Shown here piece after piece: positions 1 to 30,916 of a stretch of 30,916 bases of DNA. The notes below the pieces were generated by a model. The model did not search any database. It was not told where the DNA came from and saw only the letters and a list, made by a program, of their open reading frames with translations. Numbering within the stretch: the stretch's first letter is position 1; the number at the start of each line of letters is the position of its first letter. The stretch covers positions 1-30,916 of IMG/VR virus record IMGVR_UViG_3300025168_000394. The stretch is one strand, 5' to 3'. The position numbers were made by a program, and so were the translations under genes. The stretch is from a virus.

Positions 1-1
1 T

Positions 2-121
2 GCATCTTCAACAGCGACAGTATCTTGGTTAGTAATTGGTGAAAGACAAGACCAACATATGATTGATACTGATTGGACTGATAGTAATGGTAAAGTTATA
101 GTGGAGCGAGAAAAGGGGTAA
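2..121 (+). CDS. C-terminal fragment of a probable tail protein (5' end outside window)
   Basis: An open frame runs from the window edge to a TAA three bases before the next ATG. The 39 visible residues include VSWLVIGERQDQHMIDTDW and the ending GKVIVEREKG. This type of C-terminus is familiar to me from tail and fibre proteins of marine podophages (recollection, not a search). The gene directly precedes two fibre-like genes, which supports a role in the tail. Only the end is present, so domain content and length cannot be judged. Confidence 0.6.
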   Translation, partial: ASSTATVSWLVIGERQDQHMIDTDWTDSNGKVIVEREKG

Positions 122-124
122 AAC

Positions 125-949
125 ATGTCATACATAGGAAGAAATATAAACAACCTCTCTGATAGAGTCAAACTTGATTCTATATCAACAAGTGCTACAG
201 CTACATTTAACCTATTATTAAATAGTGTTGCGTATGTACCTAGTAGTGCAGAGAGTTTAACAGTTAGTCTTAATGGTGTTATACAAGCACCTCAAAGTTC
301 TTACACAGTATCAGGAAGTACAATCATCTTTGCTAGTAACTTAGCTAGTTCAGATGTTATAGATTTTATATTAGCAGAAAGAGCAATCACATTATCAACG
401 ATAGGTTCTGGTACAGTCACAACATCTAATATAGTAGATGCTAATGTAACAACTGCTAAAATTGCAGACAACGCTGTAACAAGTGCAAAGTTAGCTAGTG
501 GATTATTACCCACTAATACTCCAGCATTTTTTGTTATTAAAACTGGAAACCAATCTGTAAGTGCTTCTACTTCTACTCTTGTAACATTCAATTCAGAAAA
601 ATTTGATTCAGATAATAAGTTTGATACATCAACAGGAAAGTTTACTCCAGCTAGTGCTGGTAAATATTTCTTACTAGCACAAATGAATATTCAAGCAATA
701 CACGATCAAGCAACAACAGAATTTGATATAAAGCAAAATGGTAGTTATGTTAATTCAAGATTTAAACACATAGCATTGAATAGTAGTTCTGATAGAGAGC
801 CAAGTATATTTACTTCTTGTATTGTAGATAGTGATGCTGATGATTATTTTCAAGTTTTTACGCACACAGATTTTGGTAGTGGTACAACTATTACGGGTGA
901 TGCAAATGGTTTCACATTCTTTGGTGGATATAAATTAATAGGAGCATAG
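125..949 (+). CDS. Tail fibre-like protein with C1q-like C-terminal domain
   Basis: A 274-residue protein, probably a receptor-binding or accessory tail fibre. The N-terminal ~90 residues are Ser/Thr-rich and beta-rich, with an SLNGVIQAP segment typical of fibre N-domains. Residues ~95-125 carry a fibre-shaft-like repeat (NIVDANVTTAKIADNAVTSA). The last ~140 residues (NTPAFFVIKTGNQ to FFGGYKL) look like a C1q/TNF-type jelly roll, which usually trimerises and sits at fibre tips. It starts three bases after the preceding stop and is followed one base after its own stop by a second gene with the same C-terminal domain. No cysteine-rich or enzymatic motif is seen. The structural role is inferred from composition, the C1q-like pattern and context. 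Confidence 0.75.
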   Translation: MSYIGRNINNLSDRVKLDSISTSATATFNLLLNSVAYVPSSAESLTVSLNGVIQAPQSSYTVSGSTIIFASNLASSDVIDFILAERAITLSTIGSGTVTTSNIVDANVTTAKIADNAVTSAKLASGLLPTNTPAFFVIKTGNQSVSASTSTLVTFNSEKFDSDNKFDTSTGKFTPASAGKYFLLAQMNIQAIHDQATTEFDIKQNGSYVNSRFKHIALNSSSDREPSIFTSCIVDSDADDYFQVFTHTDFGSGTTITGDANGFTFFGGYKLIGA

Positions 950-950
950 C

Positions 951-1436
951 ATGGCAATAATTAGATTAAACAACAACTCATTAACATCAATTACTGCTTT
1001 GCCTAGTGCTGTAGCTGTAACTAATACTCCAGCTTTTATGGCTAGACGAAGCACTAATCAGTCTTGTGCTAATGGTGCTGATACCATAGTTATATTTGAT
1101 TCAGAACTTTTTGATACAGATAGTGCTTATAATACTAGTGATGGAAAATTTACAGTACCTAGTGGTAAAGGTGGAAAATATTTTATTAGTACAAAAATAC
1201 GAAGTGCTAGTGACAATAATTGGAATAGTAATGAAGTATATATTTTAGTAAATGGTTCAATACAATCATATGCTGGTGCTTGGTTTGTAAATGATCATTT
1301 TGGTACTCAAAGTTCGCAAATTACAATAGACCTCAATGCTGGTGACTATGTACAGATTGCTTATTATCAAGGTTCAGGTTCAGCAAAAGATATAAGCAAC
1401 CAATGCACTTTTAATGGATATAGGTTAATAACTTAA
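951..1436 (+). CDS. Short C1q-like tail fibre/decoration protein
   Basis: A 161-residue protein that is almost entirely one C1q-like domain. It aligns by eye with the C-terminal part of the preceding gene: TNTPAF near residue 25, then a TNQS motif, a VIFDSELFD segment matching VTFNSEKFD, an SDGKFTVPSG segment matching STGKFTPASA, GGKYF, and a closing FNGYRL. It therefore looks like a duplicated tip domain without the N-terminal attachment part. It could be a separate tip subunit of the fibre. The start lies one base beyond the previous stop, which suggests translational coupling. Confidence 0.7.
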   Translation: MAIIRLNNNSLTSITALPSAVAVTNTPAFMARRSTNQSCANGADTIVIFDSELFDTDSAYNTSDGKFTVPSGKGGKYFISTKIRSASDNNWNSNEVYILVNGSIQSYAGAWFVNDHFGTQSSQITIDLNAGDYVQIAYYQGSGSAKDISNQCTFNGYRLIT

Positions 1437-1454
1437 CAAAGAAAGGAAAAACAA

Positions 1455-1784
1455 ATGGCACAACTATCAACTAAAATATCTTTGTATTGTCAGGCAAACT
1501 CTAAGACAGTTGACTTTACAAAAGATGTACTTCTTCAAGATGATTCAGATGGTAAGGGAGCATATATTAAAACTTGGAATGTTTCAGGTTTGGCTCAACC
1601 AACTGATGAACAACTAGCCTCTTACGAAACTGCTGGTAATACTGAAGAAGCTAACAATGTTGTCAGAGCTACAAGAAGAACAGCTTATGGTGATATTGGC
1701 GATCAGCTTGATGAGATCTATAAAGACATAGATGCTTGGAAAGTTAGAATTAAAGCAGTCAAAGACGCAAATCCAAAAGGTTAA
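1455..1784 (+). CDS. Small tail-associated protein with XkdW-like C-terminal helix
   Basis: A 109-residue protein preceded by a good ribosome site (AAAGGAAAAAC before ATG). The N-terminal half is a small beta-rich domain. Residues ~75-105 read YGDIGDQLDEIYKDIDAWKV followed by RIKAVKDANPKG. This C-terminal signature is widespread next to or inside phage tail fibre genes and resembles the XkdW / tail-fibre-assembly type. Together with the two fibre genes upstream this suggests a fibre assembly or accessory protein. The exact role is inference. Confidence 0.65.
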   Translation: MAQLSTKISLYCQANSKTVDFTKDVLLQDDSDGKGAYIKTWNVSGLAQPTDEQLASYETAGNTEEANNVVRATRRTAYGDIGDQLDEIYKDIDAWKVRIKAVKDANPKG

Positions 1785-1786
1785 TC

Positions 1787-1873
1787 ATGTGTGAATGTTG
1801 CGAAGGATATGAATGTATCTGTAAACAAAAATTAATATGTGGCTGTAATGGCGAATGTATTTGTGGTAAATGA
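1787..1873 (+). CDS. 28-residue cysteine-rich metallothionein-like miniprotein
   Basis: A micro-gene with an ATG two bases after the preceding stop and a ribosome site AAAAGG 7 bases upstream. Its TGA overlaps the next gene's start (AAATGA), so it sits in the operon like a normal coupled gene. Nine of 28 residues are cysteine, at positions 2, 4, 5, 10, 12, 18, 20, 24 and 26, giving one CxCC and three CxC clusters (ending CGCNGECICGK). That spacing is what metallothioneins use to bind Zn/Cd/Cu. No other residue pattern suggests an enzyme. I do not recognise a named family. Metal binding is inferred from cysteine spacing alone. Confidence 0.6.
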   Translation: MCECCEGYECICKQKLICGCNGECICGK

Positions 1874-2388
1874 AACTATTATTAACTATACTTTTTTTAT
1901 TTGGAACAGTTGCAGTTGTTACAGATGTTAGAGCAAATACCAACACGACAGTAAGCTCGACTGTAACAGGAACAACGACTGTAGATAAAGCACCTAGTAC
2001 AGCTAACGCACCGAATGTCATGATATCTAATCAAGATGTTTGTACTTCAGGTGGCTCAGTTGCTTTACAGACTCAAATATTTGGTTTTGCAAAAGGCTCT
2101 ACTATTACAGATATCACCTGTGAACGATTAAAATTATCTCGTGCCTTATATGGTATGGGAATGAAAGTTGCTGGTGTTTCAGTTCTTTGTCAAGATCCTC
2201 GTGTCTTTTCTGCTATGGAAATGGCAGGAACACCATGTCCTTATTTTGGAACTATAGGTGAGGTAGCACAAGCTGGTTGGGATTCACACAAAACCCAAAG
2301 ACCTGATTTTAAAAAGGAATCTAATGTTAAAAAATATATTGCTGGTAGCATTATTTTTGCTCTTACCACAGGCATATTCTTATTCTGA
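1870..2388 (+). CDS. Exported four-cysteine protein with C-terminal membrane segment
   Basis: A 172-residue protein of unknown function. Residues 1-22 form a signal peptide (MK, then LLLTILFLFGTVAVV, cleavage probably near VRA-N). A Thr/Ser-rich linker follows, then a compact domain at ~50-140 with four cysteines (VCTSGG, DITCERL, VLCQDP, PCPYFG). Residues ~155-172 are hydrophobic (YIAGSIIFALTTGIFLF). The product is therefore probably periplasmic and anchored by its C-terminus. It starts inside the stop of the cysteine-rich micro-gene. Its last 65 bases also encode the signal peptide of the next protein in another frame. It could be a spanin-like or superinfection-exclusion factor, but nothing in the sequence decides this. 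Confidence 0.7.
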   Translation: MKLLLTILFLFGTVAVVTDVRANTNTTVSSTVTGTTTVDKAPSTANAPNVMISNQDVCTSGGSVALQTQIFGFAKGSTITDITCERLKLSRALYGMGMKVAGVSVLCQDPRVFSAMEMAGTPCPYFGTIGEVAQAGWDSHKTQRPDFKKESNVKKYIAGSIIFALTTGIFLF

Positions 2389-3634
2389 AGAAACTTCTAA
2401 CTTAGTAACTCCTGCTGATGAATGGACTCAAAGTGGTGATGTAAGTACCACACAATGTTCTTATTCAGGCACACTAGAAGATGGTGAAGTCTGCACAGGA
2501 TCAGCTAATACTCGTGGTGTTGCTGATGGTGGAGGTACAATAACAAGTGATGTTTATAGTCTTATTACAGATGGTGGTCTTACCATTGACGAAATACAAC
2601 AAGGTTTTGATTTAAACTATGGCGTGACTGTTGAATCACATCAAAGTAATATTACTGTACCCACTTGTTCAGCGACTAATGGTGATTGTAAAGATATTTT
2701 TAAAATAACAGTTACTCTTAGAGATCAAGATAACACAGTATTTCAAACTTTAGAAAAAGAAGTAGAACTAGATTTTAGTGGTACACAAGATTATCTCTAC
2801 ACAGATATTATTCAACCTAACACTTATACTGACATAACTACACAGATGTCTTTGTGGGGTACTGATGCTGGATATACATCAGGTTATTATGGAGCAATTT
2901 TTAGTGATCCTACATTAACAGCTACCTACCAAATTGTTCAACAAGTAGAAGATGTAATAGATGGTATTATCAATGATGTTATTGATGATATTATAAACGA
3001 CTCTACTGATTTTGATATTATAGAAATAGACTTTGGTGATAACCTTGATCCTATAGAAATAGATATTCAAGAAATTATTATAGAACTTCCTGAACAAGAA
3101 GTTGAAATTGAAATGATTGCTGATCTCGATATGGAATTAGATATTCCTGAATTTGAAATGGAGATGGAAGCTGAAGTTGAAATAGAATTAGCTGAAGCTA
3201 TGGAAGAAGTTGCTGAAATGGAAATAGAAGTTGAACCTGAAATTGAAATAGAAGTAGAAAATGAACCTGAAGTTGAACCTGAAGTAGAAGAAACAGAAGA
3301 AGAAGTAGAAGAAACTCAAGAGTCTGAACCTGAACAAGAAGAAAAAGAAGTTAAGATTGTTAAACAAAAAGAAACTAAAGAACAAATTGCAAAAAAGATT
3401 TTAGCTAAAGTTGCAGATAGTGGTAACCAAGTTGCTCTTGATACAGTCAAGTTAGCTGTCATGGCACAATTAGCAGATACAAAAGGCTTTAACGAATACC
3501 AACAAACTACAATTACAGACATGGATATATCAGATTATAGAATGATGCAGATTGATGATTTGTATGGAGGTTTATTTGAGTCAGCACAAAATAACATGAT
3601 GAATGAAATGGTGAATCAACAATGGCAGAATTAA
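2324..3634 (+). CDS. Exported protein with long Glu-rich tail
   Basis: A 436-residue protein with a signal peptide (MLKNILLVALFLLLPQAYS). A beta-rich, cysteine-containing domain at ~25-205 follows. A strongly acidic tract at ~220-345 is made of alternating E/I/V/M/P units such as EVEIELAEAMEEVAEMEIEV. A mixed helical C-terminus at ~345-436 includes KEQIAKKILAKVADSGNQVA. The signal peptide and acidic repeats suggest a periplasmic or surface protein able to bind cations or act as an extended spacer. The start overlaps the upstream gene by 65 bases and the end overlaps the next gene by 13. I do not recognise a named family, and function is unknown. Confidence 0.75.
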   Translation: MLKNILLVALFLLLPQAYSYSEETSNLVTPADEWTQSGDVSTTQCSYSGTLEDGEVCTGSANTRGVADGGGTITSDVYSLITDGGLTIDEIQQGFDLNYGVTVESHQSNITVPTCSATNGDCKDIFKITVTLRDQDNTVFQTLEKEVELDFSGTQDYLYTDIIQPNTYTDITTQMSLWGTDAGYTSGYYGAIFSDPTLTATYQIVQQVEDVIDGIINDVIDDIINDSTDFDIIEIDFGDNLDPIEIDIQEIIIELPEQEVEIEMIADLDMELDIPEFEMEMEAEVEIELAEAMEEVAEMEIEVEPEIEIEVENEPEVEPEVEETEEEVEETQESEPEQEEKEVKIVKQKETKEQIAKKILAKVADSGNQVALDTVKLAVMAQLADTKGFNEYQQTTITDMDISDYRMMQIDDLYGGLFESAQNNMMNEMVNQQWQN

Positions 3635-4095
3635 ATGTAGGTGGCGTATCTTTTCGTGGTGGAAAAATGCTAGGAATGATAGTTGCTTTATCAACACTTG
3701 TAGGAACTCTCTATGGTGGTTTTGAAATTTACAAAAGATATATTGATATGGAAGAAAAGATAGATTCTTTTGTAGCACCTGACCTTTCAGACTTTGATAA
3801 AAGAATAGAATTAATACAACAAGAAGTATCTATGCTTCAACAAGAAATGGGCATGATATTAGAAGAAGTAAACCTAGTGGCTTCTACTGCAAAAGAACTT
3901 AAAGATGATCTTAAAAGTGATGTCCGTCAACTTGAAAAAGACTCAAGACACACAGAGGCACTTGTTGATTCTGTAAAGAATAACACTAGAGAAGAACTCA
4001 GGTTATTTGAAGATTCAATTAAAGAAATTGAGAATGAACTAGATTTAAAAATAAACAAAGCATTAAACAACCCTCTTTCAGCAAAGGTAAAATAA
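3622..4095 (+). CDS. Membrane-anchored coiled-coil protein
   Basis: A 157-residue protein. A single transmembrane segment lies at ~16-35 (MLGMIVALSTLVGTLYGGF). The rest is a long heptad-rich helix with alternating acidic and basic residues (for example EEKIDSF, QQEVSMLQQEMGMILEEVN, EKDSRHTEALVDSVKNN). This layout is common among phage inner-membrane or spanin-type proteins, but no lipobox or other diagnostic motif is present. It overlaps the preceding gene by 13 bases, and its TAA shares its last A with the next ATG. Function unknown. A role in lysis or in the cell envelope during infection is a guess from topology. Confidence 0.7.
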   Translation: MAELNVGGVSFRGGKMLGMIVALSTLVGTLYGGFEIYKRYIDMEEKIDSFVAPDLSDFDKRIELIQQEVSMLQQEMGMILEEVNLVASTAKELKDDLKSDVRQLEKDSRHTEALVDSVKNNTREELRLFEDSIKEIENELDLKINKALNNPLSAKVK

Positions 4096-4523
4096 TGACA
4101 AAAACAATAGCAAACAAACAAGGCAATCGTCCTGCTAAATACAAACAAAGTATAATGGCAAGATTGATGGAACTTGTTGCAGAAGGTAAAACAACTAGAC
4201 AATGTGTTCAAGAACTTGATGTGAGTTGGACGACACTTCGTAAATGGTTAAAAGAAAAAAACTATCAAGATCTTTACAGAATCGCTCAAAGCGATCAGGT
4301 TACTTTTAATCACGAAAAATTAGATAAGATTTTAGAAGATGCTTACAAGAAAGCACAAGATAAAAAACTAACAATGACTGAGGTAAAACTAATTGAGATA
4401 ATTCAAAAAAATTATCATCATAAAAACAGTAGATTGAATCCTACTACTTGGGGATCTGATAAACAAACTATGAGTATTAGCGATTCCAAAGGTCAAGAAT
4501 TTAAAGTGGAGTGGTCAAAATGA
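4095..4523 (+). CDS. Putative terminase small subunit (HTH)
   Basis: A 142-residue protein. Residues ~20-55 form a helix-turn-helix of the homeodomain-like type (MARLMELVAEGKTTRQCVQ, then ELDVSWTTLRKWLKEK). A central helical region at ~70-110 could oligomerise. The C-terminus reads SKGQEFKVEWSK, a short tail of the kind through which small terminase subunits contact the large one. Small terminases recognise the packaging site on phage DNA. The large subunit here lies 13 kb away, at 17230-18483, so the assignment rests on fold and not on adjacency. An alternative is an unrelated HTH regulator. Confidence 0.6.
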   Translation: MTKTIANKQGNRPAKYKQSIMARLMELVAEGKTTRQCVQELDVSWTTLRKWLKEKNYQDLYRIAQSDQVTFNHEKLDKILEDAYKKAQDKKLTMTEVKLIEIIQKNYHHKNSRLNPTTWGSDKQTMSISDSKGQEFKVEWSK

Positions 4524-4711
4524 ATATGGATTTTAAAACCATACTTCCTTACTTAGCTATATTAATAAGTATTGGTATGACTTGGGGAATGTGGTCAGAA
4601 CGATTAGAGGCTGTAGAAAGAAAAGCAGATACAATATCTGAAATGCAACAAGACATAGCTGTCATTAAAGAAAAAATTATATGGATAGAAAAATATCTTA
4701 ACGGAAAATGA
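4520..4711 (+). CDS. Small membrane protein with coiled coil
   Basis: A 63-residue product if started at the ATG of the ATGA overlap with the previous stop. A GTG nine bases upstream would add three residues. One transmembrane segment at ~6-24 (TILPYLAILISIGMTWGMW) is followed by a coiled coil (ERLEAVERKADTISEMQQ, then KEKIIWIEKYL). Small phage proteins of this shape are common near lysis and packaging genes. No defining motif is present, and function is unknown. Confidence 0.6.
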   Translation: MNMDFKTILPYLAILISIGMTWGMWSERLEAVERKADTISEMQQDIAVIKEKIIWIEKYLNGK

Positions 4712-4917
4712 AAATGTTTTTAATTTTTTGGTTGTGTGTTCAAAATCCCACAATACCATTAGAAGATACTTGTGTTCAAAATATTATGTATGATGTTTCA
4801 TATAACACAAAAGAAGAATGTAGAGATGCTTCTGTAAAACTAGCTAGAGAATTAACGCAGATACCTGATACTTATATCACTACATTTTGCACCACTAAAA
4901 TAGTTACAAATACTTAA
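4708..4917 (+). CDS. Small cysteine-containing protein with hydrophobic N-terminus
   Basis: A 69-residue protein, ATGA-coupled to the upstream gene. Residues 1-11 (MKMFLIFWLCV) form a short hydrophobic leader. The remainder holds cysteines at about 22, 38 and 61 around a YNTKEECRDASVKLARELTQ helix. The N-terminal leader plus conserved-looking cysteines suggest export and disulfides, but the leader is too short to be certain. The overall pattern is reminiscent of small hypothetical proteins seen in other marine phages. Function unknown. Confidence 0.6.
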   Translation: MKMFLIFWLCVQNPTIPLEDTCVQNIMYDVSYNTKEECRDASVKLARELTQIPDTYITTFCTTKIVTNT

Positions 4918-4962
4918 ATAATTAATACTTGCAATACAACCTGTATTTGAAAGGATAATTGT

Positions 4963-5658
4963 ATGTCTAATATATTAGTAATTTCAGACTTACATGAGCC
5001 TTATTCTCATGTTGATAGCTATCATTTTTTAAAAGCTATTAGTAAAAAATATAAATTTTCAAGAGTCGTAAACATTGGAGACGAAGTTGATTACTCAGCT
5101 TTATCTTTCCATGACAGCGATCCTGATCTACCAAGTGCTACTAAAGAATTAGAATTAGCACAGTATAAAATTAAAAAATTAGAAAAGTTATTTCCTAACA
5201 TGGATCTGTTGCACAGCAATCATGGTTCACTTGTTTACAGAAAAAGAAAACATCATGGCTTTCCAAAACAAGCTATCAAAGCTTATGCTGAAGTATTAGG
5301 TGTAGATCATAGGAACTGGAAATGGCACGACAAGTTAATAATTAAAGACAAATATGGTGAGTATTATTTTTGCCATAACATGAATAAAGATCCTGTAAAA
5401 TCATCTATGTCTATAGGATATAATTTTTGTCAAGGTCACTATCATACGGATTTCCGATTAGGGTACTGGAACTCACCTGAGAAACTTAGATGGGGAATGA
5501 CAATAGGCTGTTTAATAGATAAACATTCTCTAGCTTTTGCCTATTCAAGAGTAAACATTCGCAGACCTACTCTTGGTTGTGCAGTAATACTAAATGGTAT
5601 TCCTCAGTTAATACCCATGACACTAGAAGATAACGGAAGGTGGAATGGCAAAACCTAA
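4963..5658 (+). CDS. Calcineurin-like metallophosphoesterase
   Basis: A 231-residue protein with the metal-binding motifs of the metallophosphatase superfamily: D9-L-H11, G39-D40-E-V-D43, a divergent S85-N86-H87-G88 in place of the usual GNH(D/E), H138 in FCHNM, and G158-H159-Y160-H161. The enzyme class hydrolyses phosphomono- or diesters with two metal ions. The substrate here is unknown. Candidates include nucleotides, nucleic-acid ends or signalling nucleotides. A ribosome site (GAAAGGATAA) precedes the ATG after a 45-base gap. The gene overlaps the DUF3310 gene by 14 bases. Confidence 0.85.
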   Translation: MSNILVISDLHEPYSHVDSYHFLKAISKKYKFSRVVNIGDEVDYSALSFHDSDPDLPSATKELELAQYKIKKLEKLFPNMDLLHSNHGSLVYRKRKHHGFPKQAIKAYAEVLGVDHRNWKWHDKLIIKDKYGEYYFCHNMNKDPVKSSMSIGYNFCQGHYHTDFRLGYWNSPEKLRWGMTIGCLIDKHSLAFAYSRVNIRRPTLGCAVILNGIPQLIPMTLEDNGRWNGKT

Positions 5659-5851
5659 AGATAAAATAAATCCTGATTATTATATAGGAACAAAGATACA
5701 AGTTTCAGATTTTATACATGAATTTAATTTAGATTATTTTCAAGGCAACATTGTGAAATATGTCGTAAGGCATAAACAAAAGAATGGTCTTGAAGATTTA
5801 GAAAAAGCTAAATGGTATTTGGAAAGGCTCATTAAGTGTACGAAGAAATAA
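5645..5851 (+). CDS. DUF3310 family protein
   Basis: A 68-residue protein matching the DUF3310 pattern: KINPDYYIGTKIQVSDFIHE, then LDYFQGNIVKYVVRH, then KNGLEDLEKAKWYLERLI. DUF3310 is a phage domain found alone or fused to other phage proteins. T7 gp1.7, a nucleotide kinase involved in nucleotide metabolism, is an example I associate with it. This copy is just the minimal domain. It overlaps the phosphoesterase upstream and the lysozyme downstream, so all three are expressed together. A nucleotide-related role is inference from the family. Confidence 0.8.
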   Translation: MAKPKDKINPDYYIGTKIQVSDFIHEFNLDYFQGNIVKYVVRHKQKNGLEDLEKAKWYLERLIKCTKK

Positions 5852-6261
5852 AAGAAGAAATAGTCAAGCACGAAGGAAAAATTAATAAGATTTATGCAGA
5901 CCATCTAGGAAATAAAACTTTTGGGGTAGGTCATTTGGTTTTACCTACAGACGATTTACAGGAAGGAGTGGAATATGATGATACAAAAATTATGGAGTTA
6001 TTTGAAAGAGACTTCAATCAAGCTTTACAGGACGCAAGAACGTTTATCAAAGAAGAAAATATTGATCCTGTTGCTTTCGGTTGTGTTATTAATATGGCTT
6101 TTAATTTAGGACTACCACGATTACTTAAATTTAAAAACTTTCAATATCACTTAAATAAGTGTGAATATGAATCTGCTAGTTCAGAAATGCTCGATAGTAG
6201 ATGGGCTAAACAAGTTCCTAATAGAGTAAATGAACTAGCAGAAACTATGAGGAATATATAA
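5836..6261 (+). CDS. T4-type lysozyme (endolysin)
   Basis: A 141-residue glycoside hydrolase that cuts peptidoglycan at the end of infection. The catalytic triad matches T4 lysozyme with exact spacing: E13 (HEG), D22 (YADHLGN) and T28 (TFGVGH), against E11/D20/T26 in T4. A helical C-terminal domain contains FGCVINMAFNLGLPRLLKF and RWAKQVPNR. The start is a GTG inside the end of the DUF3310 gene, preceded by GGAAAGG. No signal peptide is present, so release should depend on the holin encoded next. Confidence 0.88.
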   Translation: MYEEIKEEIVKHEGKINKIYADHLGNKTFGVGHLVLPTDDLQEGVEYDDTKIMELFERDFNQALQDARTFIKEENIDPVAFGCVINMAFNLGLPRLLKFKNFQYHLNKCEYESASSEMLDSRWAKQVPNRVNELAETMRNI

Positions 6262-6644
6262 TGTTTCAAATGTTATTAAAACCATTACTAGGTGTTGCAA
6301 CTGAAGTTGTTAAAGGTGTAGTAGATACTAAGAAAGCAAAAGCAGAACAAAAAGTTACTGAAATAAAAGCAAAGACAGAGTTGCTAAATAAACAAATTAA
6401 AGGTGAGATAGAGTACGACTTAGAAGCTATTAAAGGTTCTAAAGACTCGTGGAAAGACGAGGCATGGACAATATTGTTTATTATTATAATTTCTATGTGC
6501 TTTATTCCTCCACTACAACCTTACACAGAGAGAGGATTTGATGCCCTTTCAAGAACCCCACAATGGTTTCAATTTGCTATGTATGGTGCAATAGCTAGTT
6601 CATTTGGTTTACGAGGAATGGGGAAGGTGTTAGGTAAAAAATGA
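6261..6644 (+). CDS. Holin (GTA/3TM-holin type)
   Basis: A 127-residue membrane protein. An amphipathic N-terminal region (KAKAEQKVTEIKAKTELLNK) leads to SKDSWKDEAWTILFIIIISM. Transmembrane segments lie at ~68-86 and ~101-117 (FQFAMYGAIASSFGLRGMG), with a basic C-terminal tail. The KDSWKDE-W sequence just before the first helix is typical of the GTA_holin_3TM family. The start shares one base with the lysozyme stop (TAATG), giving a classical endolysin-holin pair. The protein would make holes in the inner membrane for lysozyme release. Confidence 0.78.
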   Translation: MFQMLLKPLLGVATEVVKGVVDTKKAKAEQKVTEIKAKTELLNKQIKGEIEYDLEAIKGSKDSWKDEAWTILFIIIISMCFIPPLQPYTERGFDALSRTPQWFQFAMYGAIASSFGLRGMGKVLGKK

Positions 6645-6949
6645 GTACAATTAAAGAACTTGAGATAAGATTAAGACAAGAGAAGAAACAAAGAAAAGAA
6701 TTAGAAAAAGCAATCGAAGAAAAAGATTTGCACATAAAATTTTTAAATGAACGATTGGATAACTGGGCAGAAAAAAATGCACAGTTAAGAGAAGAAAAAC
6801 TAAAAATTACAGTAGATGATGTAATAGCCCTTCAAAAATCTAAAGCTGAATATGCTTCTTCACAGGATCAGTCATTTGTAGAACAATTAGAAAAACAAGA
6901 AAAGGTAGAACTCAATGGCAACTTATCAGGGGAAAACAGTAAAACTTAA
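6641..6949 (+). CDS. Charged coiled-coil protein
   Basis: A 102-residue soluble, mostly helical protein. The first ~60 residues are a charged coiled coil (ELEIRLRQEKKQRKELEKAI, then NERLDNWAEKNAQLREEKLK). A flexible acidic C-terminus follows. It is ATGA-coupled to the holin gene, and its end overlaps the next gene by 35 bases. The position after holin suggests a lysis or late accessory role, but there is no membrane segment or lipobox, so a spanin is unlikely. Function unknown. Confidence 0.65.
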   Translation: MSTIKELEIRLRQEKKQRKELEKAIEEKDLHIKFLNERLDNWAEKNAQLREEKLKITVDDVIALQKSKAEYASSQDQSFVEQLEKQEKVELNGNLSGENSKT

Positions 6950-7160
6950 TAAACCCATGCGTGGGGACGTAAAAAAATTTAAGGTGTTTGTGAAGGACGG
7001 AGACAAGGTTAAGAAAATTAATTTTGGCGACAAGTCTATGAGCATCAAGAAGAACCAACCTGCACGAAAGAAATCTTATTGTGCGAGATCAGGTGGGATC
7101 AAAGGAAAAAACAACAAACTATCTGCAAACTATTGGTCTCGTAGAATGTGGAACTGTTAA
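6915..7160 (+). CDS. Small basic conserved phage protein
   Basis: An 81-residue protein of a type I recall from several marine phages: KKFKVFVKDGDKVKKINFGD, then KSMSIKKNQPARKKSYCARS, then a C-terminal NYWSRRMWNC. Paired cysteines and the aromatic W-S-x-x-x-W end are characteristic. It is strongly basic and could bind nucleic acid. The ribosome site AAAGG lies about 9 bases before the ATG, inside the previous gene. Function unknown. Confidence 0.7.
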   Translation: MATYQGKTVKLNKPMRGDVKKFKVFVKDGDKVKKINFGDKSMSIKKNQPARKKSYCARSGGIKGKNNKLSANYWSRRMWNC

Positions 7161-7171
7161 AGGAGAATAAT

Positions 7172-7252
7172 ATGACATACGGATATGGTAAAAAGATGAA
7201 AGTTATTAAACCTAAAAAGAAAAAGAAAACAAAGAAAACAAAGAAAAAATAA
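7172..7252 (+). CDS. Lysine-rich 26-residue miniprotein
   Basis: A micro-gene with a strong ribosome site (AAAGGAGAATAAT before ATG), reading MTYGYGKKMKVIKPKKKKK and ending TKKTKKK. Sixteen or so of 26 residues are basic. It is the first of three consecutive tiny basic genes. The strong ribosome site and tight packing argue that it is translated. A highly basic peptide could bind DNA or RNA. No function can be named. Confidence 0.6.
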   Translation: MTYGYGKKMKVIKPKKKKKTKKTKKK

Positions 7253-7253
7253 T

Positions 7254-7370
7254 ATGCCTAAATCTAAATATAGTGCAAAGCAAAAAAAACTTGCTAGGGT
7301 AGCACCACCTAGAGACAAGATAACTGGTGCTGATTTAAAAAAATTAAGTAAAAAAAGGAAAAAAAAATAA
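7254..7370 (+). CDS. Lysine-rich 38-residue miniprotein
   Basis: A small gene starting one base after the previous stop. It begins MPKSKYSAKQKKLARVAPPR and continues DKITGADLKKLSKKRKKK. The pattern of an MPKSKYS start, a KQKKLARVA segment and a DKIT-ADLK segment is one I recall as recurring in marine phage genomes, which supports a real gene. The tail is almost pure lysine/arginine. Its TAA shares the last A with the next ATG. Function unknown. Nucleic-acid binding is an inference from charge. Confidence 0.65.
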   Translation: MPKSKYSAKQKKLARVAPPRDKITGADLKKLSKKRKKK

Positions 7371-7510
7371 TGTCTCTCTATGAAAATATTAATAAGAGAA
7401 AAAAGGCTGGTACTAGCAGATCCAAGAAAAACAGCACCATTAGCGATAAAGCATATAAGAACATGAAGGCTGGTTTCCCTAAAAAGAAAAAGAAAAAGAA
7501 GAAAAAGTAA
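7370..7510 (+). CDS. Lysine-rich 46-residue miniprotein
   Basis: A small gene coupled by TAATG on both sides. It begins MSLYENINKRKKAGTSRSKK, continues NSTISDKAYKNMKAGFP and ends in nine consecutive lysines. The MSLYENINKRKKAGTSR start is another pattern I recall from marine phages. The nine-lysine end is encoded by mixed AAA/AAG codons, so it is not a simple homopolymer artefact. Function unknown. It may act with its two neighbours as a set of DNA- or RNA-binding peptides. Confidence 0.65.
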   Translation: MSLYENINKRKKAGTSRSKKNSTISDKAYKNMKAGFPKKKKKKKKK

Positions 7511-7767
7511 TGTCTATTCCTCCTATGGTCAATGTCATTTGGATAGACACTAATGAATGTAGTTTATCTACATGGCAGACCAAAGAAGAATTACTGGATA
7601 GTAAGCTATGTATTATAGACTCACTAGGTTATCTCATGGAAGAAACTAATGACTATGTAATTATCTCAGGAGATAAAGATCACGAAAATTCAGACGAACA
7701 ATATGGTAGGTCACAGATCATACCTAAAGGTGTTGTTAGAGAGATCCAGTATTTGACTCTAAAATAG
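7510..7767 (+). CDS. Conserved small acidic phage protein
   Basis: An 85-residue protein: MSIPPMVNVIWIDTNECSL, then STWQTKEELLDSKLC, then DSLGYLMEETNDYVIISGDK, then RSQIIPKGVVREIQYL. It looks like one small beta-rich domain. The I-D-S-x-G-Y-L-x-E-E-T-x-D-Y-V-I pattern is familiar from hypothetical proteins in marine podophages. It is the last gene of the rightward block and meets the leftward recombination operon tail to tail. Function unknown. Confidence 0.7.
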   Translation: MSIPPMVNVIWIDTNECSLSTWQTKEELLDSKLCIIDSLGYLMEETNDYVIISGDKDHENSDEQYGRSQIIPKGVVREIQYLTLK

Positions 7768-7781
7768 TGGTAGATTTATGG

Positions 7782-7798
7782 TAGGATTTTATGTCCTA
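7782..7798. terminator. Weak hairpin between convergent operons
   Basis: TAGGA and TCCTA flank a 7-base loop (TTTTATG) in the 44-base gap between the rightward 7767 stop and the leftward 7812 stop. The position suits a bidirectional end of transcription. The stem is only 5 bp and lacks a proper T-run on either side, so this is a weak call. Confidence 0.25.
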
Positions 7799-7811
7799 GC
7801 ATGGTTTCACC

Positions 7812-8045
7812 TTATGTAATAGTATTGGCTTCTTCCGTCTTTTCGCTTTTCAATTTTGAGCATAAACTAATAACCTCCTTCATATCACTTGACCAACAGA
7901 ACCAACTGTCGCCCATATAGTTATTCAAAATCGGATTATTAGGTTCTTTTTTCTTTACCTTATAAATTTCTCTTTGAATAGTTCTTTCGTGTTTACCAAA
8001 GACTTTAGCTAAATCTTTGTAGTACATTGGTCTATCATCATTCAT
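7812..8045 (-). CDS. Small HTH-like protein
   Basis: A 77-residue protein starting at the ATG that overlaps the upstream stop (ATGA), preceded by AAGGGG. A longer in-frame ATG at 8081 would lie deep in the neighbour and has no clear ribosome site. Residues ~8-32 (YYKDLAKVFGKHERTIQREI) look like a helix-turn-helix, and SWFCWSSDMKEVISLC follows. It is the last gene of the recombination operon. It could be a regulator or a replication-associated DNA binder. The specific function is unknown. Confidence 0.6.
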   Translation of the reverse strand: MNDDRPMYYKDLAKVFGKHERTIQREIYKVKKKEPNNPILNNYMGDSWFCWSSDMKEVISLCSKLKSEKTEEANTIT

Positions 8046-8293
8046 ATTAACACCCCTTGTCTTGTGTCCATAGGCTTCCATACATAGTCATATAACTTGT
8101 ATTTTTTTCCATTATATTTTGAGATACATTGTGTGATGTAATCTCTTTTTGCTAATTGTTCAGGTGACAAAATCATCTGATCTTTTTTGTAAACAACCCT
8201 TACAGGTTCTCTTTTCTTTATTTGTCCTTCCACAATGTAATCTCTAATAGAGATCCTACCATTCCAAACTTTCTTAACTTCAAAATCCTTCAT
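8042..8293 (-). CDS. Hypothetical protein
   Basis: An 83-residue basic protein: MKDFEVKKVWNGRISIRDYI, then KREPVRVVYKKDQMILSPEQ, then KYKLYDYVWKPMD. It appears to be a single small mixed alpha/beta domain. ATGA overlaps on both ends tie it to the nuclease operon. No family recognised. Its charge and context allow DNA binding, but no motif shows this. Confidence 0.6.
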   Translation of the reverse strand: MKDFEVKKVWNGRISIRDYIVEGQIKKREPVRVVYKKDQMILSPEQLAKRDYITQCISKYNGKKYKLYDYVWKPMDTRQGVLI

Positions 8294-8643
8294 GTTAAAA
8301 TACTCCCTAACTTCATTTCTGTTCTTTTAAGTGCGTTTTGATCTAAGATCATTTGTATCTTAGTTTCTATTCTTTCTAATTCTACAAAGGCATCATCTAA
8401 TTTTTTTCTATCTTGTTCTATTAAATGATTACAAGCTATAACGTCCTCGTGTTGTCTTGCTTTTGTTTTTGCAGTTTCAACAGTTATCTTCTCATTAGAA
8501 GTATGTAGAATACTTAAGTAAGTTGTGTCATAGACATAATCCTTTGTTCTACAAGTTCTCTCGTAGAACCTTTTGGCATCACGATAATTTTTTACTGCTT
8601 CTGCTTTTGCATTAGCAATAACTTCAGGGCTATATCCTTCCAT
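8290..8643 (-). CDS. Helical hypothetical protein
   Basis: A 117-residue protein, nearly all alpha-helical: EVIANAKAEAVKNYRDAKRF, then ETAKTKARQHEDVIACNHLI, then a heptad-like C-terminus (KLDDAFVELERIETKIQMIL). It overlaps the HNH gene end by 14 bases and the next gene by 4. Small helical proteins in this position of phage recombination operons may bind DNA or a partner nuclease. No specific evidence is present. Confidence 0.6.
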   Translation of the reverse strand: MEGYSPEVIANAKAEAVKNYRDAKRFYERTCRTKDYVYDTTYLSILHTSNEKITVETAKTKARQHEDVIACNHLIEQDRKKLDDAFVELERIETKIQMILDQNALKRTEMKLGSILT

Positions 8644-8959
8644 CTTTTTTTACCTTATCTATTATTCTAACTAATAAGTTTATTAAAACTTTAGCATTAA
8701 ATTCTTTATGAGAAGTATGATCGTGACAGTTTCTACAAAGAGGAGCGAGATTAAATTCAGTATCTTTACAATGATGCTTGTCTCCCCCAGCACCCCTACC
8801 CTTGACGTGATGAATATCGGTGGCAAAGTTTCCACACATAATACAATCAACATCTTCAGGAGTTTTGTACCCCCAATAACCCATAAAAAATTTCGTATGG
8901 TTCTTCAAAAAATTACTCCCATCTGTTTCCTCCATTACCCAATCCTTAAATTTACTCAT
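8630..8959 (-). CDS. HNH endonuclease-like protein
   Basis: A 109-residue protein with a complete HNH layout: zinc pair C39-IM-C42, H50-H51 within DIHHVKGRGAGGDKHH, N70 (FNLAPLC), and C75-RN-C78-H79-D. HNH enzymes cut DNA with a single metal ion. Small versions in phage recombination operons act as junction or ssDNA nucleases, and versions beside terminases help packaging. Here it sits with exonuclease, ERF and SSB genes, so recombination is the better guess. It is ATGA-coupled to the membrane micropeptide gene upstream. Confidence 0.83.
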   Translation of the reverse strand: MSKFKDWVMEETDGSNFLKNHTKFFMGYWGYKTPEDVDCIMCGNFATDIHHVKGRGAGGDKHHCKDTEFNLAPLCRNCHDHTSHKEFNAKVLINLLVRIIDKVKKDGRI

Positions 8960-9051
8960 TTTTTACTCAACTGATCGCCTATGGCATACACCATTAAAGC
9001 TATTAGTATTAAAACTAACAACTCTAATGATGCTAAGATTACCATAATCAT
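8956..9051 (-). CDS. 31-residue single-helix membrane micropeptide
   Basis: A micro-gene that exactly fills the gap between the SSB-like gene and the HNH gene. Its ATG shares a base with the SSB stop (TAATG), and its TGA overlaps the HNH start (ATGA). The peptide is MIMVILASLELLVLILIALM, then VYAIGDQLSKK: one hydrophobic helix of about 22 residues with a basic cytoplasmic end. Perfect coupling on both sides is strong evidence for translation. Function unknown. It could help anchor recombination proteins, or be a membrane effector of the phage. Confidence 0.6.
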   Translation of the reverse strand: MIMVILASLELLVLILIALMVYAIGDQLSKK

Positions 9052-9329
9052 TAAAAAGGAATGTCCTTAGAGTCTAAGTCATTGACTGTAGGTTCTTCGA
9101 TTACTGTTTCAGTAGGTTTTCTATAAGCCTCTTGTATTCTTACAGAGAGACTACCCTTATCACCTTTCCAAAGAGCAATACTGTATGCCTGTCCTCTTTT
9201 AAGAACTATATCTTCTTGTAAGACATCATCAGGATAACAAATTGTTTTATTCTGATAGTCAGGCTTTGAGTCTCCTTCCTCTTTATACTCATTCTTAAAT
9301 AGAGTAGCTTTAATTAATACTTCGCTCAT
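9051..9329 (-). CDS. SSB-like protein
   Basis: A 92-residue protein. The first ~70 residues are a compact beta-rich, OB-like region (VLIKATLFKNEYKEEGDSKP, then LKRGQAYSIALWKGDKGSLS, then VRIQEAY). An acidic linker ends in DLDSKDIPF, the typical SSB tip that recruits partner proteins. The position between the ERF gene and nuclease genes fits an ssDNA-binding protein. It is shorter than bacterial SSBs. An alternative is a non-SSB OB-fold protein. The C-terminal DIPF is the best single evidence. Confidence 0.65.
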   Translation of the reverse strand: MSEVLIKATLFKNEYKEEGDSKPDYQNKTICYPDDVLQEDIVLKRGQAYSIALWKGDKGSLSVRIQEAYRKPTETVIEEPTVNDLDSKDIPF

Positions 9330-9757
9330 ATACTATGCTCCTTCTTTTCTTGTTTTGGTTTACTGGCAACAGGATTTTCATTTTCTGAATCTTCTGCTTC
9401 GCCAACTTCAAGTAAAAATAATTTCATTATTAAATACTTGTATGCGTATGTTGTAGCCTTACCGACTCCCTTATCAGAATTATCAACCCCATACCCATAG
9501 TAGTCACCAACTGTCATTTTCTCGTTGGTATCTACATCTATGACATCACAATTCATTTTTACTGTAGTTAAATTACCCTCTTTTGTGTGATCCATAACTT
9601 TAGGAATGAGAAGTAATTTATGTTTAGCTAATTGTTCACGAACAACATCATTAACATCATTCCAATTAGTGACTTTATATTGAATACCTTTTGGTTTTGT
9701 CTGTGATACAGATTTAACCTCATGTGTGATATCGAATATCTTTCTATATATCGTCAT
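9326..9757 (-). CDS. ERF family ssDNA-annealing recombinase
   Basis: A 143-residue protein with the ERF signature at ~86-117: YYGYGVDNSDKGVGKATTYA, then YKYLIMKLFLLE. ERF proteins coat and anneal complementary single strands for phage recombination and genome circularisation. The C-terminus is charged and flexible (SENENPVASKPKQEKKEHS), as is usual. It overlaps the exonuclease gene by 4 bases and the SSB-like gene by 4 bases, making a Red-like exonuclease/annealase/SSB set. Confidence 0.85.
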   Translation of the reverse strand: MTIYRKIFDITHEVKSVSQTKPKGIQYKVTNWNDVNDVVREQLAKHKLLLIPKVMDHTKEGNLTTVKMNCDVIDVDTNEKMTVGDYYGYGVDNSDKGVGKATTYAYKYLIMKLFLLEVGEAEDSENENPVASKPKQEKKEHSI

Positions 9758-10386
9758 TTTTTTTTCGCCTTTCTTGTTAGTTCACTAACCTTTTTATCGA
9801 GATCATAAGCCTCTCGTAAAACTTTAAAATATTTCCAACCCTTATTAAGATCTGATTTAGAAAAATGACGTATTTCAAAATCATCTGTCTCTTTTCCAAA
9901 CCTTGCAAGAATACCTTTGTTGATTGATATCTGATCCTGTTCCTCAATCATAAATCTATAAGCTGACATTTGTACGAGGTGATCGTCATACACTTGCTTA
10001 CTTGTTTTAAAGTCAATGATTGTATCTCCATTAACAACTAGATCCGCAGTTCCACCATACTCGTATGCACGACAACAAAAACTTTTTTCAGTAAAAGTGA
10101 CATCATAATCTTGCTCACTCCACCAATCTTTAAATTTATTAAAACATTCTTGCACAACTGGATCTTCAGGTAGTTCGTAAAACTCACCTTTAATATGTAG
10201 TTCAGCTAATTCATGTAGTGCAGTACCTATGTCACCAGCTTTATTGAGTTCTGCATGATATGATTTACCTTCAAGACCTAATTTATTACTCCATATAATG
10301 AGTCCTGTTGAATTTTTAAATCGTCCTAATATTTGTGTGACACTAGGAACTTTATTTCCGTTTACTTTATAGCTAATTTTAGACAA
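9754..10386 (-). CDS. PD-(D/E)XK exonuclease (RecB/Cas4-like)
   Basis: A 210-residue nuclease of the RecB/Cas4-type PD-(D/E)XK fold: H58 in GTALHELAE, D115 in YGGTADLVV, D125-F-K127 in TIIDFKTSK, and Q139...Y143 in VQMSAYRF. Such phage enzymes resect double-strand ends to supply single strands to an annealing protein, and that protein is encoded next with a 4-base overlap. No CRISPR genes are nearby, so a Cas4 adaptation role is not indicated. The C-terminus is basic (LTRKAKKK). Confidence 0.85.
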   Translation of the reverse strand: MSKISYKVNGNKVPSVTQILGRFKNSTGLIIWSNKLGLEGKSYHAELNKAGDIGTALHELAELHIKGEFYELPEDPVVQECFNKFKDWWSEQDYDVTFTEKSFCCRAYEYGGTADLVVNGDTIIDFKTSKQVYDDHLVQMSAYRFMIEEQDQISINKGILARFGKETDDFEIRHFSKSDLNKGWKYFKVLREAYDLDKKVSELTRKAKKK

Positions 10387-10402
10387 TCGCTTTCCTTTCT
10401 AG

Positions 10403-10591
10403 TTATGACGAGTAATCAGTAGTGCTGAGTATGTGATACCAGAGCAATCTCTTTTGTAGATTTGTTTTCAACGGAGATTTGAGATTTTCTCTACAGCTTT
10501 GTTGAAGCTTCTGCTCTTTCAAAGCAAGTTCTTTTCTTTTCTCAGAACTTAGGAGGAATTGATTTAGATCAAGAACTTTATTACTCGCCAT
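10403..10591 (-). CDS. Small basic early protein
   Basis: A 62-residue product if started at the ATG at 10591: MASNKVLDLNQFLLSSEKRK, then ELALKEQKLQQSCRENLK, then NLQKRLLWYHILS. A TTG at 10621 would add ten residues. Neither start has a clear Shine-Dalgarno site. It is the first gene of the leftward operon and begins about 40 bases from an operator copy. It is probably helical and basic. Function unknown. Moderate confidence that it is a real gene. Confidence 0.5.
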   Translation of the reverse strand: MASNKVLDLNQFLLSSEKRKELALKEQKLQQSCRENLKSPLKTNLQKRLLWYHILSTTDYSS

Positions 10592-10631
10592 ATCAGAGAC
10601 AATAAAGATATATTCGTACAAATCAAGCTAT

Positions 10632-10649
10632 ATTCGTAAAAATGCGAAT
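10632..10649. promoter_or_regulatory. Operator copy 1 (18-bp palindrome)
   Basis: ATTCGTAAAAATGCGAAT: half-sites ATTCG and CGAAT separated by eight bases. It is located just upstream of the leftward recombination operon. Two near-identical copies lie at 10827-10844 and 16382-16399. A TATATA-like -10 element lies a few bases farther from the gene on the minus strand. The regular palindrome and its repeated use in front of operons indicate a repressor or activator site. Confidence 0.6.
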
Positions 10650-10798
10650 ATTTGTTTATTTATATAGAATTTTCGATTTTATAAATTTTTGCGTGTTTTA
10701 AATAATGAATACTAATAATAGGATAACATATAGTGAACCTAGTTTTCACAATACTATTTGTATGAACATTAAAAAGTTCAACATTTTCCATTAAACTA

Positions 10799-10827
10799 TT
10801 GCGTTTTTGTGTCAATAACTTTATTAG
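10799..10827 (+). promoter_or_regulatory. Possible sigma70 promoter for the rightward early operon
   Basis: TTGCGT and TATTAG lie 17 bases apart, ending at the first base of operator copy 2. The -35 and -10 matches to consensus are partial (4 of 6 for the -10), so this is a weak call alone. The operator directly downstream, where it would cover the start site, makes it more plausible. The rest of 10592-10864 is A+T-rich noncoding spacer. Confidence 0.35.
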
Positions 10828-10844
10828 TTTGCATTAATGCGAAT
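10827..10844. promoter_or_regulatory. Operator copy 2 (18-bp palindrome)
   Basis: GTTTGCATTAATGCGAAT: the same R-TTYG N8 CGAAT layout as copy 1, 21 bases before the rightward early gene at 10865. It overlaps the expected transcription start, a usual place for repression. Confidence 0.6.
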
Positions 10845-10864
10845 ATTTGCGTATTTTGTGAGAC

Positions 10865-11206
10865 ATGGAAAATTGTCAAGATTTTCTTTATGAAAGCGAT
10901 ACTGTTGAACATAGAGAACTTAGATTTTTATTCTGCGTCTTGGATTTTTGGGGAATAAACCTGAAAATTTGTAAGGAAAATAATATTGAATTTCCCAATA
11001 TGGAAAGTATCATTTGGGAAAGTACCTTGAGGGAGTTTGGTTATTTTGACGACAAATCACAATGTTTGCCCAACCTGTCAGAGATCATTAATCTCCACAG
11101 ATTACATTCCTACCGCAAAAGAAATAAAGATAATGAAGTTTATTATCGAATACCAAAAGATAGAGAAGAAATCACCCTCTTACAGGGAGATAGCAGTTCA
11201 TGTTAA
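10865..11206 (+). CDS. Early protein of unknown function, overlapping the LexA-like gene
   Basis: A 113-residue frame that opens the rightward early operon: MENCQDFLYESDTVEHRELR, then FLFCVLDFWGINLKICKENN, then MESIIWESTLREFGYFDDKS. The first ~58 codons look normal for this genome. From ~11040 on, the frame overlaps for about 160 bases with the LexA-type gene, whose protein is clearly real. The C-terminal third here may therefore be a read-out with little constraint, or the two frames may be joined by a +1 frameshift. No named domain is seen. Moderate confidence in the N-terminal part. Confidence 0.5.
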   Translation: MENCQDFLYESDTVEHRELRFLFCVLDFWGINLKICKENNIEFPNMESIIWESTLREFGYFDDKSQCLPNLSEIINLHRLHSYRKRNKDNEVYYRIPKDREEITLLQGDSSSC

Positions 11207-11318
11207 ACTTAAAGGAACTAACTCTATTAATACCTACCTGTATCGCCTTAAAAGAAAAGGATATGTTGATTTTATTCCAGCACACAAAAGATCAGTACAA
11301 GTTATTAAGGAGATATAA
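11046..11318 (+). CDS. LexA-type winged-helix DNA-binding protein
   Basis: About 90 residues. A CPTC zinc-knuckle-like pair near the N-terminus is followed by a LexA N-terminal-type winged helix: PTAKEIKIMKFIIEYQK, then SPSYREIAVHVKLKGTNSIN, then TYLYRLKRKGYVDFIPAHKR. There is no LexA protease domain, so self-cleavage is not expected. No ATG lies before the domain. I chose the TTG at 11046, ten bases after GAGGGAG. A TTG at 11037 or fusion to the preceding frame is possible. It is the best candidate to bind the shared operators. Confidence 0.7.
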   Translation: MTTNHNVCPTCQRSLISTDYIPTAKEIKIMKFIIEYQKIEKKSPSYREIAVHVKLKGTNSINTYLYRLKRKGYVDFIPAHKRSVQVIKEI

Positions 11319-11320
11319 AA

Positions 11321-12142
11321 ATGATTGATAAGCTTCCAGCTATGTATTTGTTTACAAACGACTACATTACAGGAACAAGAACTCTATCACTAGCTGAAAG
11401 AGGAATATATATAGACCTATTATGTTTTGCACAAAATAGTCACGGAAACGGATTATCCAATGATGTGAGAGAATTAGCAAAAATGGTTTTACCATTCGAA
11501 CTTAACCCTGAAACAAATGAAGAAAATATGGCTTCACTTGTAAAAGTATTAAATGCTAAATTTTATTTAGAGAACAACAGATACTTTAATAAGAGACAAC
11601 ATCTTGAATACGTTAAAGGATTAGAACTATCTAATACTCGTAGCCAAGCTAGAAAAAAAACAAAAGAAAAATTTGATACTGTTTTGTCAAATCAAAAAGC
11701 AATCAACGTAGATAAAGATAAAGATGAAGATAAAGATAAAGAGGATAATACTAATATACTAGCACTAGAAACCCTGTGGAAAGGATTATCAGCTAAAATG
11801 AGGCAAAGATCATCAAAACCCAAATCTTTTTCCAAGTTTAAGGCTCTTACAGAACAAAAACAAAGCTTAGTAATACAAACATACCCTGAATATTGTGGTC
11901 AACAAGGCGACTACGCAGTAGCTTTAGAAAGATTTATTGACAACGAAAAATATAATGAAGTCCAAACCCCTGAGTCTAGGAAAGATGAAGAAGCAAGGCA
12001 TGAACTAAATATGCTTAGGACAAGGTGGGAAATGTCAAAAAAAATAGGTCGTCCAGTTTATAATATGAGTGTGCAAGACTTTAACAAAGCAGAGAAATTA
12101 TTTGGCAAAGAAAAAGAAAAAGCAGAAGAAATCCAAGCCTAG
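11321..12142 (+). CDS. DUF1376-like phage replication protein
   Basis: A 273-residue protein. Residues ~1-100 match the DUF1376 style (YLFTNDYITGTRTLSLAERG, then IYIDLLCFAQ, then LVKVLNAKFY), a domain found in phage replication initiation proteins. A highly charged linker (DKDKDEDKDKED) at ~130-145 leads to a C-terminal helical region. Such proteins recognise the origin and recruit the host helicase. The ribosome site AAGGAG lies 7 bases before ATG. It starts two bases after the LexA-type gene, placing replication under the early promoter. No helicase or polymerase gene is in the window. Confidence 0.7.
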   Translation: MIDKLPAMYLFTNDYITGTRTLSLAERGIYIDLLCFAQNSHGNGLSNDVRELAKMVLPFELNPETNEENMASLVKVLNAKFYLENNRYFNKRQHLEYVKGLELSNTRSQARKKTKEKFDTVLSNQKAINVDKDKDEDKDKEDNTNILALETLWKGLSAKMRQRSSKPKSFSKFKALTEQKQSLVIQTYPEYCGQQGDYAVALERFIDNEKYNEVQTPESRKDEEARHELNMLRTRWEMSKKIGRPVYNMSVQDFNKAEKLFGKEKEKAEEIQA

Positions 12143-12629
12143 TCCTGAGTCCACAGAGGTTAAGGATTTAGGTGGTCAGGAAATAATCAGGATTGAAGAT
12201 AAATTGTTTCGACTACCTGATTATAAAGAGTTAAAAATGGGCTTAAAACATATTTACGGAGTCTATAATACTAATTTACAGAAATATTATGCTCGTAATT
12301 TACTGTGTCCACAGGATCATAAGGTAAATACCCTTCGCTTTTTAGCTGGTGAAAAGCTGGAGGCTCTTGCTGTTTACAGTTCCAAACAAAAATCTATTAC
12401 TTTTAATTGGGATAAACTTGATAATATAGTTGTTGGAGGGATAGAGTTGTTTGTTGGGAACGGATATGATGCTGAACAAGAGTTTAATGAAGCTATGAAG
12501 TCCACTAAAACACACCAATCTTTACTGTGGGATTTAATCGTTAATGATATTCCAGTTGGTAGAGGTAAAAAATTTCAAAATTTAATTGAGGCTCTTGATT
12601 ATTTAAGGGATCACTTTAAGATGTCTTAG
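12102..12629 (+). CDS. Hypothetical protein, possibly replication-associated
   Basis: About 175 residues from a TTG at 12102; a GTG at 12069 is the other option. There is no ATG until well inside the protein. The N-terminus is lysine-rich (LAKKKKKQKKSKPSPEST). The main domain follows: IEDKLFRLPDYKELKMGLKH, then TLRFLAGEKLEALAVYSS, then GIELFVGNGYDAEQEFNEAM. No family recognised. The reading frame overlaps the end of the replication protein across an A-rich run (AAAGAAAAAGAAAAAG), so production as a frameshift extension is possible. A hairpin follows its stop. Confidence 0.6.
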   Translation: MAKKKKKQKKSKPSPESTEVKDLGGQEIIRIEDKLFRLPDYKELKMGLKHIYGVYNTNLQKYYARNLLCPQDHKVNTLRFLAGEKLEALAVYSSKQKSITFNWDKLDNIVVGGIELFVGNGYDAEQEFNEAMKSTKTHQSLLWDLIVNDIPVGRGKKFQNLIEALDYLRDHFKMS

Positions 12630-12669
12630 TGCGTCTTTATTCGCTTTCAGACGCACACTATCGTTTTTT
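12629..12669 (+). terminator. Hairpin terminator after 12629 gene
   Basis: GTGCGTCT (12629-12636) and AGACGCAC (12649-12656) form a perfect 8-bp stem with a 12-base loop, starting at the last base of the preceding stop. A run of six T follows at 12664-12669, seven bases past the stem. This is farther than in an ideal terminator, so some read-through is likely. Confidence 0.5.
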
Positions 12670-12724
12670 AATACTGTCAGTATCGTTTTTTAATACTGTC
12701 AGTATTGTTTTTTAATACTGTAAT
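12659..12724 (+). repeat. Three tandem 22-bp repeats
   Basis: Units at 12659-12680, 12681-12702 and 12703-12724. The first two are identical and the third differs at a few bases. Each contains TCGTTTTTTAATACTGTCAG or a close variant (CGTTTTTT is TGTTTTTT in unit 3). At the unit junctions, ATACTGTCAGTAT makes a small palindrome followed by a T-run. They could be stacked weak terminators, protein-binding iterons, or part of a replication origin. Confidence 0.7.
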
Positions 12725-12747
12725 CTAAACGTTCAATCAATGTTCAA

Positions 12748-12767
12748 TTTAGGAAATTACTCCTAAA
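12748..12767 (+). promoter_or_regulatory. Hairpin that hides a ribosome site
   Basis: TTTAGGA and TCCTAAA form a perfect 7-bp stem with loop AATTAC, ending on the A of the ATG at 12767. The AGGA of the likely Shine-Dalgarno site lies in the left arm, so the folded RNA would block translation of the next gene. GTTCAAT also occurs twice just upstream. Confidence 0.45.
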
Positions 12768-13093
12768 TGTTAATGTTTTTTCATGCTCAAAAAGTCCGTA
12801 AAAAATATATGGAAAAACAATATTTACGACTTTATGTTGCGATCATCACAAGAGCAATTTTAGATAATTCTTTTAGAACGTCACCTAATTACAATAATTC
12901 AGATATAATTATTTGCGAAAGAGCTAGAAAATGGTTTTTTAGCCATGATTTTGAATATATTTGCTCAATAATTGATATAGAACCTAGTGTGGTCAGGAAG
13001 ATTAACAATGAGTTTAAAAAAACCCAAAAAAAATTTGCACAAAACGAAGCTTTCAAAATCATCTTTGAAGTTATCAGAAGAAATATTGAATAA
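12767..13093 (+). CDS. Small phage protein with C-terminal HTH-like region
   Basis: A 108-residue protein. The core reads CERARKWFFSHDFEYICSII, then DIEPSVVRKINNEFKK, a pattern recurring in small phage proteins that probably form a helix-turn-helix-like DNA-binding unit. An internal ATG at 12809 (MEKQYLRLYVAII) could be the true start if the hairpin-blocked start is not used. It lies after the tandem repeats and overlaps the next gene. A regulator acting on late expression is a reasonable guess. Confidence 0.65.
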   Translation: MLMFFHAQKVRKKYMEKQYLRLYVAIITRAILDNSFRTSPNYNNSDIIICERARKWFFSHDFEYICSIIDIEPSVVRKINNEFKKTQKKFAQNEAFKIIFEVIRRNIE

Positions 13094-13277
13094 AAAATTA
13101 ATTTGCAGACTGTATCTGCACACAGACGAAGATAATAATAATAATGTAGTGGTGATGTATAGTAATTTTGATGATGAAGCTGAGTCAAAACTATTTATTG
13201 AAAATTTTAAGAACGACCATGATGAATATCAAGAAATTGATGAGGGAAATTTAGGGGAGAAGTGGACAATCCATTAG
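13008..13277 (+). CDS. Hypothetical acidic protein
   Basis: An 89-residue protein starting at the ATG at 13008, which has TCAGGAAGA 8-10 bases upstream. A possible upstream extension to 12987 lacks a better site. The N-terminus is basic (MSLKKPKKNLHKTKLSKSSL). The rest is acidic and probably alpha/beta (CRLYLHTDEDNNNNVVVMYS, then EAESKLFIENFKNDHDEYQE). It overlaps the preceding gene by 86 bases. Function unknown. Confidence 0.6.
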   Translation: MSLKKPKKNLHKTKLSKSSLKLSEEILNKKLICRLYLHTDEDNNNNVVVMYSNFDDEAESKLFIENFKNDHDEYQEIDEGNLGEKWTIH

Positions 13278-13304
13278 GCAACCCAAGAATATCGGATTGC
13301 CTAA
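13274..13304. terminator. Hairpin between convergent genes
   Basis: TTAGGCAA (13274-13281) and TTGCCTAA (13297-13304) form a perfect 8-bp stem around the stop of the rightward gene. The loop is 15 bases with a possible CC/GG continuation. It is 18 bases before the end of the leftward ParB-domain gene. There is no long T-run on either side, so termination may be factor-dependent. Confidence 0.4.
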
Positions 13305-13322
13305 AATTATAAGGAGAGAAAA

Positions 13323-14078
13323 CTACTCGAAAAAGTATTTTGCTTTTTTTCTGTTCCTGTAATTATGAACAGTTATAATACTCTTGATGTTTTCTTCTAT
13401 AGTATAAGCATTTTTCCATTGGTGAGGAAACTTTTTATAATTTCCTATGAAGCTATAGATATCAAAACTATCTTCTCTTTTTAGTTTTAATAAGCCTCTT
13501 AGAAAACTTTGCCTATTCCATACGTCTTTATCTATTGATGAGTTTTTCAATAGCATTATTAGACCTGATGCTTGTTCTTCAACATTATCAGGTATAACAA
13601 GATTACCATTTTTAAAATCAAAAGTGCTGGTTCTTGCCTCAGTATTACCAATAGACAAATACATACAAATTTCGATTACTGTAGAATGAGAAACACCTAA
13701 AGAATATATTGATAAATATTTTTTATAGTGTTCTGCGTTTTTAGAGTAAATTGTGTAAGCTTCTGCAATATCTAATGCGTTCCAGTTATTTTGAACTGAA
13801 TTAATATCTCTTACTAAGCTTAACAATTTATGTTTTTCGACATTGAATACCGAATAACGAACTGGTACTTCTAAAGTTTTACAACATTCCAGTCTATGTT
13901 GTCCGTCAATGACCTGTTTATATTGGTCAACGACTATTGGATTGATTAGACCATACGTTTTAATACTGTCTAACATTCTGTTTACTTTGTGAGATCTTAT
14001 GGTTCTGTTACCTTTGAAGAAAATAAATTCTTCGTAGTTTTCAGAAGTATAGATCTGATCTTGTAAATAATGAGTCAT
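13323..14078 (-). CDS. ParB-domain protein
   Basis: A 251-residue protein. Residues ~20-75 form a ParB/Srx-type N-terminal domain (NRTIRSHKVNRMLDSIKTYG, then LINPIVVDQYKQVIDGQHRL), with the conserved DGQHR box at 58-62. The C-terminal ~170 residues are helical and contain VSHSTVIEICMYLSIGN, which may be an HTH. ParB-fold proteins bind or cleave DNA, and many use nucleoside triphosphates. With no ParA partner, a nuclease, transcription or host-takeover role is more likely than partitioning. The ribosome site AGAGGAG lies before ATG, within a hairpin-rich leader. Confidence 0.78.
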   Translation of the reverse strand: MTHYLQDQIYTSENYEEFIFFKGNRTIRSHKVNRMLDSIKTYGLINPIVVDQYKQVIDGQHRLECCKTLEVPVRYSVFNVEKHKLLSLVRDINSVQNNWNALDIAEAYTIYSKNAEHYKKYLSIYSLGVSHSTVIEICMYLSIGNTEARTSTFDFKNGNLVIPDNVEEQASGLIMLLKNSSIDKDVWNRQSFLRGLLKLKREDSFDIYSFIGNYKKFPHQWKNAYTIEENIKSIITVHNYRNRKKAKYFFE

Positions 14079-14092
14079 AGAGACTCCTCTCT

Positions 14093-14131
14093 AGTATCTA
14101 AATGATACTCAACCACCTGTAAAGGTAGTTG
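14093..14131 (-). promoter_or_regulatory. Two adjacent hairpins in the leader of the ParB-domain gene
   Basis: AGTATC/GATACT (14093-14098 and 14104-14109, 5-base loop) directly abuts CAACCACC/GGTAGTTG (14110-14117 and 14124-14131, 6-base loop, one G-U pair). Both lie between the 14140 gene stop and the ParB ribosome site. There is no T-run, so RNA processing, pausing or translational control is more likely than termination. Confidence 0.5.
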
Positions 14132-14139
14132 ACTAGCAT

Positions 14140-14349
14140 TTAATGATGATCTGTATCTGTAAAAGTTACAGTAACTTCTATGTCACCATAAAGTCTATGT
14201 GAGTCCTGAAACTCATCTAGTATTCTGCCAAGACTTTTAAACATTAGACATTGATCTACTTCTATCTTTTGTTGTCGTGGTAAATGCTTATCTTTTTTTC
14301 GATTGTATTCTGTGTCATTAATAATGATAGTATATTTGTCGATATGCAT
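14140..14349 (-). CDS. Hypothetical small protein
   Basis: A 69-residue protein begun at the ATG at 14349, with CGGAGATATC upstream. Longer forms have no ribosome site. The sequence runs MHIDKYTIIINDTEYNRKK, then LPRQQKIEVDQCLMFKSLGR, then ILDEFQDSHRLYGDIEVTVT. It is mixed beta/alpha and ends acidic with two histidines. It lies in the leftward accessory operon behind a terminator hairpin. No family recognised. Confidence 0.6.
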   Translation of the reverse strand: MHIDKYTIIINDTEYNRKKDKHLPRQQKIEVDQCLMFKSLGRILDEFQDSHRLYGDIEVTVTFTDTDHH

Positions 14350-14380
14350 GATATCTCCGATCTTCTTGGTATAAACCAAG

Positions 14381-14451
14381 AAAAAAACCCTTTTTAAGAG
14401 TCATACAGACACTTTTAAGATGTTTGATGAACTCTAAGTCAGGGCTTTTTT
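14381..14451 (-). terminator. Bidirectional terminator-like inverted repeat
   Basis: AAAAAAACCCTTTTTAAGAG at the left end and CTCTAAGTCAGGGCTTTTTT at the right are imperfect inverted repeats (CCCT/AGGG plus a TTAGAGT/ACTCTTAA block). They carry a seven-T and a six-T run at the two outer ends. This sits after the 14458 gene on the minus strand. A second hairpin, CTTGGT/ACCAAG (14365-14380), follows directly. Confidence 0.6.
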
Positions 14452-14457
14452 ATTAGT

Positions 14458-14652
14458 TTATTGATCTAATCTTTGACTTGCTCTTTTATAGATTTCTATT
14501 TGAGATTTTTGTAAGTCAATTCCGTATTTATGTTGGTATTCGTCAACAATAAAATCTTTTGCTTCATCTTCGTCAGCAAAATGTATCTGATCTATTTCAG
14601 GATCAGAATATTTTATTTTGATACCATTAATGATTGCACAATATAAAGTCAT
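14458..14652 (-). CDS. Hypothetical acidic protein
   Basis: A 64-residue product from the ATG at 14652. A TTG at 14658 lies closer to the AAAGGAG site and would add two residues. The sequence is MTLYCAIINGIKIKYSDPEI, then DQIHFADEDEAKDFIVDEYQ, then HKYGIDLQKSQIEIYKRASQ. It is a small alpha/beta, strongly acidic protein. Function unknown. Its size, charge and position suggest a host-interaction protein. Confidence 0.6.
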   Translation of the reverse strand: MTLYCAIINGIKIKYSDPEIDQIHFADEDEAKDFIVDEYQHKYGIDLQKSQIEIYKRASQRLDQ

Positions 14653-14727
14653 TACCAAATATTTCTCCTTTGTGATGTAGGTAGTTTTGACAGAATTTAA
14701 CTGCTTGGCACTACCTGAGCCATGCCT

Positions 14728-14775
14728 GAATATTTAATTAATAAATATTCAAGAAAGCCCATGAACAGGCTTTCT
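14728..14775 (-). repeat. Two consecutive perfect hairpins
   Basis: GAATATTTA/TAAATATTC (14728-14736 and 14742-14750, 5-base loop) is followed by AGAAAGCC/GGCTTTCT (14752-14759 and 14768-14775, 8-base loop). They lie directly after the 14783 gene stop on the minus strand. The second is a plausible weak terminator. The first resembles a hairpin at 15884-15901. Confidence 0.6.
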
Positions 14776-14782
14776 AAAATAT

Positions 14783-15112
14783 TTAAGGGTGTGTTTCTAC
14801 AAGGCGATCTGAGAGATCATCAATCCAAGAAAGATTAGTAGTCCAGTCAGATAGATCCTCGCAACTATGCTCGTCATACTGCTTGATGTATCTGCACCAA
14901 CCTTTTTCATTAAAAACGATATATGCTTCATTGTAAATATCTTCGACAAAATCAACAGTTTCTTTTATCTTGTCGGTATATTTCCAATTATCGTAATCGT
15001 AATAATCATCTTCATTGGGGAATAAATTTTCTCCACCTTGTTGAACTAACCATTTAAGTTTTCTCTTTTTAGCTTCTCGTAAAAGAAGTCTGAGTACGTT
15101 TGCTCTACTCAT
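14783..15112 (-). CDS. Acidic Trp/Tyr-rich hypothetical protein
   Basis: A 109-residue protein. A basic N-terminal helix (MSRANVLRLLLREAKKRKLK) is followed by a very acidic aromatic stretch (FPNEDDYYDYDNWKYTD) and by VEDIYNEAYIVFNEKGWCRY and LSDWTTNLSWIDDLSD. Charge and size are in the range of known anti-defence DNA-mimic proteins, but this is only a resemblance. It overlaps the next gene by 8 bases. No family recognised. Confidence 0.6.
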   Translation of the reverse strand: MSRANVLRLLLREAKKRKLKWLVQQGGENLFPNEDDYYDYDNWKYTDKIKETVDFVEDIYNEAYIVFNEKGWCRYIKQYDEHSCEDLSDWTTNLSWIDDLSDRLVETHP

Positions 15113-15509
15113 CTTTTACTGATACCAAAGTTGGTCTGTCCCTTGATATTCTCCATATTGCGTTAGTGTGGGCATGACAAAAAGAAAGTAAATGCCATAC
15201 TGCAATATCGTATTGCTTCTCTGCGGTCTTACAAAAATTAAAAGTTATGTCCTGACCTTCGTAATCAGGTTCGGTCTGTGCTTCTTTATATAAAATAAAA
15301 GTTTCGTGATCCTGATTATTCTCACGACTACCATTAAAGACAATAGCCTTACTAGGGATAATGTCAGTAGGGGGATTGTAATCGTTAGTCTCGTCAATTA
15401 TTACAGATCCGCCTAAGATATCTTTAATGTAATCGTATTCGTCTAAAACCTTCGACCATTCTTCATCAGTAAAAGATTTTCTTTGATGCCAGTAATTAGT
15501 GTAGCCCAT
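15105..15509 (-). CDS. Conserved phage hypothetical protein
   Basis: A 134-residue protein beginning MGYTNYWHQRKSFTDEEWSK. It continues with SKAIVFNGSRENNQDHETFI, then DITFNFCKTAEKQYDIAVWH, and ends near ISRDRPTL. The MGYTNYWHQ start, F-NG, ETF and FCKTA--YD-AVWHLL pattern is a family I recall from many phages, with no assigned function. It is TAATG-coupled to the membrane micropeptide upstream and has GAAGGAG before ATG. Confidence 0.72.
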   Translation of the reverse strand: MGYTNYWHQRKSFTDEEWSKVLDEYDYIKDILGGSVIIDETNDYNPPTDIIPSKAIVFNGSRENNQDHETFILYKEAQTEPDYEGQDITFNFCKTAEKQYDIAVWHLLSFCHAHTNAIWRISRDRPTLVSVKDE

Positions 15510-15613
15510 TATTTATCTCCTTCGTCTTTGAGTCTCTTATACAATTTATAAGAGACATAAAAAAATACTGTGAGCAAAATGATATCTACTCCGTCTAAGC
15601 CTTGTAATAACAT
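15509..15613 (-). CDS. 34-residue single-helix membrane micropeptide
   Basis: A micro-gene filling the space between two genes, coupled by TAATG at both its start (with the 15613 stop) and its end (with the 15509 ATG). The peptide is MLLQGLDGVDIILLTVFFYV, then SYKLYKRLKDEGDK: one transmembrane helix at ~10-24 and a charged tail. The precise coupling argues for real expression. It is the second such micropeptide in this genome. The sequence differs from the one at 8956-9051. Function unknown. Confidence 0.6.
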   Translation of the reverse strand: MLLQGLDGVDIILLTVFFYVSYKLYKRLKDEGDK

Positions 15614-15864
15614 TAAGCGACTTCCTTCTTAGAATTAAAAGTGTAATCTTTGTCGTCAATGTCAGTTATGAAAATACATCTAGGTAGAAACTTAGTTTCA
15701 AAGATTAAACCAGTAAGCTTTAATCCTTTTTCCATTCTTGAAATCCAATGTTTCTTTTCGTTTTTCTTAATGGAAGTGACTATCTCATCTTGATAAATAG
15801 TAGTCACCAAGTTTAAGTGTGTTGCTGTTTCAATGTCAGCAATTTGTAGTTGTACTTTTTGCAT
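15613..15864 (-). CDS. Hypothetical small protein
   Basis: An 83-residue protein from the ATG at 15864, 7 bases after AAAGGAG. The sequence runs MQKVQLQIADIETATHLNLV, then TTIYQDEIVTSIKKNEKKHW, then TGLIFETKFLPRCIFITDID. It is probably one alpha/beta domain. It follows a pair of hairpins and is coupled to the membrane micropeptide. No family recognised. Confidence 0.6.
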   Translation of the reverse strand: MQKVQLQIADIETATHLNLVTTIYQDEIVTSIKKNEKKHWISRMEKGLKLTGLIFETKFLPRCIFITDIDDKDYTFNSKKEVA

Positions 15865-15883
15865 TATGTTCTCCTTTGTATTT

Positions 15884-15925
15884 GAATATTGATAAATATT
15901 CATGAATACTCAAAGTGAGTATTCA
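15884..15925 (-). repeat. Two consecutive perfect hairpins
   Basis: GAATATT/AATATTC (15884-15890 and 15895-15901, loop GATA) and TGAATACTC/GAGTATTCA (15903-15911 and 15917-15925, loop AAAGT) lie between the 15936 stop and the ribosome site of the 15864 gene. No clear T-run follows. The layout repeats that seen at 14728-14775. Confidence 0.6.
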
Positions 15926-15935
15926 AAAGTATTTA

Positions 15936-16139
15936 TTAAAGTATTTGTATTTGTTCAGGTGATACGCCTTTTAACTTAGTTAAGTGTTTTACAACCTTGC
16001 TCCAAGTTGTGCCAAGATTGGTTTCATAATCTAACCAAACATCTGAGGTATCGTTTTCCCAGACAATTTCGTAATTCCAACCTTCAGCTAATTCACCATA
16101 ACATTCACATGTTCCGTTTTTAGTTTTTATTGTTTCCAT
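15936..16139 (-). CDS. Trp-rich acidic hypothetical protein
   Basis: A 67-residue protein with CAAGGAG upstream of ATG. The sequence runs METIKTKNGTCECYGELAEG, then WNYEIVWENDTSDVWLDYET, then WSKVVKHLTKLKGVSPEQIQ. It holds four tryptophans and a CEC pair, and is likely a small beta-rich domain ending in a helix. It is the first gene of the leftward accessory operon, behind a long folded leader. It could be an early anti-host or anti-defence protein. No family recognised. Confidence 0.62.
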   Translation of the reverse strand: METIKTKNGTCECYGELAEGWNYEIVWENDTSDVWLDYETNLGTTWSKVVKHLTKLKGVSPEQIQIL

Positions 16140-16154
16140 ATTTTTCTCCTTGTA

Positions 16155-16332
16155 TGATTGATAACTGTTTCATGCTTTTGCAATCATCAGGTAAGACTTA
16201 CATCTTACTACAGTTATTGAGTGGGCTTTCCTTGCTAATTATCTAAACTTTGGGAAGTCTGCTCATCACAAACCTAGCAAGGCATATAAGTTCTGTATGT
16301 TTTAAAGTCTGAGGAACTTAGCAAGTTAGACT
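16155..16332 (-). ncRNA. Candidate structured leader RNA of the leftward accessory operon
   Basis: A compact series of perfect pairings. TGATTG (16155)/CAATCA (16181) and ATAACTG (16161)/CAGTTAT (16211) cross in pseudoknot fashion. GTAAGA/TCTTAC (16191/16203) and CCTTGCTA/TAGCAAGG (16230/16275) follow. A two-part hairpin AGTCT..AACTT AGC AAGTTAGACT lies at 16306-16332. The region is noncoding and lies between the third operator and the first gene. It could be a cis-acting leader or a separate small RNA. No known riboswitch recognised. Confidence 0.45.
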
Positions 16333-16381
16333 GTAAGAGTGTATTGATAGGCAAATCTCCTTATTTAATTATTTAAGACAT

Positions 16382-16399
16382 ATTCGCATTATTACGAAC
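16382..16399. promoter_or_regulatory. Operator copy 3 (18-bp palindrome)
   Basis: ATTCGCATTATTACGAAC. Its reverse complement GTTCGTAATAATGCGAAT matches copies 1 and 2 at nearly all positions. It lies upstream of the leftward accessory operon and is also on the way to the rightward structural operon. Which of the two it controls is not clear from promoter-like motifs. Confidence 0.6.
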
Positions 16400-16439
16400 A
16401 AATGCAAACATTTATTAACATATCAGTAAACTTTATTTA

Positions 16440-16863
16440 TTGTGATCCTGTAATTTTCGGGGAAAGAAAGAAAAAGAAAACTATGTGAATTTTAATCAAC
16501 TTACATAGAAAGAATAAGAACTTATATAGAAAGAGATATAGACTAAGACAGTAGCTCCTGTTGTACTGGAACTGCCTCTGCTTTAATTGTGCTGGAAACA
16601 ATGGCATTACCAACAGATACATTCGACACATACAACTTATTATAAAACATTCCGCAAAGGTCTTAAGGCAACTAATTTATAGACAAACCAGCAACGACAA
16701 GAGCAAGAACATACCATATATCTACCACAACATAGCAAAACATAACAAAGACAACAAAGAACACAGAACCAACAAGACGGAACTATATAAAAGAACACCC
16801 CCAAAGCCTCCCACAGGTATATATAGGGAGTGATTACAACACAGAACAAATATCTCTAAAGCC
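16440..16863. other. Noncoding spacer with repeats and unusual A+C-rich segment
   Basis: This stretch between operator copy 3 and the structural operon has no convincing gene. It holds a CTATGT/ACATAG hairpin (16481-16508), ATAGAAAGA repeated near 16506 and 16527, a capsid-start-like fragment (16601-16645), an A+C-rich stretch (~16680-16800) unlike the rest of the window, and a CTCCC/GGGAG hairpin near 16810-16831. An open frame through it (16561-16833) starts at TTG with no ribosome site and is low-complexity. A late promoter would be expected here, but I see no clear one. Confidence 0.5.
16601..16645 (+). pseudogene. Fragment resembling the start of the capsid gene
   Basis: Reads MALPTDTFDTYNLL then stop. 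The real capsid gene at 22695 starts MAQPTNTFDTYDGA, so 9 of the first 11 residues agree, and the DNA matches across about 36 bases with third-position changes. It could be a remnant of a second capsid gene start left by recombination. A short chance match is possible, but the frame-preserving differences make that less likely. Confidence 0.4.
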
Positions 16864-17085
16864 ATGCATGATTTTAAACTAACAAAGAAAGCAGTACCTA
16901 ATGGTCGCTTGTATTCTTCTAACGAAATACTATCATGGACACATGAACAATCTTTTAAAAACAAAAGATGTCTGTACTGTGATGAATTTGGATCTTTCGC
17001 AGTAGTGCCGAAAGACGCATATATGCAATACTATTTTTTATGTGGAGATCATTATTCAAATGAAAACAAAAAAAAAGAAATCTAA
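16864..17085 (+). CDS. Small zinc-finger-like protein
   Basis: A 73-residue protein. Residues C36-LY-C39 and C60-GD-H63 form a probable four-ligand zinc site around FGSFAVVPKDAYMQYYFLC. The N-terminal half is basic (MHDFKLTKKAVPNGRLYSSN). It opens the structural and packaging operon and overlaps the next small gene. A role in packaging or late regulation is possible from position only. The ribosome site is weak. Confidence 0.62.
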   Translation: MHDFKLTKKAVPNGRLYSSNEILSWTHEQSFKNKRCLYCDEFGSFAVVPKDAYMQYYFLCGDHYSNENKKKEI

Positions 17086-17233
17086 GAATATAGTTAATCC
17101 TTTTGCAATATTTGTAAAAGAAATGAACGATAAAACTCCTGTTACTCCCAATTCAGGCAAGGGAATTGTAACAGACGAAACTGTAGCAAGAATACAGGAT
17201 ATATATAAGGGGGAAAAGAAAGGTGACGCATGA
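17060..17233 (+). CDS. Small protein before large terminase
   Basis: A 57-residue product from the ATG at 17060, 11 bases after a GGAG. An in-frame ATG at 17042 would add six residues. The N-terminus is basic (MKTKKKKSKNIVNPFAIFVK). The C-terminus (TDETVARIQDIYKGEKK) is helical. Its TGA overlaps the terminase ATG. It could be a terminase partner, but it has no HTH. Function unknown. Confidence 0.6.
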   Translation: MKTKKKKSKNIVNPFAIFVKEMNDKTPVTPNSGKGIVTDETVARIQDIYKGEKKGDA

Positions 17234-18483
17234 CCACCATTACTATTCCTTATAAGCCTAGAGAATTACAACAACAGATCCATAAGAACTTAGTTAGATT
17301 TAATGTTCTTGTTTGTCATAGACGATTTGGAAAGACAGTCTTGACAGTAAACGAATTGATTAAGAAGTGCCTACAATGTCCATTACCGAGACCTCGTTAT
17401 TATTACATAGCACCTACTTACTCAATGGCAAAAAGAATAGCTTGGGACTACCTTAAATATTATACCTCTGTTTTACCCAATATGGACTACCACGAGACGG
17501 AATTAAGAGCAGAACTACCCAATGGGGGTAGGATTCAATTATTGGGCTGTGAGCGTCCCCAAACGCTAAAAGGACTCTATATAGACGGAGTAGTTTTAGA
17601 CGAGGTAGCCCAAATGCCACCGAAGATGTGGACTGAAGTTATTAGACCTGCTCTATCAGACAGAGAAGGATTTATGATTGCGATTGGTACTCCTCAAGGT
17701 CATAATTCCTTCTTTGATTTATACAATCATGGACTCCATAATGACAAATGGTATGCCACAAAATTTAAAGCAAGTGAGACTAAAGTCGTTAAAGAAGAAG
17801 AATTAGCTGAAGCTAAATCAATGATGCCTCCTGAAATATATGAGTCAGAATATGAATGTAGTTTTGAGAGTTCAGCAATAGGTGCAATCTATTCGCAAGG
17901 ACTAAATAAAGCAGATGATGATGATAGAGTAACTTCTATACCTTATGATGAAACTTTAAAGGTATCTACCTTTTGGGATTTAGGTATGGCTGATAAAACC
18001 GCTATATGGTTCTGTCAACAAAAAGGAACTGCTATACACTTAATAGATTACTTTGAAGATAGTGGTGAATCACTAGAATATTATGCCAGAGTTCTTGACG
18101 ATAAGGGGTATGTATATGATACACATTACTTACCGCATGATGCTAATGTCCGAGAGATAGGAACTGGTAAGTCAAGAGTAGAAATTGCACAAAGTTTAGG
18201 ACTCAGCACAAGCATTGTACCCAAGATGCCTGTAGATGACGGAATTAATGCAGTTAGAATGACACTATCAAGGTGTTGGTTTGACTTTGAGAACACTAAA
18301 GAAGGTTTAGATGCCCTAAGACAGTACAAATGGGCAGTAGATGATAAAGGAATTACAAAAAATAGACCACAACATGACTGGACTTCGCATAGTGCAGACG
18401 CATTTAGATACCTTTGCACAGGATTACAAGAAACGAAAGACTGGTCAACGGAAATTAAGTACCCAAAATTAGGAATAGTATAA
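17230..18483 (+). CDS. terL: Terminase large subunit
   Basis: A 417-residue DNA-packaging motor. The N-terminal ATPase has a Walker A-type motif at 29-36 (CHRRFGKT), Walker B at 121-125 (VVLDE), and the coupling motif GTPQG at 153-157. The C-terminal RNase H-like nuclease has FWDLGMADKTAIW, YLPHDANVREIGTGKSRVE and a terminal HSADAFRY. It cuts concatemeric DNA and pumps it through the portal encoded next. Its probable small partner is at 4095-4523, unusually far away. It starts inside the stop of the preceding small gene (ATGA). Confidence 0.93.
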   Translation: MTTITIPYKPRELQQQIHKNLVRFNVLVCHRRFGKTVLTVNELIKKCLQCPLPRPRYYYIAPTYSMAKRIAWDYLKYYTSVLPNMDYHETELRAELPNGGRIQLLGCERPQTLKGLYIDGVVLDEVAQMPPKMWTEVIRPALSDREGFMIAIGTPQGHNSFFDLYNHGLHNDKWYATKFKASETKVVKEEELAEAKSMMPPEIYESEYECSFESSAIGAIYSQGLNKADDDDRVTSIPYDETLKVSTFWDLGMADKTAIWFCQQKGTAIHLIDYFEDSGESLEYYARVLDDKGYVYDTHYLPHDANVREIGTGKSRVEIAQSLGLSTSIVPKMPVDDGINAVRMTLSRCWFDFENTKEGLDALRQYKWAVDDKGITKNRPQHDWTSHSADAFRYLCTGLQETKDWSTEIKYPKLGIV

Positions 18484-20481
18484 ATGAAATTAACAAAAGA
18501 CAGACTTAAAGCTTTAATAGGGCAAGAGATTACAAACTCTCTTGGTTTCTATGGCGGAGAACTTTCTAGCCAACGAAAAAATGCCCTCAAGTTTTACTTA
18601 GGAGAGCCATTAGGCAACGAAGTCGAAGGACAATCCCAAGTAAGATCGCAAGATGTCTTAGAAGTCGTAGAGAGTATCTTACCTTCTATGATGAGAGTGT
18701 TTACACAGGGCGAAAGCATAGTCAGATTTGAACCACAAGGGCCTGAAGATGTGCAATATGCAGATCAATCAAGTGATTACATCAATCATGTATTTATGAA
18801 AGATAATAATGGCTACTCAATCCTTCATACAATGTTTAAAGATGCTTTAATTAGCAAAAATGGCTTTGTAAAATATTACTGGAAAAAATCTAAAGAGCAA
18901 AAACAAGAATCTTATGAAAATTTAACAGGTGCAGAGTATCAATCTTTAATTGCTGATCCTGAAGTCGAAGTTATAGAGGTAGAAGATACTGCTACTGAAC
19001 TTGATTACGATAACATGGATCAAATGGAAGAAACTTTTAATGTCAAAGTTAAAAGAGTTAAAGATTATGGAAAAATCTGCGTGGAGAATGTTCCACCAGA
19101 GTCTATGCTCATTAGTAAAAATGCAACAAGTATAGAAGATTCTAATTTTATTGGTCAAAGAGTTTTTAAAACTAGATCAGAACTTATTGATATGGGTTTT
19201 GATAAAAAATTAGTCAATGAATTAGGTTCTGCTGATGAAGATATTTATAATACAGAGGCAGTTACAAGAAGATCATTTGACGATCAAACAACACCCCAAG
19301 ATTTTCAAAATATTGATCCATTATTAACAGTTGTAGCAGTTACAGACTGCTATATGAAATGTGATTTTGACAATGATGGTATCGCAGAATTAAGACACAT
19401 AGTTGTAGGGGGTTCTAGTCAAAATGTTTATAATATATTAGAGAACGAACCGATTGAAGAAATCCCTTTTGCTATGGTTACAGCAATTCCAATGCCACAC
19501 AGGTTTTTTGGTTTATCTATTTACGATTTAATTGGTGATGTGCAAGAAATTAAAACTACACTTCTTAGACAAACGCTTAACAACGCATATTTACAAAACA
19601 ATGCTAGAACTGTTGTTGTAGATGGACAAGCAAACATTGATGACATTTTAAACTCAAGAGCAGGAGGTATTGTAAGAGTAAAATCTCCTGGTGCAGTAAC
19701 TCCTCTCCAAGCACCAAACTTTATGCAAGAAGGTCTTGCTATGATTAGTAAGGTAGATGAGATTAGAGAAGCTAGATCAGGTGTATCAAAAGTTCAAATG
19801 GGTTTAGACTCAGATACTATTAATAAATCTCACACAACAGCTACAAGTTCAAATATTATGATGAATGCTTCTACTCAAAGAATAGAATTGTATGCAAGAA
19901 ACTTTAGTGAAGGCATTAAAAGAATGTTTCAAGGTATCTTAACTCAAGTTTGTAAGTATCAAGATCAAGAACGTATTATCCAATTAAGAGGAAAGTTTAT
20001 TCCTATGAACCCTAGAGAATGGGTAAACAGATATAACGCTACAGTACAAGTTGGTATTGGTGCAGGTTCACAAGATCAAAAATTAGAAGTTTTAAGTAGA
20101 GTTCTTTCAGTCCAAGAAAAATTAATTGGTGCAGGTGGTATGGGTATTGTTGATCCTCAAAAGATTTATAACACCTTAGAGAAGTATTTAGAAAATGCAG
20201 GTTACAAAGATGCAAGTCAGTTCTTTAATAATCCTGCTAATATGAAACAACCACAACAACCTAAACCTGAAAAACCTGATCCAACATTACAATTAGCACA
20301 AGCAGATTTACAAAGACAACAAATGAAAGATCAAGCAGAAATACAACTGAAACAAAAAAAATTACAACTTGACGAACAAAAATTAGCATCACAGTTATTA
20401 AAAGAAGATGATGCTACAGAAATACAAAAAGAAAAACTAGCAACACAAATATTACAACAAGGAATGAGAAAAAATGGTTAG
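18484..20481 (+). CDS. Portal protein (P22-type)
   Basis: A 665-residue protein beginning directly after the terminase stop. The N-terminal part (ALKFYLGEPLGNEVEGQSQV, then SQDVLEVVESILPSMMRVFT) and the central part (DCYMKCDFDNDGIAELRHIV, then PHRFFGLSIYDLIGDVQEIK, then the NNARTVV and SPGAVTPL segments) match P22-like portals. The portal forms the dodecameric ring through which DNA enters and leaves. The last ~80 residues are a Gln/Lys-rich coiled coil (LQLAQADLQRQQMKDQAEIQ). This resembles the helical barrel region of P22 gp1. Confidence 0.9.
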   Translation: MKLTKDRLKALIGQEITNSLGFYGGELSSQRKNALKFYLGEPLGNEVEGQSQVRSQDVLEVVESILPSMMRVFTQGESIVRFEPQGPEDVQYADQSSDYINHVFMKDNNGYSILHTMFKDALISKNGFVKYYWKKSKEQKQESYENLTGAEYQSLIADPEVEVIEVEDTATELDYDNMDQMEETFNVKVKRVKDYGKICVENVPPESMLISKNATSIEDSNFIGQRVFKTRSELIDMGFDKKLVNELGSADEDIYNTEAVTRRSFDDQTTPQDFQNIDPLLTVVAVTDCYMKCDFDNDGIAELRHIVVGGSSQNVYNILENEPIEEIPFAMVTAIPMPHRFFGLSIYDLIGDVQEIKTTLLRQTLNNAYLQNNARTVVVDGQANIDDILNSRAGGIVRVKSPGAVTPLQAPNFMQEGLAMISKVDEIREARSGVSKVQMGLDSDTINKSHTTATSSNIMMNASTQRIELYARNFSEGIKRMFQGILTQVCKYQDQERIIQLRGKFIPMNPREWVNRYNATVQVGIGAGSQDQKLEVLSRVLSVQEKLIGAGGMGIVDPQKIYNTLEKYLENAGYKDASQFFNNPANMKQPQQPKPEKPDPTLQLAQADLQRQQMKDQAEIQLKQKKLQLDEQKLASQLLKEDDATEIQKEKLATQILQQGMRKNG

Positions 20482-21406
20482 CCCAAACAGCCCTACAAAC
20501 TCACAGTCTATTATAGATAAATTTTTAACAGGTGGATTTCAAACAACAGATTCTACTAATCCTTACTTAGTACCAGTAGATCCTTATGTTCCTCCTTCGG
20601 CTGATCCTGAAGATCCTGTTCCTGATTGTAGTGTATTATTTCCTAACGAAAACAGAGTGTATGATCCTATACAAAAAGCCTGTGTGTTAGTAGAAGAAGA
20701 AGCTATAGGTGATGATAGTGATGATAAAAGCCCTCAAGAAGATCCTAATCAAGCATTATTAAGAAAAATGCGTAATGATCCTAATACAGGATTTGGTGCA
20801 TCAAATATTTTAGATGATTATATTACTCAAGGAATGGGTGATGGTACATTTTTAAAATTTGATCCTAATGTAGGAAGATTAGGTGCTGGTTCAATTAGCC
20901 CTTTTATGAATTTTGGAGGTGGTTTGTTAGATGCAATATTGATGCAACCACAACTTAGAGAAAATAAATATAATGATGCGTTAAAATTTATGCAAGAAAA
21001 TGCTTATGGACAATCAGTAGGTAATGATTTGTTTAACATTTTTACACCTCAACAATATTACAGAAATGTATCAGGTAATCCGTTATCTCCTAAAGTGCCA
21101 ATAACCCCTCAAGGTCAAAACTTAACTGTAGGACAAGCTGTTGAAGCGGCTGTAAATAATGATTATTCAAATGTTTCAAGTGGAGGTTCTCCAATAGCAG
21201 AAGATTTATCAGGTGGTTTGTTATACACCTCTCCTTTAACTTCAGTAGATTCTAGTGGTAATAGGTCAAGAAACAATGATGCTTACAAAGCGGCAATAGC
21301 TAGAAACATAGAACGAAATAAAAAGAATGAAAGTTTTAATGGTACAAGTGGATTTTCTATGAACGTAGGTGGAACTGGTAAAGCAGGATTTTATCGTGGA
21401 AGATAA
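20474..21406 (+). CDS. Hypothetical virion-associated protein
   Basis: A 310-residue protein between portal and scaffold genes, overlapping the portal by 8 bases. The N-terminal ~90 residues are proline- and aspartate-rich and probably flexible (VPVDPYVPPSADPEDPVPDC). The middle contains FDPNVGRLGAGSISPFMNFG. The C-terminus is Ser/Gly/Asn-rich. No enzyme motif is seen. Position and composition suggest a minor virion or assembly protein. Function unknown. Confidence 0.65.
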   Translation: MVSPNSPTNSQSIIDKFLTGGFQTTDSTNPYLVPVDPYVPPSADPEDPVPDCSVLFPNENRVYDPIQKACVLVEEEAIGDDSDDKSPQEDPNQALLRKMRNDPNTGFGASNILDDYITQGMGDGTFLKFDPNVGRLGAGSISPFMNFGGGLLDAILMQPQLRENKYNDALKFMQENAYGQSVGNDLFNIFTPQQYYRNVSGNPLSPKVPITPQGQNLTVGQAVEAAVNNDYSNVSSGGSPIAEDLSGGLLYTSPLTSVDSSGNRSRNNDAYKAAIARNIERNKKNESFNGTSGFSMNVGGTGKAGFYRGR

Positions 21407-21626
21407 AGAAATTAAAAGAAGCGACCAAGCTAAAAGAATATTACAAGATGAAATATTTATAGAAGCAGTACAAAAGATTCGATCCGATTTAAACTTAGAA
21501 TGGTTAAATAGCGATCTAAAAAATTCAGAACAGAGAGAAAACATTTTCGTTATGAGGAGAATGTTAGAACTTGTTGTGATACAACTACAATCAGTCATGG
21601 AGACTGGTAAAATCATAAAAAAATAG
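21396..21626 (+). CDS. Small helical head-region protein
   Basis: A 76-residue product from the GTG at 21396, with AGGA 7 bases upstream. An earlier GTG at 21369 lacks such a site. The sequence runs VEDKEIKRSDQAKRILQDEI, then FIEAVQKIRSDLNLEWLNSD, then a REN-IFVMRRMLELVVIQLQSV helix. Small helical proteins with W, RE-LW/F and a C-terminal GK are common between portal and scaffold genes in podophages. Probably an assembly factor. The exact role is unknown. Confidence 0.65.
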   Translation: MEDKEIKRSDQAKRILQDEIFIEAVQKIRSDLNLEWLNSDLKNSEQRENIFVMRRMLELVVIQLQSVMETGKIIKK

Positions 21627-21635
21627 GAGTAATTA

Positions 21636-22673
21636 ATGGCAGAACAACCAGTAATGGAATCTGCAACAGAGACTCAAACTGAGTCTGTTGCACCAATGCC
21701 CAGTTCTCGTAGTGTGAACGAGACCGCAGAACACTTGAATAACTTACTTAATACGGAAGCCTCTAAGACTCAAGAAACTGCAAGTGAAGAATTAACAGAA
21801 GAAGTAAGCACCCCTGAAACGGATATTGACGAAACTTTTGAAGATGATGAACTAATAAATCAAGTTGAAGCTGAAGAAACAACTGATAGTAATCAGGAAC
21901 TTTATGCTATTACTGTTAATGGACAGGAAGTAGAAGTTACCCTTGATGAACTTAGAAAAGGTTATTCTCGACAACAAGATTATACTCAGAAAACCGAAAA
22001 GCTATCGCAAGATAGACGTAATGTAGATGAATTAAAAAATGAATTTACAAGGCAATCTGAGGAGGCAAAAATCAAACGAGACCAATATGAAAAACAACTT
22101 CAAATATTGTCAGAACAAATAAAAGCTAGTGAATCAAAAGTTGACTTAGATAAACTCTATGAAGAAGATCCTGCTGAATATGTGAAAGCAAAAGCAGAAC
22201 AGGATAGACGCAAAGAGGCTATTGAGTTAGCTAGTAAAGAGCAAGAAAAGATCCAAGCTGAAAAACAAGATGAGTATAATAAAACTTATGCTAACTATCT
22301 TGCACAGCAAAGAGAACTTCTTTCTCAAAAATTACCTATTTATGCTGATAAAGAAAAAGGTGCAGAGTTTGTAAAAAATTTAACTAACTTTGCAAGAGAT
22401 TCTTTAGGTTATTCCGATCAGGAAATAGCACAGCTTGTAGATCACAGAGCGGTACTTATGTTAGCTAATGCCTATCGTTACGATAGATTAAAAAAAGCTA
22501 ATCTTAAAAATAAAAAAGTAACCAAAGTATCTAAGGTAGTAAGTTCTTCTAGCCCTAAAGTTCAAGACGATAGTGATGTTATGAAACGTATGAAGTCTAA
22601 AAAGGCAACTCTCAAAAAAACAGGAAAAGTAAATGATGCTGTTTCTGTTTTGCAAGAGATGTTTTCTCAATAA
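21636..22673 (+). CDS. Scaffolding protein
   Basis: A 345-residue protein directly before the capsid gene. The N-terminal ~90 residues are acidic and disordered. The middle (~95-235) is a long coiled coil, starting with VNGQEVEVTLDELRKGYSRQ and continuing as charged helix. The end is basic (KRMKSKKATLKKTGK), as in scaffolds that bind the capsid shell by their C-terminus. Scaffolds direct procapsid assembly and then leave or are cleaved. No protease motif is seen. Confidence 0.85.
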   Translation: MAEQPVMESATETQTESVAPMPSSRSVNETAEHLNNLLNTEASKTQETASEELTEEVSTPETDIDETFEDDELINQVEAEETTDSNQELYAITVNGQEVEVTLDELRKGYSRQQDYTQKTEKLSQDRRNVDELKNEFTRQSEEAKIKRDQYEKQLQILSEQIKASESKVDLDKLYEEDPAEYVKAKAEQDRRKEAIELASKEQEKIQAEKQDEYNKTYANYLAQQRELLSQKLPIYADKEKGAEFVKNLTNFARDSLGYSDQEIAQLVDHRAVLMLANAYRYDRLKKANLKNKKVTKVSKVVSSSSPKVQDDSDVMKRMKSKKATLKKTGKVNDAVSVLQEMFSQ

Positions 22674-22694
22674 CATATAGAAAGGACTAATTAG

Positions 22695-23672
22695 ATGGCA
22701 CAACCAACTAATACATTTGACACCTATGATGGTGCAAACTCTATAAGAGAAGATTTAGCTGATGTAATCTACGCAATTTCACCAACTGAAACTCCTTTTA
22801 TGAGTAATGCCGCTAAAGGCACAGCAACAAGTACACTTCACGAATGGCAAACTGATGCTTTAAAAGCAGTAGGAGTAAATGCACAAATCGAAGGTGATAA
22901 CTATGATGGTGAGGCAAGAGCCGCAACCACAAAACTTAACAACAGAACGCAAATATCTAGCAAAGCAGTAACAATTTCTGGTACTGATGATGCAGTAAAC
23001 AATGCAGGTATGGGTACGCAAATGGCATATCAACTTGCAAAGATGGGTAAAGAAATCAAGCGAGACATGGAACACGCTATGGTTGGTTTATCAACTGCAA
23101 AAGTAACAGGTAATGCTTCAACAGCTAGAAAAGCGGCTTCTGTGGACACATGGTATGGAGGTAATCTTCCTGATGGTGGTTCAACTGCGGCTGGTAACTT
23201 CTTAGAAGTATCACTTACAACTGATCCTACAGGTGATGGTGCGGCGGCTCCTGCTGGAAACGGAACAACAAGAACATACTCAGAGGCATTATTAAAAAGT
23301 GCTTTAGCAGTATGTTTTGATAATGGTGGAGAGCCTGATACAGTTCTTATGACTGCGGCTCACAAGCAATTAGCTTCTGCATTTAATGGCGTGGCTTCAA
23401 AATATAAGGACGCCACAGATAGAGTATCTATTGGTACAACTGATATTTACGTTTCTGATTTTGGAGAAGTAGCTTTCGTTCCTGATAGATTGCAAAAAGC
23501 ATCATTAGTAAACGTACTACAAATGGATATGTGGTCTATTGACTTCCTAAGACCATTCCAAACTACTGATCTTGCAAAGACTGGTGACTCCGATAAGAAG
23601 TTACTACTTGCTGAATGGACTTTAACTTGTAAAGCTCCAAACGCATCATGTGGAATATTTAACTTAGCTTAA
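22695..23672 (+). CDS. Major capsid protein (SU10/DUF5309-like)
   Basis: A 325-residue protein beginning MAQPTNTFDTYDGANSIRED and continuing with LADVIYAISPTETPFMSNA. This is the characteristic start of SU10-type capsid proteins, followed by TLHEWQTDALKAVGVNAQIE and NRTQISSKAVTISGTDDAV. The fold should be HK97-like. It has its own ribosome site (AAAGGACT) 10 bases before ATG and a strong terminator hairpin after the stop. This fits the high expression needed for a shell protein. Confidence 0.9.
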   Translation: MAQPTNTFDTYDGANSIREDLADVIYAISPTETPFMSNAAKGTATSTLHEWQTDALKAVGVNAQIEGDNYDGEARAATTKLNNRTQISSKAVTISGTDDAVNNAGMGTQMAYQLAKMGKEIKRDMEHAMVGLSTAKVTGNASTARKAASVDTWYGGNLPDGGSTAAGNFLEVSLTTDPTGDGAAAPAGNGTTRTYSEALLKSALAVCFDNGGEPDTVLMTAAHKQLASAFNGVASKYKDATDRVSIGTTDIYVSDFGEVAFVPDRLQKASLVNVLQMDMWSIDFLRPFQTTDLAKTGDSDKKLLLAEWTLTCKAPNASCGIFNLA

Positions 23673-23691
23673 TATTTATTAAGTCAAAGGC

Positions 23692-23720
23692 ATAGGGGAG
23701 TTTTAATACTCCCCTATTTT
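23692..23720 (+). terminator. Intrinsic terminator after the capsid gene
   Basis: A perfect 10-bp stem, ATAGGGGAGT/ACTCCCCTAT, with loop TTTAAT, followed by TTT. It lies in the middle of the structural operon, so it would reduce downstream expression relative to capsid. A ribosome site (AAAGGAG) for the next gene follows. Confidence 0.8.
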
Positions 23721-23738
23721 ATTAACAAAGGAGTAAAA

Positions 23739-23960
23739 ATGGGAATATTTAAAAAAACTAAATACTCATCACCATTAAGTAAAATGGTTGAGAATGCAAA
23801 AAAATCAGAACCTATGATTTCAAAAGGTAGTAACAACAAACAATCTAAAATGACTTCAGCAGGTGATAGAAAATACGATCCAATGTTAAGTTTTTCAGGT
23901 AATCAAGGATTAGCTGTTAAAGGAACAATAGATCAAATGATTGCAAAGGCAATAAAGTAA
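23739..23960 (+). CDS. Small basic virion-region protein
   Basis: A 73-residue basic protein with a strong AAAGGAG site. The sequence runs MGIFKKTKYSSPLSKMVENA, then SEPMISKGSNNKQSKMTSAG, then MLSFSGNQGLAVKGTIDQMI. Composition is flexible, and no domain is recognised. It lies between capsid and head-tail genes and may be a minor head protein. Confidence 0.6.
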   Translation: MGIFKKTKYSSPLSKMVENAKKSEPMISKGSNNKQSKMTSAGDRKYDPMLSFSGNQGLAVKGTIDQMIAKAIK

Positions 23961-23961
23961 T

Positions 23962-24315
23962 ATGGCTACAAAATTCTCTCTTAATGAACCTAATGACGGA
24001 TCAGTTGTAAAGACTAATCTTATTGTTGATGAAGCAGAGAATAAAATTCATATCGAAAACTATCAAGATCAAGCATCTATAAAAGAAATTTTAGACGCAA
24101 ACAAGGTTGCACAAAACGAAGGTGCATATAAGTCAAAAGCTATGCAAAACGAAAAAGGTTATCGTGTAGCTAGACTTCCAAACATTGTAGTTCATCAATT
24201 AGCAAAAAAAGGCATATTAAATTACAATGGTAAAGTGTTAGACAAAACTAGATTTTTTAGATGGTTAAACGATTCTGATAACAGACATTTTAGAATTTAT
24301 ACAGGTAATTTATAA
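23962..24315 (+). CDS. Conserved head-region protein
   Basis: A 117-residue protein. The C-terminal part, ARLPNIVVHQLAKKGILNYN then DKTRFFRWLNDSDNRHFRIY, matches a pattern I recall in podophage proteins encoded just after the capsid (WLND-DNR-FR). The N-terminal half has beta strands and charged helices. Its stop shares a base with the next start. A structural or assembly role is inferred from position. Confidence 0.7.
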   Translation: MATKFSLNEPNDGSVVKTNLIVDEAENKIHIENYQDQASIKEILDANKVAQNEGAYKSKAMQNEKGYRVARLPNIVVHQLAKKGILNYNGKVLDKTRFFRWLNDSDNRHFRIYTGNL

Positions 24316-24944
24316 TGGCAATAACTACATACTCTAATCTTAAAACAACAATAGCATCTTATTTAAACAGAGAAGATTTAACTGCTTATTTAGGAGACTT
24401 TATTACTCTTGCTGAAAGTAGATTAAATAGAGAATTACGAGTTAGAGAAATGGTAGAAATAAATACATCAACTAATACAGTTGCAGGTACACAAAGTTAT
24501 GATTTACCAACTGGATATTTAGAAGCTTTAACTGTTATTTATCAGAGTAATCCATTTACTACATTAAGGTTTATGGCAAACTCAGATTTTTATAACAATT
24601 ATAATTCTTCACAATCTTCAGGAACACCAACATATTTTACTATAGTTGGAACAAAAATTTTATTAGGTATGCAACCTGATTCTGCACAAACATTACAAAT
24701 AAATCATTATAAAAAAGTTAGTGCATTATCTGATAGTAATGCAACAAATGACATTCTTACAAACTATCCTGAATTATATTTATATGGAGCATTAGCTGAG
24801 AGTTCACCTTTCTTAATGCAAGATGAAAGATTACAAATATGGGCAGGATTATACAAAGAGGCATTAAAAAATGCTAATGAATCATCATCTAAAGGATCTA
24901 CTACTTCTTCACCATTACAAATGTCAACAACGCAGGTGGCATAG
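24315..24944 (+). CDS. Head-tail adaptor protein (SU10-like)
   Basis: A 209-residue protein: TYSNLKTTIASYLNREDLTA, then DFITLAESRLNRELRVREMV, then PTYFTIVGTKILLGMQPDS, then NDILTNYPELYLYGALAES. This is the layout of SU10/P22-like adaptor proteins, which bind below the portal ring and complete the head-tail joint. The gene order after capsid fits. It runs directly into the next gene with no gap. Confidence 0.82.
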   Translation: MAITTYSNLKTTIASYLNREDLTAYLGDFITLAESRLNRELRVREMVEINTSTNTVAGTQSYDLPTGYLEALTVIYQSNPFTTLRFMANSDFYNNYNSSQSSGTPTYFTIVGTKILLGMQPDSAQTLQINHYKKVSALSDSNATNDILTNYPELYLYGALAESSPFLMQDERLQIWAGLYKEALKNANESSSKGSTTSSPLQMSTTQVA

Positions 24945-26444
24945 ATGATTGAGTTTGGAGATTTACAAGCTGATCTACCTGCATATCAAAACTCAGGTGC
25001 ATTAAAAGTAGATAATGTTGTGCCTTTAGCTAAAGGTTATAGAGCTTTAGCAGGATTTCAAAGTTTAACGACTTCACCTTTAACAAGAGAAGGTTCTTCT
25101 GCTCCTTTAGATGCAGTTGGATTATTTTCAGCTTTTCTAAGTGATGGTGTTACGAACTATTGTGGTAATGCTACTAGATTATTCCAAATGAATAGTAGTG
25201 GTGATTTTGTAAACAAATCCAAATCAGGTGGTTATAGTAACTCTACAACTTCTAATGCTAGAGACTTTTGGGCGTTTACACAATTTGGTACAAACATTAT
25301 TGCAACTAATGGTGCTGATAACATACAAAAATTTAATCAAGGTACAGATAGTTTATTTTCTGATCTTGTTGCAATCAAAGCTAAATACATAGCTATTATT
25401 AGAGATTTTGTTGTTGCAGGATATACTACAGAGTCAGGTACAACTTATAACCAAAGAGTTAAATGGTCAGGACTCAATGACAGTTCTACTTGGACACCAA
25501 GCCAAGCAACACAGTCAGGCTTTCAAGATATAGTTGGAACGCATGGTAATATTCAAGCGATTGTTGGTGGTGAGTCTTTTGGAATTATATTCTTTGAAAA
25601 AGCTATTTACAGAATGGAATATCAAGGTACTCCATTAATATTTTCTTTTAATAAGATTGCAGATAATATTGGTGCTTTTGCTCCTAAGTCTGTTTGTTCT
25701 TATGGTAGTGATATCTTTTTTCTTGCACAAGATGGTTATTACAAACTATCAGGTGGTCAACAACTAACACCTATTGGTAATGGTAGAATAGATAACTTTT
25801 TCTTTGATGACTTATCTTCTAACTTAGATGGTATTTGTTCTGCAATAGATCCTAACAACTCGATAGCTGTATGGTCTTATCGTGGATCAGGTGCAACAGG
25901 TACAACGAATAACAAATTATTAATTTATAATTACTCAGTTAATAAATGGTCAACCGGTAGCGATCAAGACTTAGAATTTATAGCTGGTGCTTCTCAAGAA
26001 GCCTTCAACACACTAGAGAGTTTAGATGTGTTAGGTAATTTAGATAACTTACCTCGATCACTTGACTCATACTATTATGGAGAAGGTATTGTTGGTTTAG
26101 CTGGTTTTAATTCTTCTCACTTGTTTGGAAAGTTTATAGCAACAAGTTTATCAGCTACAGTTGATACAACAGAGTTTGAAGGTGCAGAAGGTAAAAGATC
26201 AACACTTATAAATTGTAGGCCTATTGTTGATGGTACTGAAAATACAACCATAACAGTAACTCCTATTACTAGAAGTTCACAACTCAATGATGTAACTGTA
26301 GGAACTGCTGTTGCAAACAATACAGATGGTTCAGTTCCATTAAGATCAACAAGTAGATACCATAGAGTGCGTGTGAGTGTGAATGGTAATTTTAAAACTA
26401 TGTCAGGAGTAGAAATAGAAGCTAGACCTGAAGGCAAAAGGTAA
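24945..26444 (+). CDS. P22 gp10-like tail nozzle / DNA stabilisation protein
   Basis: A 499-residue, beta-rich protein. It starts MIEFGDLQADLPAYQNSGAL and contains repeated blade-like motifs (FTQFGTNIIATNGADNIQKF, then GGESFGIIFFEKAIYRMEY, then GSDIFFLAQDGYYKLSGGQQ, then RIDNFFFDDL). This resembles P22 gp10-type packaged-DNA stabilisation proteins or nozzle proteins with a propeller fold. It would plug or extend the tail tube below the adaptor. The stop shares a base with the next ATG. Confidence 0.8.
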   Translation: MIEFGDLQADLPAYQNSGALKVDNVVPLAKGYRALAGFQSLTTSPLTREGSSAPLDAVGLFSAFLSDGVTNYCGNATRLFQMNSSGDFVNKSKSGGYSNSTTSNARDFWAFTQFGTNIIATNGADNIQKFNQGTDSLFSDLVAIKAKYIAIIRDFVVAGYTTESGTTYNQRVKWSGLNDSSTWTPSQATQSGFQDIVGTHGNIQAIVGGESFGIIFFEKAIYRMEYQGTPLIFSFNKIADNIGAFAPKSVCSYGSDIFFLAQDGYYKLSGGQQLTPIGNGRIDNFFFDDLSSNLDGICSAIDPNNSIAVWSYRGSGATGTTNNKLLIYNYSVNKWSTGSDQDLEFIAGASQEAFNTLESLDVLGNLDNLPRSLDSYYYGEGIVGLAGFNSSHLFGKFIATSLSATVDTTEFEGAEGKRSTLINCRPIVDGTENTTITVTPITRSSQLNDVTVGTAVANNTDGSVPLRSTSRYHRVRVSVNGNFKTMSGVEIEARPEGKR

Positions 26445-26773
26445 TGGCAGATAATTCATTTCCTACAGTTCCTTTATCTATCTCTGATACAGCACAACAT
26501 CTACGATTAGTTTCAGCTTCATTAAACAATACGATTAATGGAAAATTAAATAGCACAGGCACAATTACACTAAGAGCAAGTCAAACAACAACAACTCTTA
26601 CAGACGCAAGACTTGGTGGTAATTCAGTTATTCTATTTATGCCTATAACTGCAAATGGCAGAACAGGACTAAATGGACTTCATGTGTCAGCAAGAGCATC
26701 AGGGAGTGCAACATTAACTCATGCAAGTTCAGGCAACGCAGACCAAAACCTCGCTTACACCATTATTGGATAA
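26444..26773 (+). CDS. Small Thr/Ser-rich tail-associated protein
   Basis: A 109-residue protein. Residues ~38-70 read TGTITLRASQTTTTLTDARL, then GGNSVILFMPITANG, with SGSATLTHA and a C-terminal NLAYTIIG. It appears as an all-beta domain of a type I recall next to tail genes of marine and other podophages. Function unknown, probably a virion surface or tail part. Its last 53 bases overlap the next gene. Confidence 0.65.
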   Translation: MADNSFPTVPLSISDTAQHLRLVSASLNNTINGKLNSTGTITLRASQTTTTLTDARLGGNSVILFMPITANGRTGLNGLHVSARASGSATLTHASSGNADQNLAYTIIG

Positions 26774-27170
26774 TGTAATAACGAGAGTACCAAGTGAAGA
26801 TTTATTATATATCTGGGATCAAGTAGCACCACTACTAGAAAAAGCCTTAGACGAAACATACAGTATTAAAGATATTCTCTATGGATTAGCTAATGATCGA
26901 ATGCAACTATTTATTAGTTGGAATAATAACAAAGTTGAAAGTGCTGTTGTTACAGAAATAGCAAAATATCCTCAGTCTAAAGTTCTTAGATACTTTTTAG
27001 CTGGAGGCACAAACCTTAATAATTGGTTAGAAAGAATACAAGAAACTATAGAAAAGTTTGCAAAGAAACAAAAATGTACTCACCTAGAAGTTGCAGGTCG
27101 CAAAGGATGGGTAAGAAAATTAAAAGGATTTAAAATGAAAGCAATAATATTAACTAAGGAGATTAAGTAA
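26721..27170 (+). CDS. GNAT-fold-like phage protein
   Basis: A 149-residue protein. The N-terminal region is helical (VPSEDLLYIWDQVAPLLEKA). A central beta region LQFISWNN-like (MQLFISWNNNKVESAVVTEI) follows, then AKYPQSKVLRYFLAGGTNLN, and then THLEVAGRKGWVRKLKGF. This is the pattern of small GNAT-like proteins found in podophage structural clusters. The acetyl-CoA site is not clearly preserved, so enzyme activity is doubtful. The start overlaps the previous gene by 53 bases. A TTG at 26766 is an alternative. Confidence 0.65.
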   Translation: MQVQATQTKTSLTPLLDNVITRVPSEDLLYIWDQVAPLLEKALDETYSIKDILYGLANDRMQLFISWNNNKVESAVVTEIAKYPQSKVLRYFLAGGTNLNNWLERIQETIEKFAKKQKCTHLEVAGRKGWVRKLKGFKMKAIILTKEIK

Positions 27171-27991
27171 TGTCAAAAGGTAGTAACCCCTCTAGTGTAA
27201 CAACAACTACATCCACAGAGCCATCAGAATTTATAAAACCCTATTACACACAAGCTATAAATTCAGCACAAGAATTATACGAAAATCCTAATGCTCCATC
27301 TTTCTTTCCAAATAATACTTATGTTGATTTTGCACCAGAAACAAATACTGCTCTCCAATTAGCTAGTCAAAGAGCTATTCAAGGCAATCCATTATTAGGT
27401 TCTTCACAACAAGAAATAAATAAAATTTTATCTGGTGATTATTTAGATCCTACTACAAATCCATATTCACAAGCCTTATTTAATCAAATGGCAGGAGATG
27501 TAACTTCACAAGTAAATTCTCAGTTTACAAATGCCGGGAGATTTGGAAGTGGAGCTAATCAGGAAATTTTAGCAAGATCATTAGGTGAACTAGGTAATAA
27601 AGTTTATGGAGATCAGTATAATCAAGAAAGAGCTAATATGGTTAATGCTACACAGATTGCTCCTCAACTCGGTGAAATGGATTACAACGATATAGGTAAA
27701 CTCCAACAGATTGGTCAAGAAAAAGAAAGTTTAGAAATGGCAAAATTACAAGATGCTATTGCTAGATATGACTATGACCAAACACAACCTTATCAAAAAC
27801 TTAATCAGTATCTTGGTTCATTAGGTGCTGCTGTACCTTCAAACACTTTAAGTACACAACCAGTCTTTAGAAACACAGGAGCAGGACTTTTAAGTGGTGC
27901 TATGTCTGGTGCTGAAATTGCTGGAATGATACCTGGAATCGGTGGTGGCATGGGTGCTGGTATAGGTGGACTACTTGGAGGATTTTTCTAG
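27170..27991 (+). CDS. Internal virion / DNA ejection protein, small
   Basis: A 273-residue protein. A flexible Ser/Thr N-terminus is followed by helical Gln/Asn/Ala-rich sequence (NTALQLASQRAIQGNPLLGS, then NSQFTNAGRFGSGANQEILA, then RSLGELGNKV). The C-terminus is a Gly-rich hydrophobic tail (GMIPGIGGGMGAGIGGLLGG) that could insert into a membrane. It is the first of three consecutive genes that look like ejection proteins, which in podophages form a channel across the cell envelope. Its stop shares a base with the next GTG. Confidence 0.7.
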   Translation: MSKGSNPSSVTTTTSTEPSEFIKPYYTQAINSAQELYENPNAPSFFPNNTYVDFAPETNTALQLASQRAIQGNPLLGSSQQEINKILSGDYLDPTTNPYSQALFNQMAGDVTSQVNSQFTNAGRFGSGANQEILARSLGELGNKVYGDQYNQERANMVNATQIAPQLGEMDYNDIGKLQQIGQEKESLEMAKLQDAIARYDYDQTQPYQKLNQYLGSLGAAVPSNTLSTQPVFRNTGAGLLSGAMSGAEIAGMIPGIGGGMGAGIGGLLGGFF

Positions 27992-29385
27992 TGGTTAATA
28001 TTAATGATATTTTTATGAAGAATGGTATTCCTGTGCAAAGCACAAAACAAAATCCAAACTTAATCAATCCTTATTCAGCTTTAAGTCAGAACAATAATAG
28101 ATTTACAGCACTACCAGCTAAAGAAGGTGGTTACACTTACGCAAAGCCTGTTGTAAAAGTAGGTGGTAAAAGTTTTGGTATTTCAGATGCACAAAAACAA
28201 CAATCACAAATGCTTGGTAATGGACAAGCTCCAACACCTAGTACACCAACTAATGCTACACCAAACTCACTAGGCCAAAACTTATTAAACTTTGCAACAA
28301 GTGGTAGAGGTAAGGCTTTTGGAGAAGGAGTTGGTAAACTTGCTGGTTACTCAACAATGCCTATATCTACAGGTCAAGTTCTTGCTTCAGGCTTAAAGTC
28401 TATGAACACTTATGATGCCAACCAAGCAACAGCACAAACACAAAAAGAACAATTTGAAAAAGAATATAATTTAAAAGTACAAAAAATGCTTTTAGATGCA
28501 AATAGTCCTACTGATTTAATGCAGAATTTAATGTCTATGGGTATTGATCCAAAATCAGCAGAAGGTCAAAAAATAATGACTAATTATTTAACAAAATCTG
28601 GTCTTACAGTTAATACTGGCTCAGCAAAAGAAGGTACTAAAAATTATTTTAAAGAAAAAGGTGGTGCTTTTGCTAAAAACTCAAACATAATTGAAACTAC
28701 AGCTATTTCTGCTGATGAAGATAATCAACTTTTAAATAGGTTTGAACAATTAGCACAAAATGTTGATACAGGAGCTTTAGCACCATTTAAACAAAGTCTA
28801 CAAGGATTTGCTCAAGCATTAGGTATTAGCGATGATTTAACAAATCTTGGTGCTTTAGAGGCTTTAAACTCTGTTTCTGGTAGATTTGTTATGCAACAAG
28901 TTCAAAAGACTAAAGGTGCTGTTTCTGATAGAGAAATGGCTTACTTCTTTAAAATCTCTGCCAACATTGGTAATTCTGGATTAGGTAATCAATTAATTAT
29001 AAATATGGCAAGATCAATAAACGATAGAGCTATTGCAGAAAATAACTTGTTACAAAATTTCTTAGAAGAACAATATAAAATAAATCCAAATCAAGAAAAT
29101 TATGAACTAGATCAAAAATTTAAAAAAGTTAAAGAACAATTTAGAAAAGATAATCAGTTATTTACAGGTGATATAGAAGAAGAAATTAAACAGTATTATA
29201 AAGATAATGGATTGACTTATACAGGTGGCGTTTCAGATATGAATAAAGGTGATATTAGAAGAACCAATAGTTTATCTGATTTCCAAAATAAATATCCAAA
29301 TGCAAAATATAAGGGTGAAACTGAAAATGGAAAATCACAATTTCAAGTTGATGTAGATGGTGATTTGCAAACTTTTGAGATATAA
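27991..29385 (+). CDS. Internal virion protein
   Basis: A 464-residue protein starting with GTG in the sequence TAGTG, overlapping the previous stop. The N-terminal ~100 residues are Pro/Asn/Gln-rich and flexible. The middle (~250-350) is helical (LLNRFEQLAQNVDTGALAPF, then GRFVMQQVQKTKGAVSDREM, then AYFFKISANIGNSGLGNQL). A charged C-terminal domain ends in FQVDVDGDLQTFEI. The assignment as an ejection protein rests on position and composition. No enzymatic motif is seen. Confidence 0.68.
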   Translation: MVNINDIFMKNGIPVQSTKQNPNLINPYSALSQNNNRFTALPAKEGGYTYAKPVVKVGGKSFGISDAQKQQSQMLGNGQAPTPSTPTNATPNSLGQNLLNFATSGRGKAFGEGVGKLAGYSTMPISTGQVLASGLKSMNTYDANQATAQTQKEQFEKEYNLKVQKMLLDANSPTDLMQNLMSMGIDPKSAEGQKIMTNYLTKSGLTVNTGSAKEGTKNYFKEKGGAFAKNSNIIETTAISADEDNQLLNRFEQLAQNVDTGALAPFKQSLQGFAQALGISDDLTNLGALEALNSVSGRFVMQQVQKTKGAVSDREMAYFFKISANIGNSGLGNQLIINMARSINDRAIAENNLLQNFLEEQYKINPNQENYELDQKFKKVKEQFRKDNQLFTGDIEEEIKQYYKDNGLTYTGGVSDMNKGDIRRTNSLSDFQNKYPNAKYKGETENGKSQFQVDVDGDLQTFEI

Positions 29386-29388
29386 AAA

Positions 29389-30916
29389 ATGGTAGATTTT
29401 GTTCCAGTTGAAAATCCATCTCCACTTGTAAATGGTAATAATTCTAGCGACACAAGTAATTTTAGTGCTGTAAAAAATCCATCTAAATTAAAGTTTGATA
29501 AAATTATGGAAGCAACAGCAGATACTGTTGGAGATGCTAATAGATTAGTAACTACTGGAGTTTCGTCTGCTATAGCCACCTTACCTTCTTTACCTGAATC
29601 ACTTCTTAATTTAGGTAGTTTAGGTTTTAATTATGGTGGAAAAAAACTTGGTCTTATACCAGAAGATAAAAAAGCTAAGTATTTTGACATTCCATTTTTA
29701 CCATCTTTTGATGAAGCACAAACAGCAGTATCAACACCATCTGGACAAATAAATTATTTAGAGGGTTTATTATCACAAGGTAAAAGAAATGAAATATTAG
29801 GTGGTTTGCTTGATATGAAGTTAATACCTGGAACTCCATCTTTCAAAAAAGCATATTTAACACAATTAGAAATTGCCAATGGACAAAAACCATCTTTAGA
29901 AATGCAAACAGGTCTTGGTAAGTTTTTAAAAACACCAACAGAATATTTTGGCATGGGTAGGGTTTTTGGAAAAACATCAGGTAAAATAAGTGGTTTTGCT
30001 GGAACTATAGAATCAGGTTTAAAATTAGCTAATGTAGACGATCAAACAGCTATGATTTCAGGATTAGGTACTGATCTTGTTTTAAGTGTAATTGCTGGTG
30101 TAAGAAATCCATCCTATGCTTCAAGACTTCAAAGCAAAGTTAAAGATTCTATTAATAATGGTAAATTAAACGAAGCAAAAGACATATTAAAGTTTGCTAA
30201 ACAATACAATATTCCTATGCTTGGTATTGAAGCATTAGCACAAGCAACCAAAGATAATGATCTTATCTCTTTAGCTAAAATAACTGCTATGACTAAAGAA
30301 GGATCACCATATTTTAAAGGTCTCAATGGTAGAGAACTTAAACTCAATGATAGTGCTAACAAATTTTTAACAGACTTTTTTGGAACAGAAAATATTAGAT
30401 ATTTAGATGTATCTCAAAAAATGGTTGATACATTAAATAAAAGAATAACTAATTTAAAACAAAACATTAATAAAGTTGCAAGAAAAAATGGATATAAAAA
30501 GTTTGATGAATTTACATTTGGACAAGAAGTCACAAACCAAGTAGCTAATACATTAGCTGAAATGGCAACATCAACAAATTTAACAAAATCAAAATCACGA
30601 CAATTTCTAAAATATTCAAAAGAAATAAAAGGTGGTAACCAAAAAGCACTACAAAGTTTAAGTCAAGAACTTGGCTTTGATATTAAAAAAGCAAAAAAAG
30701 CTGATGATGGTACCTTAGTTGGATATTTAACAGAAATTAAAGGAGTTGTTGATACATCACTAAAACAAATTGATGGTTATTCACAAGGAGCAACAACATA
30801 TAAAAATTTAAGAAGAAAAATACTCGATCCTCTAGAAGAAGCAGTTACAGCTAATGATACTATTAAGTTAAATAGAGAAGCTACAATGGGTTTACTAGAA
30901 AGTGTTTTATTAGGTA
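29389..30916 (+). CDS. Large internal virion protein (3' end outside window)
   Basis: An ATG three bases after the preceding stop opens a frame that continues to the window edge, with 509 codons visible and no stop. The N-terminus reads MVDFVPVENPSPLVNGNNSS. Hydrophobic Gly/Ala segments follow (PSLPESLLNLGSLGFNYGGK, then ISGLGTDLVLSVIAGV), and then long Lys/Asn-rich helices (VDTLNKRITNLKQNINKVAR, then LKYSKEIKGGNQKALQSLSQ). Large proteins like this at the end of podophage structural clusters are ejection proteins, sometimes with a lysozyme domain. None is visible in the present part. Confidence 0.7.
   Translation, partial: MVDFVPVENPSPLVNGNNSSDTSNFSAVKNPSKLKFDKIMEATADTVGDANRLVTTGVSSAIATLPSLPESLLNLGSLGFNYGGKKLGLIPEDKKAKYFDIPFLPSFDEAQTAVSTPSGQINYLEGLLSQGKRNEILGGLLDMKLIPGTPSFKKAYLTQLEIANGQKPSLEMQTGLGKFLKTPTEYFGMGRVFGKTSGKISGFAGTIESGLKLANVDDQTAMISGLGTDLVLSVIAGVRNPSYASRLQSKVKDSINNGKLNEAKDILKFAKQYNIPMLGIEALAQATKDNDLISLAKITAMTKEGSPYFKGLNGRELKLNDSANKFLTDFFGTENIRYLDVSQKMVDTLNKRITNLKQNINKVARKNGYKKFDEFTFGQEVTNQVANTLAEMATSTNLTKSKSRQFLKYSKEIKGGNQKALQSLSQELGFDIKKAKKADDGTLVGYLTEIKGVVDTSLKQIDGYSQGATTYKNLRRKILDPLEEAVTANDTIKLNREATMGLLESVLLG

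Follow-up and report, generated by a model that had tools for sequence, protein, structure and literature searches.

Cysteine-rich microgenes of ocean phages as candidate minimal metal-binding peptides

Metallothioneins are generally recognized as short chains with about 20% or more cysteine, CxC or CxxC spacing, few aromatic residues and a metal-thiolate cluster. Very short genes are known from two other systems: the bar minigenes of phage lambda consist of two codons and work through peptidyl-tRNA drop-off, and mycobacteria have cysteine-responsive polycysteine leader ORFs. Here we describe a 28-codon gene in a 30.9 kb IMG/VR viral record (the window) and the family of very short genes to which it belongs. 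Like the metallothioneins, including the bacterial SmtA/BmtA proteins (PF02069), the family is small and cysteine-rich, uses CxC and CxxC spacing and grows by modules and tandem copies; its modules, however, are far smaller (11-13 residues), they contain a conserved aromatic residue, their metal binding is predicted and they match no profile. The family shares extreme shortness with the bar minigenes, but consists of 11-28 codons rather than two and encodes a conserved peptide. As in mycobacteria, a very short cysteine-rich ORF lies beside a coupled gene, but here it sits in the middle of an operon, runs of adjacent cysteines are avoided, residues other than cysteine are conserved and no RNA structure was detected.

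Cultured pelagiphages provide one more comparison. In HTVC121P (gp52), HTVC105P (gp51) and HTVC021P (gp54), a protein of 39-40 residues ending in CKCKGKCKCK or CKCKDKGKCQCK is encoded directly before a phrog_20984-type gene. These proteins have in common with the microgene a cysteine-rich C-terminus and a stop/start overlap with the phrog_20984-type gene, but they begin with an amphipathic, helix-like stretch and have no detectable sequence homology to it. The tail is longer and Cys/His-rich in HTVC106P gp36, and contains only lysines in HTVC202P. We regard these proteins as analogues rather than established homologues. The 40-residue CKCKDKGKCQCK gene is unannotated in HTVC048P, while the identical protein is annotated in HTVC021P (Table 1).

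The microgene and its two modules

The peptide encoded by the microgene contains nine cysteines in 28 residues (32%), at positions 2, 4, 5, 10, 12, 18, 20, 24 and 26, which form the clusters CECC, CIC, CGC and CIC. Its ATG lies two bases past the stop of the upstream gene, and its own stop overlaps the start of the next gene. The first-pass annotation, made from the letters alone, had reported the nine clustered (CxCC/CxC) cysteines, the coupling to both neighbours and a ribosome site; the cysteines are exact in sequence and coordinates, and the stop and start positions and the AAAAGG run bear out the rest. In many relatives the equivalent position holds AAAGGAG. Among the 306 ORFs of 20-60 residues in the window this one has the highest cysteine fraction, and of 200 sequences simulated from the window by a first-order Markov model, 1 contained an equally cysteine-rich ORF.

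Table 1. Positions of the microgene, its neighbours and other small cysteine-rich genes
Feature	Record	Position	Strand	Description
XkdW-like upstream gene (PF09636, phrog_9114)	Window	1455..1784	+	Stop TAA at 1782-1784; commonest upstream neighbour class of the microgene
AAAAGG, Shine-Dalgarno-like run	Window	1775..1780	+	6 nt before the ATG, within the end of the upstream gene
Cys-rich microgene	Window	1787..1873	+	ATG start, 28 codons plus TGA (1871-1873); encodes MCECCEGYECICKQKLICGCNGECICGK
Module B, MCECCEGYECICK	Window	1787..1825	+	Free-standing 13-codon gene in other phages
Module A-like, ICGCNGECICGK	Window	1835..1870	+	Related to free-standing 12-codon MCEYCNGECVCR and 11-codon MCECGGECVCR / MCECNGECLCR
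Downstream coupled gene, phrog_20531 family	Window	1870..2388	+	Signal-like hydrophobic N-terminus, 4 Cys; neighbour, outside the system
Second downstream ORF	Window	2324-3634		Signal-like hydrophobic N-terminus, Glu-rich part
64-aa ORF	L429	4832-5026	+	Hydrophobic N-terminus, Cys-rich tail CEICVGECPCPETSCICKAEVCKCPKCIS
Cys/His-rich gene	L265	2112-2264		C..C..xCHCxDxH....CxC..C pattern
HTVC106P gp36	L449	251-448		Same Cys/His-rich pattern
40-aa CKCKDKGKCQCK gene	L447 (HTVC048P)	251-373		Unannotated

Two modules, A and B, are naturally fused in the window peptide. We scanned IMG/VR viral contigs with two degenerate DNA patterns in which the cysteines were fixed. Free-standing 12-codon module A genes, MCE[FYLH]C[NG]GEC[VIL]C[RK], were found in at least 119 stretches, and 13-codon module B genes, MC[EK]C[CN]E[GDE]Y[DE]C[IVM]CK (representative: MCECCEGYDCICK), in at least 57. 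The cysteine-requiring 12-mer pattern had 0 matches in 257 Gb of prokaryotic genomes, which also bounds its occurrence by chance. The module A pattern did not demand a stop after C-x-C-R/K, and a stop follows directly, at codon 13, in 51 of 52 distinct sequences; residue 12 itself is R or K, reached through seven different codons. Of 33 distinct module B sequences, 21 end in a stop, and the rest enter fusions or overlapping second microgenes.

The modules, 11-13 residues each, can stand alone as genes, overlap in tandem or be fused in frame. An identical copy of the window 28-mer is present in L005/L241, and near-identical fusions of the same type in L214 and L234, while L089 and L074 contain different fusions. 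A scan that did not require ATG gave, among the matches listed, longer N-termini such as MCTCCEHCNGECICR. No relative of the microgene turned up among cultured phages, either by tblastn or in blastn searches with the DNA of the 12- and 13-codon genes. The microgene is a member of a strongly conserved and apparently undescribed family of tiny ocean-phage genes of 11-28 codons, or up to about 50 in a wider class.

Selection and cysteine spacing

Because cysteine conservation is forced in the pattern-based sets, evidence for it comes only from a relaxed scan and from sets collected through neighbouring genes. The relaxed scan left the four cysteine codons and codons 4, 6 and 10 free, and kept E3, G7, E8, the G in codon 12 and TAATG. 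All four cysteines were retained in 78 of 80 stretches (27 distinct DNA sequences); the other two were unrelated to the family, one of them having an internal stop. Over the free codons of the 27 distinct family sequences, the NG86 method gave pS of 0.72 and pN of 0.087, or pN/pS of 0.12, a pairwise estimate on short related sequences rather than a codon-model fit; at the four cysteine codons, pN was 0 and pS 0.41. Judged by these substitution counts, the peptide is under strong purifying selection. Two outcomes that the first-pass annotation had set against its own claim, a lack of conserved cysteines and a dN/dS near 1, were looked for and neither was seen, and the relaxed scan and pN/pS uphold the claim of a conserved cysteine-rich phage micropeptide gene with metallothionein-like spacing. 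Outside the cysteines, the free positions of the 12-mer admit F/Y (rarely L/H), N/G, V/I/L and R/K only, while E3, G7 and E8 appear conserved in part because the search patterns demanded them.

We measured cysteine spacing in 20 family representatives, which were chosen by us and are not fully independent, by shuffling residues within the cysteine span. CxC was observed 42 times against 21.7 expected (0 of 5,000 shuffles), CxxC was weakly enriched (24 against 16.8; 206 of 5,000 shuffles), and CC was seen 5 times against 28 expected. The enrichment of CxC together with the avoidance of CC is better explained by metal-thiolate geometry than by a simple demand for cysteine codons, as supporting rather than decisive evidence.

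Measured against the general description of metallothioneins, both the 28-mer with its nine cysteines and the 12-mer with its four are short chains well supplied with cysteine, and CxC/CxxC spacing exceeds chance, mainly through CxC. The scarcity of aromatic residues is not reproduced: F/Y is conserved at residue 4 of the 12-mer, and Y8 of the 13-mer is likewise aromatic, but fixed by the search pattern. To our knowledge, 12 residues with one four-cysteine site would lie below any known metallothionein. Pfam and NCBIfam profiles, which are weak for chains this short, gave no metallothionein or zinc-family match. The best PDB matches, to spider knottin toxins (mu-agatoxin; E 0.12 and 0.59), reflected cysteine composition only and were rejected. 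A literature search, with preprints and most subscription journals outside its coverage, found nothing relevant on phage metallothioneins.

Genomic settings and neighbouring genes

To see the site independently of its cysteines, we used loci related by the XkdW-like upstream gene, with no cysteine requirement. A cysteine-rich microgene occupies the same spot in 17 of the 80 (L005, L006, L007, L008, L009, L010, L020, L023, L025, L038, L045, L055, L059, L064, L065, L074 and L077). Its forms there are the identical 28-mer, a related 28-mer (MCKCNEDYDCICKGKTMCEYCGGECICR), the 12-mers MCEYCNGECVCR and MCEFCNGECVCK, the 11-mer MCECGGECVCR, and an 18-mer overlapping a 12-mer. Most of the other loci have a tail-fibre-like gene directly past the stop, and in a few the contig ends there or no microgene is present.

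Across its carriers, the microgene adjoins at least 12 upstream and at least 9 downstream gene families, among them tail-fibre-assembly, endolysin, terminase small subunit, phrog_20531 and phrog_20984. The settings are late gene runs (tail, connector, endolysin-adjacent) joined by stop/start coupling, with distances of +2, +3 or -1 on one side and -1 or -4 on the other. The frame relative to the upstream gene differs among relatives, which rules out readthrough of that gene. Of the 26 carrier records, 13 have T7-type portals and 5 SU10-type portals (3 of these distant), none has an HK97-type portal, and the remainder are fragments or unassigned. Because neighbour families vary and portals are unrelated, the microgene behaves as a cassette, not as part of a pair with the exported proteins, and it appears to move between unrelated phage genomes. 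A second copy of module A was found in none of the 26 records, and total binding capacity may be small, given one copy per genome.

The first-pass annotation had also placed the microgene before two exported proteins. Both are present (Table 1), with signal-like hydrophobic N-termini, four cysteines in the first and a Glu-rich part in the second. A functional tie to them finds no support, because the same microgene precedes at least 9 different downstream families and the exported-protein family occurs without it in cultured HTVC115P. The window itself encodes an SU10-type portal and major capsid protein. Its terminase is closest to cultured Pelagibacter phages (about 50% identity) and its portal to that of Pelagibacter phage HTVC106P (44%), which makes SAR11-type bacteria its likely hosts.

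Other cysteine-rich microgenes were found without any cysteine pattern, through relatives of the phrog_20984 gene: the same site holds MINPCCEDGKCTCGK, MINPKCDCELNKEDCDCQ, MINPNCPVCGCDKDKCTCDDFCESCGA and MIKPCETCGADVCSCDEECDSCGA, as well as forms of 42-44 residues. When viral contigs were scanned for the C-terminal motif D[DE]C[DE]SCG[AS]-stop, many more cysteine-rich microgenes of 24-33 residues came to light, along with unrelated NrdA-like tails that we set aside. In prokaryotic genomes, this motif occurs only in two Bacteroidota records, with longer NrdA-like tails. Eleven pairs of tandem microgenes overlap. These short families may or may not descend from the same ancestor as modules A and B.

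Several further small genes were noted along the way. In three records (L250, L367 and L372), MINPCCEDGKCTCGK and a 33-residue cysteine-rich ORF share 26 nt read in different frames, and these bases encode parts of both peptides. Six others (L384, L387, L354, L381, L389 and L396) encode viral proteins of about 36-43 residues, apparently free-standing, that end in CNIxNPD[DE]C[DE][ST]CGS and resemble the redox tail of the ribonucleotide reductase NrdA. A Cys/His-rich group (L265, L266, L263 and HTVC106P gp36) lies near the same lysis-adjacent site, with one member in a cultured pelagiphage. The 64-residue ORF of L429 sits between two DUF1501-like genes in a 39.6 kb viral contig and possibly encodes a membrane-anchored metal-binding peptide.

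Probable metal binding and its alternatives

The microgene peptides, judged from their composition and spacing, probably bind metal. In our best single guess, to which we assign a probability of about 0.5, the microgene encodes a minimal metallothionein-like peptide that serves late in infection as a metal buffer or carrier. The peptides would be made together with the late proteins and would hold soft metal ions (Zn2+, Cu+ or Fe2+) through their 4-9 cysteines, buffering or carrying metal that is released or needed at that stage. In the fused 28-residue peptide of the window, each module would hold one ion, about two in all. Tandem and fused modules are expected if binding capacity is what is selected. 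We also count in favour of metal binding the other cysteine-rich sequences at the same site, which were found through neighbours, and the cysteine-rich tails that precede the same downstream family in pelagiphages.

The main rival, which we consider unlikely, is that the cysteines hold a single Zn2+ (or an Fe-S cluster) purely for folding, and that E3, the aromatic residue 4, G7, E8 and R/K12 form the contact with a particular protein of host or phage, such as a polymerase, a protease or a defence factor. The constraint on the free non-cysteine positions and the chain length fixed by a stop fit such an effector, and the same 12-mer in phages with unrelated portals is what a shared host target would produce. 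Simple metal buffering would need neither the conserved aromatic nor the terminal R/K, and their presence hints at a more specific partner. However, the search patterns prescribed E3, G7 and E8, whose conservation is therefore not independent evidence, and the fusions and other cysteine-rich sequences at the same site suggest that cysteine content matters more than sequence detail.

A cysteine-sensing or coupling element is less likely, and we consider it improbable. Here the minicistron would act in cis, coupling translation of its neighbours or, like the mycobacterial polycysteine leaders, slowing ribosomes when charged Cys-tRNA is short, in hosts that lack assimilatory sulfate reduction (PMC5069961). 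Such a role would agree with the tight coupling of start and stop on both sides, the density of cysteine codons, and the dependence on organic sulfur of SAR11, on which the nearest cultured phages grow. The microgene lies, however, in the middle of a gene run with 2-3 nt spacers rather than in a leader position, consecutive cysteine codons are avoided, R/K12 is kept at the amino-acid level, and the neighbours differ between genomes. Five microgene regions, when folded, were no more stable than shuffled sequence (z from -1.0 to +2.2) and Rfam gave no match, and an RNA element was rejected.

More doubtful still is a reading in which thiols rather than metal do the work, in a redox or disulfide peptide or in a minor component of the virion. 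The peptide's cysteine content, its site among tail and exported-protein genes and the NrdA-like CxxC redox tail of some related viral small proteins are compatible with this role. Against it, so short a chain leaves no room for a signal peptide, the microgene adjoins not only tail genes but also connector and endolysin genes, and CxC is a poor spacing for dithiol redox chemistry. Finally, although 12-28 codons fall below most annotation cut-offs, a chance ORF or sequencing artefact has a negligible probability and is already refuted by the conservation data, because modules A and B occur in at least 119 and at least 57 viral stretches, respectively, with purifying selection, a fixed stop and no 12-mer in 257 Gb of prokaryotic genomes; the ORF is near certain to be a genuine phage microgene.

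Returning to minimal metal-binding peptides, we tentatively propose, at slightly under even odds, that they are encoded by an undescribed class of phage genes of 11-28 codons (up to about 50 in the wider class). Unrelated ocean phages would exchange these genes as cassettes, and in infected SAR11-type hosts the peptides would serve as metal-folded effectors or as metal carriers. Genes of 12 codons are usually ignored by annotation, and here they are strongly selected in many marine phages. Should the peptides bind metal, they would rank with the smallest known metal sites encoded by genes, and would suggest that ocean phages manage the metal pools of their hosts at the least possible coding cost.
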